Assembly (NCBI GenBank): GCA_016795065.1
Contig: JAEUIU010000038.1
Coordinates: 1 to 64,000 of the forward strand
Length of the DNA stretch: 64,000 nucleotides
Direction: 5' to 3'
DNA from: Phycisphaerae bacterium
GTDB taxonomy: Bacteria; Planctomycetota; Phycisphaerae; Phycisphaerales; SM1A02
A model generated the notes under the pieces. The model searched no databases and was not told the DNA's origin. It was given only the letters and a program-made list of their open reading frames with translations. A program made the position numbers and the translations under genes. Of the stretch, positions 1-64,000 are shown one piece after another. How positions within the stretch are numbered: position 1 is the first letter of the stretch; each line of letters starts with the position of its first letter.

Positions 1-867
1 AACAAACGCGCCATCCAGGCTCAAGGCCGCGAGCGCCTTGCGGCGATCCTCCTTCGACCACGGCTCCAGCAGACCGAGGAGTGCGTCGACACCCACCCGC
101 TCAACCGCGGCGTGGGCCTGGCCGCCGCTCTCAAGAGCACGATCACTCGCCGCCAGCGATTCGTCGACCGAACGGGCCATCTCCTCCGTGTTCGCGGCGT
201 CACCGGCCGTCGCTTCCTTCGACGCCTTCCCATGTTGTCGTTCAAGCGACTCCCGATACGTCGTCCCGGCGCGTCGCAACGCACGGAGATGATTCACCAT
301 GGGTCGCTCGGCGGAGGCGACCGCTTCGTGGGCCTGACGACGAGCGTCGAGCGAAAGGTCCGCACGCAGCACGCGCCGCAGGGCGGCTGCCATCACCGGT
401 GCATTGGTGATGCCGCTCTGCGAATGCCACGCGATCTCTCGGCCGCGAGCAACCGCCGCCGCCGCCTCGCTTGCCGCTGCCGGAACCAGCGCTTCCAAAC
501 TCGTGAGGAACGCAACCTCCGCGGCGTGACATCGCTCCAGATGCGTCTGCCACCGCCGGTGATATTCGCGTACGGCCCGCTCCTCGGCGAAGCCACCTTC
601 CACCGGCTCATAGAGCTTGGCGAGCGGCAAGGCGTCGACGGTGCGACGGGCATCCTCCTCGGCGAGAAAGTCGAGGTAGGCACGTTCGATGATCGGCCAG
701 GCCTGCGTCCACTCCGCACTCTCGTCGACATCGCAGAACATGCGAAGCGATTCTTCGATGTCGGCCCAGCGAAGCGGCGGGCGATCGTAGAAGTCGTCGC
801 CGGCCCACGCTGCTCGCACGGCGAAGCACGCAAGCAGCGCCGCGAGAATCCGAAGGCACGTGATCAT
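1..867 (-). CDS. Secreted helical protein, tandem paralogue 3 (3' part cut by window edge)
   Basis: The frame is open from ATG at 867 to the window edge (289 codons). It starts with a signal peptide (residues 1-22, hydrophobic LRILAALLACFAV, ending AWA). The mature N-terminus has RPPLRW then a DVD..EWTQAWP segment and a FLAEEDARR motif, all matched in the gene just upstream, and near residue 265 QAHAAVERVGVDALL matches QAHAAIERLGVDALL there. It is therefore a clear paralogue of 864-3350. Its ATG overlaps that gene's TGA by 4 nt (ATGA), so the two are probably co-transcribed and translationally coupled. I recognise no enzymatic motif; composition is Ala/Glu/Arg-rich and predicted mostly helical. 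Function unknown, export inferred. Confidence 0.85.
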   Translation of the reverse strand, partial: MITCLRILAALLACFAVRAAWAGDDFYDRPPLRWADIEESLRMFCDVDESAEWTQAWPIIERAYLDFLAEEDARRTVDALPLAKLYEPVEGGFAEERAVREYHRRWQTHLERCHAAEVAFLTSLEALVPAAASEAAAAVARGREIAWHSQSGITNAPVMAAALRRVLRADLSLDARRQAHEAVASAERPMVNHLRALRRAGTTYRESLERQHGKASKEATAGDAANTEEMARSVDESLAASDRALESGGQAHAAVERVGVDALLGLLEPWSKEDRRKALAALSLDGAFV

Positions 868-3350
868 TGGGTCACGCCCCATCTCGGCAAGCGTTGCCGC
901 TCCTCTTCTGTGAGCAGGCGCTCGAGGCGGTGCATGGCAATGATGCTCTCCTGACGCCGGCGCACCTCGAGCCAGTACACCAGAGCGACGGCGTGGATCG
1001 CCCGCGCCGAGGCGAGCGGGCCCGTGCCACCGGTGATGGCGAGTAGGTACCCCGTGCCTCCCTCAACGCGACCGATGGCGTCGGTTCTCTCCATCCATCG
1101 GCGATCCCATGCGGCGTAGAGTTCGACCATACGCGTGGATCGCTCCGCGTCGGAGCCGGTCATGCCCAGTGCGGCGAGGAACGGCCGCTCGAAGCGCGGG
1201 CGTTCGCGGTCGATGCCCGGAAGTGCCGTCTCGAAGCTGGCACGCATGAAGTCGTCGCGCCGACCTTCGGGAAGGGCCGCGAGGATCGTCGCTCGCAAAG
1301 CCGACGCTGCCGCGGCACGTGCCCGCACCTTCGGTTCGAGCCGCGCGAGAATCTCCTCGCGCTCTGCCTTCGCCTGCTCCCACCCGGCAAGCCGCTCGTC
1401 GATCGGCGCCTGATCATTCCACAACGCACTCGCCCGATACATGACGCGTGCGACGGCGACGTGCGCCTCGGCGTCGTCCATGGCCTCACTGGCGACGACG
1501 AGCGCCGCCGCGGACTCTCCGACCGCCCGCTCCACGGCCGCTCGTTCTTCTGGCTTCAACTCCGTGCGCGCGAGCGCCTCCAGCGGATTGCCGCCCCAGT
1601 CGATCCAAGGCACATCCGAGAGTTTCGCCGAACCCGACAGCCCGCGCCCGCGACCGCATGCGGTCCGGCCTTCGGGCAAGCGATGCCGTGCCTCCCACAG
1701 GGTCATCACGGGCTCTGCCGCCGCGCGAGCATCCTCAGGTAGGGCCCGCACGAGGTCGTCGAGGAGCGCGCGGCGCAGCCCCCGCCCGCGCAAGACCAGC
1801 TCCCGACAGCGCTCCACCTCGGCCGCGTCATCCAACGAATCATCCGGCAGCCTTCGACGAAGCTCGTCCTCGGCCGGCTCGACCGTCTCCGTCCACTCCC
1901 GGGCCCTTTTGTCGCGGGCGGTCGCCCAGACAACTTGCACCTCCGCCGCAAGCCCGAGTCGGGAGGCCAGTTCTTCGACGCTCTCCGCCGCGGGGAGCGG
2001 GTGAACGAGCGCCGCCCCTCCATCGATGGCCATGAACCCAAGGGACGACTCAGCCAGCTCTCGCTCCTCGACCTCGGCCGGGGTCGGCTCGTCGACGATC
2101 GCCTCGCCCTTCGCGTTGCGGTCATGACGCGGCCAACGGCTCTCGTTCGGCACCCCTAACGCGGCGCGCACCGACGTGCTCCATCGGCCTAACGCTTCGT
2201 CGAATGCGTCACGTTCCTTCGCCTGTCGCTCGTTGCAGGCGGCGAGCCACGAGGACGGGCGTCCGCCATCGATGTCAAGGAGATGCTGACCCGCGAGCTT
2301 GGCGTCCTCCCGAAGTCCCCTGTACGCGGCGAGCAGCAACTCGTCCGCCTCGGCGCGAAGGCGACGGCTCGCTTCCTCGATCACTGCCTTGGCCGCCTCG
2401 GATGGTGGGTACCTTCGTTCGATCGAAGCGAGCCGCTTCTCGTAGTAGCGCATCGTCGCTGCCAAGCCAAAGGAGAGGCGAGGCGCCCCGAGCGCCGCGA
2501 TCACACGTTGGCGTTCCTCACCCTCGAGTGTGGAGACGACGGTGAGCAACGCATCGACGCCGAGTCGCTCGATGGCCGCGTGCGCCTGGCCGATCGCTGT
2601 CGTCGGAGCGGCCAGTGCCAACGCGGTCGCCTCGCGGATTTCGATTGACCGACGACTTCGGACAGCCTCCTCAAGCGGCGGGTTCGACCGCAGGAGCCAC
2701 GCTTGCTCGGCCAATCCTCGCTCTTCCGCGCGGCGTCTGGCGGCCGATGCGGCGACCAGTGCTCGAACCTGGGGAAGCATCGCTTCTTCGGTTGTACGTA
2801 CCGCCTCGCGCATCCGGTGACGGGCTTCGGGCACGACCTTCGCGTCGAGCAGCGAACCGATCAGCCGAAGCATGTCGGGGGCGTTGCCCGCGCATCGCGG
2901 GATCGCCCGCATCAGTTGGCGCTCGCGAAGGAGCGATCGAGCTGCGTCGGTCGACGATTCGGGAACCAGCCGCTCCAACGAGCGAAGGAAGTCGTCCTCT
3001 GCGAGGTCCGTCCGTTCCAGATGCGCCTCCCAGCGGGCATGGAAGCGCCCGATCTCTTCCACCGTCGCCACGCCGATGATGACCCTCTCGTATGCCTCGG
3101 CGAGGGCTCGCCCGTCCGTCGCCCGGCGACGATCCTCTTCCACAAGGAACTGAAGATACGCGTCCTCCATCTTCGGCCACGCCTGACTCCAGGACGGGGC
3201 GCCATCGACATCGGCGAATCGACGGATGGACCGCTCCACTTCGTCCCAAGTCAGCGGCGGTCGCTGATGGATGTTGTCCTGTGCGCAGGCAATGCTCGCA
3301 TTGAGCGTCACGACCGTCCAGATCAGGAAGCGTGCAAGAACCGTCTTCAC
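864..3350 (-). CDS. Secreted helical protein, tandem paralogue 2 (828 aa)
   Basis: I choose the GTG start at 3350 because a strong Shine-Dalgarno (AAGGAGG) lies about 7 nt upstream and a signal peptide (residues 1-23, hydrophobic core LARFLIWTVVTLNASIA, ending ACA) follows directly. The GTG also overlaps the upstream gene's TGA by 4 nt (GTGA), the same geometry as at its own 3' end. The mature part opens RPPLTWDEVERS and has the DVD..SWSQAWP and EEDRR motifs shared with 1-867. The remainder is a long Ala/Glu/Arg-rich, probably helical chain with no recognised catalytic motif and no second membrane segment. Two TTA leucine codons (2157-2159, 2190-2192) both sit in GTTAG context. Function unknown; extracytoplasmic location inferred. 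Confidence 0.88.
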   Translation of the reverse strand: MKTVLARFLIWTVVTLNASIACAQDNIHQRPPLTWDEVERSIRRFADVDGAPSWSQAWPKMEDAYLQFLVEEDRRRATDGRALAEAYERVIIGVATVEEIGRFHARWEAHLERTDLAEDDFLRSLERLVPESSTDAARSLLRERQLMRAIPRCAGNAPDMLRLIGSLLDAKVVPEARHRMREAVRTTEEAMLPQVRALVAASAARRRAEERGLAEQAWLLRSNPPLEEAVRSRRSIEIREATALALAAPTTAIGQAHAAIERLGVDALLTVVSTLEGEERQRVIAALGAPRLSFGLAATMRYYEKRLASIERRYPPSEAAKAVIEEASRRLRAEADELLLAAYRGLREDAKLAGQHLLDIDGGRPSSWLAACNERQAKERDAFDEALGRWSTSVRAALGVPNESRWPRHDRNAKGEAIVDEPTPAEVEERELAESSLGFMAIDGGAALVHPLPAAESVEELASRLGLAAEVQVVWATARDKRAREWTETVEPAEDELRRRLPDDSLDDAAEVERCRELVLRGRGLRRALLDDLVRALPEDARAAAEPVMTLWEARHRLPEGRTACGRGRGLSGSAKLSDVPWIDWGGNPLEALARTELKPEERAAVERAVGESAAALVVASEAMDDAEAHVAVARVMYRASALWNDQAPIDERLAGWEQAKAEREEILARLEPKVRARAAAASALRATILAALPEGRRDDFMRASFETALPGIDRERPRFERPFLAALGMTGSDAERSTRMVELYAAWDRRWMERTDAIGRVEGGTGYLLAITGGTGPLASARAIHAVALVYWLEVRRRQESIIAMHRLERLLTEEERQRLPRWGVTQ

Positions 3351-5797
3351 TCCCCACCCTCCTTTTCGGCCAACCGTTCCATCGCCGTCAGCCATTGCAG
3401 GCGCGTCTCTTCGCGCACGAAGAGCAACCACTTCCGCCGCTCCCGTCTTCCCCTGTCCGCGTCGGGACCGCTGTCGGTGGCGCCGAGGTCCTCATTCGGC
3501 CACCACAGGTGAAACGCCTCCGGGCGCCAGGCGATGGCCGCGATCTGGTCATCAAGCGACCGGACGTGGGCGTGGATCCTGTCGCGAAGGATGTCGATCG
3601 CGTCAGAGGCATCCGGATGGGCCCTGCGGGCTTCGAATTCCGCTCGCTCAAGGCGATCCAGAAACGCCTTGGTCGAAGGAGCCAGATCCGGAGCGAGCGT
3701 CACGCGTTCCGCGCGACGGATGCGATCGGACACCTCCGTCGGCAGCTCCGCATGAAGCGCCTTGCGAACCCTCTCGCATATCCGGTCGCGCTCGGATGCC
3801 GCCTGGTCGAGCGCATCCGTCGCACCCTCGCGGCATTGGGCCCGGCGCACAGCGACCTCCCCATCGTGCGGTTGTTCCACTTCCTCGGGAGTGCGCGGCC
3901 AGGCGCACGCGTCGATCGCCGCATCGGCTTCCTTCGCGTCGTAGGCTTCCATCGCGGCCAGAAGCTCGGTCGAGAATCGCGCCACGATCGCCCGGGCTTG
4001 GCTCATCGCCCCGGCATCGAGTCCCGATCGTTCGAGCGCCCAGGCGATGTTGCCATGCCGTGCCCGCTGATCTGCGTGGTCAGTCCAAGGCTGAAGCGAA
4101 CGGCTCATCGTGCAATGAACCGGATCTCCCCCGAACGCCTCGACCAGCATGACCTCGACGATTGCCCGTTCACGCTCGTCCGTGGCGATCGAGCGAAGCG
4201 CTTCTCGACATGCGGGCTGAGCCCGGGCGAGGATCGCTCGAGCCGCGTGGATCTCGTCGCGGAGCTTCGTTACCTCCTCAGGCGTCAGGCCCATCGTCGA
4301 CTCGCGGACGGGCGTGATGCTGATCGCGCTGGTTGCGGTCCGAAGCGCTTGCAGTGCGCGCAATGCCGCCCCTGCGGCGTCGGGGCGTTCCAGTCGTCGC
4401 GCAAGCTCGGTCGCCCACTCTTCCGTGATGTCCGGCGGCAGCCACCGATGCGGAAGCGTCGTCTCCCGCTCCGTTTGCCACGATGCAACAAGCGGCCTTC
4501 GCGCGACGGTGCGCTGCGCCGACATCTCGTCCAGCCAAACGAGCTCGTTGGGACGTTGGCCATTCCGGAGATCCGCGCCGACCGGCGCCCCGCCCAACGT
4601 CGACGTGAGTTCCGCAAGAAGGGACCGCGATGTGTTCAACCGGCGTGACCCGATGTCGGACCGCGCCTCGTTCAACCGTTCGCTCCAGTCGGCGAGCCTT
4701 CGTTCGGCGGCGCGCAGCTCCTCAGCGCTGGGTTGTTCGAGATCCGCGTAGACCCCAAGCCACGCCTGAGCCTCGTCGCGGTCGAGCTTTCGATAGGCCT
4801 TCGCCTCGTCGCGATCATGACGAAGAAACTCGGCGACCCGCTCTCGGGCCGCCGCGACTGTTGCCGCGTCGGCAGTGACGCCCTGCCACGGAAGCAAGAA
4901 CTTGGCGGAGAAATTCGTCACGCCGCTGGCATGGTTCCACGCATCAAGAAGGGCGATCCGACCTGGCGGCGACATGCCGGCCAGCAGCCGCTCGAGTGCG
5001 GCATCGACAAGGCCGACGAACCGCACCTCGGACGCGTCCCGAGCGGCAGCGGTGACGAAGCGACGCTCCGTCCATCCGTCGGCCCAGCGCTGACTCACCA
5101 TCGCCTGCTCGGGCGTCTCCTCCGATGGCGGCGGAAACTCCTCGCGATACCGAAGAAAGGCCTTCAATCGCTCGACGGCCAAGTCCGCCCCCTCACGAAG
5201 GTACCTCTGCGCTACGGGAAGGAGCCTCTCCAATTCCTGCGCCATCAGCGCTCGATCAACGGGCTCGGGTCGAAACGCCAGCAACATAGAGAAGGGTGCG
5301 ATCCCTTGCCCGCCACTGGAGAACGCATCCGCCAGACGCAGGCGCAAGGCCAGCGCGGACGCGCTCATCGGGCACGAAGGCACCAGGGCGAGCACGCCCG
5401 CGCCGAGCTCGTCCTCGGCGATCGCCGCCTGATTCTCCGCGCGCCGCAGCGCGATCCACGCACGATCCACATCGTCGATCGTTCCCAGGCCAGCAGAAAC
5501 CTCGCGCGATGTGCGATCAAACTCACTTCGCGCCCGCTCCATCCCGCGCCGGAGGTCGCCCGCTCGTTCCAAGTAGGTTCGGTACGCCTCGTCAAGCGCC
5601 GCCCGATCGGGGCTTTGGTCCGTCGTGACCAGCTCGATCACGCGCAGGAAATCCTCATAACGAACCGCCGGCGGCCAGACCGGATCGGCGGCGACGGCAG
5701 GTCTTCCGACCGCAAGCAAGGTCAGGATGAGCGAAGCCGCCAGCCTGCTCGCCTGGCTCATCCATCGGCGAGCGCCTTGGCGGAGCGAACCTTCCAT
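3347..5797 (-). CDS. Secreted helical protein, tandem paralogue 1 (about 816 aa)
   Basis: First gene of the minus-strand set. Start uncertain: ATG at 5797 gives a basic N-terminus and a signal peptide ending PAVAA near residue 37; ATG at 5761 gives the same signal peptide with a shorter front; neither has a clear Shine-Dalgarno. The frame extends to 5941, but that would add an un-signal-like leader and reach the ychF promoter region. The mature protein begins [16 protein letters not shown], aligns loosely in layout with the two downstream genes, and has the same Glu/Arg/Ala-rich helical character with scattered cysteines and Trp-rich patches. It is the most diverged of the three. No enzyme motif seen. 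Divergent from ychF, so its promoter lies in about 5800-5943. Confidence 0.82.
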
Positions 5798-5943
5798 TTT
5801 TTCAAACGGTACCGCGGCTTGTCGCCTCGTCAATCCAGCCACTTCGGAAGTCCCTTGATTTCCGCTACCATCTCCTCCCTTCCGCATCGGACTCCCCTGG
5901 AGCCGACAGCGGCCTCGTAAGTCCTCGCCAGGCGGATCCATCC

Positions 5944-7032
5944 ATGGAATGCGGCATCGTCGGTCTTCCCAACGTCGGCAAGAGCACCCTCTTCAACGCC
6001 CTCACCTGCGCGGGGATCGAGGCCCAGAACTACCCGTTCTGCACGATCGAACCGAACGTCGGCGCGGTCAGCGTGCCCGATCCGCGGCTTGAGATCATCC
6101 GCAAGCACATCGAGTCGCAGAAGATCATCCCGGCCATCCTGAAGCTCGTCGACATCGCGGGTCTCGTGAAGGGTGCGAGCGAGGGCCAGGGGCTCGGTAA
6201 CAAGTTCCTGAGCCACATTCGCGAGGTCGACGCAATCCTCCACGTCGTCCGCTGCTTCGAGGACCCGGACATCGTCCACGTCGACGGCACCGTCGACCCG
6301 ATCCGCGACATCGAGACGATCGAGACCGAGCTCATGCTCGCCGACCTCCAGGTGATCGACGGCGTCCTCGACAAGGCCGCCCGCATCGCCCGCTCGGGCG
6401 ACAAGGAGGCGATCGCCAAGGTCGACGCCCTGAACAAAGTGAAGCCTGCCCTCGAAGCGGGCAGGCCGGTGCGCTCGGTGCAGCTTGACCCCGAGGAGCG
6501 GAAAATCCTGACCTCGGTCGGCATGATCACCGCGAAGCCGGTTCTCTATGTCGCGAACGTCATGGACAACGACCTCGAGGGCAAGGGCCCCTTGGTCCAG
6601 AAGGTGCGTGACTACACCAACACCCACGGCGGCGAGGTGGTCGTGGTCTGCGCGAAGATCGAGAGCGAACTCGCCGAGCTCCCGGAAGCGGACCGGAGGG
6701 AATTGCTCGAGAGCCTGGGCATGACCGAACCGGCCCTCGCCTCGGTTGCCCGCGCCGCGTACCACTTGTTAGGTCTTCAAAGCTACTACACCGCCGGCCC
6801 GAAGGAGATCCGGGCCTGGACCATCCACAAGGGCGACACGGCCCCACAGGCCGCCGGCGTCATCCACACCGACTTCGAGAAGGGCTTCATCCGCGCCGAG
6901 TGCTATTCGGTGGACGACCTCGTGAAGTTCAAGAGCGAAAAGGCCATCCGCGAGGCGGGCAAGATGCGGAGCGAGGGCAAGGGGTACGTGATGCACGATG
7001 CCGACGTGGTGCACTTCCTCTTCAATGTCTGA
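5944..7032 (+). CDS. ychF: Redox-regulated ATPase YchF
   Basis: Obg-family P-loop protein of 362 aa, the usual length. The Walker A/G1 is GLPNVGKST (residues 7-15), the switch region [10 protein letters not shown] lies at 29-38, and G3 is [14 protein letters not shown] from residue 70. The C-terminal third carries the TGS-like end ([15 protein letters not shown]... then [10 protein letters not shown]). In the family the G4 motif is altered so that ATP is preferred over GTP; here the corresponding stretch reads ANVMDND. YchF binds ribosomes and is linked to stress and translation control. A TTA codon in GTTAG context is at 6769. The 3' end overlaps the possible earlier start of the small gene that follows. 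Confidence 0.97.
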
Positions 7033-7057
7033 CGGTTCGCTTTCCGGGGCTTCCACC

Positions 7058-7276
7058 ATGCTGCCACTCGCCGGCCACCTCGACGTGACGGTCACCGCCA
7101 CCGCGCCGGTCATCATCCACGGCGACCGCTACGTGGACCTCGCCATCGAGGCCGACGGGCAGCGCAGCGCCGTGCGGGTGCCGATGCACGCCCTGTCGCG
7201 CATGCCTCAGGCCGGCGACCGCGTCCGGCTGAAGGTGCTGCTCGGCCAGGTCGACACGGTCGAGTTTCTCGTCTAA
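7058..7276 (+). CDS. Small hypothetical protein (72 aa)
   Basis: A short frame between ychF and aat, both on the plus strand. I prefer ATG 7058; an alternative ATG at 7025 overlaps the ychF stop and adds 11 residues. The protein is rich in alternating hydrophobic and polar residues (HLDVTVTATAPVII, SAVRVPMHALSRM, DRVRLKVLL), so a small all-beta, OB- or TOBE-like fold is plausible, but I cannot assign a family. No signal peptide. It ends TAA followed by C, 16 nt before the aat start, so co-transcription with aat is likely. Strict third-position GC bias supports that it is coding. Confidence 0.6.
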   Translation: MLPLAGHLDVTVTATAPVIIHGDRYVDLAIEADGQRSAVRVPMHALSRMPQAGDRVRLKVLLGQVDTVEFLV

Positions 7277-7292
7277 CGGGACGCGCAGCACG

Positions 7293-7940
7293 ATGCCCCG
7301 CCGCCGCGCCGAGGTTCAGCTTGATCCGGAATCGCTCCTGACGGCGTACGCCAACGGAGCCTTCCCGATGGCCGACCCCGACACCGGGCGAGTTTCCTAT
7401 TACCAATGCGATCCCCGCTGCATCATCCCGCTCGACGATCGCTTTCACGTCCCGAAGTCACTCGCCCGCGTCGTCCGTTCAGGGCGTTTCGACATACGCA
7501 CCGACACAAGCTTCGAGCGCGTGATGCGCGAATGCGCCACCGACCGCAACGAGGACAACCGCTCGTGGATCAGCGAGGACATCATCGCCGCGTACACCAC
7601 GCTCCACCGGCTCGGGTTCGCCCACTCCGTCGAGGCGTGGCGCGATCATGAGCTGGTCGGGGGGCTTTACGGCGTCTCGCTCGGCGAGGCGTTCTTCGGC
7701 GAGAGCATGTTCTCGCGACCTGCCATCGGGGGCCGTGACGCGAGCAAGGTGTGCCTTGTCACCCTGATCGACATCCTTCGCCGTCGCGGCTTTCGATTGC
7801 TCGACAGCCAGTACGCAAATGACCACATCGTCCGATTCGGAGCGATCGAAGTGCCTGCGACGGAGTACATGACGATGTTGGCCGAGACCGTCCTCGCGCC
7901 TGCGGCGTGGGGGAAGGATGCGTTACCGCAGAGCCGCTGA
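7293..7940 (+). CDS. aat: Leucyl/phenylalanyl-tRNA-protein transferase
   Basis: Transfers Leu or Phe from aminoacyl-tRNA to N-terminal Arg or Lys of proteins, marking them for ClpS/ClpAP (N-degron pathway), in the cytoplasm. The 215-aa length fits the family. Hallmarks are the N-terminal LLTAYANGAFPMAD, the central NRSWISEDIIAAY, the GLYGVSLGEAFFGESMFS block and LLDSQYANDH near the C-terminus. It follows the small gene at 7058 by 16 nt. The next gene is convergent, and the intervening 130 bases show no strong terminator. Confidence 0.96.
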   Translation: MPRRRAEVQLDPESLLTAYANGAFPMADPDTGRVSYYQCDPRCIIPLDDRFHVPKSLARVVRSGRFDIRTDTSFERVMRECATDRNEDNRSWISEDIIAAYTTLHRLGFAHSVEAWRDHELVGGLYGVSLGEAFFGESMFSRPAIGGRDASKVCLVTLIDILRRRGFRLLDSQYANDHIVRFGAIEVPATEYMTMLAETVLAPAAWGKDALPQSR

Positions 7941-8070
7941 GGACGCAAAGACCAGACTGAGCAAGGCAATGGATCGATGGCCGGCCGCGCGCCCGAACCG
8001 ACTCGCTGACGTCTCCGCGACAGGCTCCACGTCCTCTACGCTCCTGCGGTGAATCTTCTCAAGCGGAGAC

Positions 8071-9480
8071 TCACTTCGCCCGCGAGATCACCCTCACCTG
8101 GGCGAACTGACGATGGCCGTCCGGGCCCGAGTGGTACCCGTAGCCCGATTGCTTCGCCCCAACCCACGGCGTTCCCTTGGCTCCGCCGCAGCCCCGGTTG
8201 ATGCCGACCATGCCGCTGTGCAGCCGACGGGCAACGCTCTCGGCCTGAGCCACGTCGGCGCCGAACACGGCGCCGCCCAGCGCATAGGGTGACTCATTCG
8301 CCCAGCGGATCGCGTGATCGATCTCGTCGTAGCGAACGATGCAGGCGACGGGGCCGAAGGTCTCCTCGCGCATGATGGTCATGTCGTTGGTCACGTTGAC
8401 GAGCACCGTCGGCGCGACGAAGTTGCCCGGCCGAGGCTCGTTGCCTGCCATCGCTTTCGCCCCTTCGGCGACCGCCGTTTCGATCTGGCGAAGGACGTGG
8501 GCCTTCTGACGGGCGTTCACCATCGGCCCGATTGCCACGCCCTCCTCGCGCCCGGGACCTTGCTTCAGGGCCTTGGCCTTCTCCGCGACCTTCGCCTCGA
8601 AGGTAGGGGCAATCGAGCGGTGAACATAGATGCGCTCGGTGCTGACGCAGACCTGTCCCGCATTCCGGAAGCTGTTTCTCGTCGCGAACGCCGCAGCGGC
8701 CTCAAGGTCAGCGTCCGGCAGCACGATGAGCGGATCCTTGCCGCCGAGTTCGAGGATCACGCGCTTGAGCCCGCGGCCCGCCGCCTCGAGGATGTGCTTT
8801 CCGGCGGAGCGGCTGCCCGTGAAGGCAATCATGTCGATGTCCGCGGCGACCAGCGCCTTCCCCTGCGCCTCATCACCGAAGACGACCTGAAGCACGTCGG
8901 CGGGGAGCACCTCCATCAGGCACTTCGCCCACTCGAACGCGCAGATGGGCGTCTCCTCGCTGGGCTTGAGGAGGACCGCGTTGCCCGCGACCAGCGCCGG
9001 TACGACGCACTCCTGCGGCATCAGGACGGGAAAATTCCAGGGGGTGATCGCCGCGCAGACGCCCAGCGGATCAAAGACGAGCGTCGAGTGAGTCGCCTTG
9101 TCCTCGCGGACCTCGGGGGCCAGCGCTACCATCGCCTCGTCTAACAGTTCGTTGAAGCCGGCGGCGGCATGGGATACCTCGCCCTTCGCGTCGGCAATCG
9201 GCTTGCCCATCTCCCTGGAAACGAGGTCGGCGATCGCCTCGCTGCGCTGGACAAGGAGTTCGCCAGCGGAGCGGAGGATCGACACACGCTCGGCGAGGGT
9301 CATGCCTGACCAGGAACGCTGGGCGACCCGGGCCCGATGGACCGCCAACGGGATGGCCTCCGCCGGGGTGACCGGGACGCGTCCCACGTCCTCGCCGGTC
9401 GCCGGGTCGACGGATTCGAGCCAGGTGGGATGTCCGGGGGCGGCGGAGATAGGGGCGGCCGTCGGGGAGGCGTGGGGCAT
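8071..9480 (-). CDS. NAD(P)-dependent aldehyde dehydrogenase
   Basis: Aldehyde dehydrogenase superfamily, 469 aa from ATG 9480 (an in-frame ATG at 9501 would add 7 residues). The Rossmann and active-site motifs are complete: PWNFP (N about 148), the KPSEETP cofactor loop, FTGS (about 220-223), the general base Glu about 244 in LELGGKDP, and nucleophile Cys about 278 in GQVCVSTERIYVH. The sequence is closest in style to the succinate-semialdehyde/general aldehyde dehydrogenase branch, but the true substrate cannot be told from sequence. Cytoplasmic; no signal peptide. It stands alone between convergent aat and the tRNA, so no operon partner hints at the pathway. Confidence 0.93.
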   Translation of the reverse strand: MPHASPTAAPISAAPGHPTWLESVDPATGEDVGRVPVTPAEAIPLAVHRARVAQRSWSGMTLAERVSILRSAGELLVQRSEAIADLVSREMGKPIADAKGEVSHAAAGFNELLDEAMVALAPEVREDKATHSTLVFDPLGVCAAITPWNFPVLMPQECVVPALVAGNAVLLKPSEETPICAFEWAKCLMEVLPADVLQVVFGDEAQGKALVAADIDMIAFTGSRSAGKHILEAAGRGLKRVILELGGKDPLIVLPDADLEAAAAFATRNSFRNAGQVCVSTERIYVHRSIAPTFEAKVAEKAKALKQGPGREEGVAIGPMVNARQKAHVLRQIETAVAEGAKAMAGNEPRPGNFVAPTVLVNVTNDMTIMREETFGPVACIVRYDEIDHAIRWANESPYALGGAVFGADVAQAESVARRLHSGMVGINRGCGGAKGTPWVGAKQSGYGYHSGPDGHRQFAQVRVISRAK

Positions 9481-9893
9481 GGGAACAGCGTACGGGAGCA
9501 CCCCCGGAGACCGAAACGGGAACTCCCTTGCGGGCAGGCCTCGGTTTCCGCTAGACTTCCCGTCCCCTCACGTCAGAGGGCCGATGGTGACTGGGCTCAG
9601 CCGTAGGCATACGGGAGTCTTGGCGCCACATGGGGCCTCCCGTTCGCGGCATTCCGAGGCTCCAGCCCGCATCTGACAGCGTGATTCCCCCCCAACCGGC
9701 CATCGCCGGTGTCCGGGAACGGGCGAGGGACGCCGCGGACTCGGGTCGTTCCCGAACCGCCGACAGCTTTGCCGTCCGGTTCGTCGCCTGCCGCACTTGC
9801 GCAGGCCAGCACCCTGAGGTCCGCCCCTTTCACCCTGAACAATCGCGACAAGCCCCCCCGGCGTGGTCGATGATCCCCTTCGTCGAAACCCAT
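9481..9893. other. Intergenic region upstream of the aldehyde dehydrogenase and tRNA-Gln
   Basis: About 410 bases with no convincing gene. It should contain the promoter of the minus-strand dehydrogenase and, further right, that of the plus-strand tRNA. An imperfect hairpin is formed by GGGAACG near 9716 and CGTTCCC near 9747. Frames that cross it show no recognisable protein. Confidence 0.5.
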
Positions 9894-9964
9894 TGGCCCG
9901 TGGTGTAACGGTAGCACTTCTGGTTTTGGTCCAGACTGTCATGGTTCGAATCCATGCGGGCCAG
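9894..9964 (+). tRNA. tRNA-Gln (anticodon TTG)
   Basis: The acceptor arms TGGCCCG (9894-9900) and CGGGCCA (9957-9963) pair over 7 bp with discriminator G at 9964. The anticodon stem TCTGG/CCAGA encloses loop TTTTGGT with anticodon TTG at 9926-9928, reading CAA. The T arm is CATGG, loop TTCGAAT, CCATG (9940-9956). Length is 71 nt; the CCA end is not encoded. A protein frame starting at 9954 lies inside this gene and is not a real start for the following gene. Confidence 0.97.
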
Positions 9965-10064
9965 CTACTTACCCCGCCGTCAGGAGAACCCTCCTGACGC
10001 GGGGACCGCGCCGGAACCCAAGGCCTCGCGCCTTCGAACGCACCTGCGTTCCAGAACGGTTCCT

Positions 10065-10889
10065 GTGACTACGAATCCGACAACGAGTTCATCAGCATCG
10101 AGTCAGCGTGCGGTCGGCGCGATCATCATGGCAGCCGGCAAGGGCACGCGCATGAAGAGCGACCTGCCGAAGGTGATGCACGAGGCCTGCGGCCATCCGA
10201 TGGTCCGATGGGTGGTAGACGCGGCGAAGGCCGCCGGCGTCGACTCGACGACGCTGATCATCGGCCACGGCGCGGAGCTCGTCCGGACCGCATTCGATCA
10301 GGACGCAAGCATCCGCTTTGCGATGCAGTTGCCGCAACTCGGCACCGGGCACGCGGTCGACCAGGCCCGCCCGCACTTCATGCCAGCCCGGGCCAACGAC
10401 GACGTCTTCGTCCTGTGCGGCGACGGTCCGCTCATCCGCCCGCGGACGCTCACGACGCTTCTTGAGACGCACCGCAGGAGCGGGGCGAGCGCCACGTTAG
10501 CCACCAGCGTGATTGACGAACCGACCGGCTATGGCCGCATCGAGCGCGACGCCAAGGGCGACTTCCTCCGGATCGTCGAGCAGAAGGACGCGTCACCGGA
10601 GCAGCTTCGGATTCGCGAGGTCAACCCCTCGTACTACTGCTTCCGCGTCGGCGACCTCTTCAACGCCCTTTCGCGGGTCGACAACAAGAACGCCAGCGGC
10701 GAGTACTACATCACCGACGTGTTCGAGCTCCTCCTCAAGGAGGGCAAGCGTGTCGCCGTGGTCGACGCCGTGCCCGCCGAGGATGTGTTGAGCGTGAACA
10801 CCCCAGAGCAGCTTGCCGAAGTCGATCGCATCCTGCTCGGCCGGACTCCGGCCGTGGCCCCCGACATCGCCCGCGGGAGATACGCATGA
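10065..10889 (+). CDS. GlmU-type UDP-N-acetylglucosamine pyrophosphorylase, nucleotidyltransferase domain only
   Basis: Nucleotidyltransferase domain with the signature GAIIMAAGKGTRMKSDLPKV near residue 20, then QLGTGHAV, FVLCGDGPLI, GYGRIERD and GEYYITDVF, all typical of GlmU. This would make UDP-GlcNAc from GlcNAc-1-P and UTP for cell envelope sugars. Start chosen at GTG 10065; the open frame extends back into the tRNA, so an earlier ATG is impossible. The 274-aa product ends where bifunctional GlmU would continue into the left-handed beta-helix acetyltransferase domain, which is absent. It overlaps prs by 4 nt (ATGA). A TTA codon in GTTAG context is at 10497. Confidence 0.9.
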   Translation: MTTNPTTSSSASSQRAVGAIIMAAGKGTRMKSDLPKVMHEACGHPMVRWVVDAAKAAGVDSTTLIIGHGAELVRTAFDQDASIRFAMQLPQLGTGHAVDQARPHFMPARANDDVFVLCGDGPLIRPRTLTTLLETHRRSGASATLATSVIDEPTGYGRIERDAKGDFLRIVEQKDASPEQLRIREVNPSYYCFRVGDLFNALSRVDNKNASGEYYITDVFELLLKEGKRVAVVDAVPAEDVLSVNTPEQLAEVDRILLGRTPAVAPDIARGRYA

Positions 10890-11869
10890 GTGCTGGTGAC
10901 CGAGAGCACCTCAAGATCTTCGCCGGCACGTCCGGCCGCATCCTCGCGGAAGCGATGTGTGCCCACCTCGAGCTGCCCCTGGGGCTCGGCAAGCCCACCC
11001 GGTTTCCCGACGGCGAGGTCTTCGTCAAGATCGACGAGGACGTCCGCGGTCGCGACTGCTTCGTGGTCCAGTCGACCTGCGAGCCGGTCAACGACAACCT
11101 GATGGAGCTGCTGACCTTCATCGACTGCCTGAGGCGGGCCAGCGCGAAGCGCATCACCGCGGTGATCCCCTACTACGGCTACGCCCGCCAGGACCGCAAG
11201 GACGAGGGCCGCGTGCCGATCACGGCGAAGATGGTCGCCAACCTCATCGCCACGGCCGGGGCCGATCGCGTCCTCTGCATGGACCTGCACGCCGCCCAGA
11301 TCCAGGGCTTCTTCGACATTCCGGTCGACCACCTCTCGGCGTCGCCGGTCATCAGCGACTACTTCCTCCGGCTGCGCGAAACGTTAGGCGAGATCATCGT
11401 GGTCAGCCCTGACGTGGGAAACGTCAAGGTCGCCAACATGTACGCCAACGTCCTGGGCACCGACCTGGCCATCATCGACAAGCGCCGGCAGTCGGGCTCG
11501 CAGGTGGTCATCAAGAACCTGATCGGCGACGTGAAGGGCCGCACGGTCCTCATGTTCGACGACATGATCTCGACCGCCGGCACGGTCTGCGAGGCGGCCC
11601 GCGTCGTGATGGAGGAGGGCGCCACCGACGTCATCACCACCGCGACCCATGCCGTCCTGGTCGGACTGGCCATGCAGCGCCTCAACGACAGCCCGATCAC
11701 GCGGGTCGTCGTCACCGACACGATTCCCGGCGGCGAGCGGGTCGCTCCCCTCCGCGACAAGCTCGTCACCCTCTCGACCGCGAAGCTTCTCGGCGACGCC
11801 GTCCATCGCATTCACCATGACCAATCGGTGTCGGCCATGTTCCGCACCGGCATCGGGACGAAGCGTTAG
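10886..11869 (+). CDS. prs: Ribose-phosphate pyrophosphokinase
   Basis: Makes PRPP from ribose-5-phosphate and ATP, feeding purine, pyrimidine, His, Trp and NAD synthesis. At 327 aa it is full length. Motifs: FPDGEVFVKIDEDVRGRD, IPYYGYARQDRKDEGRVPIT (ATP loop), catalytic DLHAAQIQGFFDIPVDHL, and the PRPP-binding loop TVLMFDDMISTAGT. It begins inside the stop of the GlmU-like gene (ATGA) with GGGAG upstream, so the two are coupled. A GTTAG-context Leu codon is at 11384. The pair links sugar nucleotide and PRPP supply as in Bacillus gcaD-prs. Confidence 0.97.
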   Translation: MSAGDREHLKIFAGTSGRILAEAMCAHLELPLGLGKPTRFPDGEVFVKIDEDVRGRDCFVVQSTCEPVNDNLMELLTFIDCLRRASAKRITAVIPYYGYARQDRKDEGRVPITAKMVANLIATAGADRVLCMDLHAAQIQGFFDIPVDHLSASPVISDYFLRLRETLGEIIVVSPDVGNVKVANMYANVLGTDLAIIDKRRQSGSQVVIKNLIGDVKGRTVLMFDDMISTAGTVCEAARVVMEEGATDVITTATHAVLVGLAMQRLNDSPITRVVVTDTIPGGERVAPLRDKLVTLSTAKLLGDAVHRIHHDQSVSAMFRTGIGTKR

Positions 11870-11929
11870 TCGTCCCGCCTTCCCCCGTTCACACGTTGTC
11901 CATTACGCGTTTTCATCTGGAGAGTACCC

Positions 11930-12589
11930 ATGTCGCATGAGACCCCCACCCTCGACGCGAAGAAGCGAGACCGACTCGGCTCGCGCTTCGCCAAGCGTGA
12001 GCGAGCCGCCGGCCTGCTGCCCGCGGTGATCTACGGACACGGCGCGGCGCCGATGTCCGTGACCATCAATGAGAAGGCGATGCTCACCGCCCTGAAGCAC
12101 GGCTCGCACGTCGTCAACGTCCGCGTCGAAGGCGGCGCCACCGACACCTGCCTCGTCAAGGACCTGCAGTTCGGTTACCTCGGCGACAACGTGATCCACG
12201 TCGATCTCGCCCGCGTCAACCTGGACGAGATCGTCACCGTCAATGTCGCCCTCCACTTCGTCGGCACGCCCGAGATGGCCAAGAAGGCCGGCAACATCGT
12301 GACCCACGATCTGGCCCAGCTCGAGGTCCGCTGCAAGGTGCGCGACATCCCCGAGGAGGTCCGCGTCGACCTCTCGCTGGTGATGCACGGCATGACCCTC
12401 AGCCTCGGCGACGTCAAGCTCCCCCAGGGCGTGACCCCGTCGCTTCCGGCCGATCACATCATCTGCCGAATCCAGACCGTCCAGGAAGTCGTCACGACGG
12501 CCGAGGCCACGACCGCCGAAGCCACCACCCAGCCGGAAGTCATCAAGGAAAAGAAGGACGAGAAGGCCGGCGAGGAGAAGAAGGCCTAA
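11930..12589 (+). CDS. rplY: Ribosomal protein bL25 (CTC/long form)
   Basis: 219 aa, the long CTC form with an extra C-terminal domain. The N-terminal bL25 beta-barrel binds 5S rRNA; features include RDRLGSRFAKRERAAGLLPAVIYG near the start and VIHVDLARVNLDEIVTVNVALHFVG in the middle. The tail is a low-complexity Glu/Lys/Thr stretch ending EKAGEEKKA. GGAG lies about 8 nt before the ATG. It sits between prs and pth, the same order as in the Bacillus gcaD-prs-ctc-spoVC cluster. The stop is TAA followed by C. Confidence 0.95.
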   Translation: MSHETPTLDAKKRDRLGSRFAKRERAAGLLPAVIYGHGAAPMSVTINEKAMLTALKHGSHVVNVRVEGGATDTCLVKDLQFGYLGDNVIHVDLARVNLDEIVTVNVALHFVGTPEMAKKAGNIVTHDLAQLEVRCKVRDIPEEVRVDLSLVMHGMTLSLGDVKLPQGVTPSLPADHIICRIQTVQEVVTTAEATTAEATTQPEVIKEKKDEKAGEEKKA

Positions 12590-12666
12590 CGACTCGTTCA
12601 CTCGCCGCCTGAGGCCGAACCGCCTCGGGCAATCCAACCGTCCCCGCACTGCAACGGCCAATCGCC

Positions 12667-13386
12667 ATGAAACTGATCGTCGGACTCGGCAACCCAGGAC
12701 TCGAATACGATCGGACCCGGCACAACGTCGGGTTCGAGGCGATCGATCGCCTGGCCCGCCGAACCGTGGATCCGGCGAATTCGATCGCCAAGTCGCGCTT
12801 CAGCGGCATGTCGCTCGAGACCGAGTTGCGTGGCGCGGACGCGCCCGAGAAGGTCCTCCTCATCAAGCCCCTGACCTTCATGAACCGGTCAGGGCAATCC
12901 GTCTCGGAAGCCATCCGCTTCTTCAAGCTCGATCCGACCAGGGATCTGCTTGTGATCGTCGACGACATCGCCCTGCCGTGCGGAGCCATCCGCCTTCGGC
13001 CGGACGGTTCGGCCGGGGGTCACAACGGCCTCGCCGACGTCGAGCAGAAGCTGGGCACCAACGTCTACGCCCGATGCCGCATAGGCATTGACGCGCCGGG
13101 TCAGGTGCCGCAGAAGGACTATGTCCTCGGACGATTCCGGCCGGAGCAGCAGGCTCCCGTCGAGGAAGCCATCGAGCAGGCGGTGCAGGCCGCCCTCTGC
13201 TGGGTGACATCAGGCATCACGACGGCGATGAACCGTTTCAACACCGTTCGCGACGCATCCCGCACCGCGAAGTCCGCCGACGGGCCGGCAACGGCCCCGA
13301 AGCAATCGACGACCGCGCGACCCTCCCCTATCCGCCAAGCGGGCCAACAGGCCAGCGACGCGGAGGGGGACCGCAAGGCGCCGTGA
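12667..13386 (+). CDS. pth: Peptidyl-tRNA hydrolase
   Basis: Recycles peptidyl-tRNA released from stalled ribosomes. The first 185 residues are classical Pth: LIVGLGNPGLEYDRTRHNVGF (catalytic His about 18-19), then LLIKPLTFMNRSGQSV, and IVDDIALPCGAIRLR...GSAGGHNGLADVEQKLG. The protein is 239 aa, longer than usual by about 50 residues; the extra C-terminal tail is Ala/Thr/Pro/Gln-rich and looks disordered. It directly precedes rpsF; the stop overlaps a possible GTG for rpsF at 13383. Confidence 0.96.
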   Translation: MKLIVGLGNPGLEYDRTRHNVGFEAIDRLARRTVDPANSIAKSRFSGMSLETELRGADAPEKVLLIKPLTFMNRSGQSVSEAIRFFKLDPTRDLLVIVDDIALPCGAIRLRPDGSAGGHNGLADVEQKLGTNVYARCRIGIDAPGQVPQKDYVLGRFRPEQQAPVEEAIEQAVQAALCWVTSGITTAMNRFNTVRDASRTAKSADGPATAPKQSTTARPSPIRQAGQQASDAEGDRKAP

Positions 13387-13424
13387 ACGCATCACTCACG
13401 CCAACCACGAAAGACGAGACCACC

Positions 13425-13859
13425 ATGTCCGAAATCGATACCCGAATCCAGACCTACGAAGGCATGTTCCTTTTCCCGCAGTCGGCCACCTCCGACCTCC
13501 AGGGAAGCGTTGACCACATCACCGACATCCTCCAACGCGGCGGAGCCGAGATCATCGCCCTCCGCAAGTGGGATGAGCGTCGCCTCGCCTACGACATCCA
13601 CGGCAACAAGCGTGGCGTCTACTTCCTCGCCTACTTCAAGGCGAAGACGCAGTCCCTCGCCGGAATGGAACGCGACTGCCGACTGAGCGAGCGCATGCTC
13701 CGCTCCCTCATCACCCGCGCCGACCACGTCCCCGCCGAGGAGATCGCCGGCCACGAAGGCCGACAGCAGATCGCCGACGAGATCAAGCTCCGCGGAGCGG
13801 CACCCGCTGCTGCCGGCGCCGCGGCTCCCGCCGCCCCCGTCGCCACCTCAGACGCCTAA
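13425..13859 (+). CDS. rpsF: Ribosomal protein bS6
   Basis: Small-subunit protein that pairs with bS18. Recognised by IQTYEGMFLFPQSATSD near the start, then ILQRGGAEIIALRKWDERRLAYDI, KRGVYFLAYFKA and RLSERMLRSLITRADH. I choose ATG 13425 (144 aa) because bS6 starts close to this motif; GTG 13383, overlapping the pth stop, would add 14 residues. The C-terminus is an Ala/Pro-rich tail. It is closely followed by a strong terminator, so ssb has its own promoter. The usual partner gene rpsR (bS18) is not in the window. Confidence 0.95.
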   Translation: MSEIDTRIQTYEGMFLFPQSATSDLQGSVDHITDILQRGGAEIIALRKWDERRLAYDIHGNKRGVYFLAYFKAKTQSLAGMERDCRLSERMLRSLITRADHVPAEEIAGHEGRQQIADEIKLRGAAPAAAGAAAPAAPVATSDA

Positions 13860-13880
13860 TCGGCTGCCCGAGGAATCAGA

Positions 13881-13917
13881 ACAGCCGCCCGCGAACATCG
13901 CGGGCGGCTGTTTGTTT
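13881..13917 (+). terminator. Intrinsic terminator after rpsF
   Basis: A perfect 14-bp stem (13881-13894 with 13898-13911, GC-rich core GCCGCCCGCG) with a 3-nt loop is followed by TTGTTTG. It closes the GlmU-prs-rplY-pth-rpsF transcript. Confidence 0.9.
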
Positions 13918-14173
13918 GTGTGCGGGGACGCGTCGCGTGGCCGCGACCATCCAGGTTGTCCACAATCGAAATTCATCGAGAAATTCCGCCAGATTCGGCG
14001 AGTCGCTTCCGGGCGTTGCTACCATCCTCGCAACCGTCGGCCGCACCCGTCGGGACCGAGACGGTCATCGTTTGGGCACTGGGCTCAAGTCATGACGACC
14101 GTCAGTTGAGGCACGCCATCCCATCGAGCATGCTCGGGGGAGCTCAGGCGACAACAGACAGGCATTCACTCAC
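13918..14173. promoter_or_regulatory. Region upstream of ssb with a DnaA-box-like site
   Basis: The 256 bases between the rpsF terminator and ssb must carry the ssb promoter. TTGTCCACA (13956-13964) differs by one base from the consensus DnaA box TTATCCACA. It is solitary, so a regulatory role is only a possibility. No obvious Shine-Dalgarno precedes the ssb ATG. Confidence 0.35.
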
Positions 14174-14644
14174 ATGCCCAACTACAACAAGGTTCTCCTG
14201 ATGGGGAACATCACTCGCGACATTGAGCTCAAGCACACTGCGAGCAATCAAGCTGTCGCGACCATCGGTCTCGCCGTCAACCGCCGTTACAAGACCAAGG
14301 AAGGCGAGGATCGCGAGGACGTGACCTTCGTCGACTGCGAAGCCTGGGGACGCACCGCAGAGGTGATTCACCAATACTTCGGCAAGGGCAAACCCATCTT
14401 CGTGGAAGGCCGGCTGAAGCTCGATCAGTGGGAAGACAAGGACGGCAAGAAGCAGTCAAAGCTCCGCGTCGTGATTGAAGGCTTCGAGTTCGTCGAGTCA
14501 CGTGGCGGCGGCGACGGTGGTGGCGGCGGCGGTGGCGGCGGACGGTCCTCGGGCAACCGCGAGTACGCTCCAAGCACTCGAGCTTCGGGGAACCGCGGCC
14601 AGGGCACGCACCAGCCAGTCGAGGAAGAGGACATCCCGTTCTGA
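14174..14644 (+). CDS. ssb: Single-stranded DNA-binding protein
   Basis: Classical bacterial SSB, 156 aa. The OB-fold N-domain runs MPNYNKVLLMGNITRDIE to about residue 112, with TIGLAVNRRYKTKEG, FVDCEAWGRTAEVI and FVEGRLKLDQWEDKDG. A Gly-rich linker encoded by GGTGGCGGC repeats follows, and the acidic C-terminal tip EEEDIPF is the docking peptide for replication and repair partners. The position after rpsF matches the common rpsF-ssb pairing, but a terminator lies between them. No rpsR follows. Confidence 0.97.
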   Translation: MPNYNKVLLMGNITRDIELKHTASNQAVATIGLAVNRRYKTKEGEDREDVTFVDCEAWGRTAEVIHQYFGKGKPIFVEGRLKLDQWEDKDGKKQSKLRVVIEGFEFVESRGGGDGGGGGGGGGRSSGNREYAPSTRASGNRGQGTHQPVEEEDIPF

Positions 14645-15385
14645 GTCGATCGAGGCTCTGGCTGGGTTGCGAACAAGCGGGGATCGAGAGCGGCTTGCTA
14701 GGCGTCGCGCTCGTCGGAGGTCGAGTGCGCCCTGAGAGCGGGCATTGACCAATCGACGGGCGGACAAGTCTGGTGCCGCTCGGCTCCCGGCTTCGTCTCA
14801 GTGAACCCGAATGGCTGGGCGCCCGCTGAGAAGCTCCATGGATGGGCCCGTAGGGACTTCAGGCAGGACGCGTGCGTTGGCACGACTGCCACGATCGCCT
14901 TGCAGGTCGCCTTCAGGCTTCACGGGTCACGGGCTCCTGTCCCGACCTCAAGGCCGATTCTCGCCACCGACCTGGTTGCAGGTCCCTTAGCCGATTCACC
15001 AAGCTCTCCGTCAGGCGGCTCCTCCGTGGATTCCCGGAGAGGGTCTCCTGCGGATCGCCGCCCACCGCTGGAGCGTCTTGAAGACACTGGCCCTGCTCGG
15101 CTAGCACTACAACGCCCCTTAGCTTCTGCTACGGCCGGGCGGAGGCCTTCGCTGGCTGCGTCGATGCTTGATTTCGCCTCTCGATGTATCGCTGCGGATA
15201 CACCTTCGAGGCGAAATCGGCGCATCTTCCACCTTGGAATTGGGCCAGCAAAGGCCCCGCTCGCCCTCGCAACGAACCTAAGGGGCGCTGTAGTGCTAGC
15301 AGCCCGTTGCGAAAGTCATTTGGGCTGCGCACGAGACTAGCCACCGCCGGACGATCTCACGCTCGATGTCGAGGAGAATCCCAGC
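14645..15385. other. Non-coding region with a large foldback structure
   Basis: About 740 bases between ssb and the S9 peptidase gene. No frame gives a recognisable protein. The left half shows nothing notable; the right half (15100-15327) is occupied by the foldback repeat listed separately. The last 60 bases should contain the promoter of the peptidase gene. Confidence 0.55.
15100..15327. repeat. REPIN-like foldback element, copy C (diverged)
   Basis: The outer arms 15100-15122 and 15278-15300 are inverted repeats matching at 22 of 23 positions (GCTAGCACTAC...CCCCTTAG). Nested inside are an 11-bp perfect stem (15170-15180 with 15208-15218) and a TGTATC/GATACA stem around loop GCTGCG (15185-15202). 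The right end, 15300-15327, is one 28-nt REP unit starting CAGCCCGTTGCG and ending TTGGGCTG. The central GTATC-CGCAGC-GATAC hairpin (reverse complement) is the same as in copies A and B, which is why I place it in the same family. Confidence 0.75.
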
Positions 15386-18262
15386 ATGATGCGACGATGG
15401 AAGTGCGGCCTGCTCCTGGCCTCTTGGATTTGCCTCGGATTGCATGGCCGACCTACCGCTGCTGATACCGACATGGCGAAGATCGCCGTTCCTGCGGCGG
15501 TTGGAGGCGGCACGCGCACCGTTGACCTCTCGAACAACGGAAACAGCGACGATCGCCGCCCAGCAGTCGGGGGCACAGCCGATGACTACGCTCGCGCTGC
15601 AAGCCTCCCGAGCCAGATCCAGAATCTCGTGACTCGGGATCGCGTGGATGCTCATTGGATCGACGGCAGCCGGCTCTGGTATCGCGTCAACGTGGGCGTC
15701 GGCAACCAGGAGACCGCATTCGTTTACGTGGATGCCGCGAAGGGAACCAAGCAGCCGCTCTTCGATCACTCGCTCGTCGCCGCTTCGCTCACACACCGCC
15801 TTGGCCGGCCAGTGGAGGCGACCATGTTGCCGATTGAACGCATCGATGTCGACGGCGACGATCTCATCCTCCTCGTTCGGGGCGCCGGACCCTATCGATG
15901 GCGGAAAGGCCCTGAAGGAGAACGGCTGGTCGAACCGCAGCCGGCCGATCTCGCTCGATTCGAGTGCCAACTCGTACACGACGAGATTCGCAGCCGGAGG
16001 CGAGCGGGGCCCTCGATCCATCTGCGATTCGTCAATCACCGTCGGACCCCTGTCACTCTGGCGTGGATTGACGCCGACGGAGCGCGACGGGACTACGGCC
16101 GCGCTGATCCGGGAAGCGAACTCGATCAGCAGACATTCGCGGGCCATGCATGGGCGGTCTTCGACGCGAGCGGCGATCGTATTGGCTCTTTGCTCGCGCC
16201 GGACTTTTCCTGCGTCGTGTCGATCCCGCGCGATGACGCAGAGGAGGCTTCAGAAGGGGCTTCAGGGGAGAAGTCCGTTCATCCTGCGGGCAACTCTCTC
16301 GTGTCTTCGGAAGGCGCGCGGCACCAGGATTCCCGAGGCGCCGGATCGGAAGCCACCCGTGCATCGTCGAACGCCCCGGGCCAGGCACGGTGCCGGTTCG
16401 TCCAACACAACCTCGAGCTCATTGCCTCCGATGGCGCTGTCCTTCTTCGCACAAATGATGGAACTGCGGACCGCTTCTACGGCGAGCCCGTGTACTGGTC
16501 TCCTGACCGCTCCCACGTCGTTGTCACGCGGCGCACCCCTGCCCAACGGCACGCGGTTCACCTGATCGAGAGTTCGCCCCCATCCGAGGGCCAGCCTCGA
16601 CTGCACACATTCGACTACCTGAAGCCCGGTGATCGGATCGAACAGAGTTGGCCGATCTTGATCAGGGTCAATGACGCGCGGGTGCTGAACGGCGCCGAGA
16701 CCGGGCCCGAAGCCGGGCCCAACTCGGCACGGCTCTTTCCCCAGCCATGGTCCATCGACCATCTCGAATGGGCGCCCGATGGACGCAGCTTCAGCTTCCT
16801 CTACATCGAACGAGGTCACCGCGTCGTCCGGGTGATCCGGGTCGATGCCGCCACTGGCGCTGCGACTGCCGCGGTGAACGAGGAACCGAGCACCTTCTTC
16901 GATTTTGCGGGGAAGCTCTCCTTCGAACGATTGCCCGAGACCGCCGAGATCCTCTGGATGTCCGAGCGAGACGGTTGGAATCACCTCTACCTGATCGACG
17001 CTCATACAGGCGAAGTGAAGACGCAGGTCACCAAGGGATCGTGGGTGGTACGCGGAGTCGAGCGGCTCGACCGCGAAAACCGATCGGTTCTCGTACGTGT
17101 CTCGGGTATCGATCCGAAGCAGGATCCCTATCACGTCCACTATGCTCGCGTTTCCCTTGATGGCGGTTCACCTCAAGCGGGCGGCACGGCAACGTCGAGG
17201 GCCATCGGGAACCACGTCACCATGCTGACGGAGGGGGATGGCACGCATTCGATCGAGTGGTCTCCGGACGGAACGCACTTCCTCGATCGCTGGTCGCGGG
17301 TCGACCTGCCTCCCGTCACCGAACTGCGCCGGGCCGTCGACGGCACCCTTGTGATGGAACTTGAGCGGGCCAACTGGGACGGGCTACTCGACAAGGGTTG
17401 GATTCCACCGCAGCGATTCGTCGCCAAAGGCCGCGACGACACCACCGACATTTGGGGCGTCGTCTGGCGCCCAACGGTGTTGCGAAGGACCGAGACAAAT
17501 GCTGCCATGACGCAGGAAGCTCCATCCGGCCTTGGCCGTTCGCAGCGAGCGAGTGACTCCATGCCCGCGCGCCTTCCCATCATCGAGTGCATCTACGCCG
17601 GCCCGCAGGACTCGTTTGTGCCGAAGTCCTTCAGCGCCTGGCATGGCCAGCGGGAACTCGCTGAACTCGGTTTTGCCGTGGTTCAGATCGACGGCATGGG
17701 AACGTCGAACCGAAGCAAGGCGTTTCACGACGTCTGCTGGAAGAACCTGAAAGACGGCGGCTTCCCCGATCGTGTCCGTTGGATCAAGTCGCTGGCAGCA
17801 GCCCATCCGGAGTGTGACGCCAGTCGCGTCGGTATCTACGGCGGATCGGCAGGCGGGCAAAACGCCATGCGTGCGGTGCTGGACCATGGCGATCTCTATT
17901 CGGCTGCGGCTGCCGACTGCGGGTGCCACGACAACCGCATGGACAAGATCTGGTGGAACGAACTGTGGATGGGCTGGCCCGTCGACGAGAGCTACGCCGC
18001 AAGCTCGAATGTCGTCGATGCCGGGAAGCTGAACGGAAAGCTCCTTCTCACCGTCGGCGAGTTGGACCGGAACGTCGACCCCGCATCGACGATGCAGGTT
18101 GTGGACGCGCTCGTCCGAGCGGACAAGGACTTCGAACTTGTGGTCCTTCCGGGCATGGGCCATGGAGCCGGTGAGAGCGACTACGGCCGGCGGCGGCGGG
18201 CTGACTTCTTCGTTCGACATCTCCTTGGCGTTGATCCGCGCCGCGACGTCCGCCTCGATTGA
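15386..18262 (+). CDS. Exported S9 family peptidase (dipeptidyl-peptidase IV type)
   Basis: 958 aa with an N-terminal signal peptide ([21 protein letters not shown]). Residues about 60-650 look like the DPP4 beta-propeller: repeated blades such as [48 protein letters not shown] and [15 protein letters not shown]. The C-terminal alpha/beta-hydrolase has nucleophile Ser821 in YGGSAGG, Asp894 in GELDRNVDP and His926 in GMGHGAG. Such enzymes remove dipeptides, usually after Pro or Ala, in the periplasm. A poorly conserved insert around residues 280-330 is rich in Ala/Gly/Ser. It stands alone in a gene-poor stretch; no partner transporter is adjacent. Confidence 0.93.
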
Positions 18263-18835
18263 ATCGCGACTTCGTGCGATCGAAGTTCGAATCGCGACGC
18301 GAGCTTCCCTGCCCTCGATTGAGTCGCCCCTGCTGAGGCAGGACTTCTCTTTGGCACCCTTCACGCTCTCCAACCGGGCCGGAAGGAGTGACGATCTGGC
18401 GGTCGAGCCGGAAGTCGATTCAAAGGACGCGGGCACGGAAACAACGCGATGCGAAACGCAAGACGGGGCTTCAGGGCGCGGGCATCGAGATGAGGGCTTC
18501 GAGGCCGGTGGATCAAGACTGGGGCGTCAGGATTGGGGCGTCAGAACGGGGCATCAGGACGGGGCATCAGGACGGGGCATGCGCCGAGAGGATCTCGCCA
18601 ATGGCCACGCAACACGCTTCAACGAGGGACCAACTACTGCCGCGGTCGCACCTCCGGTCGTCTAAGCCGTCCCATACTCGATCGGCTCTGAGCGACCCTT
18701 GCTCGGCCCCTTGTCGCCGAGCGATCGTTGGGCCGCGCCGAAGAAGCAGCGCGTTAGCATCCTGTGCAACACTTGAAGCCGCTTCGCTTCACTCCGCTCG
18801 CCCTTGAGCGTTGTCACGACCGTTGGACTTGCGTG
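18263..18835. other. Non-coding gap with a short tandem repeat
   Basis: About 570 bases between the S9 peptidase and the YafK-like gene. Frames run through it but none is recognisable or has a signal sequence. Apart from the 13-nt tandem repeat at 18521-18583, I see nothing distinctive. The promoter of the next gene must lie near its right end. Confidence 0.5.
18521..18583. repeat. 13-14 nt tandem repeat
   Basis: Four full copies and one partial copy of GGGGC(A/G)TCAGGAC-like units are arranged head to tail; the third and fourth are identical. Similar looser GGGC-TC words precede it from about 18460. It lies in non-coding DNA. Confidence 0.75.
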
Positions 18836-19591
18836 ATGTACCTTCGCTTTTCCCGAGTCATCATCGCCGCGACGTTTCTGCTCGCTATCGCGATGATGGC
18901 GACCCTCGCAACCCAAAGCGGTCGTTCGCTCGCTTGGGCGGCGTACACACGGATGCATGGACGCGCCTCGATTGAGGATCGCCTCGGCGAACTCTCGATC
19001 GCCACCCAGCGCATCCGCGATCGATGCGCTCGGGCGGGGTTGCCGTTTCCTCCCGAGACCGTGACGCTTGTCGCCATCAAGGATGTTCGGTTGCTCCTTG
19101 TGTATGGCGGCCCACCTTCCTCCCTTCGTCTGGTCGCCGAATTCCCCATCCTGGGGGCGAGTGGCACCAGCGGACCGAAGCGGTACGCCGGAGATGGCCA
19201 AGTTCCGGAAGGGATCTATGGGATCGAATCGCTCAATCCGAACTCGCGATTCCATCTGGCCCTTCGAGTGGACTATCCCAACGCATCCGATCGGCGCTGG
19301 GCGCAGCGCGACGGGCGCACAGATCTTGGGGGAGACATCATGATCCACGGCGGGAACGCATCGACCGGCTGCCTTGCTATGGGAGATCCCGTGATTGAGG
19401 AGCTTTTCTCGCTAGTCGCAGCGGTTGGCGTAGAGCGAACCAAGCTCGTCACGACTCCAACGGCGGATGTCGCCGCCGCTTCGATCCCGAGCGGCGCGCC
19501 CTCTTGGGTCGCCGAACTTTATGGCGAGATCGAGCGAGAGCTCCTCGCCCTTGAGAACACCAGCGATCCGCCCAAATCGCGCAATCGGTAA
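18836..19591 (+). CDS. YafK-like L,D-transpeptidase-fold murein enzyme
   Basis: 251 aa, beginning with a membrane anchor or signal segment (residues 8-25, VIIAATFLLAIAMMATLA). The catalytic domain has the YafK pattern: YPI-like EFPILGAS, GPKRYAGDGQVPEGIYGIESLNPNS, then His171 in IMIHGGN and Cys179 in STGCLAMGD. In YafK (DpaA/LdtF) proteins this domain acts on peptidoglycan-lipoprotein links rather than making 3-3 crosslinks; that activity is known for E. coli and only inferred here. The ATG at 18836 is chosen because it places the hydrophobic segment at the N-terminus. Confidence 0.88.
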   Translation: MYLRFSRVIIAATFLLAIAMMATLATQSGRSLAWAAYTRMHGRASIEDRLGELSIATQRIRDRCARAGLPFPPETVTLVAIKDVRLLLVYGGPPSSLRLVAEFPILGASGTSGPKRYAGDGQVPEGIYGIESLNPNSRFHLALRVDYPNASDRRWAQRDGRTDLGGDIMIHGGNASTGCLAMGDPVIEELFSLVAAVGVERTKLVTTPTADVAAASIPSGAPSWVAELYGEIERELLALENTSDPPKSRNR

Positions 19592-20727
19592 TGTTCCGTC
19601 CTCGCCACCTCCCCTGGTTCTCAGCAACAGCCTGGCCGTCGCTCGACCAGCGATGAGCGATGAGCTCGGGCTCGACCGCGCCTTCCATTGCGACGTGCCT
19701 TCGAATGTGGTGAGCGATCATGGAGAGCTTCACGAGGAGGAAAGATCCGATCATGTGTACCCCCTCTGCCATACGATGCACAGGATCACCGGGCGACGCC
19801 GTCGAAACGCCTCCAGCTGAAGTACGTCGACGGATCGCGGACGGCCAGCTCGCTGTCCGCGCTCGGCACCGCCGCGACGATTCCGGAACTGGCTCGGCGC
19901 CCACGGAACCTCCAGAGCCGAAGCCGATCGGCGGTGGCCGTTGAGAGCATCAATACCGCTGTGGGCTCCCGCCCTTCGTGCCGTCATCACAGCGAGACGA
20001 CCCGTTTGAGCCGTGTGGTACCGAGCCCTTCCCCTGATTGGGATCGGCAGAATGGGGCCCGCCGCGGTTGCAATCCGTTGGGTCGAATGAGTGAGGTGCC
20101 CCAGAAACTCGATTCCATTGCGGCGGCGCTGTTGGCGTCGGGCGGCGCTGCCGCGCCTCATCGATTCGGCCCTTAGCAGCTCGTGGTGAAAGTGCTTCGG
20201 AGAGCGAGGATGAGCAGAAAGGCAGAGTCCGAGGAAGTGCGACGAAGCAGTATCCGCAGCGATTCGAGCGAGTTGCGCCGACGAAGGAATCTGCCTTTCT
20301 GCCCTTTCGCAGCCCGAATGACTTTTGCCACGGGCTGTTAGGGTTCGTCGCGGCTCCATGCGAGCAGCGAACGTGTCGCGCCGTACTGCTCGCGAATCTC
20401 TGGCCACTCCATGAGCTGACCCTACCCCTTTGGCCGGCGCCTTGACCCGATTCCTCGCATGTCATACCCATCCAAGCCGTCCGTGGCGCCCTCTGGGCGC
20501 ACACTCCTTCTGGCGCGACAGCCACTTGGCGAAACCCGAACGCGCGGGGGCATTCCGAGATTGGTATCACACGAGGCGCCTTACACCTCGATGAAAGAAC
20601 CCGCGAAGAGCTGCACCGTCGTCACCGGACTGCCGCCGAGTCGGTGAGAGAGCTGTTCTTGCCGCCCTGTTTCTTCGCCGCACGGAGGGTCGGGCTCATG
20701 ACAAGCACTTCCGAGCATCGCAGGGAT
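19592..20727. other. Long non-coding gap
   Basis: About 1.1 kb without a convincing gene on either strand, interrupted by the foldback element at 20177-20337. Possible frames have no signal peptide, no domain and no Shine-Dalgarno. Right of the element a 24-codon minus-strand frame (20412 to 20338, starting MEWPEIREQY) could be the N-terminal stub of a decayed gene; its stop codon is supplied at the edge of the element. Confidence 0.5.
20177..20337. repeat. REPIN-like foldback element, copy A (161 bp)
   Basis: Its ends are inverted 28-nt REP units: the left begins CAGCTCGTGGTGAAAGT, and the right (20310-20337) reads, on the minus strand, CAGCCCGTGGCAAAAGTCAT then TCGGGCTG. Inner arms GAGCAGAAAGGCAGAGTCC and GGAATCTGCCTTTCTGCCC also pair, and the centre has GTATC-CGCAGC-GATTC. 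The whole element can fold into one long cruciform. TTAG flanks it on both sides, which may be a target duplication. Confidence 0.85.
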
Positions 20728-21687
20728 TCAACGAGCAACCGGAGTCGGGTCGGCTTCCCTCTTTGGGAGCGACGGGATTGTTGTCACCTGCCGATACCGA
20801 AGGTAGGGGTCCGGACCAAAGTCGTAGCGAATCGGCTGAATGTCCGTCCCGTCGGATGACACGTCGCTCGCCCAAGCCAGACCCGCGATCGCCCGAACGA
20901 CGCGAGTCAGTGCGGGATCTGGAAGTTCAGCCGAGGTGCGACGGAGGTACGTCGTTGCGTTGCCGCCACTCCGAACCGAGAGGATTGTGAGGACCTCGGT
21001 TGGCCCCGGGGCAAGCAGCGCCGGATTCCCACTGAAGGCGCCTTGCGTCGCCGTTTGCGCCGTCGCGACGGCTATGGACTCAGTGCCGAGGCCTTCGCCA
21101 ACATTCGAATCGGAAGGCGTCTCTCGGGCGTCGAACCCCGTTTGTTGGAGAAGAAGCCATAGATCACTCATCGCCTCACGGCTTAGCGTTCTCGCACGCG
21201 CCGGGCGTGTGAGGAAACCGAGGCCTCGTCCACGGTCACCGTGAAGCGAGCCATCCGGGAAGAGGATGTACTTGCCTTGAGCCAGGTGTGCTTCGGAGTG
21301 CTTCCTCGCGTCAACTCCTGGCAGGATCGTGAGGTCGATCGTGAAATCATCCGGAACGTTGCCAAGTACATCGAACCTGTCGGGCGTGGCCGCGGAGTCC
21401 GTGTTCGGCGGATTGACGACGACCGGGTTGCTCGCCGGGGAACCGGAAGCCATTGCGGTCGCTGATGGGGCTTTGTCGCTCATGTCGGCGGAGTCCGCCG
21501 CTGCCTCGAATGGGCTCTCGTGACGATCGGAAGGAGTCGATGCACAGCCCGCGACGCCCATCAGAGGGATGCTGACCAACCAGGCACGAGCGAGGAGCCC
21601 ACGGCAAATCGGGCCACCGATCGTCGGACCAGAGTGCCAAGATGGATCATCGTGCGGCGCCTGGCTTGAGACCGAAGGAGATTGCAT
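20728..21687 (-). CDS. Hypothetical lipoprotein
   Basis: 319 aa. A hydrophobic segment (about 31-47) ends in a lipobox, LMGVAGC with Cys48, so the mature protein should be lipid-anchored. The leader is unusually long; a shorter start was not obvious. After a Ser/Ala/Pro-rich linker (50-105) comes FTIDLTILPGVDARKHSEAHLAQGKYILFPDGSLHGD, then a SREAMSDLWLLLQQTGF segment and a VLTILSVRSGGNATTYLRR strand, suggestive of a small secreted alpha/beta domain also seen in other envelope proteins of unknown role. I do not recognise the family. It has no operon neighbour; its promoter lies to the right of 21687. Confidence 0.75.
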   Translation of the reverse strand: MQSPSVSSQAPHDDPSWHSGPTIGGPICRGLLARAWLVSIPLMGVAGCASTPSDRHESPFEAAADSADMSDKAPSATAMASGSPASNPVVVNPPNTDSAATPDRFDVLGNVPDDFTIDLTILPGVDARKHSEAHLAQGKYILFPDGSLHGDRGRGLGFLTRPARARTLSREAMSDLWLLLQQTGFDARETPSDSNVGEGLGTESIAVATAQTATQGAFSGNPALLAPGPTEVLTILSVRSGGNATTYLRRTSAELPDPALTRVVRAIAGLAWASDVSSDGTDIQPIRYDFGPDPYLRYRQVTTIPSLPKREADPTPVAR

Positions 21688-22686
21688 GGCAAGAAGGTAG
21701 CACGAAGGGCCGGTTCGCGGTCGTTGGGCCGCCCTTGAGTTGCCTCAATCCGTCGGGCGATCGAACCAGTGCCCGAAGCAACCCAAGGCGTGCCGATCGC
21801 CCCTAGCAGGTCACCCCCGAAGGTCCGGCTGCCTATGGAAGGAAGGTACGTCTGAGGGCCGAGGCTGAAGCCCTTCGAAAGCGATCGAGGCTGATGGTTC
21901 GACTCATGACCCGCTGGCCCTCTTTACGACGGCTCGACCTAATCCGAACGGGTCGCTCCGACCAGATTGGAATGCCACCAAAGGAACGCATCGACCGGGC
22001 CGAGCCGAGCGGCAACATTCTGATGTGCCGTTGAACGCAAACAGCCCAGAGCCCAGGGTGCGTCAGCACCCCCTTCTCGTCGTCCCAACCGAGTTGGCCA
22101 TCGATTGGCGGCTCGCATCCAGCCGATGAAGCCCGGCCTCGGAGCAAGGAGGCATCAGCTCACTATCCACCCGTTCCAACGGCGGTGAGCTTGCCCGGGG
22201 ATCGAACACCGGGTTCGACCGAAGCATCGTCTGAACCCCGGACCTCCAATCGAGTTCGCTTTGAACCGCAGGAAAACCAGGGGTCGGTCCAATGTCGCTG
22301 CGTCCCGGTCCGGCCTCCGGTACGCTACGTGGAGTTGGCCCCAACTCGGCTCCTGGCTCTTACTGGAGGTGGACGATCGTTCCTCTCCGTGAGCATAGGC
22401 ATCGGTTGTGGTCTTCCTTGAACGAGTTGTCATCGGTGGCGAAGGTGCGTTGGCCATTTTGGGATCCCTCCCCCGACCTCGAGCCCCTTCGCTGGACCGG
22501 TACAGCATCTCGGACCAACGCCAGCGAAACTTCTCTTCCAACGCCTGTTCGTAGCAGCAGCGGACCGAGGTCCTTGGGCGGAGATAGCTGGGGGTTCAAC
22601 GAAACGGGCTACCCTTTCTGTCCCCCGTCCTCGGCCGCTGCAAACGCCTCCTTCTGATCGCCTCCCACTTTCCTCCCCCTCCGCCG
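21688..22686. other. Long non-coding gap upstream of pheT
   Basis: About 1 kb with no supported gene. Frames of up to about 130 codons cross it, but none has a plausible start, codon bias or recognisable motif. pheS, the usual partner of pheT, is not here. The last stretch before 22687 should carry the pheT promoter; CTTTCCTCCCCC just upstream is pyrimidine-rich, without a Shine-Dalgarno. Confidence 0.5.
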
Positions 22687-24831
22687 ATGCGAACAAGCGT
22701 CTCCTGGCTCAACGATTATCTCGACCCTCACGCAACGGCCTCCGAACAGGCCGAGATCCTCACCAATGCGGGCTTCCCGCTCGACGGTGCCGGTGTCGCC
22801 GACAACGGCGAGCCATGGCAGGAGATCGAGATCACCAGCAATCGAGGCGACTGTCTTTGTCACGTTGGATTCGCCCGTGAAATCTGCGCGGTCAGCGGAC
22901 GCAAACTCGTCACCCGTTTCACCAACGCCAAGGCGACCGGCCCAAGTGCCTCGTCGTTGGTCCGGGTGACCAACGAGCGACCTGATCTCTGTCCGCTCTA
23001 TACCGCCCGCGTCATTCGCGGCGTGACCGTCAAGCCGAGCCCCGATTGGCTCCAGCGGCGGTTGGTTGCGATGGGGCTGGTCCCGCGCAACAACCTGGTC
23101 GACGCGACCAACTTCGTCCTTTTCGAGTTGGGTCAGCCAACGCACGTCTTCGACCTTGCCTTGCTCAAGGGGAGCGAGATCCGGATCCGGCCCGCTCACG
23201 CCAATGAGCGGTTCCTGCCCATCGGTGAGGGGGCCAGCGAGGTCGCCCTCCGCACGAGTGACCTCGTCATCGCTGACGCCGAACGAGCCGTCGCAATCGC
23301 TGGAGTGAAGGGGGGTGCCCTGACTGCGGTGAGGGAATCGACGCGCGACATACTTCTGGAAGCCGCGACGTTCAATCCCGTTGCGGTACGGGCCACCTCA
23401 CGTGCTCTCCGAATAAGTAGCGACTCCTCATATCGCTTCGAGCGGGGCGTCCATCCCGCTGAGGTGAATCCAGCGGCCGAACGACTGGTCGAACTGATTC
23501 TCACTCTCGCCGGCGGGTCGCTTTGTGAGGGCGTAGTCAGCGCCGGACAGCCGATCCCCGCACCAGTCCGCATCACCATGCGGGCCGCGCGATGTCGCCA
23601 GGTGCTCGGCATCCCATTGCCAACCGACACGATGGTCACACGGCTGGATGCTCTTGGATTCGCACCACGGGTGGTCGCCCCTGCTGCCGGTGCTACTGAT
23701 GGCGGCAGCGGCGCTGACGACAACGCGGTCATCGAGTGCACGATTCCACCTCGTCGCCTGGACGTCGAACGGGAGATCGACCTCATCGAAGAGGTCTGTC
23801 GAACGCATGGTCTGAAGCACATTCATGTTGCTGATTCGATTCCGATCCGGGTCGCCCCGATCCAACCCCATGTGGCAGCGGCCCGCGCCACCAAGGACCT
23901 GCTTGCGGGCCTGGGCCTTGTCGAGTGCGTCACCCACACCCTGATCGCCGATGCGATGGCCGTTCCGTTTGTGCCGACGCCGGAGTCCGGCGGCGGTGCT
24001 GGCCTCCACGCCTCCACGCTCGCGGTTGATGACGAGCGAGCCGGCGGTGAACCGACGCTTCGCCCCAGCATCCTGCCGAGCCTGCTCCGGGTCAGGCGAC
24101 ACAACCTCGACAACGGGTTGGCCTCGTTGGATCTCTTCGAATGCGCGTCGCATTTCCACCTGCGAGGAGACCGTCACACCGAGACATCGGCGTTCGCCAT
24201 GCTGGTTGACGGCACCGGCGCGACGCCTGCCGAGCGGGACGCCTGCTACCGGCGTTGTCGAGGCATCGTGGAACGGATCGCACGGTTGCTCGGAGGTCCG
24301 CGGGCGACCATTTCCGTTACGCCCGTCGAAGCGACCGCAGAGCAATTGCCTTGGTTCGCTCCCGCTGGACGCGTGATCCTCAACGATTCCAACGGTGGCC
24401 GGAAAGACATCGGGACCATTGGCCTCCTTGCCCCCGCAATCCTCGCCCAATTCGGTCTGGATCGACCCCTTGCCGGCGCCGAGCTGGCCTTGTCGGACCT
24501 CTTCGCCTCGTATCCGCCGGACACCGGTGCGGCTGCGATGCCTGCGTTCCCCGCCATCGACCGAGATGTCTCGGCGATTGTCGCGGAAGGCGCCTCGTGG
24601 CAATCCCTCAGCGAGCTGGTCAACGGCCTTGCCCTCCACCACCATGAGAGCACCAGCCATGTGGCCACGTATCGTGGGAAGCAGGTTGGGGAGGGCCGAA
24701 AGTCTGTCACGATGCGGATGATCTTCCGAAGCCAGGAGCGTACGCTGCGGAGCGAAGAAGTCGACGCCCAAGTGAATGCAGTCGTTGCCGCTCTTCGGGA
24801 GCGGGTCGGCGCGGAGGTGCGAACAGCTTGA
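22687..24831 (+). CDS. pheT: Phenylalanine-tRNA ligase beta subunit lacking the tRNA-binding (EMAP-like) domain
   Basis: Beta subunit of the alpha2-beta2 enzyme that charges tRNA-Phe. The N-terminus (MRTSVSWLNDYLDP...ILTNAGFPLDG) runs straight into EIEITSNRGDCLC near residue 47; in E. coli PheT about 110 residues of tRNA_bind fold lie between these motifs. Then follow the B3/B4 editing region (NLVDATNFVLFELGQPTHVFD), the B5 domain (ITMRAARCRQVLGIPLP...PRRLDVEREIDLIEEV) and the C-terminal FDX-ACB ferredoxin-like domain (FPAIDRDVSAIVAEGASWQS to the end). At 714 aa it is shorter than the usual about 795 for that reason. It overlaps the next gene by 4 nt. Confidence 0.95.
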   Translation: MRTSVSWLNDYLDPHATASEQAEILTNAGFPLDGAGVADNGEPWQEIEITSNRGDCLCHVGFAREICAVSGRKLVTRFTNAKATGPSASSLVRVTNERPDLCPLYTARVIRGVTVKPSPDWLQRRLVAMGLVPRNNLVDATNFVLFELGQPTHVFDLALLKGSEIRIRPAHANERFLPIGEGASEVALRTSDLVIADAERAVAIAGVKGGALTAVRESTRDILLEAATFNPVAVRATSRALRISSDSSYRFERGVHPAEVNPAAERLVELILTLAGGSLCEGVVSAGQPIPAPVRITMRAARCRQVLGIPLPTDTMVTRLDALGFAPRVVAPAAGATDGGSGADDNAVIECTIPPRRLDVEREIDLIEEVCRTHGLKHIHVADSIPIRVAPIQPHVAAARATKDLLAGLGLVECVTHTLIADAMAVPFVPTPESGGGAGLHASTLAVDDERAGGEPTLRPSILPSLLRVRRHNLDNGLASLDLFECASHFHLRGDRHTETSAFAMLVDGTGATPAERDACYRRCRGIVERIARLLGGPRATISVTPVEATAEQLPWFAPAGRVILNDSNGGRKDIGTIGLLAPAILAQFGLDRPLAGAELALSDLFASYPPDTGAAAMPAFPAIDRDVSAIVAEGASWQSLSELVNGLALHHHESTSHVATYRGKQVGEGRKSVTMRMIFRSQERTLRSEEVDAQVNAVVAALRERVGAEVRTA

Positions 24832-25496
24832 ATACGAAGGGACCCGCCAGTTCGTCCGGCACGGTACGACCCACGATGGTTCCTGACATCGGGCAGATGA
24901 CCGTGCGCGACTTCTGCACGGCGCTGAGCGCCAAGACGCCGACACCCGGTGGAGGCGCCGTCGCCGGCGTCACCGCGGCCCATGCGGCCTCGCTCGTTGC
25001 CATGGTGGTCGAGTACTCGCGTGGCAAGGCGTCCTTCGCTGCCGTCGAACCTGAAGTCGACTCGCTCCTCCAATCGCTTCGCACCCAGATCGACGCGAGC
25101 CTTGCAGCCGCCCGAGCCGATGCCGAAGCCTATTCCGAACTTAACGCCCTCTGGCGCAAGCCGGCCGACGACCCGGAGCGAGTCGCTCACTGGGCCCAGG
25201 CGGTGACTGGTGCGATCACCGCGCCGCAGTTGATTGTGCGTCTTGCGGCTGATTTGAGTGAGCGCTGCCGATCGCTGGCCGGGCAGACCGCAAAGCATCT
25301 CGATAGCGACCTCGCGATCGCCGCCGATCTGGCCGGATGCGCCGCTCGTGCTGCTGCGTGGAATGTCCGGGTGAACCTGCCGAGCTTGGATGACCCTGAC
25401 CACCGCATCGCCGTCCAACGCGACCTCGACGAACTGCTGGCGATCGTCCGCGACAATGTGCATTCGACCAATCGGCTGCTTGAGGCCCGGGGTTAA
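24828..25496 (+). CDS. Cyclodeaminase/cyclohydrolase family protein (FTCD C-domain type)
   Basis: 222 aa from TTG 24828, which overlaps the pheT stop (TTGA); ATG 24876 is an alternative. It has the family start MTVRDFCTALSAKTPTPGGGAVAGVTAAHAASLVAMVVEYS (family loop TPTPGGG) followed by long helices. Homologues are the cyclodeaminase half of formiminotransferase-cyclodeaminase or stand-alone methenyl-THF cyclohydrolases (FchA), acting on one-carbon folates. Which activity applies is not clear. Coupling to pheT suggests only shared expression. Its TAA stop directly abuts a REP-like foldback element. Confidence 0.88.
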   Translation: MNTKGPASSSGTVRPTMVPDIGQMTVRDFCTALSAKTPTPGGGAVAGVTAAHAASLVAMVVEYSRGKASFAAVEPEVDSLLQSLRTQIDASLAAARADAEAYSELNALWRKPADDPERVAHWAQAVTGAITAPQLIVRLAADLSERCRSLAGQTAKHLDSDLAIAADLAGCAARAAAWNVRVNLPSLDDPDHRIAVQRDLDELLAIVRDNVHSTNRLLEARG

Positions 25497-25669
25497 CAGC
25501 CCGTGGCGGAAGTGCTTCGCAGAGCGAGAAAGAGCAGAAGGGCAGAGTCCCCCATGTTGAAGGAGGAGGTGCAACGAAGCAGTATCCACAGCGATACGAG
25601 CGAGTTGCGCCGACGATGGAATCTGCCCTTCTGCTCGTCCGCAGCCTGAATGACTTTCGCCACGGGCTG
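25497..25669. repeat. REPIN-like foldback element, copy B (173 bp)
   Basis: It begins at the base after the TAA stop of the cyclodeaminase gene. The left end reads CAGCCCGTGGCGGAAGTGCT and the right end (25642-25669) is its inverted partner, ending CCACGGGCTG. Inner arms AGCAGAAGGGCAGAGTCC and GGAATCTGCCCTTCTGCT pair; the centre is GTATC-CACAGC-GATAC flanked by GCAAC/GTTGC. It is the best-preserved copy and differs from copy A mainly by a 12-base insertion in the left half. Confidence 0.88.
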
Positions 25670-25750
25670 CAAAGCCATGTCTGCCGGCATGGTCTGTGGT
25701 CATCAGCGCCGTCGACATGTGCTCCGCGCCCCGCTGGACGGTGTTCACTT

Positions 25751-26749
25751 TCATCGAGAACGTCCCTCCTCCCATGCGTCGACCGCCTCGACAGCGCTTC
25801 GTTGCATGTGGTCAAACCGCTCCTGCCCGATGAGAGACCGAATGCCGCGCGTGATGGGCCGCTCGTCGAGCGTCGTCGTCGCGGCACGGCGCAACTCGCC
25901 TGTGAGATCCCGGAGCCGCGCCGACGCCGAGAGGTCGGTAAGGCTCATGCCACGCGACAAGAGCGGATCCCTCGTGCCCTGCCCCAGCCCACTTCCGCCG
26001 GCTGATCCAAGCCAACGCGCCCGCAATGCCGAACACTCGAGCCCGACGATCCCGATAGCGGCGACGAGGCTTGGGTCATCCAATCGATTCGAGCTCGCCC
26101 GGACGGTAGCTCGTCCGAATCGCTCTGGCGCTGGCCGCACGACGGATCGCCGATGCCATGCCCAACGAATGAGCTCTCGCCGGAACGCTACGTCGCAGGA
26201 AAGGCGAGCACGACCAAGCTGACCAGCTCGCTTGAGTTCCGCCGATGACTTCGGTGTCCCTCTCGCGAAAGGCATGCCCGCGTGGGCAAACAGGTTCCTG
26301 GATTGGCGAACCCGCCCCAGACGGTCCAACACCTCCCTGTCACTCCAGGTCATGGCCCGATCCGGGCGGGTCACGATCGCCATCGCGAGAACGTGCTCAC
26401 TCACCACAAGCACCAGGAGGTCGATCGCAAAGATGGCGGCAAGCGCCTGGGCTCGTCCTTCGAGCGTCTGCCCCCACCAGAGGTGATCCAAACGAGTTCG
26501 GCCTTCGGCCATGTGCAGCGAGCCGACCACCCTGGGCGACTCCACCGCGACGGATCTTGCTATCACAGGCGGGCCATGGCTTGTCGGCATCCATCGTGAT
26601 GTCGGCACGAGCGCTCCGCAGCCCGGCTCCCGGTCGCTCCCGACCGCCCCAAGCATGGCTTGCCGCATCACAGAATCGAGGAGCGACGCCGCCTCGGCGG
26701 CCGTCGGCGCGAGCATACCTGACCGTCTCTTCACGTCGTCGCTGAACAT
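25751..26749 (-). CDS. Hypothetical protein (332 aa)
   Basis: I do not recognise this family. No signal peptide; the only hydrophobic stretch (about 112-128, LAAIFAIDLLVLVVSEH) could be a buried helix or a single membrane segment. Arg-rich, with helical predictions, e.g. MTWSDREVLDRLGRVRQSRNLFAHAG near residue 135 and LRDLTGELRRAATTTLDERPIT near the end. Coding is supported by length, third-position GC and absence of a better frame opposite. It lies downstream of scpA on the same strand with a 127-base gap that contains a consensus DnaA box, so it likely has its own promoter. Confidence 0.6.
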   Translation of the reverse strand: MFSDDVKRRSGMLAPTAAEAASLLDSVMRQAMLGAVGSDREPGCGALVPTSRWMPTSHGPPVIARSVAVESPRVVGSLHMAEGRTRLDHLWWGQTLEGRAQALAAIFAIDLLVLVVSEHVLAMAIVTRPDRAMTWSDREVLDRLGRVRQSRNLFAHAGMPFARGTPKSSAELKRAGQLGRARLSCDVAFRRELIRWAWHRRSVVRPAPERFGRATVRASSNRLDDPSLVAAIGIVGLECSALRARWLGSAGGSGLGQGTRDPLLSRGMSLTDLSASARLRDLTGELRRAATTTLDERPITRGIRSLIGQERFDHMQRSAVEAVDAWEEGRSR

Positions 26750-26812
26750 GACGCGAACCTACCGCGCCACAAACGCACCTCTCGATTCCTAGGCACATTT
26801 TCCGAGCGATTC

Positions 26813-26821
26813 TTATCCACA
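26813..26821 (+). other. Solitary consensus DnaA box
   Basis: TTATCCACA, an exact match to the bacterial DnaA-box consensus, lies in the 127-base gap between scpA and the 332-aa gene. Only one perfect box is here, with no AT-rich unwinding region, so it is not an origin. It could bind DnaA for regulation or titration, or be chance. Confidence 0.4.
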
Positions 26822-26876
26822 AGATGTGCGCGTCGGACGCATCGATCGTGGTGTTCGCGTCGTCTGAACACTCATC

Positions 26877-27812
26877 TCAGTTCGGCGATCCCTGCGAAGC
26901 TGACGCGTCGAAGTGCATGACGCCATCGTCTTCGGGGTTGAGTTCCACCTCGATCTCCAAGGTGAGTTCATCCTGGCTGATGAGGATCGACCGCTGACGG
27001 GCAAGCTCGAGAGTTGCAAGGAAGAGACCGATCATCTCGCCGCGTGATCGACCTTCGAAAATCGAGCGCAGCGTGAACTTCCGCCCGGGCGTGCGCTTGA
27101 GGCGATCGATGAGATCGGTCTGGTGTAGCGTGATGGGAGTGTCGTCGTAGGCGACCTTGTGCTCGCCGAGCCGAGTGAGGTCGATCGCGCTGATGATCCG
27201 CTCGTAGGTCTGAAAGAGGTCGAGAATGTGGGCATCCTCGATCTCAAGCTCGTCCTCGTCCTCGAACGCGGGAAGCTCGCCGTGCCGAACGCGTGCGGCC
27301 CATCGGTTCGAATACTCGTCTCGCAGACGATCCAACTGCTCGGCGGCGTTGCGGAAACGCTGGTAGGCAAGGAGTTGTTGGACGAGCTCGGCCCGCGGGT
27401 CGAGACTCTCGGCGGCCGCCGACTCCTGGCCGGTCTCTTGCCCCTCGGGCTGCGGCGCAAGCGTCCGCGACTTGATCTCGATCAGGGTTGCCGCCATCAC
27501 CAGGAACTCGCCAGCAGAGTCGATGTCGATGTGGCGAAGCTGCTTCAGGAAGGCGAAGTACTGGCCCGTGATCTCGTGGATCGGGATGTCGTGGATGTCG
27601 ACTTCGGCCCGCCGAATCAGGTACAGCAGGAGATCCAGCGGTCCTTGGAAGCTCGAGAGGCGAACCTGGTAGTCGTCGACTGGTTCCTTTACCGGCTCGC
27701 GCGGCGAGGTGACCACTGGCACGGGTGTGGTTCCCGCGACTAGCTCCACGCGCTGCTCCTCTTGCAAGGGAGTGCTATCGGGAGTTTCATTCGGTGTAGC
27801 GACGCCAGACAT
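26877..27812 (-). CDS. scpA: Segregation and condensation protein A
   Basis: Kleisin subunit of the SMC-ScpA-ScpB condensin that compacts and segregates the chromosome. The N-terminal SMC-neck-binding part is clear: VRLSSFQGPLDLLLYLIRRAEVDIHDIPI then ITGQYFAFLKQL and AGEFLVMAATLIEIKSRTLAP (about 50-120). The middle is an acidic linker (FEDEDELEIEDAH) and the C-terminal winged helix that binds the Smc head follows (FTLRSIFEGRSRGEMIGLFLATLELARQR). The 311-aa length is slightly long because of N-terminal and C-terminal extensions. It diverges from kdsD with only 52 bases between starts. scpB is not in the window. Confidence 0.95.
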   Translation of the reverse strand: MSGVATPNETPDSTPLQEEQRVELVAGTTPVPVVTSPREPVKEPVDDYQVRLSSFQGPLDLLLYLIRRAEVDIHDIPIHEITGQYFAFLKQLRHIDIDSAGEFLVMAATLIEIKSRTLAPQPEGQETGQESAAAESLDPRAELVQQLLAYQRFRNAAEQLDRLRDEYSNRWAARVRHGELPAFEDEDELEIEDAHILDLFQTYERIISAIDLTRLGEHKVAYDDTPITLHQTDLIDRLKRTPGRKFTLRSIFEGRSRGEMIGLFLATLELARQRSILISQDELTLEIEVELNPEDDGVMHFDASASQGSPN

Positions 27813-27864
27813 CCCGCGTAGCCTAGCAGCCGGTGCGGGCGCTGCCTTCCCCTACAATCGACAC

Positions 27865-28890
27865 ATGGCCAGTGAGCTTCCCAACGTTGCCCCCGACCGC
27901 CTCGCCGCGGAACGCTCGTTCCTCGTTGACGCGATCGTCGCCGAGGCCGAAGCGGTCCAGCGGCTCGCGGAACGAATTGGCACCGTCGATGCAGCCGCCT
28001 GGCACGCTGCGATTGGCCTCATCGAACGATGCCGGGGCCATGTCGTGGTTTCAGGCATGGGCAAATCGGGCTTGGTCGGCGCGAAGATCTCGGCGACCCT
28101 GGCAAGCCTCGGACAGCCGTCCCATGTGGTCCATCCGAGCGAGGCGGTTCATGGCGATCTGGGCAGGATCCGCCCGGATGACGTTGCCCTGCTTCTCTCG
28201 TTCTCGGGGGAGACCGAAGAGGTCGTCACGCTGGCCTCGATCCTCAAGGCTGATGGCGTGGCGCGGGTCGGCATCTCCGCGAAGCCCGAGTCGAGCCTTG
28301 CACGACAGTGCGATGTCCATCTGAACTTAGGTGATATCGTCGAAGCCTGCCCGCGCGGACTCGCTCCCACCGCCTCCACCACCGCCATGCTCGCAGCCGG
28401 CGATGCCCTTGCCTTGGCGGTCGCACGTCGGCGAAATTTCTCGGCCGACGATTTCCACAAGCATCATCCAGGCGGCATGCTCGGCGTGGGACTCAAGCCG
28501 GTCACCGAGATCATGCGATTTCGGGTGGGAGTCAACCTCGCTGTGGTCCCCGAGTCGGCCACGATCGGTGAGGCGACCTCCACGGCGGGTGGCGTGCGGC
28601 GACCTGGTGCGACCGTTCTCGTCGACCCTGCCGGTCGCCTTTCCGGGATCTTCACGGACGGTGACCTGCGGCGCGTCTTCCTTGCCGGGCAACTGGACCC
28701 GGCGGGACCGATTCGCCATGTCATGACCCGCCAACCGCAGCACCTGACTGTCGAGCATCTGGTGCGCGATGCAGTGCGGCTGGTTCGCGAGCGTCGGTTG
28801 GATGAGATTCCCGTGGTTGACGCCGAAGGCCGTCCCGTCGGGCTCATCGACGTCCAAGACCTGATCGCTCTGAGAGTGGTGCAGGACTAG
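27865..28890 (+). CDS. kdsD: D-arabinose 5-phosphate isomerase (KpsF/GutQ family)
   Basis: Interconverts ribulose-5-P and arabinose-5-P, the first step to KDO for lipopolysaccharide. 341 aa from ATG 27865; the frame extends further left but would run across the scpA start. The SIS domain holds VSGMGKSGLVGAKISATLASLG, then VHPSEAVHGDLGRI with the family His residues, and LLSFSGETEEVV. Two CBS domains follow (about 210-341: VTEIMRF... and IRHVMTRQPQHLTVEH...DEIPVVDAEGRPVGLIDVQD). The presence of KdsD supports a KDO-containing outer membrane. One TTA codon here (28327) is in CTTAG rather than GTTAG context. Confidence 0.95.
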   Translation: MASELPNVAPDRLAAERSFLVDAIVAEAEAVQRLAERIGTVDAAAWHAAIGLIERCRGHVVVSGMGKSGLVGAKISATLASLGQPSHVVHPSEAVHGDLGRIRPDDVALLLSFSGETEEVVTLASILKADGVARVGISAKPESSLARQCDVHLNLGDIVEACPRGLAPTASTTAMLAAGDALALAVARRRNFSADDFHKHHPGGMLGVGLKPVTEIMRFRVGVNLAVVPESATIGEATSTAGGVRRPGATVLVDPAGRLSGIFTDGDLRRVFLAGQLDPAGPIRHVMTRQPQHLTVEHLVRDAVRLVRERRLDEIPVVDAEGRPVGLIDVQDLIALRVVQD

Positions 28891-28896
28891 ATACTG

Positions 28897-28941
28897 CTTG
28901 ACTGGGTTCCACTTGACTGGGTTCCGCCTGACTGGGTTCCG
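28897..28941. repeat. 15-bp tandem repeat, three copies
   Basis: Three adjacent 15-bp units (C(T/C)TGACTGGGTTCC(A/G)) begin six bases after the kdsD stop, followed by a decayed partial unit. They sit between the gene and a hairpin terminator. Confidence 0.8.
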
Positions 28942-28964
28942 CCTGAATGTCCCAGCAAAAAGAC

Positions 28965-28994
28965 ACCCGGTCCGCCTCCCTCGACGGACCGGGT
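28965..28994 (-). terminator. Intrinsic terminator, probably bidirectional
   Basis: A perfect 10-bp stem ACCCGGTCCG (28965-28974) with CGGACCGGGT (28985-28994), loop of 10. On the minus strand it is followed by GTCTTTTT, so it should end the small gene at 29075-29272; it may also stop kdsD transcripts from the other side. Confidence 0.75.
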
Positions 28995-29074
28995 CGATGC
29001 GCGTGTCGCTTTCTTTCTCGTGCGTGGATTAGATCGTCGTCTAAGTCAAGATCGGACGACCGCCCGAACCCGCG

Positions 29075-29272
29075 TCACAGGCGAGTGCCAACCACCGCCC
29101 CCATCTCTGTTCGACGGCGCCAGATGCTCTGCCGGCCCCGGGGTTCCATCAGGATCTGAAGGTGCTCGAGGTAGTCAAAGAGAGCCCGATCCTCGAAACG
29201 CTCGAGCCACTGAGGGTCGGCGCTACGGTTGATCTGCCGGATGCTGTCAATGAGCTCGTTCTTTGAAGGCAT
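29075..29272 (-). CDS. Small hypothetical protein (65 aa)
   Basis: A short Arg/Glu-rich, probably helical protein: MPSKNELIDSIRQINRSADP, then LERFEDRALFDYLEHLQ and a basic end GRQSIWRRRTEMG. It has no signal peptide or known motif. Coding is supported by its own downstream terminator with a T-run and by the well-formed helical pattern. It may belong to short regulatory or structural proteins of planctomycetes, but I cannot name a family. Confidence 0.6.
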   Translation of the reverse strand: MPSKNELIDSIRQINRSADPQWLERFEDRALFDYLEHLQILMEPRGRQSIWRRRTEMGAVVGTRL

Positions 29273-29607
29273 GGGGCACCCCGGGAAAAGCCCGGAACCG
29301 CGGGGAGATCACCCCGCCGGATTGAAACGGGGAGTGGCGACCGCATGAGGTCGCCCCAGCAGTGGGCCGTTTGGATGAAAGAGGGAGTGGGCACCGACCA
29401 TCCACCCGCGCCGGTGCCTCACTCCGTCGCTCGGCCCGAGCATCCCGTCAGGCGGGACGCGGGCGTGGACAGGCCCAACGTCGGCAAGGAACTTCGCGCC
29501 GGATGAAAAGAATGTGAACCAAGCGACGTCGCCGTCGGCAAGCTCGACGCACTCCTGAGCGCACCACAATCCATGGTGTCGCTCTGATGCGACGACCGCA
29601 ACCTCAT
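29273..29607. other. Intergenic region between the small gene and the response regulator
   Basis: About 335 bases. A short hairpin, CCGGG-AAAAG-CCCGG, lies near 29281-29296, just upstream of the small gene's start. Otherwise I see no gene, terminator or clear promoter. It should hold the promoter of the 65-aa gene. Confidence 0.45.
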
Positions 29608-30138
29608 TCAGCGGCCGCTTTCGCCACGGCGGTCATCGCGCCGATCCATGAGCGCATCGAGCTTTCGCTTCAGAAGGCTCACCCGAAGCAGGCTTCGGAC
29701 CCGTGTGACGAGTTCCAGTTTGTTGACGGGCTTGGTGAGGAAGTCATCGGTGCCGGATTCAACTGCCCGCTCGTAATCCCCCACCTCGTGCAGTGCGGTC
29801 ACCATGATGACCACGATGTCGCGGGTAGCTGGGTTGGACTTGATCTTCTGGCAGACTTCAAAGCCGGACATCCGGGGCATCATCACATCGAGCAGCATGA
29901 GGTCGGGCCGATCGCGTTCCACCGAAGCGATCGCCTCCAAACCGTCCTTCGCCGTGACCAGCGTGCAAGGCAGGCTTTCCAAATAGGCCTGCATCAACTC
30001 CAGGTTCTGAAGGTTGTCATCAACGAGGAGGATTCGCGTTCCGCTCAGGTCTTCGCCCGAGATCTCGGCCTCAAGCGGCAGCGGTGGCCGGGCAGCAGGA
30101 TCGCCGGAACTGAACGGAGGAGCGGAGGGTGATGCCAT
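29608..30138 (-). CDS. Stand-alone response-regulator receiver protein
   Basis: CheY-like receiver, 176 aa, with no DNA-binding output domain. After a Pro/Ser-rich leader (1-30), the receiver has acidic pair Asp40/Asp41 (LLVDDN), phospho-acceptor Asp84 (LMLLDVMMPRMSG), Thr114 (VIMVTAL) and Lys136 (DFLTKPVNK). A basic, Arg-rich tail (LLKRKLDALMDRRDDRRGE) follows. No histidine kinase is next to it, so the partner is unknown. It lies 88 nt downstream of the first TlpA-like gene on the same strand. Confidence 0.93.
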   Translation of the reverse strand: MASPSAPPFSSGDPAARPPLPLEAEISGEDLSGTRILLVDDNLQNLELMQAYLESLPCTLVTAKDGLEAIASVERDRPDLMLLDVMMPRMSGFEVCQKIKSNPATRDIVVIMVTALHEVGDYERAVESGTDDFLTKPVNKLELVTRVRSLLRVSLLKRKLDALMDRRDDRRGESGR

Positions 30139-30226
30139 ACGAGACCTCTGACAGGACGGTCCCTCCCGCCTCGCTCAGCGGAAGTCGTCGAACCGATGTG
30201 GCCATCCTACCAGCCCTCCCGAGCGG

Positions 30227-31663
30227 TCACTTCGCCGCGGCCGCATCGTTCTGCTCGGGCTTCGGCTTGCCCTCTTCCGGATTGACCTCCGCCGGGGCGG
30301 CCGCGTCCCTCTCGTTCCGTCCTGCGCCGGCCTCAAGGGCAGCCTTCACATCAGCCTGAAGGGTCTTGAGGTACTCCTCGCTCACGCCGACGTGCTGCGA
30401 GTGGACGATCCCGTCCGCTCGAATGACGACGCTCACGGGAATGCTCCGAACGCCAAACGCGGTCGCGGCCTTGTCCTTGTCGTCCAGCAGCGTCGGAATC
30501 GAGACCCTGAGCGACTGAAGCGTCGCCACCACCTGTCGCAACCGTTCCTCGCCCTGGGTCTGCTCGAAGACGTTGATGGGGTAGATGACCACCGGAAGCT
30601 GCTCGGCTTTGGCCCACGCCGCCAGCTTGTCCAGTTCGGGAAGGGCCACACGACAGGGACCACACCAGCTTGCCCAGAAGTCGAGGACGACGACGCGGCC
30701 CAGAAGGTCCTCGCTTTTCACGAAGCCGCCCACCGAACTCACGGCACTGAAGTCCGGCGCTGGCTTGCCGACCAACGCTCCGCCGCCCGCATCGCCGCGC
30801 ACGGCTTCCTTCTTGCGAAGCTGCTGGAACATCTCGACCTTGGTTCGCTTGCCCGGTTCGATCCGAAACGCCGCTTCCTCGAAGGGCTTCGGCGGTACCT
30901 CGGCGACGAGCGCACTTCGATAGGTCAGGGCACCACCGGCAGGAACGGCGTCACCACCGGTGACCTTCGCTTCCGCTGACGTGACCAGCATCGTCGCCGG
31001 ATCAATCACCAATTCGAGTCGCTCGCCTTGGGCGAGGAAGAGGAGATGCTGACGCGTCTTCCCGTCCGCATCGACCTTGGTTGTGACTCGGGCGGGAATC
31101 ACGTTCGGAGTCGCCGGGTGGAGCTGCATCACCGTTTCGTCCGGTGCATCCTCACCAAGGTGCAGCGCCAGCGAGACGAAGGGAAGATCGATGAAGGCAC
31201 TCAGGATCGACCAGTAGGGCGAGTCGTCATCGCCAGCCTCGAGATAGACCTCTGAATTCGATTCGTGCGTTGCCCATACTTTTCCGCCGCTGTAGCGCAG
31301 CTCAAAGCCATTCATCATGAAGACGCACCGGCGGCCAGGCGCGAACATCATTTCGGCCTTACGGGGGGCCGCCTCGCCCTCTTGTCCGTCTTTTGCTGTC
31401 GCCACCGCCGATTCCTCGCGCACGCGAAGCGACGGCCGCTCGCGGTAAGCCTTGAGGAGCGCCGCGAATGCTGCGCTCGCCTCCGCATTCGGTTCGGTCG
31501 GAATCACTTCTTCCGCGGGCGGCAGCTCAGCGGGCTTCTCTTCACCGACGGCAGGCGGCTTCGGAGCGGCGGGATCTTGTGACCATGCAACAGTCGTTAC
31601 ACCGAAGGCGAGCGTGCTGACCAACCAGGATCCCAGTAGGACGAAGGAGCGTGCTACGGACAT
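30227..31663 (-). CDS. TlpA-like thioredoxin protein with LolA-like N-domain, paralogue 1
   Basis: 478 aa from ATG 31663 (signal peptide ARSFVLLGSWLVSTLAFGVTTVAWS). Residues about 60-300 resemble the DUF2092/LolA-like beta domain common before redox domains in planctomycetes (ALLKAYRERPSLRVREES, then APGRRCVFMMNGFELRYSGG). The C-terminal domain starts GKPAPDFSAVSS near 316 and has WASWCGPCR with Cys334 and Cys337. It would act as a periplasmic disulfide reductase or carrier; substrate unknown. The end is a Glu/Ala/Pro-rich tail. It lies in the same orientation as its paralogue at 31843-33168, with 179 bases between. Confidence 0.88.
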   Translation of the reverse strand: MSVARSFVLLGSWLVSTLAFGVTTVAWSQDPAAPKPPAVGEEKPAELPPAEEVIPTEPNAEASAAFAALLKAYRERPSLRVREESAVATAKDGQEGEAAPRKAEMMFAPGRRCVFMMNGFELRYSGGKVWATHESNSEVYLEAGDDDSPYWSILSAFIDLPFVSLALHLGEDAPDETVMQLHPATPNVIPARVTTKVDADGKTRQHLLFLAQGERLELVIDPATMLVTSAEAKVTGGDAVPAGGALTYRSALVAEVPPKPFEEAAFRIEPGKRTKVEMFQQLRKKEAVRGDAGGGALVGKPAPDFSAVSSVGGFVKSEDLLGRVVVLDFWASWCGPCRVALPELDKLAAWAKAEQLPVVIYPINVFEQTQGEERLRQVVATLQSLRVSIPTLLDDKDKAATAFGVRSIPVSVVIRADGIVHSQHVGVSEEYLKTLQADVKAALEAGAGRNERDAAAPAEVNPEEGKPKPEQNDAAAAK

Positions 31664-31842
31664 GAGCCTCTCCGAGGCAAGGGCGTGCGTTGCCGCGCAT
31701 CGGCACCGCCCCACCGACTGCGGGTCGAGGGGCGCTGCCATTGGTTGCAAGTGTATCGCTCAAGCCGCGGACCTTGCCAGATTCGCTTCCTATTCGAGCT
31801 CCTCGGCCCCAACATCTTGAGCGACCGCCCTCCGTCGACGCC

Positions 31843-33168
31843 TCAGGACTTCGGCGCCAGCGCCTTCTCGACCGCCTCCTTCAGCGCCTCGACGGTTTGG
31901 CCGGGATGTGCGGGGTCGAAGGAGCGGTGCATCGCGCTCAGGACGCCATCGGGCCCGATGATGAGCGTGGTGGGAAGCACTCGAATACCCATGCTCTCCG
32001 AGACGCCGTCATCGATATCCATGAGGCACGGGAAGGAGAACCGCTGGGAATGCCACCATCCGCTCGCCTCGGCGACGCGTGCCGCCGCATCGCCGGACTC
32101 GAGCGTGTTCACGGCGAAGACGCGGATCGGCTTGCCGCTTTGCGCAGCCCACTTCGCGAACTCATCGATGTACGGCATCGCCCGCTTACAGGGAGCACAG
32201 TACGAGGCCCAGAAGTCCAGGACGACCACGCTCCCCTTCAGGTCGGCGAGCGAGACGGTCGTTCCATCGATGGAACGCATCGTCCACGCCGGCACCACCT
32301 GGCCAGGAGCGATCACCGGCATGGTCGGCATGTACTCCTCAATGGAGGTGACGATGCGACGATCGCCCAAGTGCACCGAGAGCGGCGCCGAGACGGCATC
32401 GGCAACGACACTCTGATGGCTCACCGTCACCTCCATGACGAATCCCGCGGGGGCGTCGGGCGGCGCGAAGAGGACGCGCGATGCGGTGAAGAGCTTGCTC
32501 CCGCTGTCGACGGAGACCATCGACGCCCCGTTCTCGCCCATGACCAACAGGGTGCTTGTCCCGCCGACCTCCTTGAGCCCCGCGATGCGCGGCGATCGCA
32601 AGGCCAGCAGACCCAACCCTTCGGTCGTCACCGGGCGCCCTGCCCGAAGGTCGAGAATCGTGACCGGCGTACCGAAGTTGGGAAGGAGCGCCGCGAGCGT
32701 CGCCATGAGGTCGCCCTTCATGGGGACTCGCAAGGCCCGATCGGAAGGCTCGTCGGCGACGACGGTGACTTGGCCATCGAGCGCGAGCATCGTGACGCCG
32801 GGCATCGCCAATCGGGCATCGGTTCCCTTGCCGAGCGCCACCGCAAACGTCTCAGTCGAGACATTGTCCAGCGAGCGGACCGTCAGCGTCATCGTGTCGG
32901 TGAGGGTGGGCACCTCGCGGTACGCCTTGGCGATCTCGGCGATGAGGGTGTTGGCTTTCGCGATGCTCGCATCGCTTCGGGAGGTGGCATCGAACTGGCC
33001 GAGGATCTCGCCGGCGATCTGGTCCACCGTTTGGGCTGCCCCGCCCTCAGGGGTCGCCGCGGGAGGCACTTGGGCAGGCGGTGACTGTCGACGCGGTCCG
33101 GCCGCCGGCGTGGCCAATGCGGCTGCGGTCACAAGCGAAAGGCACAGGGCGAGAGTCAGGCGCTTCAT
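31843..33168 (-). CDS. TlpA-like thioredoxin protein with LolA-like N-domain, paralogue 2
   Basis: 441 aa from ATG 33168, chosen for AAGGA about 8 nt upstream and a signal peptide (KRLTLALCLSLVTAAALATPA). The N-terminal part (about 60-290) is a LolA-like domain, e.g. AKAYREVPTLTDTMTLTVRSL and RAGRPVTTEGLGLLALRS. The C-terminal TlpA domain has DFWASYCAPCK with Cys324 and Cys327, and the cis-Pro loop IRVLPTTLIIGPDG. It shares layout and motif order with the next gene, so the two arose by duplication. The active site differs (CAPC here, CGPC there), hinting at different redox potential. Confidence 0.88.
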   Translation of the reverse strand: MKRLTLALCLSLVTAAALATPAAGPRRQSPPAQVPPAATPEGGAAQTVDQIAGEILGQFDATSRSDASIAKANTLIAEIAKAYREVPTLTDTMTLTVRSLDNVSTETFAVALGKGTDARLAMPGVTMLALDGQVTVVADEPSDRALRVPMKGDLMATLAALLPNFGTPVTILDLRAGRPVTTEGLGLLALRSPRIAGLKEVGGTSTLLVMGENGASMVSVDSGSKLFTASRVLFAPPDAPAGFVMEVTVSHQSVVADAVSAPLSVHLGDRRIVTSIEEYMPTMPVIAPGQVVPAWTMRSIDGTTVSLADLKGSVVVLDFWASYCAPCKRAMPYIDEFAKWAAQSGKPIRVFAVNTLESGDAAARVAEASGWWHSQRFSFPCLMDIDDGVSESMGIRVLPTTLIIGPDGVLSAMHRSFDPAHPGQTVEALKEAVEKALAPKS

Positions 33169-33233
33169 GGGGGTGTCCTTGGAGTGGTGCGGGCGAAGGT
33201 CGCTCCACAGGCGATTCGTTCCGTGACGGCGAA

Positions 33234-33812
33234 TCAGATCGGTATTGGGGCAAACCGGCGGATCCCAGCGACGTCCGCCCCAACGGTTGCGAGGTGGTTG
33301 GGACCGGTGTGACCATCCCGACAAAGGTCGCCGAGGAGGGATGCTACGGTCCTGTTCCAATGCGGAAGGCGGATATCTGCAGCGATCTCGGCCAGCGGGA
33401 CGAGCACAAACGTCCGTTCCGCCATGCGGGGATGCGGCACCGACAGACCCGCGCACTCGATCACCGATTCCCCATCCACGAGGATGTCGATGTCGATGGT
33501 GCGCGGACCCCAACGTTCCTGGGGCCGCCGAACTCGCCCAAGCTCCCGTTCGATCGCCTGAGCGCGGGCGAGAAGTTCCGGGAGCGGGAGGGCCGTCCGG
33601 ACGGCCGCGGCCGCGTTGAGGTATCGCGGCTGATCCGGCGGGACCGGGTCGGTCTCGTAGGCGTGGGAGACCCGTTCGAGCTCGACCCGCCCGTCGGCGG
33701 AGAGTCGCCGGAGGGCTTCAGCCAGGGTCGAGAGCCGATCCCCTGCAACGCTCGCGAGGTTGCTTCCGAGGGCAAGGAACACGGTTCGCGGGGCGGACGA
33801 GGGCGTACTCAT
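33234..33812 (-). CDS. folK: 2-amino-4-hydroxy-6-hydroxymethyldihydropteridine pyrophosphokinase
   Basis: HPPK, 192 aa, transfers pyrophosphate from ATP to 6-hydroxymethyl-dihydropterin in folate synthesis. Hallmarks: VFLALGSNLASVAGDRLSTL at the start, VSHAYETDPV, QPRYLNAAAAV, and the signature GRVRRPQERWGPRTIDIDILVDG followed by VPHPRMAERTFVLVPLAEI. ATG 33812 overlaps the cinA stop by 4 nt (ATGA), so it is the last gene of the coupled group. The C-terminus runs about 25 residues past the usual end. Confidence 0.95.
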   Translation of the reverse strand: MSTPSSAPRTVFLALGSNLASVAGDRLSTLAEALRRLSADGRVELERVSHAYETDPVPPDQPRYLNAAAAVRTALPLPELLARAQAIERELGRVRRPQERWGPRTIDIDILVDGESVIECAGLSVPHPRMAERTFVLVPLAEIAADIRLPHWNRTVASLLGDLCRDGHTGPNHLATVGADVAGIRRFAPIPI

Positions 33813-35119
33813 GCGTGGTCCCGGTTCTCTCGCTCGGCCGCCGGAGCCTCGGCATGAGCCCAAATCAGGTCCGTGTCAGGCTCGCCCATCATCGCCAGCC
33901 GCAGCCATTGCATAGCGGCCTTCGCGGTCCGGTCGCGCACCACCTCCCGCTCGCCAGGGAAGCGGAAGCGGCGCACGCGCTCCCCCATCGGCCCGGCGAT
34001 CCCAATGAAGACCGTCCCAACCGGCTTGGTTGGCGTGCCGCCACTCGGGCCGGCGATGCCAGTCACTCCGATGCCCCAGGTCGCCCTCGTGCGTTCACGG
34101 GCACCGGCTGCCAGTTGGCGGGCGACAGGCTCCGAGACGGCGCCGTGGGCAGCGAGGATCGAGCGGTCGACGCCGACGGCCCGCACCTTCATGTCGTTGC
34201 TGTAGACGATGTAGCCGCCGAGGACCACGTCACTTGCCCCGGCGACATCGGTGAGAAGCGCACCGATGAGCCCTCCTGTGCAACTCTCCGCCACCGCAAC
34301 GCTCTCTTGACGAGCCTTGAGGTCCGCGATCGTCGCCATGGCCAACGTGGTGCCATCGCGACCGAAGGCATAAGGCCTCCAGAGCCGCTCGACTTCGCTG
34401 GCCATCGCCTCGATCCTGGCCATTGCCTCCAACCGCGGACCGCTCGTTCGAATGCGTGCGGTCACGATCGCGTTACTTGCGTTGGTGCCGACCATCGGAT
34501 CGGCGTCGCGACTCATCCGCTCGCCGAGGCGTTCGGCAAGCACCGATTCGCCCATGCCATAGCTATGCACCGAGAGGGTCGGCATGACGACATCGCCGCA
34601 ACGCTCGCGGAGAAAGGGAACCACGTTCGCCTCGAACATCGGACGCATTTCGCGCGGCGGGCCCGGCAGACAGAAGACCTTCGTCCGTTCCAGGTCGGCA
34701 GACAGGCCCGGGGCGGTGCCGTGGGGGTTGTCCAGGCATCTGGCATTCACGGGGCGCTGGGCCTGTACCAAGTTCGACGGCGGCATCGCCCGTCCCCTTC
34801 CGCGGAACCATCGGTCAAGCGTCTCCCGGGCGAGGGAGTCCTCGACCATCGCAGCTCCGCCGGCACAGCAGTCGTTGAGCGCGTCGCGAGTAAGGTCGTC
34901 AAGCGTCGGACCGAGCCCGCCAGTGATGACTAACAGTTCGCTCAACTCGGCCAGATCGCGAATCGCCTGGACGATCCGCTTCCGGTCGTCCGGAACAGTG
35001 CGGTGCTCGACGCGGAACGCGCCTTCGGCCGCAAGCCGTTCAGTGATCCATCGGGCGTTCGTGTCGTCGATCTGCCCCAGGGCGAGTTCGTCGCCGATCG
35101 AGAGCGTAGTGGCGTTCAT
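33809..35119 (-). CDS. cinA: CinA-family nicotinamide-nucleotide amidohydrolase
   Basis: 436 aa with both usual domains. Residues 1-170 are the MoCF/MoeA-like domain (TTLSIGDELALGQIDDTNARWI, then ITGGLGPTLDDLTRDAL). The C-terminal CinA domain has VAVAESCTGGLIGALLTDVAGASDVVLGGYIVYSNDMKV and GIAGPSGGTPTKPVGTVFIG. It deamidates NMN (the PncC activity) and may hydrolyse ADP-ribose, salvaging pyridine nucleotides. Start and stop overlap pyk and folK by 4 nt each. A GTTAG-context TTA codon is at 34931-34933. Confidence 0.95.
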   Translation of the reverse strand: MNATTLSIGDELALGQIDDTNARWITERLAAEGAFRVEHRTVPDDRKRIVQAIRDLAELSELLVITGGLGPTLDDLTRDALNDCCAGGAAMVEDSLARETLDRWFRGRGRAMPPSNLVQAQRPVNARCLDNPHGTAPGLSADLERTKVFCLPGPPREMRPMFEANVVPFLRERCGDVVMPTLSVHSYGMGESVLAERLGERMSRDADPMVGTNASNAIVTARIRTSGPRLEAMARIEAMASEVERLWRPYAFGRDGTTLAMATIADLKARQESVAVAESCTGGLIGALLTDVAGASDVVLGGYIVYSNDMKVRAVGVDRSILAAHGAVSEPVARQLAAGARERTRATWGIGVTGIAGPSGGTPTKPVGTVFIGIAGPMGERVRRFRFPGEREVVRDRTAKAAMQWLRLAMMGEPDTDLIWAHAEAPAAERENRDHA

Positions 35120-36666
35120 CCCTCAGGCCTCCCTTGTCCCTCGCCTGAACCGCCGGAGAGGTCGCCGATCTCGCGCAACGCGATCATCGCGGATGGCGAG
35201 CCAACACCGAACCGCTCGCCGCTGACGAGGAGCACCAGGTCACCTGCCTTCACCAGGGCATGGTCGAGCAGTTGCCGCTCCAACTCACTGATGAAGTCGA
35301 GGAACGAGGCCGGTGGCGTCTCGACGAGAATCGGCTCGACGCCCCGCAGGATGCGCGTCCGGCGAAGCGCAAGAAGGTCCGTGGAGGCGGCCGTGACGGG
35401 CACGCTGAAACCATAGCGCGAGAGCAGAAGCGCGGTGACACCGGTCTGGCTCCACGCGACAACCCTGACGACGCCCAGATCGCGGGCCGCACGCGAGGCT
35501 CCGTGGGCGATGGCCGCGACTCGATCACGCTCTCGTACCAGCCGTTCGGGCGGAGCCGTCGGCGCCGCGGTCTCGGACAAATGTGCTTCGGCCTCGCGGG
35601 CGATGCGCACCATCGTCTCGACCGTCACGATCGGCCACTTGCCGACCGCCGTCTCGCCCGAGAGCATCACCGCGTCGCAGCCGTCGAGGATGGCGTTGGC
35701 GACGTCGGAGACCTCGGCCCGCGTGGGCACGGGCACGTCCACCATCGACTGAAGCATTTGGGTCGCGACGATCGTGGGCTTCCCCGCAGCGCGGGCGGTG
35801 GCAAGCACGCGCTTCTGGAGGACCGGAACCTTGGCCAGGTCCATCTCGACCCCCAGGTCGCCGCGCGCCACCATGATCGCGTCCGCGGCCAAGACAATCT
35901 CGCCGATTCGTTCGATCGCCTGCGGCCGCTCGATCTTGGCCACGATCTGCGGCGGGCCGGGACGTCCGGCGGCAGCGGAAGCGCTGGCTAACACGTCGCG
36001 CATTCGGCGGATGTCGACCGGATCCTGCACGAACGACATGCCCACGAAGTCAATGTCCTGCGAGGCGGCGAACGCGGCGCCTTCGAGATCGCGGGCCGTG
36101 ATCGGGTCGGCGCGCACTCGGCTGTCCGGAAGATTGATGCCCTTGCCCGTACGGACGGTGCCGCCGGTCATGGTTGTACAGAGCAGCTCGCCGTCACGCT
36201 GATCGGTGACCAGCAGGCGGATCGCCCCGTCATCGATCAGAACCCGGTGGCCAGGCGCCGCGTCCTCGACGACACCTGCATAGGTGCAGGCCAGAAGCGG
36301 TTCGGCACCGAGTACGCATACCGTTCCTGGGGCGATGCGCACCAGTTGGCCGACCCGAAGGTCAATCCCCTCGACGGGTGCCTGCCCCACTCGGATCTTC
36401 GGACCGGGCAGGTCGGCCAGCACCGCGGTGATGAGTCCAGTCGATGCCTCAACGGACCGGATCGCCGCAAGCGTCTTCCCATGTTGCTCAAGGGAGCCGT
36501 GGCTCAAGTTGAGGCGGAAGATCGAGACGCCGGCCCGAATCAGAGCATCGATGACCGCGAGGGAACTCGACGCGGGCCCAAGCGTCGCGACAATCCTCGT
36601 CAGGCTCCGGTCGCCGATGGGCCGCTCGCGGAAAATGGGGCGTTCTCGCCGAAGTGCTTCGCTCAT
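35116..36666 (-). CDS. pyk: Pyruvate kinase
   Basis: 516 aa; converts PEP and ADP to pyruvate and ATP. Motifs: TRIVATLGPASS and IFRLNLSHGS at the start, ADLPGPKIRVG, DIDFVGMSFVQD, IVAKIERPQAIERI (active-site Lys and Glu), IMVARGDLGVEMDLAKVPVLQKR, and ATQMLQSMVDVPVPTRAEVSDVANAILDGCDAVMLSGETAVGKWP. The C-terminal domain (about 380-500) covers the allosteric site. It overlaps the upstream solute-binding protein gene and the downstream cinA gene by 4 nt (ATGA at each). A GTTAG-context TTA codon is at 35989-35991. Confidence 0.97.
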   Translation of the reverse strand: MSEALRRERPIFRERPIGDRSLTRIVATLGPASSSLAVIDALIRAGVSIFRLNLSHGSLEQHGKTLAAIRSVEASTGLITAVLADLPGPKIRVGQAPVEGIDLRVGQLVRIAPGTVCVLGAEPLLACTYAGVVEDAAPGHRVLIDDGAIRLLVTDQRDGELLCTTMTGGTVRTGKGINLPDSRVRADPITARDLEGAAFAASQDIDFVGMSFVQDPVDIRRMRDVLASASAAAGRPGPPQIVAKIERPQAIERIGEIVLAADAIMVARGDLGVEMDLAKVPVLQKRVLATARAAGKPTIVATQMLQSMVDVPVPTRAEVSDVANAILDGCDAVMLSGETAVGKWPIVTVETMVRIAREAEAHLSETAAPTAPPERLVRERDRVAAIAHGASRAARDLGVVRVVAWSQTGVTALLLSRYGFSVPVTAASTDLLALRRTRILRGVEPILVETPPASFLDFISELERQLLDHALVKAGDLVLLVSGERFGVGSPSAMIALREIGDLSGGSGEGQGRPEG

Positions 36667-38330
36667 CCCGCACCGCCGCTCACCCGATCGGCAAGCTCCA
36701 GAATCGCGTCGTACTGCTCACGGTAGTAATTAGTCATGATGCCGCGGAGCACTTCCGCCGGCGCCGCGTCGGCAGGCCACAAGCCGGCCTCGCGCCATCC
36801 GCCGCCGATCCAGCCATCCTTGAGTTCCTTGAGGCGCCCGACGTCTCCCAGCGAGATGAGCGTCCCGTTCGGGCCCGGAACCTGCGGGAAGGAATCGAAG
36901 CGGGAGAGCATTTCCTTGAGGGCCGGATCCTGCACGTCATCCGCGGTCACGATCGGCGACGGTTCGCGATCGCCCGCAGCCGATTTCGGATACGCGGGGT
37001 GATGCAGGATGGCGTGCCATGCGGCGTGCATGCGCGATCGATTCTCGATGGCCATCGCCACGAACATCGCCGGCAGGAACGCGCGGTAATCGGGGTTGGC
37101 GTTCTTCACCGTCGTGGCCAGGTCATAGGGATTGACGCGGTCGACCAGGCGATCGAGATGGTCGTCGTACATCGACGGACGGATCGGCATGCGGCGCAAC
37201 TCGTGTCGCTCCGGCCCGAGCCCGTCCGTTGTGCCCGTTCGATGAGTCTTCGCCCGGAAGTTCCAGAGGGCCTGCCCTTCCGGTGAGAGCGTAAAGAGGA
37301 TGAATCGCTTGGCAAGTTCGGGGTTCGGCGCTCCACGCAACATCGCGACCGGGTCCGGGTCGATCACTGTCTCGCCAGCCGGATCGACATAGCCGACCCG
37401 CGGAAGGCGCGTCGTATGGTGAAGCTCGATCGGCTGATCGTCATCACCGGCGTCCTCGATCGCCTGCGATTGGTAGCGCCCGTAGAAATCGATGCAGATG
37501 CCGGCTGCAGCATCACCAAGGCTCACGTCGGTTGGAGCCCGAGGCGAGCTCGCCGAGAAGGTCCGGGCGTTGCCCGCCAGACGATGGAGGATCTGCCAGC
37601 CGCCATGCCAGCCGCGCCGCTGGAGAATCGCCTCGTAGGCCGTGGTGACCGACCCGCTCTGGGCCGGGTTCACAAGGGCGATCCATCCCTCAAATCGCGG
37701 GTCGCAGAGGTCAGACCAACGAGCCGGTTCGATCACACCACCGTGGATGTTGGTCATCCCGATGTCTTTCAGGAGATCGCGGTTGAAGACGATGCCGAAG
37801 CCGGAGAGCGCCGCCCCGAACCACATGCCCTTTTGGTCATAGAGGGGGTTGTCGCCGATCTGCTTGCGGCCGCCGTAGGTCGCCGCGATGACCTCGTCGC
37901 CAAGATCCACCGGCGCCAGGACGCTTGCCTTCCGCGGCGTTTCGCCGGGCGCCGCCGGGCCAGAGGAGAGCTCCTTCGACAACTGCCTGAATTCATATGA
38001 TCCGCCACCGAAGAGAAGGTCGCCCTGTCCGCCCGGGTCGAGACCCCGACGCAGCGCGGACACGCATGCGGCCTCGAGCATCTTGCGGATGTCGCTGGTG
38101 CCGCCGGGTGCCGACCAGACCACCTCGACCGACTCGCCGTAGGTTCGCTGGTGCCACGCCTCAAAGCCTCGCTTGAACTCCTCGCGAATCGTCTCGTGAT
38201 GCGGCGTGAAGATGACCAGGGTCTTCCCGTTGCGGTCGGAGGTGCCTGTCCCGTCGCCCGGAGCCAGCGCGATCGGCACGCCGATCAGCGTGGCCATGAC
38301 CAGGGCAAGGATGATTCGGGAGAGCGTCAT
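36663..38330 (-). CDS. Extracellular solute-binding protein of an ABC transporter (iron/ferric type)
   Basis: 555 aa with an N-terminal hydrophobic leader (LSRIILALVMATLIGVPIALA). The body is a type II periplasmic binding protein: LVIFTPHHETIREEFKRGFEAWHQRTYGESVEVVW, GGTSDIRKML, then PARWSDLCDPRFEGWIALVNPAQSGSVTTAYEAIL and GICIDFYGRYQS. This layout fits the ferric/putrescine-type group 1 binding proteins, but it is longer than usual by about 200 residues at the C-terminus. It overlaps pyk by 4 nt and follows pyrF by 34 bases. No permease or ATPase is next to it; a two-domain permease of the right type lies at 51512-53314. Confidence 0.88.
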   Translation of the reverse strand: MTLSRIILALVMATLIGVPIALAPGDGTGTSDRNGKTLVIFTPHHETIREEFKRGFEAWHQRTYGESVEVVWSAPGGTSDIRKMLEAACVSALRRGLDPGGQGDLLFGGGSYEFRQLSKELSSGPAAPGETPRKASVLAPVDLGDEVIAATYGGRKQIGDNPLYDQKGMWFGAALSGFGIVFNRDLLKDIGMTNIHGGVIEPARWSDLCDPRFEGWIALVNPAQSGSVTTAYEAILQRRGWHGGWQILHRLAGNARTFSASSPRAPTDVSLGDAAAGICIDFYGRYQSQAIEDAGDDDQPIELHHTTRLPRVGYVDPAGETVIDPDPVAMLRGAPNPELAKRFILFTLSPEGQALWNFRAKTHRTGTTDGLGPERHELRRMPIRPSMYDDHLDRLVDRVNPYDLATTVKNANPDYRAFLPAMFVAMAIENRSRMHAAWHAILHHPAYPKSAAGDREPSPIVTADDVQDPALKEMLSRFDSFPQVPGPNGTLISLGDVGRLKELKDGWIGGGWREAGLWPADAAPAEVLRGIMTNYYREQYDAILELADRVSGGAG

Positions 38331-38364
38331 CGGTCGGGGTGAGCGGGTCGTTATGGACGAACTG

Positions 38365-39288
38365 TTAGGAGAGCCCCAGCCCGGCCCGGATCTCGCCGCG
38401 GAAAGCGGCGGCGGCCCGTTCGATCGGCGTGCGCCAATCGCCGGCAGTGTCGCTTGCTTGCGGGTAGATCACCGAGCGGCTCGCGGTGACGATCGCCCCT
38501 CGACCGTCCGGACGGAAGCAAGGCAACACGTCGTCGACGCCGCCGCCCTGAGCGCCGTATCCGGGGACCAGGAAGATCTGCTGTGGCATGCGAACCCGCA
38601 GGGCTGCAGCATCCTGGCGCTTCGTCGCCCCGACCACTGCCCCGAGCGAACTGAAGCCTCGCGAACCGATCTGGCCTGCGGACGTCGCCCCGGTTGATCC
38701 ACCGATCGTGGCCACCAGATCGGCCACCGCCTCGGCGATGGTCCGCCCATCGACGAGCCGAAGCGACTGCAGCGCGTCGCCGGAAGGATTGCTGGTACGC
38801 ACCAGCGCGAATGCACCCATCGACGCATTGCCGTTGGCTCGAAGGAAAGGCGTGATGCCGTCCGCGCCCAGATAGGGACTCACCGTCGTCCAGTCGGCCT
38901 GATGCAAGGCGCTCGCCGCCGCATAGTGTTCGGCGCTGATCCCGATGTCGCCTCGCTTGGCGTCGAGAATCACCTCGAGTCCTGCTTCCTTCGCGGCCAG
39001 TGCGACGCGATGCAGGACCCCGACGCCATCGACTCCGAGTCGCTCGTAGCAGGCAGACTGGAGCTTCACGCAGGCGACGTGGGATCTGATCGCCTCGATG
39101 ACGCCGAGGGAGAACCGTTCGATCGCCTCCGCTGCGGAAAGCGAACGGAGCTCCGCCGGCAGCCGTTCCGCCACGGGGTCAAGCCCGACGCACACCGGCG
39201 CGCCAACGCGATCGAACGCATCGAGGAGTCGGTCCGCTGGATGGCCCGCAAGCGTGGCGGCGGGACGGACAGGCGCGGCGGCGGTCAT
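38365..39288 (-). CDS. pyrF: Orotidine 5'-phosphate decarboxylase (type 2)
   Basis: 307 aa, the longer subfamily 2. Decarboxylates OMP to UMP, the last step of pyrimidine synthesis. Seen: VCVGLDP near 33-38, VKLQSACYERLG, and catalytic ILDAKRGDIG with Asp109, Lys111 and Asp114; then WTTVSPYLGADGITPFL and the phosphate loop IFLVPGYGAQGG. ATG 39288 is chosen because the conserved start follows closely; the frame is open much further but has no similarity there. The TAA stop is followed by C. It starts the minus-strand set and diverges from the DUF971 gene, 128 bases away. Confidence 0.95.
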   Translation of the reverse strand: MTAAAPVRPAATLAGHPADRLLDAFDRVGAPVCVGLDPVAERLPAELRSLSAAEAIERFSLGVIEAIRSHVACVKLQSACYERLGVDGVGVLHRVALAAKEAGLEVILDAKRGDIGISAEHYAAASALHQADWTTVSPYLGADGITPFLRANGNASMGAFALVRTSNPSGDALQSLRLVDGRTIAEAVADLVATIGGSTGATSAGQIGSRGFSSLGAVVGATKRQDAAALRVRMPQQIFLVPGYGAQGGGVDDVLPCFRPDGRGAIVTASRSVIYPQASDTAGDWRTPIERAAAAFRGEIRAGLGLS

Positions 39289-39416
39289 CGGGATCCTCCG
39301 GGGGTCACCGCTCCGCGACCGATGCGAGCCCGACCGATTCGGTCGCCCACCGGCGCGGGAGCCGGGACATCGTATACGGAGGCGACGACACCATCGGTTG
39401 GCCGTACGATTCCGGC

Positions 39417-39752
39417 GTGGATTCCGACGACCAGCCACGCCATTTGGATCTCGATCGCGCGAAAGGGCTGACGGTTGAGTGGAGCGACGGCCAACGCGAC
39501 TTCTTCCCCATCGCGCTCCTGCGTCGACTCTCGCCTTCGGCCGACGCCAAGGCACTGCGCGAACAGATGGCATCCAACCCGCTGACGGTCCTCCCCCGCG
39601 GGACGACCGACGCGCCGCTGACGGCGCTGGGCGCCGAACTGGTCGGGCGATACGCGATCCGTATCCGGTTCTCCGATGGCCACGACACCGGCATCTACTC
39701 GTGGCGCTATCTGCGCGAGATCGCCCCCCGCACGCGGAGTTCGCCATCGTGA
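39417..39752 (+). CDS. DUF971 (GBBH-like N-domain) protein
   Basis: 111 aa from a GTG start. It has LTVEWSDGQRDFFPIALLRRLSP and the typical ending FSDGHDTGIYSWRYLREI, which mark the DUF971/gamma-butyrobetaine-hydroxylase N-terminal fold. In other bacteria such proteins occur near iron-sulfur and cofactor genes, but their biochemical role is unclear. It overlaps the thioesterase by 4 nt (GTGA) and starts the plus-strand operon. Confidence 0.9.
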   Translation: MDSDDQPRHLDLDRAKGLTVEWSDGQRDFFPIALLRRLSPSADAKALREQMASNPLTVLPRGTTDAPLTALGAELVGRYAIRIRFSDGHDTGIYSWRYLREIAPRTRSSPS

Positions 39753-40276
39753 GCGACGTCACCCCGTTGCCGACGCTCTCGCCCACCGATCGCGTTGCGC
39801 TCGCCGCGCAGGAGTTCGCCCATCCGCGTCCCTTCGTCGCCGAACTGATCGTCGACGCAACCCATCTGAGCAGGCTCGTCCCGCATGCCAACAACGTCGA
39901 GTACCTGCGCTGGGTCGATCGCATCGCCGAGCTTCATGCCGACGCCTTGGGACACACCCGCGCCGCGCTCCTCACCAAGGGCCACTGCTTCTTCGTCGCG
40001 CGTCACGAGCTTGATTACCTCGCGGAATGTTGGGAGGGCGAGCGGCTCCTTCTCGCAACGTGGGTACGTTCGATGAAGCGAACAACCTCGTGGCGCGAGA
40101 CCGTCATCCTGCGCCCCGAACCGGAAGCGGGCGAGAGCACGGTCATCGCCCGCGGTCGGACACTTTGGGCCTTCGTTGATCTCGCCACCCGTCGTCCGGC
40201 CCGCATTCCACAGGCAATTGCCACGTCGTTCGATCCGCTCGCCGACGACGAGCCCTCTTCCGTGGGCATGCCATGA
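39749..40276 (+). CDS. Hotdog-fold acyl-CoA thioesterase
   Basis: 175 aa; GTG at 39749 overlaps the DUF971 stop. The thioesterase signature LSRLVPHANNVEYLRWVDRIAELHADALG matches the 4-hydroxybenzoyl-CoA/YbgC type, where a catalytic acidic residue sits in a HxDxxxHV-NNxxY-like loop; here the Asn-Asn-x-x-Tyr part is kept. Then GHCFFVARHELDYLAECWEGERLLLATWV, typical of strands 2-4. It hydrolyses a fatty acyl or aryl-CoA; the exact substrate is unknown. It overlaps the glycosyltransferase by 4 nt. Confidence 0.88.
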   Translation: MSDVTPLPTLSPTDRVALAAQEFAHPRPFVAELIVDATHLSRLVPHANNVEYLRWVDRIAELHADALGHTRAALLTKGHCFFVARHELDYLAECWEGERLLLATWVRSMKRTTSWRETVILRPEPEAGESTVIARGRTLWAFVDLATRRPARIPQAIATSFDPLADDEPSSVGMP

Positions 40277-41463
40277 CCAGCATCGGCTCGCCCATTCCGC
40301 CCGAGGCACGTCTCCTTCCGACCCACGTCGCGATCGTGGTCTCACCGGAGCGTTTCCGCCAGGAGGCGGCGCTCACCGCGCGCCTCGCGGTCGGACTCGT
40401 TGCCGAGGGCATCTCCGTCACGCTCATCGAACCGCTGCCGGAGCAGGCACCGGATGCAACCCAACCGCGCCGCGCCCGGCTCGAGCGCCGCTTCGAACTT
40501 CCCTACCGCTTGCGCTACGAGTCGCGCGTCCCGTTCTGGCGCCGCCGTGATCGTCTTTCCAAGCTCGCCGGCGCGTTTGATCGCTCCGTACCCGACATCG
40601 TGTGGGCGGCCGGCGCGGACGGATGGGATCTTGCGACCGATCTTGCCGACGCGCTCGATCGCCCGGCGGCGCTGGACTTTCGCCGCGACGTCGATCTCAA
40701 GCTGGCTCAGCGCGCGATCCGCAGCGAACGGGTCGTTGCCGTCGTCGCGCCGTGCGAAGCGTTAGCCCGCGCGGCTCGCTCGGTCGTTCCCGACCAGTTC
40801 GTGCGTGTCGTCCCGTTAGGCGTGCGTATCGACGACACCTTTCAGCCTCGTATCGGTTCGACGCGGGTGATCGCGATCCTCGGCGAGGGACGCGATGATC
40901 GGGCGTTTTCCGCCGCGCTGAGGGCCGCCCGCGCCGCCCTCGAGCGGCACCCCGACCTCATGTGCATCGTCGAGTTTCCCGCCAACGACTCGGCGGCCGT
41001 ATGGCGATTCGCCCGGGCTTTGGGCCTCCTGGATCGCATCACCGCCGTCGACGGCTCGACGGATGCGGGCTTGGCAATGACGGCGGTGAAGGCCTGTGAT
41101 GTCCTCCTCCTGCCCGAACCGCGCGGCGGACCACGGGCCGAATCGCTGGTCGCCCTGGCTCGAGGGGTGCCGGTGATTGCTGCGGTCGACCCGATGGCCG
41201 ATGCTCTCGTGGACGGGGAAACAGCCGTTCTTTTGCCTGCCGGCGACCAGCATTCGAAGCTCTGGTCCGAGGCCCTTCTGGCCGCCTTGGAGCATCCTGA
41301 TCAGGCCCGAGCTCTTGCCGCTCGCGGTCGGTCGCTGGTCCTGAGCCGCCATCGTTCAACGGTGGCAGCAGCGGCGTGCGTTTCGTGCGTCCTTGACCTG
41401 TTGCGCGGCGGTCCCCTTCGTTTCGTTCTGCCGACGGAAACGCTTCCGATCCAACCTACCTAA
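40273..41463 (+). CDS. GT4-type glycosyltransferase
   Basis: 396 aa with no signal peptide; ATG overlaps the thioesterase stop (ATGA). The N-domain has HVAIVVSPERFRQEAALTARLAVGLVAEGISVTLIEP. The C-domain has RVVPLGVRID, ILGEGRDDRAFSAALRAARAALERHPDLMCIVEF and the nucleotide-sugar site ACDVLLLPEPRGGPRAESLVALARGVPVIAAVDPMADALVDGETAVLLP, matching the GT4 E-x7-E region (here PRAES...). Donor and acceptor are unknown; an envelope glycan or glycolipid is likely. Two TTA codons (40762, 40816) are both in GTTAG context. The stop is TAA followed by C. Confidence 0.88.
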   Translation: MTSIGSPIPPEARLLPTHVAIVVSPERFRQEAALTARLAVGLVAEGISVTLIEPLPEQAPDATQPRRARLERRFELPYRLRYESRVPFWRRRDRLSKLAGAFDRSVPDIVWAAGADGWDLATDLADALDRPAALDFRRDVDLKLAQRAIRSERVVAVVAPCEALARAARSVVPDQFVRVVPLGVRIDDTFQPRIGSTRVIAILGEGRDDRAFSAALRAARAALERHPDLMCIVEFPANDSAAVWRFARALGLLDRITAVDGSTDAGLAMTAVKACDVLLLPEPRGGPRAESLVALARGVPVIAAVDPMADALVDGETAVLLPAGDQHSKLWSEALLAALEHPDQARALAARGRSLVLSRHRSTVAAAACVSCVLDLLRGGPLRFVLPTETLPIQPT

Positions 41464-41760
41464 CAGCATGAACTTGTGGCACAAAGTCGGGCCCGTCGTG
41501 GCCTCGCCGATCGTGAACGATTTGTCAAGCGGGCATGGAGCGAACTACCCAGCTTGTCGTTTCTTGTGGAAAACTGGCGGGTTTCCGTGAGTTGTGCCGA
41601 CAACTATCCCGCCAACGCTCGGAGCGGACCGCCGTGAGCGGCCCCCCGACATCCGAGCGAAGGCCGGTCCTCTCCTGTCTCCAGCCGTCCGATTCGATCG
41701 AGACGAGCTAACAGACGGTCCGAGCCACGGACTGATCCAACAGCATCTTTCTCCCCTCCG

Positions 41761-41796
41761 CCCCGTTGATTCCCTCCATGAGTCAACGGGGTTTTT
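41761..41796 (+). terminator. Intrinsic terminator
   Basis: A perfect 9-bp stem CCCCGTTGA (41761-41769) with TCAACGGGG (41783-41791), 13-nt loop, followed by TTTTT. It ends transcripts of the DUF971-thioesterase-glycosyltransferase operon or of an RNA encoded in 41464-41760. Confidence 0.88.
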
Positions 41797-42009
41797 CGTC
41801 GGCCGGCCTTCCAAGTCCGCTCGCGTTCGGCTTGGGTCGCATGAAGATCGCTTGACCCCGCCGGATCGAAGGCGGAAGATAACGGACGCGGGTCTTGTGA
41901 CCCCTCATCTCATCCGCGTCCATTCCCGTTTCGCGGGAGCCTGCGATCAGACGTCGATCGCTTGGGCAACGCCGCCTAGGCATGCCGCCTCGGGCACATC
42001 ACCTTGGAG

Positions 42010-42027
42010 CCCTCGTCGTTGCGAGGG
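42010..42027 (+). promoter_or_regulatory. Hairpin over the ribosome binding site of the small lipoprotein gene
   Basis: CCCTCG (42010-42015) pairs with CGAGGG (42022-42027) around a 6-nt loop. GAGGG is the likely Shine-Dalgarno, 7 nt before the ATG at 42035, so folding would hide it. Confidence 0.5.
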
Positions 42028-42034
42028 ATTGACC

Positions 42035-42265
42035 ATGAAGACTACGTCGAAGCTCATGATCGGACTTGCAGCCGCCACTACGTGCCTTGTCTTGGCCGCC
42101 TGCGATAGCGGCAACGTGCCCGGCAAGAAGGACGTGCAAGTGAAGCCGCCGTCCTCAGCCCCGGTTCCGGCCCCCGGCGACAAGTTCAAGAACTCGTTCG
42201 GTCAGAACAACAACAACGCTGGCAGCCCGCCGCCGGCGCCGGCCGAAGGCGACAAGAAGGAGTAA
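42035..42265 (+). CDS. Small lipoprotein (76 aa)
   Basis: A signal peptide with lipobox LVLAAC (Cys23) is followed by a short Pro/Ser/Asn-rich chain ending APAEGDKKE. No folded domain is visible, so a lipid-anchored spacer or small envelope protein is likely. The ATG at 42035 is set by GAGGG 7 nt upstream, which lies in a hairpin. Its own terminator follows at 42358. The frame is open further left but without signal features. Confidence 0.75.
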   Translation: MKTTSKLMIGLAAATTCLVLAACDSGNVPGKKDVQVKPPSSAPVPAPGDKFKNSFGQNNNNAGSPPPAPAEGDKKE

Positions 42266-42357
42266 GTCGAGCCTCGCTCGGCTCGCTCGGGTCACCTGGC
42301 AGGTGATGACGTCTGGGTCTTGGCCCGACGCGTCCCGCTTGCGAACGAGACCTCAAG

Positions 42358-42386
42358 CGCCCGCACCCAGGTGCGGGCGTTTTTTT
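42358..42386 (+). terminator. Intrinsic terminator after the small lipoprotein gene
   Basis: A perfect 9-bp stem CGCCCGCAC/GTGCGGGCG with loop CCAG, directly followed by seven T. Confidence 0.93.
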
Positions 42387-42450
42387 CGCGCTCGTGGCCT
42401 CTTGGAGACAATCGGCGGATGCGCAGGGGCCAACTGGCCATTCGTGCCGC

Positions 42451-42678
42451 ATGAAGCACTCTCGCTCGCTCGGCGCGTTCTGCGCCGCCGTCTTGATCGC
42501 GTTCGTCCCCACCGGCTGCAAGCCCACGGTCAGCTCGAATCAGGTTCGCCCGACTGGCGGTGCGCCCGCCGAACCCGCTGGAAAGAACTTCCGGAACCTC
42601 GATGGCGACAACTCCACCGCGACCCCTGGAGCCCCGAAGCCCGAGGACCCGGCCAAGACCGGGGCCTTGCCCAGATGA
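42451..42678 (+). CDS. Small lipoprotein (75 aa)
   Basis: A second short lipoprotein, 65 bases after a strong terminator and so with its own promoter. MKHSRSLGAFCAAVLIAFVPTGC ends in lipobox VPTGC (Cys23). The mature chain is Pro/Gly/Ala/Asn-rich and short (KNFRNLDGDNSTATPGAPKP), like that of the preceding gene, so the two may be distant paralogues. Start chosen at ATG 42451 to put the signal at the N-terminus. Confidence 0.7.
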   Translation: MKHSRSLGAFCAAVLIAFVPTGCKPTVSSNQVRPTGGAPAEPAGKNFRNLDGDNSTATPGAPKPEDPAKTGALPR

Positions 42679-43009
42679 GCCACGGCCAGAAGAAAACCGC
42701 CGATCGGACTACGTCCAGATCGGCGGCGGGTGGATGGCTTGTTGGGTGGACCGGCGCCTCGTTGGTCATCGATTGGGTCGATGCCGCGAAGGCCATGTCC
42801 ACACTCCTCTATCCGCAAGAATCCCGTGCGAGTCGCGTCGTTTCGTCGCGCTCGGTGAGAATGCCCGCCGGTCGTTCGACTCGTTCCAACGGCGCGGTCT
42901 CGGCGCTGACGGGATTTCCCCAAAGCGACCGCGCGTTCCCCGCCAATGCGGACCCCAAGCGGCTTATCGCCGCCTGTCCTGTCGTTTCAGACCGGCCCAA
43001 GAACCTTCG
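42679..43009. other. Convergent intergenic region
   Basis: About 330 bases between the small lipoprotein and the convergent aminotransferase gene. No gene or clear terminator seen on either strand. Confidence 0.5.
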
Positions 43010-44185
43010 TTACGCCGGCTGCATGAGCCCGCGGAGGATCTCCAAGCCCTTCTTCAGCTTGTCCTCGTGCGTTGCATACGAGAGCCGGAAGTGGGTGTCT
43101 CGCCGACTGAAGACCTTGCCGGGAATGACCAGCACGCTCTGTTCGATCGACCGTTCCACAAATTCGGTTGCCGTCAGGCCTAACCGCTCGGGGACCTTCA
43201 CGAAGCAGTAGAAGGCTCCCCCCGGCTGCGGAACCTCGGCCACGCCGCGGAAGGCATCGAGCACCATGTCGCGTCGACCGCGATATCGCTCCACTTCGCC
43301 GCTCATGTCGATGTCAAAGGCCGGCACCACCCCCCACTGGGCCATCGACGGGGCGCAGACGAAGGTGTACTGCTGAAGCCGAGCCATGGCCTGAATCAGC
43401 TCGTTCGGCCCGGCGGCGTATCCGAGCCGCCAACCGGTGCAGCCGTAACTCTTGCCAAAGCCCCGGATCAGCAACAGGTCTTGCGAGTACCGGGCTGGAG
43501 TGGGAAAACGCCCGTCTTCCTTGGCGTCGGCGAAGACAAACTCGTCGTAGATCTCGTCGGAGATCAGAAGGACGCCCTTGGCCCGGCAGAGGTCGACCAG
43601 GTCCGACAACTCCTGCTCCCGCAACACCACGCCGCATGGGTTGCTCGGGCTGTTCACCAACACGGCCTTGGTGCGCGGCGTGATCAGCCGTTCCACCCGT
43701 TCAGCCGTCATCCGGAAGTCGGGGTAGGTGTCACAAGGCACGATCGTCCCCCCCGTCAGCGTCCCCAATTGGGGATACATCACGAAGTAGGGGTCAGGAA
43801 CGATGGCCTCATCGCCCGCATCGAGAAGGCAGAGAAACGCCAGCAGGAGTCCACCGCTGGTTCCGCTGGTAACGATCGCCCCGCGCTCAGCATTGGGTCC
43901 TTCCCATTGCACCTCGCTTCGAAGTCGATTCCAGATCGCTTCAAGAAGCTGCGGGATCCCTTGGGTCACGGTATAGCCGTTGCGGTTCTCGCGGATCGCG
44001 TCGATCGCCGCCTGCTTCATCGCTTCAGGGACGGGAAAGTCCGGCTGACCGATGGAGAGGTTGATCGGATCCTTGAGTTTCGCCGCAAGGTCAAAGACCT
44101 TCCGGATACCCGATGCGTCGATCGACTTCGCTCGTCGGCTGATGAGGCGATCGACCGGTAGCGAACTCGCGGTGACGTTGGGCAT
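43010..44185 (-). CDS. Class I/II pyridoxal-phosphate aminotransferase (aspartate aminotransferase type)
   Basis: 391 aa from ATG 44185. Fold type I: INLSIGQPDFPVPEAM, TVTQGIPQLLEAI, VTSGTSGG, NSPSNPCG (Asn182), LISDEIYDEF (Asp210), and PLP lysine Lys245 in RGFGKSYGCTGWRLGY; the carboxylate-binding Arg is in FRLSYATHEDKL. The pattern fits the I-gamma aspartate/prephenate aminotransferase group, so a role in Asp, Phe or Tyr synthesis is likely but the substrate is not certain. It follows the small basic protein gene by 4 bases. The TTA codon at 43181-43183 is in GTTAG context. The stop is TAA followed by C. Confidence 0.93.
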   Translation of the reverse strand: MPNVTASSLPVDRLISRRAKSIDASGIRKVFDLAAKLKDPINLSIGQPDFPVPEAMKQAAIDAIRENRNGYTVTQGIPQLLEAIWNRLRSEVQWEGPNAERGAIVTSGTSGGLLLAFLCLLDAGDEAIVPDPYFVMYPQLGTLTGGTIVPCDTYPDFRMTAERVERLITPRTKAVLVNSPSNPCGVVLREQELSDLVDLCRAKGVLLISDEIYDEFVFADAKEDGRFPTPARYSQDLLLIRGFGKSYGCTGWRLGYAAGPNELIQAMARLQQYTFVCAPSMAQWGVVPAFDIDMSGEVERYRGRRDMVLDAFRGVAEVPQPGGAFYCFVKVPERLGLTATEFVERSIEQSVLVIPGKVFSRRDTHFRLSYATHEDKLKKGLEILRGLMQPA

Positions 44186-44189
44186 GGAA

Positions 44190-44516
44190 CTACTTCTTCT
44201 TGGCGCCACCAGCCGGAGCGGCGGCCTTGGCGGCAGGAGCAGCGGCCTTCGCGCCGGCAGCGGGCTTCGCGCCAGCAGCGGGCTTCGCGCCACCGGCGGC
44301 GGGAGTCGCCGCAGCATCGCCTTCAGCCTTGGTCTTGGCGGCCTTCTTGGCGGTGGCGTTGATGTTGCGCACCTTGACCACGCCGAGGGGGCTGTTCTTG
44401 ACGGTGTCGAACTTCTCTTGCGACGAAAGCTTGGTGATGCGCTCGGCGCGAGTGAGAACGTTGCGGTGCTGGCTCAGGGCGCCGGACTTGGTCTTGAGGC
44501 TGCTGTGAATGGTCAT
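44190..44516 (-). CDS. Planctomycete-type small basic protein with Ala/Lys/Pro tail
   Basis: 108 aa. The first 50 residues, with MTIHSSLKTKSGALSQHRNV, LTRAERITKL and SPLGVVKVRNI, match the short basic protein family found in planctomycetes, verrucomicrobia and chlamydiae, suspected to be ribosome- or RNA-associated. The remaining 58 residues are a repetitive tail of PAAGAK-type units ending GGAKKK, unusual for this otherwise about 50-60-residue family. The gene lies just 4 bases upstream of the aminotransferase gene and probably shares its mRNA. Confidence 0.85.
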   Translation of the reverse strand: MTIHSSLKTKSGALSQHRNVLTRAERITKLSSQEKFDTVKNSPLGVVKVRNINATAKKAAKTKAEGDAAATPAAGGAKPAAGAKPAAGAKAAAPAAKAAAPAGGAKKK

Positions 44517-44644
44517 GGCGTGCTCGTCTGGTACTCGTCTTCGTGAAGTCGGTGGTCGGGTCGTCGTCCTGGCCCAAATCTCAATCTGAATCAGAACCGT
44601 TGCTCAATCTCGGCGGAGACAGCGATCTTGTCGGGCGTCACCGT

Positions 44645-45481
44645 CTACTGCCCGACCTTGTGCAGCTTCGGGTAGAGATCAGCGAAGTCCCGGCGACCGG
44701 GTCCCGTACTCTCATACTTGCGCCCAACCGCCCGGATCTTCGCTTCCAACGCCTTGACGGCGGGCGACTGTCGCTCTCTGGCGGAGAAGCCAGGGCAGAC
44801 GATCAGGAGGCGAAGTTTGGCATTGTCATCGGGAACCAAGTGCGCATCAAGTCCGTTCTTTCGACAGAAGCGGACCATCGGGTCCCCTTCGAGGGTTCCG
44901 AGCCGGCCAGCCAGAATGAAGTAGTTCAGTCCGGGCTGCCTCGGGTCCGTGCCTGGCGGCGGTCCGAGATCCGTGCCGGACGGGTCTTGGTCACCACTGC
45001 CACCGGCGTTTCGGCCCGTTCCGCCGTTCCCGTCGCCCTGTGGAGCCCCATCCTGTCCGCCGTTGACCCCCCCATCCACCAGGCTTGGCGGGGTCTGACC
45101 TGCCTTCATGGGGTCGACCGCCGGAAGGCTGCCGTGGGCGTTCAATTCCTCAATCCGCCGTTCCTCGAACCGCTTGCTCGCCGCTGACTCGCCGGCCGAG
45201 AACCCGTACATGTAGACCCCGACCAAGGCTGCCAGTGCCACGCCGATGGCGACATAGGCGTATCCCACCGGGACCTTGATGAATCGTCCGGGACCGATCG
45301 GCTGCGAACTCGCAGCCGGTGACGGCGCGATGCTCGGCGGAATCGGCACCCCACCTCCGCCGGAATGACCCAACGGGCCACTGATCGCCGGACCGCGCGC
45401 GGAGGACACCGGCACGATGGGACCTCGTGGCTTGTGCCGAATCAACTCGTAGAGCGCCGGCTGGCTGGGCTTGCGAGCCAT
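44645..45481 (-). CDS. Membrane-anchored SPOR-like protein
   Basis: 278 aa. A Pro/Ser/Gly-rich cytoplasmic part (1-70) is followed by one membrane helix (about 71-95, VGYAYVAIGVALAALVGVYMYGFSAG), a Gly/Asp-rich linker (125-175) and a C-terminal domain with NYFILAGRLGTLEGDPMVRFCRKNGL and LRLLIVCPGFSARER. The size and placement of the last domain resemble SPOR (septal peptidoglycan-binding) domains, but the match is by pattern only. Same strand and 54 bases downstream of the YdjY-like lipoprotein gene. Confidence 0.75.
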   Translation of the reverse strand: MARKPSQPALYELIRHKPRGPIVPVSSARGPAISGPLGHSGGGGVPIPPSIAPSPAASSQPIGPGRFIKVPVGYAYVAIGVALAALVGVYMYGFSAGESAASKRFEERRIEELNAHGSLPAVDPMKAGQTPPSLVDGGVNGGQDGAPQGDGNGGTGRNAGGSGDQDPSGTDLGPPPGTDPRQPGLNYFILAGRLGTLEGDPMVRFCRKNGLDAHLVPDDNAKLRLLIVCPGFSARERQSPAVKALEAKIRAVGRKYESTGPGRRDFADLYPKLHKVGQ

Positions 45482-45535
45482 GTCCGCATCCTACTCGACC
45501 TGAGTGTCGACCGACTTGGGAAGCGGAAAATCAAC

Positions 45536-46399
45536 TCACTCCAGTTCAAGGACGAGCGTCGCCTTGCTCCCTGAGGGAGGCATACGAAGGGTCCACGCCT
45601 CCCAATTGGCCGCTTCGACCTCGATCAGGTCAGGGAGCACCGTGGCCGCAGCAATGGTCTCATCGCCAAAGGTCACCAGGCCGACGATGGAGCCGGTGAA
45701 GTCAGCGACGTAGTGTTCACCCGGTTTCTTCCACGAAGCGGGATTCGCGGCAAATCGGCTGCCCGCGAAGACCCATCGCCCGTCAAAGGACCGCCCGTCC
45801 GCACCGCGAACCCACTCGCTGATCGCCCGCTCGACGACCACGGGGCCTGAAGGCGTTTCCTCGGCCTGCGGATCGATCGTCCGCACCCGGACCCGGACGG
45901 CCGGCCCCTTGGGCGCGATGACCGTGAAGCCCTCGCCAGCCTGCGTCCACCGCCCCGGTTGGCCGGGAACGCCGCCTGCCAAAAGAAGCGCCGCGTGGAC
46001 TTCGCTGGCCTTGAGATCGATGACCAAGAGCGACTCATGCTCGCGTGAATCGACGCCACAGGCGATCTGCTCGAGAAAGCCGCTCGTCTGCGCGACATGG
46101 GCGGGCACTTCGACGCGACGACGATTGCGGTCGATCTGGATGCCGTTGGGCAGGGAGATGACGCGCGGTTCCGTTGCGACGGGCGGCGTGGGCGTCGGCG
46201 CTGGGGGCGCTGGGGGCGTCGTCACCACCGGCGCCTCGGTCGTTGGAACGGTCGGCGCGGGAGTGGAAGCGTGAGACTGCGGAGCCAAGGGTGCGCGGTG
46301 CGCACCTTCCTGAGAACACCCGGTCGTACCCAACACCAAGGCAAGCAACAGGAATGCGATCGAGACAACGTGATTCCTGCTGAAGTCCTGTCTGATCAT
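45536..46399 (-). CDS. YdjY-like lipoprotein
   Basis: 287 aa from ATG 46399, with GAGG about 8 nt upstream; an ATG at 46432 is possible but less apt. Signal and lipobox: VVSIAFLLLALVLGTTGC (Cys28). After a Thr/Pro-rich linker (about 40-85) comes the YdjY-type domain: IQIDRNRRRVEVPAHVAQTSGFLEQIACG, then ESLLVIDLKASEVHAALLLAGG and PGRWTQAGEGF. Proteins of this kind are common in planctomycetes and of unknown function. A strong intrinsic terminator sits 42 bases before the start codon, which suggests leader attenuation. Confidence 0.82.
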   Translation of the reverse strand: MIRQDFSRNHVVSIAFLLLALVLGTTGCSQEGAHRAPLAPQSHASTPAPTVPTTEAPVVTTPPAPPAPTPTPPVATEPRVISLPNGIQIDRNRRRVEVPAHVAQTSGFLEQIACGVDSREHESLLVIDLKASEVHAALLLAGGVPGQPGRWTQAGEGFTVIAPKGPAVRVRVRTIDPQAEETPSGPVVVERAISEWVRGADGRSFDGRWVFAGSRFAANPASWKKPGEHYVADFTGSIVGLVTFGDETIAAATVLPDLIEVEAANWEAWTLRMPPSGSKATLVLELE

Positions 46400-46440
46400 G
46401 CGCACCTCGTTGCTCACCTCGAAGCCGGCCATCTCGAACG

Positions 46441-46473
46441 AAAAAAAGGCCCGGCGGAGGCAAGCCTCGGGCC
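46441..46473 (-). terminator. Intrinsic terminator in the leader of the YdjY-like lipoprotein gene
   Basis: Read on the minus strand: GGCCC, GAGGC, loop TT, GCCTC, a 4-nt bulge, GGGCC, then seven T. It ends 42 bases before the start codon at 46399. The only gene to its right is on the plus strand, so it must end an RNA that starts within about 46480-46717. Confidence 0.8.
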
Positions 46474-46717
46474 GGACCCTTCCGGGGGCATATTAGTGGT
46501 TCGCGACTGCGGAACTGCCTCTTGGTGCGCGATGTCGCCCGTAAGGCAGTCCCCGAGGATTCCTAGACACGCTCTCCGCCGCGAAGCGGTTGCGTTCGTC
46601 GCGAGACAATGGGAACGTACGAAGCCCAATGGGTGAGGCAAACGCTTCCCCGCGGTTTCGCACCGGAGCGACCGCGCGAGCGGGCGTCGAGATGGCACAA
46701 CCCGAATAGACCATCCC

Positions 46718-47629
46718 ATGCTCTCGCTCCGCCGTACCGTTCGGTTCTCCCTCGCTCCCCTTCCGCCGCCTACGGCTTCGGGTGCCACCCCGTTCCATCC
46801 GCTCCAGGAGCCGCGTCACAACCCTTACTCCGGATGGCCAGCAGCTCAAGGCCCGACCGGCGTCGGCGCATTCACTGAGATCGAAGTCGAGGTCCGAGGC
46901 CGTCCCGACCCGCGCACCGGCTACCTCGTCAACATCACGGTCCTCGACGGCGTGGTGCGCGAAGAGGTCGTCCCATGGCTCACCCGCCGGTTCGCCGAGC
47001 AGTTCTTGGGCGGGGCGCCGATCGAGCCTTGCCAGACGACCCGCGAAATTGCCCGTCGCGTCGAGGATGGGTTTCGCCGGCTCCTCTCCGCGTCGCTGGC
47101 CGCCTCCGCTGCCGAATGTTCGCTTGCCTCCGTCACCTGGCGGATCGCCCCAACCCTTCACCACCGGTACGAGCTCGCCATGCCCCATCGCATCGAAGTG
47201 CGCCAGCAGTTTGAGTTCTCGGCCGCTCATCGCCTCCACTGCCCCGGCATGGACGAGGCTGGCAACCGGGCTGTTTTCGGGAAGTGCAACAACCCCAACG
47301 GCCACGGCCACAACTACCGGCTTGAGGTCGGCGCTGCCATTCAGCTGGAGGTTCCCGGCGAAACGGCGAAAGTCACCCATCCCCCGCTCTCGGTTGGGAC
47401 CCTCGACCAAATCGTCGACGAGACGGTCCTACGGCGGCTGGACCACAAGCACCTTAATCTCGACGTTCCCGAGTTTGCCGATCTGAACCCCAGCGTGGAA
47501 CATATCGCCAAGGTCTGTTACGACCTGCTCGCTCCTGCCCTCGCGGCTCACGGCGCCGCCATTACATCCGTGACGGTTTGGGAAACGGAGAAGACCTCCT
47601 GCACCTATCCCGCCCCGGCGCCGGCCTAA
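46718..47629 (+). CDS. 6-pyruvoyl-tetrahydropterin synthase / QueD-like protein with two tandem domains
   Basis: 303 aa, two T-fold domains. The C-terminal one (about 157-300) is intact: Zn ligands His171 (EFSAAHRLH) and His196/His198 with catalytic Cys190 in GKCNNPNGHGHNY, then LDHKHLNLD and the Glu in VTVWETEKTSC. The N-terminal copy (about 1-145) keeps the fold pattern (EIEVEVRGRPDPRTGYLVNITVLDGVV) but has HNPYSGW where the Zn loop should be. It converts dihydroneopterin triphosphate to a 6-pyruvoyl or 6-carboxy pterin, for queuosine or pterins. Its TAA stop abuts a 28-nt REP unit. Confidence 0.9.
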   Translation: MLSLRRTVRFSLAPLPPPTASGATPFHPLQEPRHNPYSGWPAAQGPTGVGAFTEIEVEVRGRPDPRTGYLVNITVLDGVVREEVVPWLTRRFAEQFLGGAPIEPCQTTREIARRVEDGFRRLLSASLAASAAECSLASVTWRIAPTLHHRYELAMPHRIEVRQQFEFSAAHRLHCPGMDEAGNRAVFGKCNNPNGHGHNYRLEVGAAIQLEVPGETAKVTHPPLSVGTLDQIVDETVLRRLDHKHLNLDVPEFADLNPSVEHIAKVCYDLLAPALAAHGAAITSVTVWETEKTSCTYPAPAPA

Positions 47630-47657
47630 CAGCCCGTGGCGAAAGTCATTCGGGCTG
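47630..47657. repeat. Solo REP unit of the REPIN-like family
   Basis: A 28-nt unit: CAGCCCGTGGCGAAAGT to ATTCGGGCTG, with a 7-bp terminal stem (CAGCCCG/CGGGCTG). It starts at the base after the pterin-synthase TAA and is followed by CTAAC. It matches the right-end REP of copies A, B and C. Confidence 0.85.
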
Positions 47658-47702
47658 CTAACGCTCGCATCGGCACCACGTCTCACTCTTAAGGTTCGCC
47701 CC

Positions 47703-49079
47703 ATGGTTCGTCCCGTTTCGCGCCCGCTCTCCTTCTCCCTCTCGGCCTCGCTTCTTGTTCTCACCGGATCGCAGCTGGTGCAGACATCGTGGGGGCAGGC
47801 ATCCGACACGCCGCTGACACCGGGCGAATTGACCACGCCGCCCGCCAGGCCCGCTCCAGCCGCCGCCCCGACCGTGCCGCCGGAGATCCAGGCGCTCAAG
47901 CTTGAGTTGGACGAGGTCGAGCGTTACCTCCGGCGCAAGGGCACCGTCTCGAAAGACGATCGCCCGGCCCTGACGAAGATCCTCGACAAGGTCCGTCCCT
48001 ACGCCCAGACGAAGCAGCCACTCGCTCTGGCGATGCAGGTTCAAATCGCCACCTGGCTTGAGGATCACGCCCTGGTCGACGCGACCTACGGAGAGATTCT
48101 GGCGTTGAACCCAGCGAACGAGATCGCCCTCTCGCAGTGGTTCAGTGCCTTAAACCGGCGCGGCGACTTCGAGCGTTGCGTCGCTGAGGCCTTGACTCGC
48201 AACGCGCAAGTCGCTGGATCGCCGCGTACGACAGTGCCGGTGGTGGAAGCGTTCCTGAGCCTCAACCGGATTCCTGAAGCCAAGCTGCGCCTCGATGCCC
48301 TGACGCTTGCCCCGACCGAACGGCCCGATGTCAGCAGCCGCGTGAATGCCCTGAAGACACGGCTCGATGCTCTCCTTCCACTTTGGCAGGCCGAGGATAC
48401 CCTTCGCCAAGCCGACGAGAAGGCGGGCAACCTTCCGCGCGTCGAACTGGTCACCTCGAAGGGCGCGATCGTGGTGGAACTCTTCGAGGATCAGGCCCCC
48501 AACTCGGTCGCGGCGTTCCTTGGATTCACCGAAGGTGGTCTCTACAACGGGACTTCGTTCCACAAGCGCGTGCCAAACGTCGGCCTCGTCGGTGGCGATC
48601 CAAACTCGAAGGCCGGCTCGACCGGTCGACCAGGAGCCGGCACGCCCGGCTATCGCATCGCTGATGAGGCGGGCCGCACCGATCGGCGGATGGCCCTGGC
48701 CGGGACGATCGGCTTGGCGAAGGCCGAGCAATCGCCGGTGGGACCCGACGGCACGCCGACGTCGCGCACGGTGAAGGACAGCGCGGGCCAAACCTTTTTC
48801 GTGCTGACTGCACCCTCGGAACATCTGCACGGCGAGTGTACGATCATCGGTCGCGTCGTCGAAGGCCTCGAGTACCTCTCGATGCTCCACCCGAACGACC
48901 GAATCGAATCGGCCAAGGTGCTCCGCAAGCGTGAGCACGAGTACACCGTCACGAAGGCACCGGAGTTGCCCACCGCGCCGGAACTCACGGTCCTGAGTGC
49001 CACGCCCGCGGCACCTCGTCCGCAGGCCACTCCAAACGTGATTCAGCCGGCACCGCTGGCGACACCGCCATCCCGCTGA
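47703..49079 (+). CDS. Exported cyclophilin-type peptidyl-prolyl isomerase
   Basis: 458 aa. Signal peptide FSLSASLLVLTGSQLVQTSWG precedes a TPR-like helical region (about 60-235; AMQVQIATWLEDHALVDATYGEILALNPANEIALSQWF). The C-terminal cyclophilin domain (about 240-425) has TSKGAIVVELFEDQAPNSVAAFLGFTEGGLYNGTSFHKRV and FFVLTAPSEHLHGECTIIGRVVEGLEYLSML. It is more diverged than typical PpiA but keeps the fold. It would catalyse Pro isomerisation in the periplasm. One TTA codon (48150) here is followed by A, an exception to the usual TTAG context. Confidence 0.88.
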   Translation: MVRPVSRPLSFSLSASLLVLTGSQLVQTSWGQASDTPLTPGELTTPPARPAPAAAPTVPPEIQALKLELDEVERYLRRKGTVSKDDRPALTKILDKVRPYAQTKQPLALAMQVQIATWLEDHALVDATYGEILALNPANEIALSQWFSALNRRGDFERCVAEALTRNAQVAGSPRTTVPVVEAFLSLNRIPEAKLRLDALTLAPTERPDVSSRVNALKTRLDALLPLWQAEDTLRQADEKAGNLPRVELVTSKGAIVVELFEDQAPNSVAAFLGFTEGGLYNGTSFHKRVPNVGLVGGDPNSKAGSTGRPGAGTPGYRIADEAGRTDRRMALAGTIGLAKAEQSPVGPDGTPTSRTVKDSAGQTFFVLTAPSEHLHGECTIIGRVVEGLEYLSMLHPNDRIESAKVLRKREHEYTVTKAPELPTAPELTVLSATPAAPRPQATPNVIQPAPLATPPSR

Positions 49080-49092
49080 GCCGGGTTGAAGG

Positions 49093-49578
49093 TTAGCTCA
49101 AGTCCTCTTCACCAAGCAGTCGGAAGCCTTTTCGCCGCAGGATCTGACCGGCGAGCGTGTTGTCGTCGACCGCCACCGCCACCAACGGGTTGTCGTTGGT
49201 GATGTGCATGACGGGATAGGCGAAGCGGATGTTCAATTCGGCGCCGAGCAGGAAGAGGCAGATGTGGGTGAGCGAGAGGTGCTGGGAAAGCTCAACGATG
49301 AGGAGATCGACCTCGCTGAAGGCCAGTTGCCTGCGGCGCATCAGATGGCGGGCGGCGTCCGCGTTGTCGAAGATAAGCCGGACGACGGCGTGGTCGCTTG
49401 AGTCAAGGACGCTGAACGCCCGCAGGTTGACCTCGGGGGCGTCGTCGAAGAGTTGGACGAGCTCCAGGAGCTTCCCGACCCGATTGTCGAGGAAGACGCT
49501 GAACTGCCGAACGCTTGGCGGCGCGTAGCTTCGCTCGGTTGAAGGCTCGGTGATGTCCGGAGGCATCGCATGACTCAT
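49093..49578 (-). CDS. Tandem ACT-domain protein
   Basis: 161 aa with two ACT-like repeats: VRQFSVFLDNRVGKLLELVQLFDDAPEVNLRAFSVLDSSDHAVVRLIF (about 22-68) and HICLFLLGAELNIRFAYPVMHITNDNPLVAVAVDDNTLAGQILRRKGFRL (about 105-155). ACT domains bind amino acids and control metabolic enzymes; such stand-alone pairs often occur near amino acid or energy genes. The ligand is unknown. It diverges from the DUF885 gene. Confidence 0.9.
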   Translation of the reverse strand: MSHAMPPDITEPSTERSYAPPSVRQFSVFLDNRVGKLLELVQLFDDAPEVNLRAFSVLDSSDHAVVRLIFDNADAARHLMRRRQLAFSEVDLLIVELSQHLSLTHICLFLLGAELNIRFAYPVMHITNDNPLVAVAVDDNTLAGQILRRKGFRLLGEEDLS

Positions 49579-49689
49579 ACGAAAGGCACTTTACCACCCC
49601 TCTCGCACGAAGGCGCTCGTGGTGTCGGGACGAACTTCCCGGTGAGTCGTTCGGCGACCGGAGGTCCGAGACATACAGTGACAGTTCCC

Positions 49690-51522
49690 ATGCGACACGC
49701 GATTCCCATGCCGGTCACTCCCGCGCTGATCTCGCTCGCACTACTGGCTTCGCCGCTCGGATTGTCGGCAGGTGCCGTGCACGCCACGGCCTTGCCCGCC
49801 GCGCTGCAGGCGCCTTCGCCGCCGCCAGCAGCCGAGTCTGCTGCCGAGGTCGAATTGGACGGTCTCCTGCGCGAGTGGATGGCGTGGCGGGCATACGAGT
49901 TTCCCGATTGGGCTCGGATCCACGGGTTTCCCACTCGACCCGATGCGATCACCTCGTATGGAAGCGGAACGGAAGGTCGGCGCGTCGGTCAACTTCGGGC
50001 CTTCCTAGGCGACCTGGATGCCATGGAGGTGGCGGCGCTGGAGACGCCCAGTCAACAGGACCATGCGGCTGCCAGGCTTCTCCTTCAGCAGGCGATCGAC
50101 GGGTACGAGTGCGGTGCCTACCTGCTTCCCCTCGAACTCTCGGCCCAAGGCATCGGAGGCCTCTTCCTCGAATGCAAGGCAGGCCTCTCGCCGGAGCGTG
50201 CCGAGGACTGCGAGCTGTACCACAAGCGGCTGACCTGGATTCCGCAGCGATGCGCGGACATTCTCGAACTCTTTCGCGAGGGAAAGCGGCGCGGCATCCT
50301 CGGATCGCGGCTGATGTTCGGGAACGGACAGGGCACGAACATCAAGAACTGGCTCGGGAATGCCCTGCCGTTGGATGCCGCGTTGTCGAGCGGCGAAGCG
50401 ATCGCGGACCCCAAGCAGCGATCCGAACTGCTCGCAACGCTGAACGAACGGACCGTCCCCCAGATCCGTGCCGCCCTGACCGAACTCGACCAGTATCTCA
50501 CCGACATCTATGGGCCTGCGTGTGCGGACCACTCCACTCCGGCCGTCGGAACGCCCGATGCGCAGCGACTCTACCGGCACCTGTTCGCCCAACGAACCGG
50601 TCTGACCGAGGCCCCGGAGGTCTGGCTCCAACAGGCCATGGCCGAGTTGGATCGGCTGAAGCCGGCAATAGATGCTGCTGCGGCACGAAGCGCGGAGTTT
50701 CTCGCCGAACCTGATCTCGCCGGCCTGCCCGTCGATGCCCGTCGCGTTCGCTACTTGCGATGGATCGAACGCACGCAAGGTCGCGGGGCGAGGATCCCTG
50801 AGAGCGAGGTGCCAGCCGCCATCGAGGCATCGTGGAGTGAGCTTCGCCCAAACGTGGTTGCGACCTTTGGCTTGCCGCTGGCCCAGCGCCTCGGCTGTGA
50901 CGAACCGGTGCGACGCTTCAATCCCGTTTCTCCCTTCAACACCTTCCACGTTGGAACCGTTCGGGAGTCGACCTTGGTTCATCGCCTTGCGGACCCGGTC
51001 AGGTTGACCCGCATGCGCGATGGATCGCCCCTCCCCGAGAGAGACCTCGAGAATCCGGGGTGGCGGCGCCGACTCCTTCGAAACGAGATGGCCTCATCCT
51101 TCGTCGACGGCTGGGAAGCCCACTTGCGGGCGCATGAACTCCTCGACGGGAACCCCGCCGATCCGAACCCTCGCAGGTTGGCCGAGCGGGCAAGGAGCCT
51201 GGTTCGCTTCATCGTCGAGATCGGCCCTGCGACCGGTGCGTGGAGCGAGGACCGCGCTGCGGAGCTATGGAGCGCATGGTCCGACCGACCCGCATCCGAA
51301 ATGCTCTCGTTGGTCCGCGCGTCCTCGCCGCGCGGCGGCCTCGTTACGACCCCGACTGCGATCGATCTGGCGATCCGTTCATTGCGAGACGAGATGCGGG
51401 TGGCCCATGACCCACTCCCGGACCCAGCCTTCTACGAGGCCCTGTTCCGCTTCGGCCCACTCCGCATGTCGATCGCAGAACGGTCGGTGCGTGAGATCCT
51501 GGCGAAACCGGTTACGCCCTGA
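49690..51522 (+). CDS. Exported DUF885 family protein lacking the HExxH motif
   Basis: 610 aa from ATG 49690 (ATG 49708 also fits). Signal peptide PALISLALLASPLGLSAGA. The mature part follows the DUF885 layout: ELDGLLREWMAWRAYEFPDWARIHGFP, ARLLLQQAIDGYECGAYLLPLEL, LTWIPQRCADILELFREGKRRGILGSRLMF and RTVPQIRAALTELDQYLTDIYGPAC. Near the C-terminus RNEMASSFVDGWEAHLRAHELL corresponds to the EGWALY-type helix, but I see no HExxH-type zinc motif before it. It may be a catalytically dead member or use another site. It overlaps the convergent permease gene by 11 bp. Confidence 0.85.
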   Translation: MRHAIPMPVTPALISLALLASPLGLSAGAVHATALPAALQAPSPPPAAESAAEVELDGLLREWMAWRAYEFPDWARIHGFPTRPDAITSYGSGTEGRRVGQLRAFLGDLDAMEVAALETPSQQDHAAARLLLQQAIDGYECGAYLLPLELSAQGIGGLFLECKAGLSPERAEDCELYHKRLTWIPQRCADILELFREGKRRGILGSRLMFGNGQGTNIKNWLGNALPLDAALSSGEAIADPKQRSELLATLNERTVPQIRAALTELDQYLTDIYGPACADHSTPAVGTPDAQRLYRHLFAQRTGLTEAPEVWLQQAMAELDRLKPAIDAAAARSAEFLAEPDLAGLPVDARRVRYLRWIERTQGRGARIPESEVPAAIEASWSELRPNVVATFGLPLAQRLGCDEPVRRFNPVSPFNTFHVGTVRESTLVHRLADPVRLTRMRDGSPLPERDLENPGWRRRLLRNEMASSFVDGWEAHLRAHELLDGNPADPNPRRLAERARSLVRFIVEIGPATGAWSEDRAAELWSAWSDRPASEMLSLVRASSPRGGLVTTPTAIDLAIRSLRDEMRVAHDPLPDPAFYEALFRFGPLRMSIAERSVREILAKPVTP

Positions 51523-53314
51523 ACATCTGCCCCATCTTCTTGCCTAACACCATGCTCGCCCCGACGAGGCAGACCGCGAGGAGGGCCATGCCCCAAACGC
51601 CCATCGCGCTGGCGACGTAGGGACCGTCACCGAGTCGGTCGGCGAAGGTGTAGATCGCCTTCGTGATCGGATAGTGGGCCTCGCGCTGGGCAAGAATGAG
51701 CGAGTCGCTGACCTCGAGCATGGCGAAGGCGAAGGCGAGAAGCCCGCCGGCGACGAGGTTGGCGACGATCAGCGGCAAGACCACGCGCCGCGTCATCGTG
51801 AAGCGGCTGGCCCCGAGGTTGAGCGCCGCTTCCTCAAGTTCCACCGAGGTCTGCTCGAGCCCCGCGACCGCGGAGCGCACGACATACGGCAGGCGGCGAA
51901 TCGCATAGGCGAGCACAAGGAGCGGCAACGGATTGGGCGTCGCACCTAACACGTCGCCCACCGGCTTGAGCGGCGCAGAGTTGAGCCACCCCACGACGCC
52001 GTCCGGGAGCCACCCGAGCAGGGCCGCCAGCCAACCGGGCATGGCACCATGGAAGGGCCATTCGAGGGTCATGGCGACATAGCCGAAGGCCATGACCAGA
52101 CCGGGGACAGCCAGCGGCAACATGACGAGGGCATCCAACAGCCACCGGCCGCGGATGCGCGAACGGACCAGGATTCGGGCGACCATGAGCCCGATGATCA
52201 GATCGACCACAACCGCTACGCCGGCCAGGAGGAGGCTGTTGCGAATTGCCCCTGCCGACAGCGGATTGGTCAGTGCGGTGCTGAAATGGTCGAGGGTCCA
52301 ATGCTGCGGGACGACGGATCGATACCACTGCCCGCTGGCGGTCAGGCTGGTGAGAAGGACACCGAGGTGCGGCAAAATGGCCAGGCCGATGACCGCACCG
52401 AACAGAAGATTCGCCGCGAGCGTCTTGCGACCATCGAGCTTCACCTCGCGGCTGCCGGTCGCGGCCTTCGAGTACATCGCGTAACTCTGCCTCCCGAGGA
52501 GGGTCTTCCCGAGAATGTAGAACCCGATCGCCGAGAGCAGCATCACTGCCGTCAGGGCGTAGGGCTGTCGCGACGTCTCCATCTCCTTGATGCCGTTGAA
52601 GATCTGGACTGGCGTGACCTGGTAGTACTCAAGCAGAAGCGGCGTACCGAGTTCGGTGAAGCTCCAGATGAAAACGATGGTCGCACCGGCGAAGAGACCA
52701 GGACGCACGAGAGGAAGGACGATGCGCCGGAATCGCGTCCATCGCGAGGCCCCGAGATTCGTCGCCGCGTCCTCCAGCGCCGGATCGAGGTTGGCGAGGG
52801 CCGCTGCGAGATTCAGGTAGAGAATCGGATAGAGGGCGAAGGCCTCAACCAGAACCAACATGGCGAAACCGCCCCGACCGAGGAAGTCGATCGGCCCGTG
52901 GGTGAGGCCGATCCCCTGGAGGAGGGCGTTGATGGCGCCCCCCTGCCCTAGGAGCTGGCGCAGGCCGATGGCCCCGACGAAGGGCGGCAGGATCAGGGGT
53001 GCGAGGAGGAGCGTCGTCACGATCCCCTTGCCGCGCCACGTTGAGCGACTCGAAACGACGGCCAGCGGGAAGGCGATCAGGATCGCAATAAGGGTCGTGC
53101 AAGTGGCGACGAGCGTGGCATTGAGAAGTCCCGTGCGCCAGGTCGGATTCGCGATCGTCTCGATGAGGGCGTGGCTGACGAAGCGCCCCTCGTCGTCAAA
53201 GATCGCGCCGCGCAGCGTCAGCCAGATTGGATAAAGCAGAAACGCGGCGAGGATCGCCAGGAGTGTCGCGAGGACCAGATAGGAACTGAATTGGGATCCG
53301 ACGCGGCCACGCAT
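51512..53314 (-). CDS. ABC transporter permease with two fused transmembrane domains (ferric-iron type)
   Basis: 600 aa. Two BPD-type permease domains in one chain, like FbpB/ThiP. Each ends with an EAA loop: EDAATNLGASRWTRFRRIVLPLVRPGLFAG (about 180-210) and EEAALNLGASRFTMTRRVVLPLIVANLVAG (about 495-525). At least ten hydrophobic helices are visible, beginning LVLATLLAILAAFLLYPIW. Such permeases usually carry Fe3+, thiamine or similar and need a periplasmic binding protein and an ATPase; neither is adjacent. The binding protein at 36663-38330 is a candidate partner. Two TTA codons (51545, 51947) are in GTTAG context. Confidence 0.92.
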   Translation of the reverse strand: MRGRVGSQFSSYLVLATLLAILAAFLLYPIWLTLRGAIFDDEGRFVSHALIETIANPTWRTGLLNATLVATCTTLIAILIAFPLAVVSSRSTWRGKGIVTTLLLAPLILPPFVGAIGLRQLLGQGGAINALLQGIGLTHGPIDFLGRGGFAMLVLVEAFALYPILYLNLAAALANLDPALEDAATNLGASRWTRFRRIVLPLVRPGLFAGATIVFIWSFTELGTPLLLEYYQVTPVQIFNGIKEMETSRQPYALTAVMLLSAIGFYILGKTLLGRQSYAMYSKAATGSREVKLDGRKTLAANLLFGAVIGLAILPHLGVLLTSLTASGQWYRSVVPQHWTLDHFSTALTNPLSAGAIRNSLLLAGVAVVVDLIIGLMVARILVRSRIRGRWLLDALVMLPLAVPGLVMAFGYVAMTLEWPFHGAMPGWLAALLGWLPDGVVGWLNSAPLKPVGDVLGATPNPLPLLVLAYAIRRLPYVVRSAVAGLEQTSVELEEAALNLGASRFTMTRRVVLPLIVANLVAGGLLAFAFAMLEVSDSLILAQREAHYPITKAIYTFADRLGDGPYVASAMGVWGMALLAVCLVGASMVLGKKMGQMFRA

Positions 53315-53373
53315 GCGGGCCGGAGTTTACCGAAAGCGCTTCCCTTCCGTTGACCCGATGGCAACCGACCGAC

Positions 53374-54990
53374 TCAACCGGTCCAGGCGCCAAGCAGGAT
53401 CGCCAGGTCTAGTGCATCGACGATGCTATCGCCGTTGAGATTCGCCGGGCCGTCGATGCCCCAGCCGCCCAACAGGATGGCCAGGTCCTCGGCGTCGACA
53501 TGATCGTCATCGTTGAGGTCGCCCAGCGGTCCGGTGTCGGTCATGAACCAGGCAAGCGCCACGGGCATGGTGGCCTGGGCTCCGCTCTTCCGCTTCACTT
53601 CGATGACGTAGTCGCCTGCGGCCAGACCGGTGACATACAGGTGTTCGACGTTGTCAATGGTCGAGATGCTCGAGACGTTGCCGCCCGCGAACGTCCCGCG
53701 GTCTCCAACCAGCGAGACGATCCCTGCTCCTGTCACCTTGTGGAGGTACAGGTCGATGTCCATGAGCGTGAAGTTCGCGAAGGTCGTTCCGACCGAGCGA
53801 TTCCAGCTCGCCAGGATCGATACCTCGTCGGTCTCGTCGTAGGCGGTGAACCGGTAGTAGACGCTCGCGTTGGAGGCGATCGTTGGGATCCAGTCCCAGC
53901 CGCGATCGATGATGGTGCGATTGCCGGGAATCGCCGCTGACCCGTTCTGCTCCTGGCCCGTCAGGATGTAGTGGCTTCGGTCGACGTTGACGAGGTCGGC
54001 CCCGTACAGCGGATCCAGCGGCGTGGAGGTTTGCCCGCGCGTTGGCCCTCGGGAAACGGGATTGTTCGTCCAGCCGGGACGATGAGTCGTGCCCGCCAGG
54101 AGGACGGTCTTGATCAGTGTGGCCTTGTCAGCGTTCGGGTTGCCGGCCAGTCCAGCATCGAGATCGGTGGTCTGAAAGAGAAGGGCCGCGACCGACCCGA
54201 CGATCGGCGTTGCGAAGCTCGTGAAGCTGCCTGGGGCCACGACGTCGGGTTTCCGTCGAAGCTGGCCGTCCAGGCCGGTGGGGGTGATCGCGTTGCAATG
54301 CTGCCCGTTGGCCAATCCAACCGTCAGGGCGTGGTAGCCGTAGCCAACGAGTGCGCTCGGCGCACTGCCCGCGCCGTTGTTCGTGCCGACGACCGCCAGC
54401 ACGTTGTCGCGGTTCTGCTCGAAGTCGAAGCGACGGAGGGCATCGTTGTCCAGGAAGGAGCTACCGAAGGACCCGATCCAACTGTGGTTGAAGATGCGCA
54501 TCCCGGCCGGCGGAAAGGCCGGCGGCGTGGCCCCCTGGTTGGTCTTGAGGAAGCTCGTGGTTGCCCACGTACCCGCGTTCCACACCGAGATGTTCGTGAT
54601 GCCAGGAGCGATGCTCGAGACGTTTCCGTACAAGGCAAGGCCGACACTGGTGGCATGGCCGCTGTTGCCAAACGCCCCATTCTGAGGGACGAAGGTCTTG
54701 CCGGAGAACTCGGGGTTGGCGGTATTGGGCCCGTAGTTGCCCGGCGACTCTTCGGCCTCGACCTGCCCCACTCCGTATCCCGCACCGGTAGGGAGGTTGG
54801 GTACACCTAGTCGAGCTTTGAGCGCGGTGAATCCGATGTCGTCGAAAACGTCGGCCGACGCCGGGGCGCCAGCAAGCATCGCAGCCGCTGTCAGTGCACC
54901 CAAGCAGCAGAGTGGGGTGCGGGAGCGAAGGTTGTTGGGCATCGCACTGCACGCCGATGGCGTGTAGGAAGTGGAGTTCTCTGTCGTCAT
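53374..54990 (-). CDS. Exported subtilase-like protein with dockerin-like C-terminus
   Basis: 538 aa from ATG 54990 (ATG 54942 also possible; neither has a Shine-Dalgarno). Leader LGALTAAAMLAGAPASA. S8-like motifs: GHATSVG (His region, around residue 112) and TSFATPIVGSVAALL (Ser region, around 261). The Asp region reads GVGQVEAEES instead of the usual DTG or DSG. C-terminal to it a beta-rich prepeptidase-like domain (about 385-480) has IDLYLHKV and YVIEVKRKS. The end carries two dockerin-like repeats, DLNDDDHVDAEDLAILLGGW and NLNGDSIVDALDLAILLGAW. Activity is uncertain. Confidence 0.87.
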   Translation of the reverse strand: MTTENSTSYTPSACSAMPNNLRSRTPLCCLGALTAAAMLAGAPASADVFDDIGFTALKARLGVPNLPTGAGYGVGQVEAEESPGNYGPNTANPEFSGKTFVPQNGAFGNSGHATSVGLALYGNVSSIAPGITNISVWNAGTWATTSFLKTNQGATPPAFPPAGMRIFNHSWIGSFGSSFLDNDALRRFDFEQNRDNVLAVVGTNNGAGSAPSALVGYGYHALTVGLANGQHCNAITPTGLDGQLRRKPDVVAPGSFTSFATPIVGSVAALLFQTTDLDAGLAGNPNADKATLIKTVLLAGTTHRPGWTNNPVSRGPTRGQTSTPLDPLYGADLVNVDRSHYILTGQEQNGSAAIPGNRTIIDRGWDWIPTIASNASVYYRFTAYDETDEVSILASWNRSVGTTFANFTLMDIDLYLHKVTGAGIVSLVGDRGTFAGGNVSSISTIDNVEHLYVTGLAAGDYVIEVKRKSGAQATMPVALAWFMTDTGPLGDLNDDDHVDAEDLAILLGGWGIDGPANLNGDSIVDALDLAILLGAWTG

Positions 54991-55172
54991 GGTGTGGTCG
55001 CCACGAGCCCCGCGGTTCCCGGACCGCAGCGGTCGCTCTGTCCCTCACCGTATCACCGGTTTGGGGATCACCCAAATACCAACATCATCCTTCACGGCAA
55101 TCCGACATCCTGATTGGGTGAAGATCGGCAGACCCTGTCGGAAGGGAGTGATGAGGCGGTTTCCGGATGGGG

Positions 55173-56069
55173 TTACCGCGACTGGTCATCTGGGGCGGCG
55201 GGCGTCGACGATTCGGCCTTCGGTTGCGGACTCGGTTCTGGCTCGGTCGGTGCCGGTTTCTTGACCGCCCCGGCCGTTCCGGCCATCTCGTTGGTCACCA
55301 GCATCTCGACGCGGGCGTTCCGGGCATCCGCCTGGACGGATCGTGCGTCGGCTTCCACCCGTTCGAAGTCGCCGACCGCCTTCACACGGATGCGCTCCCA
55401 ATCGATGCCGTTGGCCACCAGCGCTTCGGCGATGGCGATGGCCCGGTCGTAGCTGATGTCGAGTGCCTCGCGCTTCTTCTTGAAGCCTTCCGATACGCCG
55501 GTATGGCCGCGAACCTCGATCACCGAGTTTCGGCCTCGCTGCATTTTGGCAAACTCGCGCACCGTCGCCGCGGCAGCCTCGTCGACCTGCGTCGAGTGGA
55601 GGGCGAAGGTCACCAACGTGCCCTTGCCGAAGTGATCGGTCTCGCGCGGCGTCTTGACGTTCTCCTTGTCGCCCTTGGTGCCGTCGTCGCGGCTCTGGCC
55701 GGCGCCAGCATTCTCCTGGAGGCGTTCCAGGAGCTTGCGGTCCTCGGGATCGTCGGGATCGAGATTGTCGAGGGTGTGGAAAGCCTTCCGAACCGCGATC
55801 GCGAAGTCGATCACGTCGGGCTCGTTGGCGACGCCCTCTTGCTCTTCACCGCCGCCGCCCGGGTTGCCGCCCTTGGGCTGCACGTTCAGCGCGAACATGA
55901 TGACAAAGAAGCCCATCATGAGCATGACCATGTCGGCGAACGAGATGAGCCACTCCGGCGCGCCGGCCTCTTCCTCGTGACCGCCTCCGTGACCGCCACC
56001 GTGGCCGCCGCCATGACCGTGGCCCTTCTTCTTGTGTTCACCGCCACCGTGTTCGCCGTGATCAGCCAT
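55173..56069 (-). CDS. motB: MotB-type flagellar stator/OmpA protein with His/Gly-rich N-terminus
   Basis: 298 aa. The first 33 residues are a striking His/Gly/Lys tract (HGHGGGHGGGHGGGH). Then comes the MotB helix with the proton-carrying Asp: PEWLISFADMVMLMMGFFVIMFAL (about 39-62). After an acidic linker the OmpA-like peptidoglycan-binding domain follows (about 150-260: TLVTFALHSTQVDEAAAATVREFA, VIEVRGHTG and YDRAIAIAEALV). It anchors the stator to the cell wall. motA is upstream on the same strand; 50 bases separate the genes. Confidence 0.92.
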   Translation of the reverse strand: MADHGEHGGGEHKKKGHGHGGGHGGGHGGGHEEEAGAPEWLISFADMVMLMMGFFVIMFALNVQPKGGNPGGGGEEQEGVANEPDVIDFAIAVRKAFHTLDNLDPDDPEDRKLLERLQENAGAGQSRDDGTKGDKENVKTPRETDHFGKGTLVTFALHSTQVDEAAAATVREFAKMQRGRNSVIEVRGHTGVSEGFKKKREALDISYDRAIAIAEALVANGIDWERIRVKAVGDFERVEADARSVQADARNARVEMLVTNEMAGTAGAVKKPAPTEPEPSPQPKAESSTPAAPDDQSR

Positions 56070-56119
56070 GGGTGAGCTCGCGCGAGAGGGAGAGGGGGAG
56101 CGAAAGGGAGTTCGCCGTC

Positions 56120-56896
56120 TTACGCCGCACGCAGCGAGCTACGGATGGTCTGTGGGATGAAGGCCAGCATCTTCTCTTGCGTGGCCCGCGGGTTGTCGCC
56201 GGCCTGGATCGACAGGATGCCCTGAAGCATCATTTCCTTGGAGAGGATCTCTTCGCTGGAACGCAGGGCGAGCTTGTCGCCCATTGGGCCAGCGACAGCG
56301 TTGGCGAGCACGGTGCCGTACATGGTCGCAACGACCGCGACCGCCAGCATGCCGCCGAGGATCTCGATGTCACCGCCGAGGTTACCGAACATACCGATCT
56401 GACCGATCAGCGTCGCGACGAGGCCGTACCCAGGGCCGTAGAGCTTGATGAGATCGAAGAACTTCTTGCCCGCCTTGTGACGGTCCTGCATGGCCATCAC
56501 CTCGAAGCGAAGGGTCTGTTCAATCGTCGCCTCGTCCGTGCCGTCGACGGCCATCTTCAAGCCTGCCACGAGAAACGGGTCCTTGATCTTCTCGATCTCG
56601 GCCTCGAGGGCCAGGATGCCGTCTCGACGGGCCTTGTCGGAGAGGGTGTTCATGAGCTTGACCGTCTCGGCCGGGCTCAGTCCGCGCTCGAACATGAACC
56701 GCTTGATGTAGCCGGGAACGCTCTTCAGCTTGTCCATCGGCATGGCCATGAAGAGGACGCTGAGCGTTCCTCCGAAGACCATGACCAGGCCCTTCTCCGA
56801 GTAGAAGATCTCGAAGTGACCGTGGGAGGCGCGGAAGGCCACCCAGCCGCAGGCCAGGAATCCCAGAATGCATCCGATCAGGCTGGCTTTATCCAT
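56120..56896 (-). CDS. motA: Flagellar motor stator protein MotA
   Basis: 258 aa. Four membrane helices: ASLIGCILGFLACGWVAF and LVMVFGGTLSVLFMAM near the N-terminus, and GPGYGLVATLIGQIGMFGNLGG and GGMLAVAVVATMYGTVLANAVAGPMGDKL in the second half. The large cytoplasmic loop between helices 2 and 3 (about 55-150) interacts with the rotor FliG. Forms the stator with MotB encoded just downstream. No other flagellar genes are in the window. The stop is TAA followed by G. Confidence 0.95.
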   Translation of the reverse strand: MDKASLIGCILGFLACGWVAFRASHGHFEIFYSEKGLVMVFGGTLSVLFMAMPMDKLKSVPGYIKRFMFERGLSPAETVKLMNTLSDKARRDGILALEAEIEKIKDPFLVAGLKMAVDGTDEATIEQTLRFEVMAMQDRHKAGKKFFDLIKLYGPGYGLVATLIGQIGMFGNLGGDIEILGGMLAVAVVATMYGTVLANAVAGPMGDKLALRSSEEILSKEMMLQGILSIQAGDNPRATQEKMLAFIPQTIRSSLRAA

Positions 56897-57240
56897 CTCT
56901 CGGCCTCCGGTCAGACCACTTCAATCGCCTCATCTCAGGCCTTGGCAAGCCTGCGCCTCGGTGGGACCCGACGTCCCTCCGCTGGGCGTTCGAGGTGGCG
57001 TTGAAGCGCATGGACCGCCGCATGGGCGGTACGAACCTCGCATCCAGCATCGGCCGACGACGGCTCCTTCTGAAGCGGCTGTGCGGGCGAGGCGAGGTTT
57101 GGGCGACATGCGGGCGGCACCGAATGCCCGGTTGGTCGGTCTGCGCGGCCTGTGAGCTTTGGACTGGTCAAACCGTGGGCGGCCGCTCCCATGCGGGGTC
57201 GGCCCGCTCGCGTTATCGTTCGTCCTGATCCTCCACCCGT
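56897..57240. other. Divergent intergenic region between motA and the 2-hydroxyacid dehydrogenase gene
   Basis: About 344 bases that must hold promoters for both motAB (leftward) and the dehydrogenase (rightward). No clear -10/-35, repeat or terminator was recognised. Confidence 0.45.
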
Positions 57241-58203
57241 ATGAGCCAACGCCCCGTCGTCGTCGTCACCGAACTGCTTTCCGAGTGCGCGAGCGCTTGG
57301 CTCCTCGAGCGGTGCCGGGAAACCCACTGCGAGGTCCTGAAAGCCCGCCCTTGTGAGCCGGCCTTCGCCGAGGTCGCCGATCGGATCGTCGGGCTCATCG
57401 TGCGGACCTATACGACCGTCGACGAGAAGCTCCTCCGTTGCTTGCCCAACCTGAAGGTCGTCGGCCGAGGCGGGGTGGGTCTTGACAACATTGACGTCGA
57501 AGCGTGCCGGGCCCGGGGTGTTGTCGTGGTCTCGACGCCTGACGCCAATACCCAAGCCGTGGTCGAGTTCGTTCTCTGCTGCCTCTGCGATGCCCTCCGA
57601 CCGCGGGCCCCCCTCGAGCGGGCCCTGACCAAGGAGGAGTGGCACCAGGTCCGCGACGAGGAGCTGGTCGGCCTCTGGCAGATGAACGAGCTGACCTTGG
57701 GCATCCTCGGCCTTGGCCGGATCGGTCGCCGTGTGGCCGAGGTGGCCCGGGCGATCGGCTTCGAGGTCATCTTCCACGACATCCGCGGCATCACGGATGA
57801 GGAGCGGAACGGCGCCGAACCGGTCGACCTTGACACGCTTTTCGGCGAAAGCGACATCGTCACCGTGCACGTCGACGGGCGGGCGTCAAATCGACACTTC
57901 GTTGATGCCCGGCTGATGGCCCTCATGAAGCCGGACGCGATCCTGATCAACACCAGCCGCGGCTTCGTGCTCGACCATGAGGCCCTTGCGAACTGGCTCA
58001 AGGCCCATCCGGCCGCGGCAGCCCTGCTGGACGTCCACGACCCCGAGCCGATCCCCACCACGAACCCCTTGCTCGGGCTTGATAACGCCCACCTCACCCC
58101 CCACCTCGCGTCGCGCACGCTGACCGCGATGGACAACATGAGCTGGGTGGTGAAGGACGTGATGGCGGTGATCGAGGGCAAGACGCCCAAGTGGCCGGCG
58201 TGA
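57241..58203 (+). CDS. D-isomer 2-hydroxyacid dehydrogenase (phosphoglycerate dehydrogenase/CtBP type)
   Basis: 320 aa. The N-terminal substrate half (LLRCLPNLKVVGRGGVGLDNIDVEACRARGVVVVSTP) leads into the NAD domain LGILGLGRIGRRVAEVARAIG. The catalytic Arg is in INTSRGFVLD, Glu in VHDPEPIPTTNPL and His in LTPHLAS. It reduces a 2-oxo acid or oxidises 3-phosphoglycerate; the family cannot be told apart reliably here. No ACT domain. Divergent from motA. Confidence 0.9.
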   Translation: MSQRPVVVVTELLSECASAWLLERCRETHCEVLKARPCEPAFAEVADRIVGLIVRTYTTVDEKLLRCLPNLKVVGRGGVGLDNIDVEACRARGVVVVSTPDANTQAVVEFVLCCLCDALRPRAPLERALTKEEWHQVRDEELVGLWQMNELTLGILGLGRIGRRVAEVARAIGFEVIFHDIRGITDEERNGAEPVDLDTLFGESDIVTVHVDGRASNRHFVDARLMALMKPDAILINTSRGFVLDHEALANWLKAHPAAAALLDVHDPEPIPTTNPLLGLDNAHLTPHLASRTLTAMDNMSWVVKDVMAVIEGKTPKWPA

Positions 58204-58329
58204 GAGTGGTTTGAGAAGGGGCCTCTCCGACGGACATGACATCATTCTTCGACGGGCCTCGAAAGTGCTGATCCCTCGGCCGAGCGCATGGCGCTAGTGG
58301 GGTGACACCTCCACCCTTCCGAGGACCCC

Positions 58330-60951
58330 ATGCGCCGTACGCTTCTTTCCGCCATCCTTGTTAACGCGAGCGTCACCACCGCCAGCCATGCCGCGGTCGT
58401 CTACGTCAACGCCGGCCAGAATCTCCCGCTCGCATCGCAGGACGGAACGTCCTGGGCCACCGCCTATCAGCAGTTGTACGACGCCCTCTTCGAGGAACCG
58501 GGGAGCAACGAGTTCTGGATCGCCACCGGCGTCTACAAGCCCACACCAACCAACGATCGCTCGCAGCGATTCCTGCTGAATCAGAACCAAACGCTGTTTG
58601 GAGGATTCCTGCCGGGCGCGACGTCACTCAGCGAGCGCGACCCGGTCGCCCACCCGACCATTCTCAGTGGCGACATCGGGGCCCTTGGTGTCGAGACGGA
58701 CAACTCCTTCCGTATCGTGCAGATTCAGAACAACGGCGCAACGCTCGACGGACTCATCATCGAGGACGCCTACTCCTATTCCGACGGAACTGCAGGCGCC
58801 GGGGGCGTCAACGTGGTCGGCAGCCCGTTCACGCTTGAGCGCTGCGTGGTCCGCCGCTGCAAGGTGCTCGGCCGTGGCGGGGCGTTGCGCACGGTGGCGT
58901 CCAACGGGACCATCCGCCATTGCTCCTTCGAGCAGAACGTCTCCGAGGACGCAGGCGGAGCGCTCGACATCCAGAGCACGACCCTGCGGCTTGCCAACAC
59001 CCGCTTCGTCGGCAATCGCGGCGAATCGGGCGGGGCGATCTTCATCGTGTCGGTGATCAGCGGTTCGATCCAAAACTGCATCTTCAGCGGCAACACGGCA
59101 ACAGCCGGCTTCGGTGGTGCGATTGACCATTCCAACACGCCCCTCACCGTCAGCGCCTGCACCTTCGCCAACAACAGCGCGAGCATCGCCGGCGGCGCGG
59201 TGCGATTCAACTTGTTCAACGCAGGCAACTCGCTGAGCAACTGCCTCTTCAGCAACAACACCGCCCCGAACCTCCCCCAGATCTCGGCGTCGGCGGGGAG
59301 CCAGATCCTCCACAAAGGCTTCTCGAGCAACCCCTTCGCCGGCGCGGGGAACGTCGTCGTAGCCGCGCAGTTCGTCGATGCCGACGGCGCGGACAACATC
59401 GTCGGAACGGCTGACGATGACCTGCACCTCCGGTCCATTTCTGGCGCGATCGATCACGGCTGCGGCACGCTGTTGCCGCCGGACAACGCCGACCTTGACG
59501 GCGACGGCAACGTCGCGGAACCGTTGCCCGTCGACATCGACGGCGACCCGCGGCTAGTCGACGAGTTCCCGCCCAACACAGGTCTCGGTGCCCTGCCCTA
59601 CCTCGACTTTGGCGCCGACGAGGCTGAGGTCGACTACGTCGTCCTGTACGTGAACGCCGAGGTCCGCGGCGGCAACGGAGACGGCAGTTCCTGGTCGAAC
59701 GCGTTCAAGGATCTCCAGGAGGCCATCACGTTGGCCATCACCGGTGGCTTCCTCAAGCCGGTCGAGATCTGGGTCGCAGAAGGAACCTACTTCCCGACGG
59801 CTGATGGCGATCGCACCTTGAGCTTCTCGCCGTCGGGCAATCTGAAGATCTACGGCGGCTTCGATGGCGTCGAAACGAGCCGCGCCGAACGCCTGCCCTT
59901 CAAGTTCCCGACGATCCTGAGCGGCGAGATCGGCAGCGGTGCCCAGGGAGACAACAGCTTCCACGTCGTGCGCTTCAGCGGCGACAACGTCTACGCCGAA
60001 ACGCTGCTGGACGGCTTCGTGATCACCGGCGGATTCGCCAACGGCAACGGCCTGACCGAACTCGGCGCCGGAATCCTCATCGAGAACGTCGCCCGTCCCT
60101 CCGTCCGCAACTGCCGCTTCCTCGGCAACCACGCCGATGCCGGCGGCGGCGCAATCTGCGTCACCGGCAGCGGCACTGGCGCGTCCATCTTCAACTGCTA
60201 CCTCGCCGAGAACGTCGCCGGGCGCGGCGGTGCGATCAACGTGATCGAGGGTGCCGACCAGGTCGACGTGATCAACTGCACGATCGCGAGCAACCATGCG
60301 GACGCCGGAGGCGGCGTGTTTGCAAGCGACAACGGCACGCTGGTGACGATCATGAACACCCTCTTCACCCTCAACACCCACGGCGAGGCCGATGACGAGA
60401 CAGCCCATCTCTTCGCCGGAAGTGGAGCGACGATCAAGGTCGGCCACTCGGCCGTTCCCTGCGGCTCGGACCTCGGCGAGGACATGGTGTCGCTCCCGCC
60501 GAAACTCCTGGACCTTGCCGGCGACGATGATCTCATCGGTACGCTGGACGACGTGCTGGAGCTTGCTGCAGGGAGCCCCTGCATCGATGCCGGCACCCAG
60601 AGTTTCGCTTCGGCCAGCGTGCCGCAAGACACCTTCGACGCCGACGACGATGGCAGCCTCAACGAGTTTGCCCCCTTCGACATCGACGCCAGCCAGCGCC
60701 TGATCGACTGTCCGAACGTCCCCAATGCCGATGCCGATCTGGCCATCGATATTGGCGCCGACGAGGCGAACCTCGTTGCGTCCGGGCCGGGAAACCCGAG
60801 CGATCTGAATGGTGACAACCATGTCAACGGCGCCGATCTGGCCATCCTGCTCGGTGCTTGGGGCGGATCCGACCCATCCAACGACCTCACCGGCGATTGC
60901 ACGGTGAACGGAGCAGACCTGGCCGTGCTGCTGGGCTCGTGGACCGGCTAA
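58330..60951 (+). CDS. Large exported parallel beta-helix protein with two dockerin-like repeats
   Basis: 873 aa with a weak signal peptide (RRTLLSAILVNASVTTASHA). Two beta-helix blocks, about 20-440 and 450-790, each begin VVYVNAG/VLYVNAE, go through WATAYQQLYDALFEEP or WSNAFKDLQEAI, and contain repeated turn motifs such as NCRFLGNHADAGGGAI and NCTIASNHADAGGGVF, typical of right-handed helix surface proteins. The C-terminus holds DLNGDNHVNGADLAILLGAWG and DLTGDCTVNGADLAVLLGSWTG, i.e. two Ca-binding dockerin-like loops. It is probably a surface adhesin or glycan-binding protein; no catalytic site is obvious. The stop is TAA followed by C. Confidence 0.9.
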   Translation: MRRTLLSAILVNASVTTASHAAVVYVNAGQNLPLASQDGTSWATAYQQLYDALFEEPGSNEFWIATGVYKPTPTNDRSQRFLLNQNQTLFGGFLPGATSLSERDPVAHPTILSGDIGALGVETDNSFRIVQIQNNGATLDGLIIEDAYSYSDGTAGAGGVNVVGSPFTLERCVVRRCKVLGRGGALRTVASNGTIRHCSFEQNVSEDAGGALDIQSTTLRLANTRFVGNRGESGGAIFIVSVISGSIQNCIFSGNTATAGFGGAIDHSNTPLTVSACTFANNSASIAGGAVRFNLFNAGNSLSNCLFSNNTAPNLPQISASAGSQILHKGFSSNPFAGAGNVVVAAQFVDADGADNIVGTADDDLHLRSISGAIDHGCGTLLPPDNADLDGDGNVAEPLPVDIDGDPRLVDEFPPNTGLGALPYLDFGADEAEVDYVVLYVNAEVRGGNGDGSSWSNAFKDLQEAITLAITGGFLKPVEIWVAEGTYFPTADGDRTLSFSPSGNLKIYGGFDGVETSRAERLPFKFPTILSGEIGSGAQGDNSFHVVRFSGDNVYAETLLDGFVITGGFANGNGLTELGAGILIENVARPSVRNCRFLGNHADAGGGAICVTGSGTGASIFNCYLAENVAGRGGAINVIEGADQVDVINCTIASNHADAGGGVFASDNGTLVTIMNTLFTLNTHGEADDETAHLFAGSGATIKVGHSAVPCGSDLGEDMVSLPPKLLDLAGDDDLIGTLDDVLELAAGSPCIDAGTQSFASASVPQDTFDADDDGSLNEFAPFDIDASQRLIDCPNVPNADADLAIDIGADEANLVASGPGNPSDLNGDNHVNGADLAILLGAWGGSDPSNDLTGDCTVNGADLAVLLGSWTG

Positions 60952-60986
60952 CGGTCGACGCGTGCGGCGTTCGAGCGTCCCCCGAC

Positions 60987-61037
60987 GCGACGCAAGCGTG
61001 AAAGACGAGGGTTCCGCCTCGCCCACGCTTGCGTCGC
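60987..61037. terminator. Long GC-rich hairpin between the beta-helix and M23 genes
   Basis: A perfect 14-bp stem GCGACGCAAGCGTG (60987-61000) with its reverse complement (61024-61037). The loop holds a smaller CGAGG/CCTCG stem. There is no T-run, so Rho-independent termination is uncertain; it may be a repeat or an RNA-stability element. Confidence 0.5.
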
Positions 61038-61062
61038 TTCGACTCGGGAGTAACGTCGTCGC

Positions 61063-62628
61063 ATGCTCCTCTCCGCACTCTGGCTTTCGCTTGCGATCGC
61101 ACCCGCGCACCCAGGGCCGCCACGGGACCGGACAGCCCCGGCCGCGGTCCGGTTGGGCGGAGGCGGTCCGCTCGGGCCGATCCCCGGCGAGCATCACGAC
61201 TGCATTCCCCCCGCCGAACGGGCCAAGGTCGAGGCCCGCATCGCTGCGAACCGCGCCGCGCTGGGACTGGAGGTCGGCTCCTTCATCCCCTTCGCGGTGC
61301 CCTCGGTTGGTGAAGGCGGCATCGCGGGTGGTGACCCGTTTGATGCCCTCCTCTATCGCTTCTGGCCGCAGTCCGGCACGTGGTTCACCGATCTTCTGCC
61401 GCCAGGCTACGTCGATGTCGATCCGGCCCACGGTGCGTTCCACGACTACGCCTGTCATCCCTTCACCTACGACGGCCATGCGGGAATCGACACGCCCGTT
61501 CACAGCTTTGAGGAGAAGAACATCGGCGTGCCAGTCTATGCGGCGCTTGATGGCATCGTCATCGATCGCCACGACGGCGAGCCCGACGAAGTCATCACCG
61601 GCGTCGGTGACGCCAACTACGTCATCATCGATCACGGCCTCGGGCGTGAGACCTGGTACTTCCATCTGAAGACTAACTCCGTCACGGTCAACGTCGGCGA
61701 GGTCGTCACGGCCGGTGAGCAGATCGGCCTGACCGCTTCGAGCGGCTACAGCTTCGGACCGCACCTTCACTTCGAAAGCCGCCAACTCGGAGAGGCGTAC
61801 GAGCCCTTCGCGGGCCCGTGTCGCGCTGGCGACAGCGGCTTCGTCGCCCAGCCGCCGGAGAGCCTCGTCAACACGATCACGAACATCGGCGTCACCGACG
61901 TCGACCTCGCGACGGTCCCGGGCCTTCCGATTCCGCAGCCGCATGCGACACATCTTTCCTTCGCGTCGGAGCGCATGTACGTCTGGCTCGAGACCAACAA
62001 CCTCGCCGTCGACACCGACTGGCGAATCATCGTCAAGCGCCCGAACGGTACGGTCGCCGAGGACACCAATGATTTTCCCTTCTTCAACACCGAGATCTAC
62101 CGCTACGCGTGGTTCTGGTGGGTCTTCGACATTCCCGACATGCAGACCATCGCGGGCGACTGGTCGGTCGAGGTCCGCTTCAACGGCATCTCACTGGTCA
62201 CCTTGCCGGTGACGGTGAAGGCGGTGTTCGATCCGAACTTCAATCGTCCGCCAGCGGCGTTCACGGCGAGCTTCGAGCCGGCCGCTCCCACCGCGGACGA
62301 CCCGATCACGGTGCGCATGACCGGCCCGCCCGTATTGGACGACCTCGACGGCGACGTCGTGCGCTTCCAATATCAATGGAAGGTGAACGGCTCGGTCGTG
62401 CGGAGCGTGATCTCCGCCGGCCGTTCCGACATGCTGCCGCGATCGATCGCCTCGGCCGGCCAGACCATCTCCTGCACGGTCACGCCAAGCGACGGCAAGG
62501 TGAATGGAACGCCGGTGACGATCTCGGTCGAAACCCCCCTTCCCTGCACCGCCGACCTGAGCGGCGACGGCAAGGTCGACGCGGCGGATCTGGCCATCCT
62601 CTTGGGCTCGTGGGGCCTGTGCGAGTAG
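61063..62628 (+). CDS. Exported M23 (LytM) peptidase with one dockerin-like repeat
   Basis: 521 aa. Signal peptide LLSALWLSLAIAPAHP. The LytM domain (about 120-245) has His139 and Asp143 in GHAGIDTPV, His201 in WYFHLKTN, and His234/His236 in FGPHLHFE, the full Zn set. After it are two beta-sandwich segments (about 265-500), the latter PKD/Ig-like (FQYQWKVNGSVVRSVISAG). The end is a single dockerin-like repeat, DLSGDGKVDAADLAILLGSWG. The enzyme would cleave peptidoglycan peptide bridges. Same strand as the beta-helix protein gene, 111 bases downstream with a hairpin between. Confidence 0.9.
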   Translation: MLLSALWLSLAIAPAHPGPPRDRTAPAAVRLGGGGPLGPIPGEHHDCIPPAERAKVEARIAANRAALGLEVGSFIPFAVPSVGEGGIAGGDPFDALLYRFWPQSGTWFTDLLPPGYVDVDPAHGAFHDYACHPFTYDGHAGIDTPVHSFEEKNIGVPVYAALDGIVIDRHDGEPDEVITGVGDANYVIIDHGLGRETWYFHLKTNSVTVNVGEVVTAGEQIGLTASSGYSFGPHLHFESRQLGEAYEPFAGPCRAGDSGFVAQPPESLVNTITNIGVTDVDLATVPGLPIPQPHATHLSFASERMYVWLETNNLAVDTDWRIIVKRPNGTVAEDTNDFPFFNTEIYRYAWFWWVFDIPDMQTIAGDWSVEVRFNGISLVTLPVTVKAVFDPNFNRPPAAFTASFEPAAPTADDPITVRMTGPPVLDDLDGDVVRFQYQWKVNGSVVRSVISAGRSDMLPRSIASAGQTISCTVTPSDGKVNGTPVTISVETPLPCTADLSGDGKVDAADLAILLGSWGLCE

Positions 62629-62647
62629 CTTCGGGGCGCGCCCCTAT

Positions 62648-62674
62648 CAGCCCGTGGCGTGCACGAGTTCGGGA
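62648..62674. repeat. Degenerate REP unit
   Basis: CAGCCCGTGGCG matches the first 12 bases of the REP unit exactly, and TTCGGGAC matches most of its other end, but the loop differs. It lies 20 bases after the M23 gene stop. A relic of the family at 15300, 20177, 25497 and 47630. Confidence 0.45.
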
Positions 62675-62788
62675 CACGGTTCCTCCGCGTTCGCGCCGCA
62701 GCGCTCGCCCAGACCGTCTCGCAGGAGCATGCGTCGAAGGACCAACGGTGGATTCTCCGGTGGGGCGCTGCACCGAGACCCGTCCCAC

Positions 62789-63892
62789 TCAGTTTGCCGG
62801 ATCGTCAGGGAGCGTCCGTGCCGCCTTTCGGGCAGCCGCGCGTGCCTTCGCAGGATCGAACGTGACTTTCGTGTCCGCGCCCTCAACGATGTCGACGAAC
62901 GGGATGCCGAGCTCCTCGAGCTTTCCGCCGCGGCGCATCACCTCGCGCAGGTCAGCGGCGTCGTGCATTCCGCCGGTGATGCTGCCTGCGAAAAGGAAAT
63001 ACCTGCCTGCGGGCGGGATGCACTCCCGCTTCAGATCGTTGGTCGCTCCGACGGACACCCTCTTCGGAGATCCATCGATCGCTCGGAGGCGGTATCGGTA
63101 GAGGGAAGAGCCGTCCGCCGAAAGGAGTGTGACTCCGGGGTAATAGGGGCGAATGCTGATGTCCTCCGACACCTCGTCGTCAGTGAAATCGACCGTCAAC
63201 GTTCCGGAGTGCCCCAACGGGGGAAGCGAGATCGACTCGAGCACGATGTCAGACTGGGTTTGGCTGTCATTGAAGTCGACCGGCCGCCCGGCGCAAGCCG
63301 AGACGGCGAAGAGCGTGTAGCTGCTTGCTCGCTCCACGCCGCTGACGACAAGGGGCTCTGAGGATGGGGTCCACGCGCAGGGGCGTTCGTATCCAGTCCT
63401 GCTCGGCGCGAAAACTGCTTCGACAGCCGCTCCGTTCGCGGCACGCACCGCTTTGATCGTGATCTGAACTGCAGGGCGGCCTCTGATCTCCAGCGTCTCC
63501 GTCGAAACAAGCCGATAGAAGCCGCGGAACGAGCATCGCTTGGTGAGTTCAGCGTTACGGCGAAGGGCCTCATCAGAGTCCTTTGGCGCGATGCTTGGAG
63601 TTGTCGTGGGTACGACGCCGAAGCTCGCGAAAACTCCGTCCTCGATCTGCCGGGAGTCCAGGGGCAGTGTCACCAGACCGCGCTCGTCGGTGAGGCCAAA
63701 TACGAAGCTGCTCTTTCGGTCGAGAAGCCGTATCGCGACCCCTTTGGCCGGCTGTCCGTCGCAACTGAGTACCTGAACTCGTATGTCGCCAGCCATCGCC
63801 GTGGCTTCCATCGGGGCCGCGGGGAGGCGAGCGGTCGGCACGACGGTCAGGAGCAGCGAGACGATCGGCAGAACGAATAGCATTCGGATCAT
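62789..63892 (-). CDS. Hypothetical exported protein (367 aa)
   Basis: From ATG 63892, which places signal peptide MLFVLPIVSLLLTVVPTARLPA at the N-terminus. The front of the mature part (about 28-110) reads IRVQVLSCDGQPAKGVAIRLLDRKSSFVFGLTDERGLVTLPL, the layout of a carboxypeptidase-regulatory-like or other Ig-like adhesion domain. The rest has further beta-strand segments (SGTLTVDFTDDEVSEDISIRPYYPG) and a charged helical end (PAKARAAARKAARTL). I do not recognise the full family. It lies convergent to the M23 gene. Confidence 0.75.
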   Translation of the reverse strand: MIRMLFVLPIVSLLLTVVPTARLPAAPMEATAMAGDIRVQVLSCDGQPAKGVAIRLLDRKSSFVFGLTDERGLVTLPLDSRQIEDGVFASFGVVPTTTPSIAPKDSDEALRRNAELTKRCSFRGFYRLVSTETLEIRGRPAVQITIKAVRAANGAAVEAVFAPSRTGYERPCAWTPSSEPLVVSGVERASSYTLFAVSACAGRPVDFNDSQTQSDIVLESISLPPLGHSGTLTVDFTDDEVSEDISIRPYYPGVTLLSADGSSLYRYRLRAIDGSPKRVSVGATNDLKRECIPPAGRYFLFAGSITGGMHDAADLREVMRRGGKLEELGIPFVDIVEGADTKVTFDPAKARAAARKAARTLPDDPAN

Positions 63893-63949
63893 TTCTCGAT
63901 ACTCTAACCACGGGCGCGGCTGCTCTCCTCCCTGTGGCGGCTGCCTTGC

Positions 63950-63985
63950 TTGAACAACGCCGCCCATCAGGACGGCGTTGTTCAA
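63950..63985. other. Perfect 13-bp hairpin upstream of the exported protein gene
   Basis: TTGAACAACGCCG (63950-63962) pairs perfectly with CGGCGTTGTTCAA (63973-63985), loop of 10. No T-run follows on either strand. It lies 58 bases before the start of the minus-strand gene and could be a repeat, an operator or the weak terminator of a gene outside the window. Confidence 0.6.
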
Positions 63986-64000
63986 GAGTCAGCATGCCAT

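Follow-up and report, generated by a model that had tools for sequence, protein, structure and literature searches.

Results

The window, by which we mean the whole stretch of 64,000 nucleotides that was analyzed (contig C19 from its first base to 64 kb), opens with three consecutive minus-strand genes (Table 1). Their number, strand and lengths were described in an initial annotation and confirmed in the sequence, as were the 4-nt stop/start overlaps GTGA and ATGA, AAAGGAGG being the stretch 5' of the GTG start of gene 2; the geometry of these overlaps supports the proposed translational coupling. The N-termini of all three proteins, claimed to be signal peptides, also read as such by eye, so that export is predicted. 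The proteins are large, Ala/Arg/Glu-rich and acidic, with a global pI of 5.3-5.9.

Gene 3 continues on contig C68 (5147 bp), whose last 141 bases match positions 1-141 of the window exactly; it is completed there in frame (L004:5147-3402) to a total of 823 codons. The join of C68 to C19 is based on this exact overlap, the intact frame and the full-length homology of the product. Past gene 3 lies a convergent gene, named by eye as an RluA-type pseudouridine synthase. Further copies left of the window, which the initial annotation suggested seeking, were looked for and not found, and a fourth copy left of gene 3 is ruled out since RluA comes next. With RluA beyond gene 3 and the divergent ychF (present in 41/41 genomes searched) before gene 1, the operon therefore consists of exactly three such genes.

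The gap between gene 3 and RluA (L004:3145-3343) contains a palindromic element of ~180 bp with 43-nt arms that are 79-86% complementary. Dozens of diverged copies are scattered over this genome, including tandem ones and others at the ends of contigs, and the element looks like a REP/MITE-type dispersed repeat.

Table 1. Features of the triplet locus (window coordinates)
Feature	Coordinates	Strand	Description	Basis
Gene 1	3347..5797	-	816 codons; predicted exported; most diverged paralogue	ORF
Gene 1, first triple	4586..5677	-	residues 41-404	AF2 helix order, hhalign
Gene 1, second triple	3350..4450	-	residues 450-816, preceded by low-confidence linker 405-449	AF2 helix order, hhalign
GTGA stop/start overlap, gene 1/gene 2	3347..3350	-	4 nt	sequence
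Gene 2	864..3350	-	828 codons; GTG start at 3350, stop TGA ending at 864; predicted exported	ORF
Gene 2, first triple	2130..3263	-	U1 3263-2892, U2 2891-2481, U3 2480-2130	AF2 helix order, hhalign
Gene 2, linker between triples	2013..2129	-	residues 408-446; low confidence	pLDDT <50 at 408-445
Gene 2, second triple	867..2012	-	U4 2012-1608, U5 1607-1221, U6 1220-867	hhalign
ATGA stop/start overlap, gene 2/gene 3	864..867	-	4 nt	sequence
Gene 3	1..867	-	ATG at 867; first 289 codons, open at window edge	
ychF GTPase gene	5944..7032	+	divergent neighbor of gene 1; bounds the operon, outside it	

By blastp, the products of genes 2 and 3 are 33.9% identical over 843 columns (E 5.4e-100), and the four sequence motifs quoted for them were all found in both. 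Their similarity persists past residue 250 (E 4.7e-61 when the first 250 residues are removed), so the supposition that nothing similar lies outside the first 250 residues fails. For gene 1, blastp gave nothing significant against either of them (best E, 0.42), but its product matches a family HMM made from 39 relatives, genes 2 and 3 and the relative from the same-genus genome G001, in one colinear alignment over residues 16-804 (21.8 bits, E 1.2e-6). Against this score, the best of several hundred decoys (shuffles, neighbor proteins, and reversed family or neighbor proteins) reached 9.9 bits. Genes 2 and 3 matched the HMM over their full length before being included in it (E 2e-22 and 5e-15, respectively), and the E value of gene 1 was reached only once they and the G001 relative had joined. 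Therefore, the paralogy of gene 1 is real and visible only via the family profile, in keeping with its earlier description as the more diverged member. In the tree, gene 1 lies outside a group composed of the G001 relative and the gene 2-gene 3 pair (support, 0.98/0.96/1.00), and the four form one clade (0.98), which supports the suggested serial duplication of tandem paralogues; the inferred position of gene 1 is the least certain, owing to long branches.

We show that the window triplet belongs to a family of ~850-aa proteins of the Phycisphaerales, within which it forms a divergent branch known so far from one genus. Gene 2 alone, used as the query, found a relative only in G001, plus a weak match in G021, and a scan of genome contigs with it retrieved nothing. 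A three-sequence profile reached ~850-aa proteins in other genera, and a ten-protein profile matched 145 of the 251 genomes of the order, mostly in one taxonomic family, f1 (full-length proteins), and in families f2-f4, with almost no matches elsewhere in the phylum. Alignments A1 and A3 as queries yielded hundreds of relatives, the majority of ~850 aa. The genome of the window (G000) itself holds about ten family loci, on different contigs, and most of the other paralogues are G000/G001 orthologous pairs in the tree. In G001, RluA and ychF have no member of the family between them; the triplet was therefore either gained in the genome of the window or lost from G001, and the idea of a conserved RluA-triplet-ychF locus was dropped.

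Other members of the family have settled neighborhoods (genes named by eye). A canonical six-unit member occupies a conserved site downstream of rpsG and a ThiF/MoeB-like gene, kept in several genera (L117, L037, L040, L043), and another adjoins queF, with a transketolase gene next in some genera (L118, L036, L041, L042). A copy on contig C3 of the window's own genome (L125:5769-7442; G000:C3:54373-54780) occupies two reading frames and is interrupted by an in-frame TGA; it is likely a frameshifted pseudogene or an assembly error.

Pfam and NCBIfam searches with genes 1-3 returned nothing meaningful, a PDB sequence search with alignment A3 gave chance matches only, and none of the papers searched linked LTXXQ with Phycisphaerae or Planctomycetes. 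The initial annotation had recognized no known domain. Contrary to this, comparison of family profiles shows, at the sequence level, that the family is built of six predicted hairpin units of ~130 residues, arranged as a duplicated triple and homologous to LTXXQ proteins of the Spy/CpxP/ZraP type; we hold this anatomy and ancestry with high confidence. Indeed, the N-terminal and C-terminal halves of the family align by hhalign at 100% probability (E 2e-40, 369 columns), and half-size relatives of about 400-530 aa match both halves (E 2e-29 and 1e-37). When each half was cut into three segments of ~130 columns (N1-N3 and C1-C3), all 15 segment pairs matched each other at 78-99.6% probability, against no more than 3.2% for reversed nulls. 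The same segments matched LTXXQ-type proteins of the same lineage and of other planctomycetes at 96.8% (N1), 96.6% (C3), 93% (C1), 91% (C2), 89.5% (N3) and 30% (N2), with a null of at most 3%. In addition, the curated cut-off of PF07813 is exceeded by two family members in whole-genome searches (G001:C48 and G016:C2), L033 lies just above the Pfam LTXXQ cut-off, and 8 of 38 family members match the Pfam model at E≤0.01.

In the window proteins, the units were located by hhalign against the family segments, the unit limits in gene 2 being our own placement. For gene 2, U1 matched N1 (95.7%), U2 matched C2 (67%) and U3 matched N3 (61%), with reversed nulls of at most 0.6%, and in the second triple U4 matched C1 (38%), U5 matched C2 (97.7%) and U6 matched C3 (96.6%), with nulls of at most 4.9%. 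For gene 1, the matches were V1 to N1 (85%), V2 to C2 (62%), V4 to C1 (42%), and V5 to N3 (55%) or C2 (41%), with V3 and V6 unmatched. Self-repeats were not detectable within the window proteins alone, whose units score at most 6% against each other in the window subfamily; the repeat claim thus rests on the family. Similarly, the homology to LTXXQ proteins holds by a chain, in which window units match family segments and family segments match LTXXQ. No Pfam LTXXQ match at E≤10 was obtained for genes 1 and 2 or for the portion of gene 3 inside the window, and the three proteins, being below the Pfam cut-off, are accordingly called homologous to LTXXQ and not members. The LTxxQ letters, retained as DLTxxQ..LTxEQ in canonical relatives, are lost in genes 1-3: gene 2 ends in LLTEEERQRL, so that its last unit reads LLTEEE and lacks the two LTxxQ motifs.

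AlphaFold (AF2) models of gene 2 (pLDDT 81.8, pTM 0.82) and gene 1 (pLDDT 74.8, pTM 0.73, with family rows in the alignment that may bias the model) share their helix order and a disordered central linker. Both are all-helical, which, together with the signal-peptide-like N-termini, agrees with the earlier description of helical exported proteins. The modeled units have a short-long-long-short order of helices that would fit a four-helix hairpin. Whole-chain fold searches with genes 1 and 2 found no PDB match: Foldseek returned nothing at E≤0.001 for gene 2 (PDB and viral) or gene 1 (PDB), its output consisting of generic long-helix matches to ABC transporters and tape-measure proteins with low TM-scores, and the best Z in the VIA-align fold comparison, 7.2, lies within the noise seen with helical models. 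Since these fold matches are generic and at noise level, we do not read the proteins as relatives of ABC transporters, catenin/vinculin, talin or tape-measure proteins.

Half-size members adjoin gspE-gspF-gspG in loci that were fetched as family matches; NCBIfam supports the identity of these loci as T2SS, with GspG above its cut-off and GspE and GspF as best matches below theirs. A set of loci chosen independently of the protein family was taken from public genomes for the best 80 of 338 GspE matches, of which 2 start too near gspE on their contigs. A family member lies directly upstream of gspE, on the same strand, in 78 of the 78 testable loci; as these come from the closest 80 of 338 matches, the finding applies only to orthologues within the order. 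The upstream copies, in tandem where there are several, number one (54 loci), two (14), three (8), four (1) or six (1). Conserved triplets, which the initial annotation suggested seeking in other Phycisphaerae genomes, do exist in other Phycisphaerales, but their proteins have half the length and are encoded at the type II secretion (T2SS) operon. In families f3 and f4, too, a member is directly upstream of gspE, twice with a 4-nt overlap into it. In two f5 genomes, whose gspE is more distant, a small LTXXQ protein that exceeds the Pfam cut-off is encoded two genes upstream of it; one f6 genome has a sub-threshold LTXXQ protein upstream of gspE. The three-unit, LTXXQ-like, predicted exported proteins (L122, L128, L132, L133, L162, L163, L168-L170, L173-L179, L182-L261) are possibly an undescribed T2SS accessory gene. 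The window triplet is not upstream of gspE: its neighbors are RluA and ychF, and no secretion gene is nearby.

A small helical protein of about 180-260 aa, predicted to be exported and unassigned to a family, precedes the gspE operon in f5/f6 genomes (L271:3229-4450, L273, L280, L277, L287, L291), and in three of them is itself preceded by a single-unit LTXXQ protein.

Discussion

In our analysis, an unnamed trio of genes becomes the divergent tip of a large, uncharacterized family with a testable ancestry. The family probably arose at the T2SS operon, where its three-unit form would have persisted. The likely path, with its direction inferred, would lead from a single unit to a triple unit at the secretion operon and from there to dispersed six-unit copies, which would have spread by duplication as their client ranges diverged. 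The window triplet would be one such diverged six-unit set, with coupled translation keeping its three products in fixed proportion.

As to function, the Spy chain, of 16 kDa and four helices, forms a dimer that acts as an ATP-independent periplasmic chaperone, whose unfolded clients can fold while bound and whose client surface is basic (PMC8144458). We tentatively favor, at somewhat less than even confidence, a role of the triplet proteins as periplasmic, ATP-independent client-binding scaffolds. Each chain would be a single-polypeptide concatemer of Spy-like hairpins retained in the periplasm, and six hairpins per exported chain would offer several adjacent helical client-binding surfaces, as in a multi-site scaffold. 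Unfolded or unassembled envelope or exported proteins would be bound without ATP and held until folding, assembly or hand-over to the export machinery. Counted in its favor are the six-unit, duplicated build of the family, its profile homology to LTXXQ proteins, the helix order of the models and the place of three-unit members next to gspE. Counted against this client-holding role are the missing Pfam LTXXQ match, the lost LTxxQ letters, the loss of mutual resemblance among the six units of the window subfamily, the acidic pI, the lack of a PDB fold match and the distance of the triplet from secretion genes. More speculatively still, a three-hairpin Spy-like holdase (or secretin/pseudopilus assembly factor) may be a constant, so far undescribed T2SS accessory in Phycisphaerales; a doubling to six hairpins would have followed, and then a spread to about ten envelope holdases at scattered loci in each genome, with the triplet as a fast-evolving coupled set that has clients of its own.

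The main rival to client holding, which we consider rather unlikely, is that the family consists of T2SS cargo or surface-structural proteins, long, helical and exported to the surface or the medium. The genes adjoining the T2SS would then encode its main substrates and the dispersed copies further ones, as the invariable position directly upstream of gspE suggests; some ten paralogues per genome and their lineage-specific divergence fit surface proteins, as does the acidic, large, Ala/Arg/Glu-rich character of the products. However, the homology is to periplasmic LTXXQ proteins, and the gspE loci of f5 encode a small single-unit LTXXQ protein that is more helper-like than cargo-like. The same homology could instead point to periplasmic signal or metal modulators of the CpxP/ZraP kind, whose partner would be metal or a sensor kinase and not a client. 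The related Metal_resist model does match T2SS-linked relatives, below its cut-off, but no sensor kinase gene was recognized next to the inspected family loci (neighbors read by eye), and we regard this role as improbable.

Could the likeness to LTXXQ reflect a shared helix-rich composition in an otherwise unrelated helical family? Ala/Arg/Glu-rich helical sequences inflate scores, and the window proteins are below the Pfam cut-off; yet reversed nulls mostly stay at or below 5%, against 60-98% for most cognate pairs, and two family members exceed the curated cut-off, which makes this explanation very improbable. Compatible with client holding, but in our view unlikely, is the proposal of a single exported hetero-oligomer of fixed composition, built from the three window proteins, with its stoichiometry set by translational coupling. 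The 4-nt overlaps and the recurrent tandem triplets of half-size relatives are in its favor, although simple tandem duplication also yields coupling. Moreover, the initial view of the triplet as fixed is at odds with the single, unlinked relative in the same-genus genome and with related arrays of 1 to 6 copies.

Should the secretion-operon form be a dedicated periplasmic helper, it would be a T2SS component that is not known to have been described in proteobacteria, and would hint at the way in which planctomycetes that export much protein manage periplasmic folding. Six concatenated chaperone hairpins in one chain would be unusual. The triplet is of moderate interest in isolation and of more interest as the divergent tip of a T2SS-tied multi-hairpin, Spy-like family.

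Among the systems with which the triplet can be compared is the G001 protein (G001:C42, L011:7282-9672), which is sister to genes 2 and 3 (support, 0.96), full-length and predicted to be exported, but is encoded by a single gene adjoining thiC, with no tandem. The half-size arrays of other Phycisphaerales (e.g. L132, L133, L162, L163) are likewise tandem paralogue triplets of the same family, whereas their proteins have about 400-460 aa and three units, are T2SS linked and are not orthologous to the window genes. In the type II secretion operon, gspE-F-G-H-I-J-K, three-unit relatives stand directly upstream of gspE at every testable locus, unlike the six-unit triplet between RluA and ychF; we know of no T2SS component of this architecture. 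Finally, the family resembles the LTXXQ proteins of PF07813 (Spy, CpxP and ZraP) in being predicted as exported, all-helical hairpins of ~100-130 residues with short-long-long-short helices, in the profile homology of its segments and in having some members above the curated cut-off. It differs in that the window proteins have eroded LTxxQ letters, no Pfam match and an acidic character overall, and in that Spy, a dimer, has one unit, whereas the half-size relatives have three and the triplet family six per chain, with about ten paralogues per genome.
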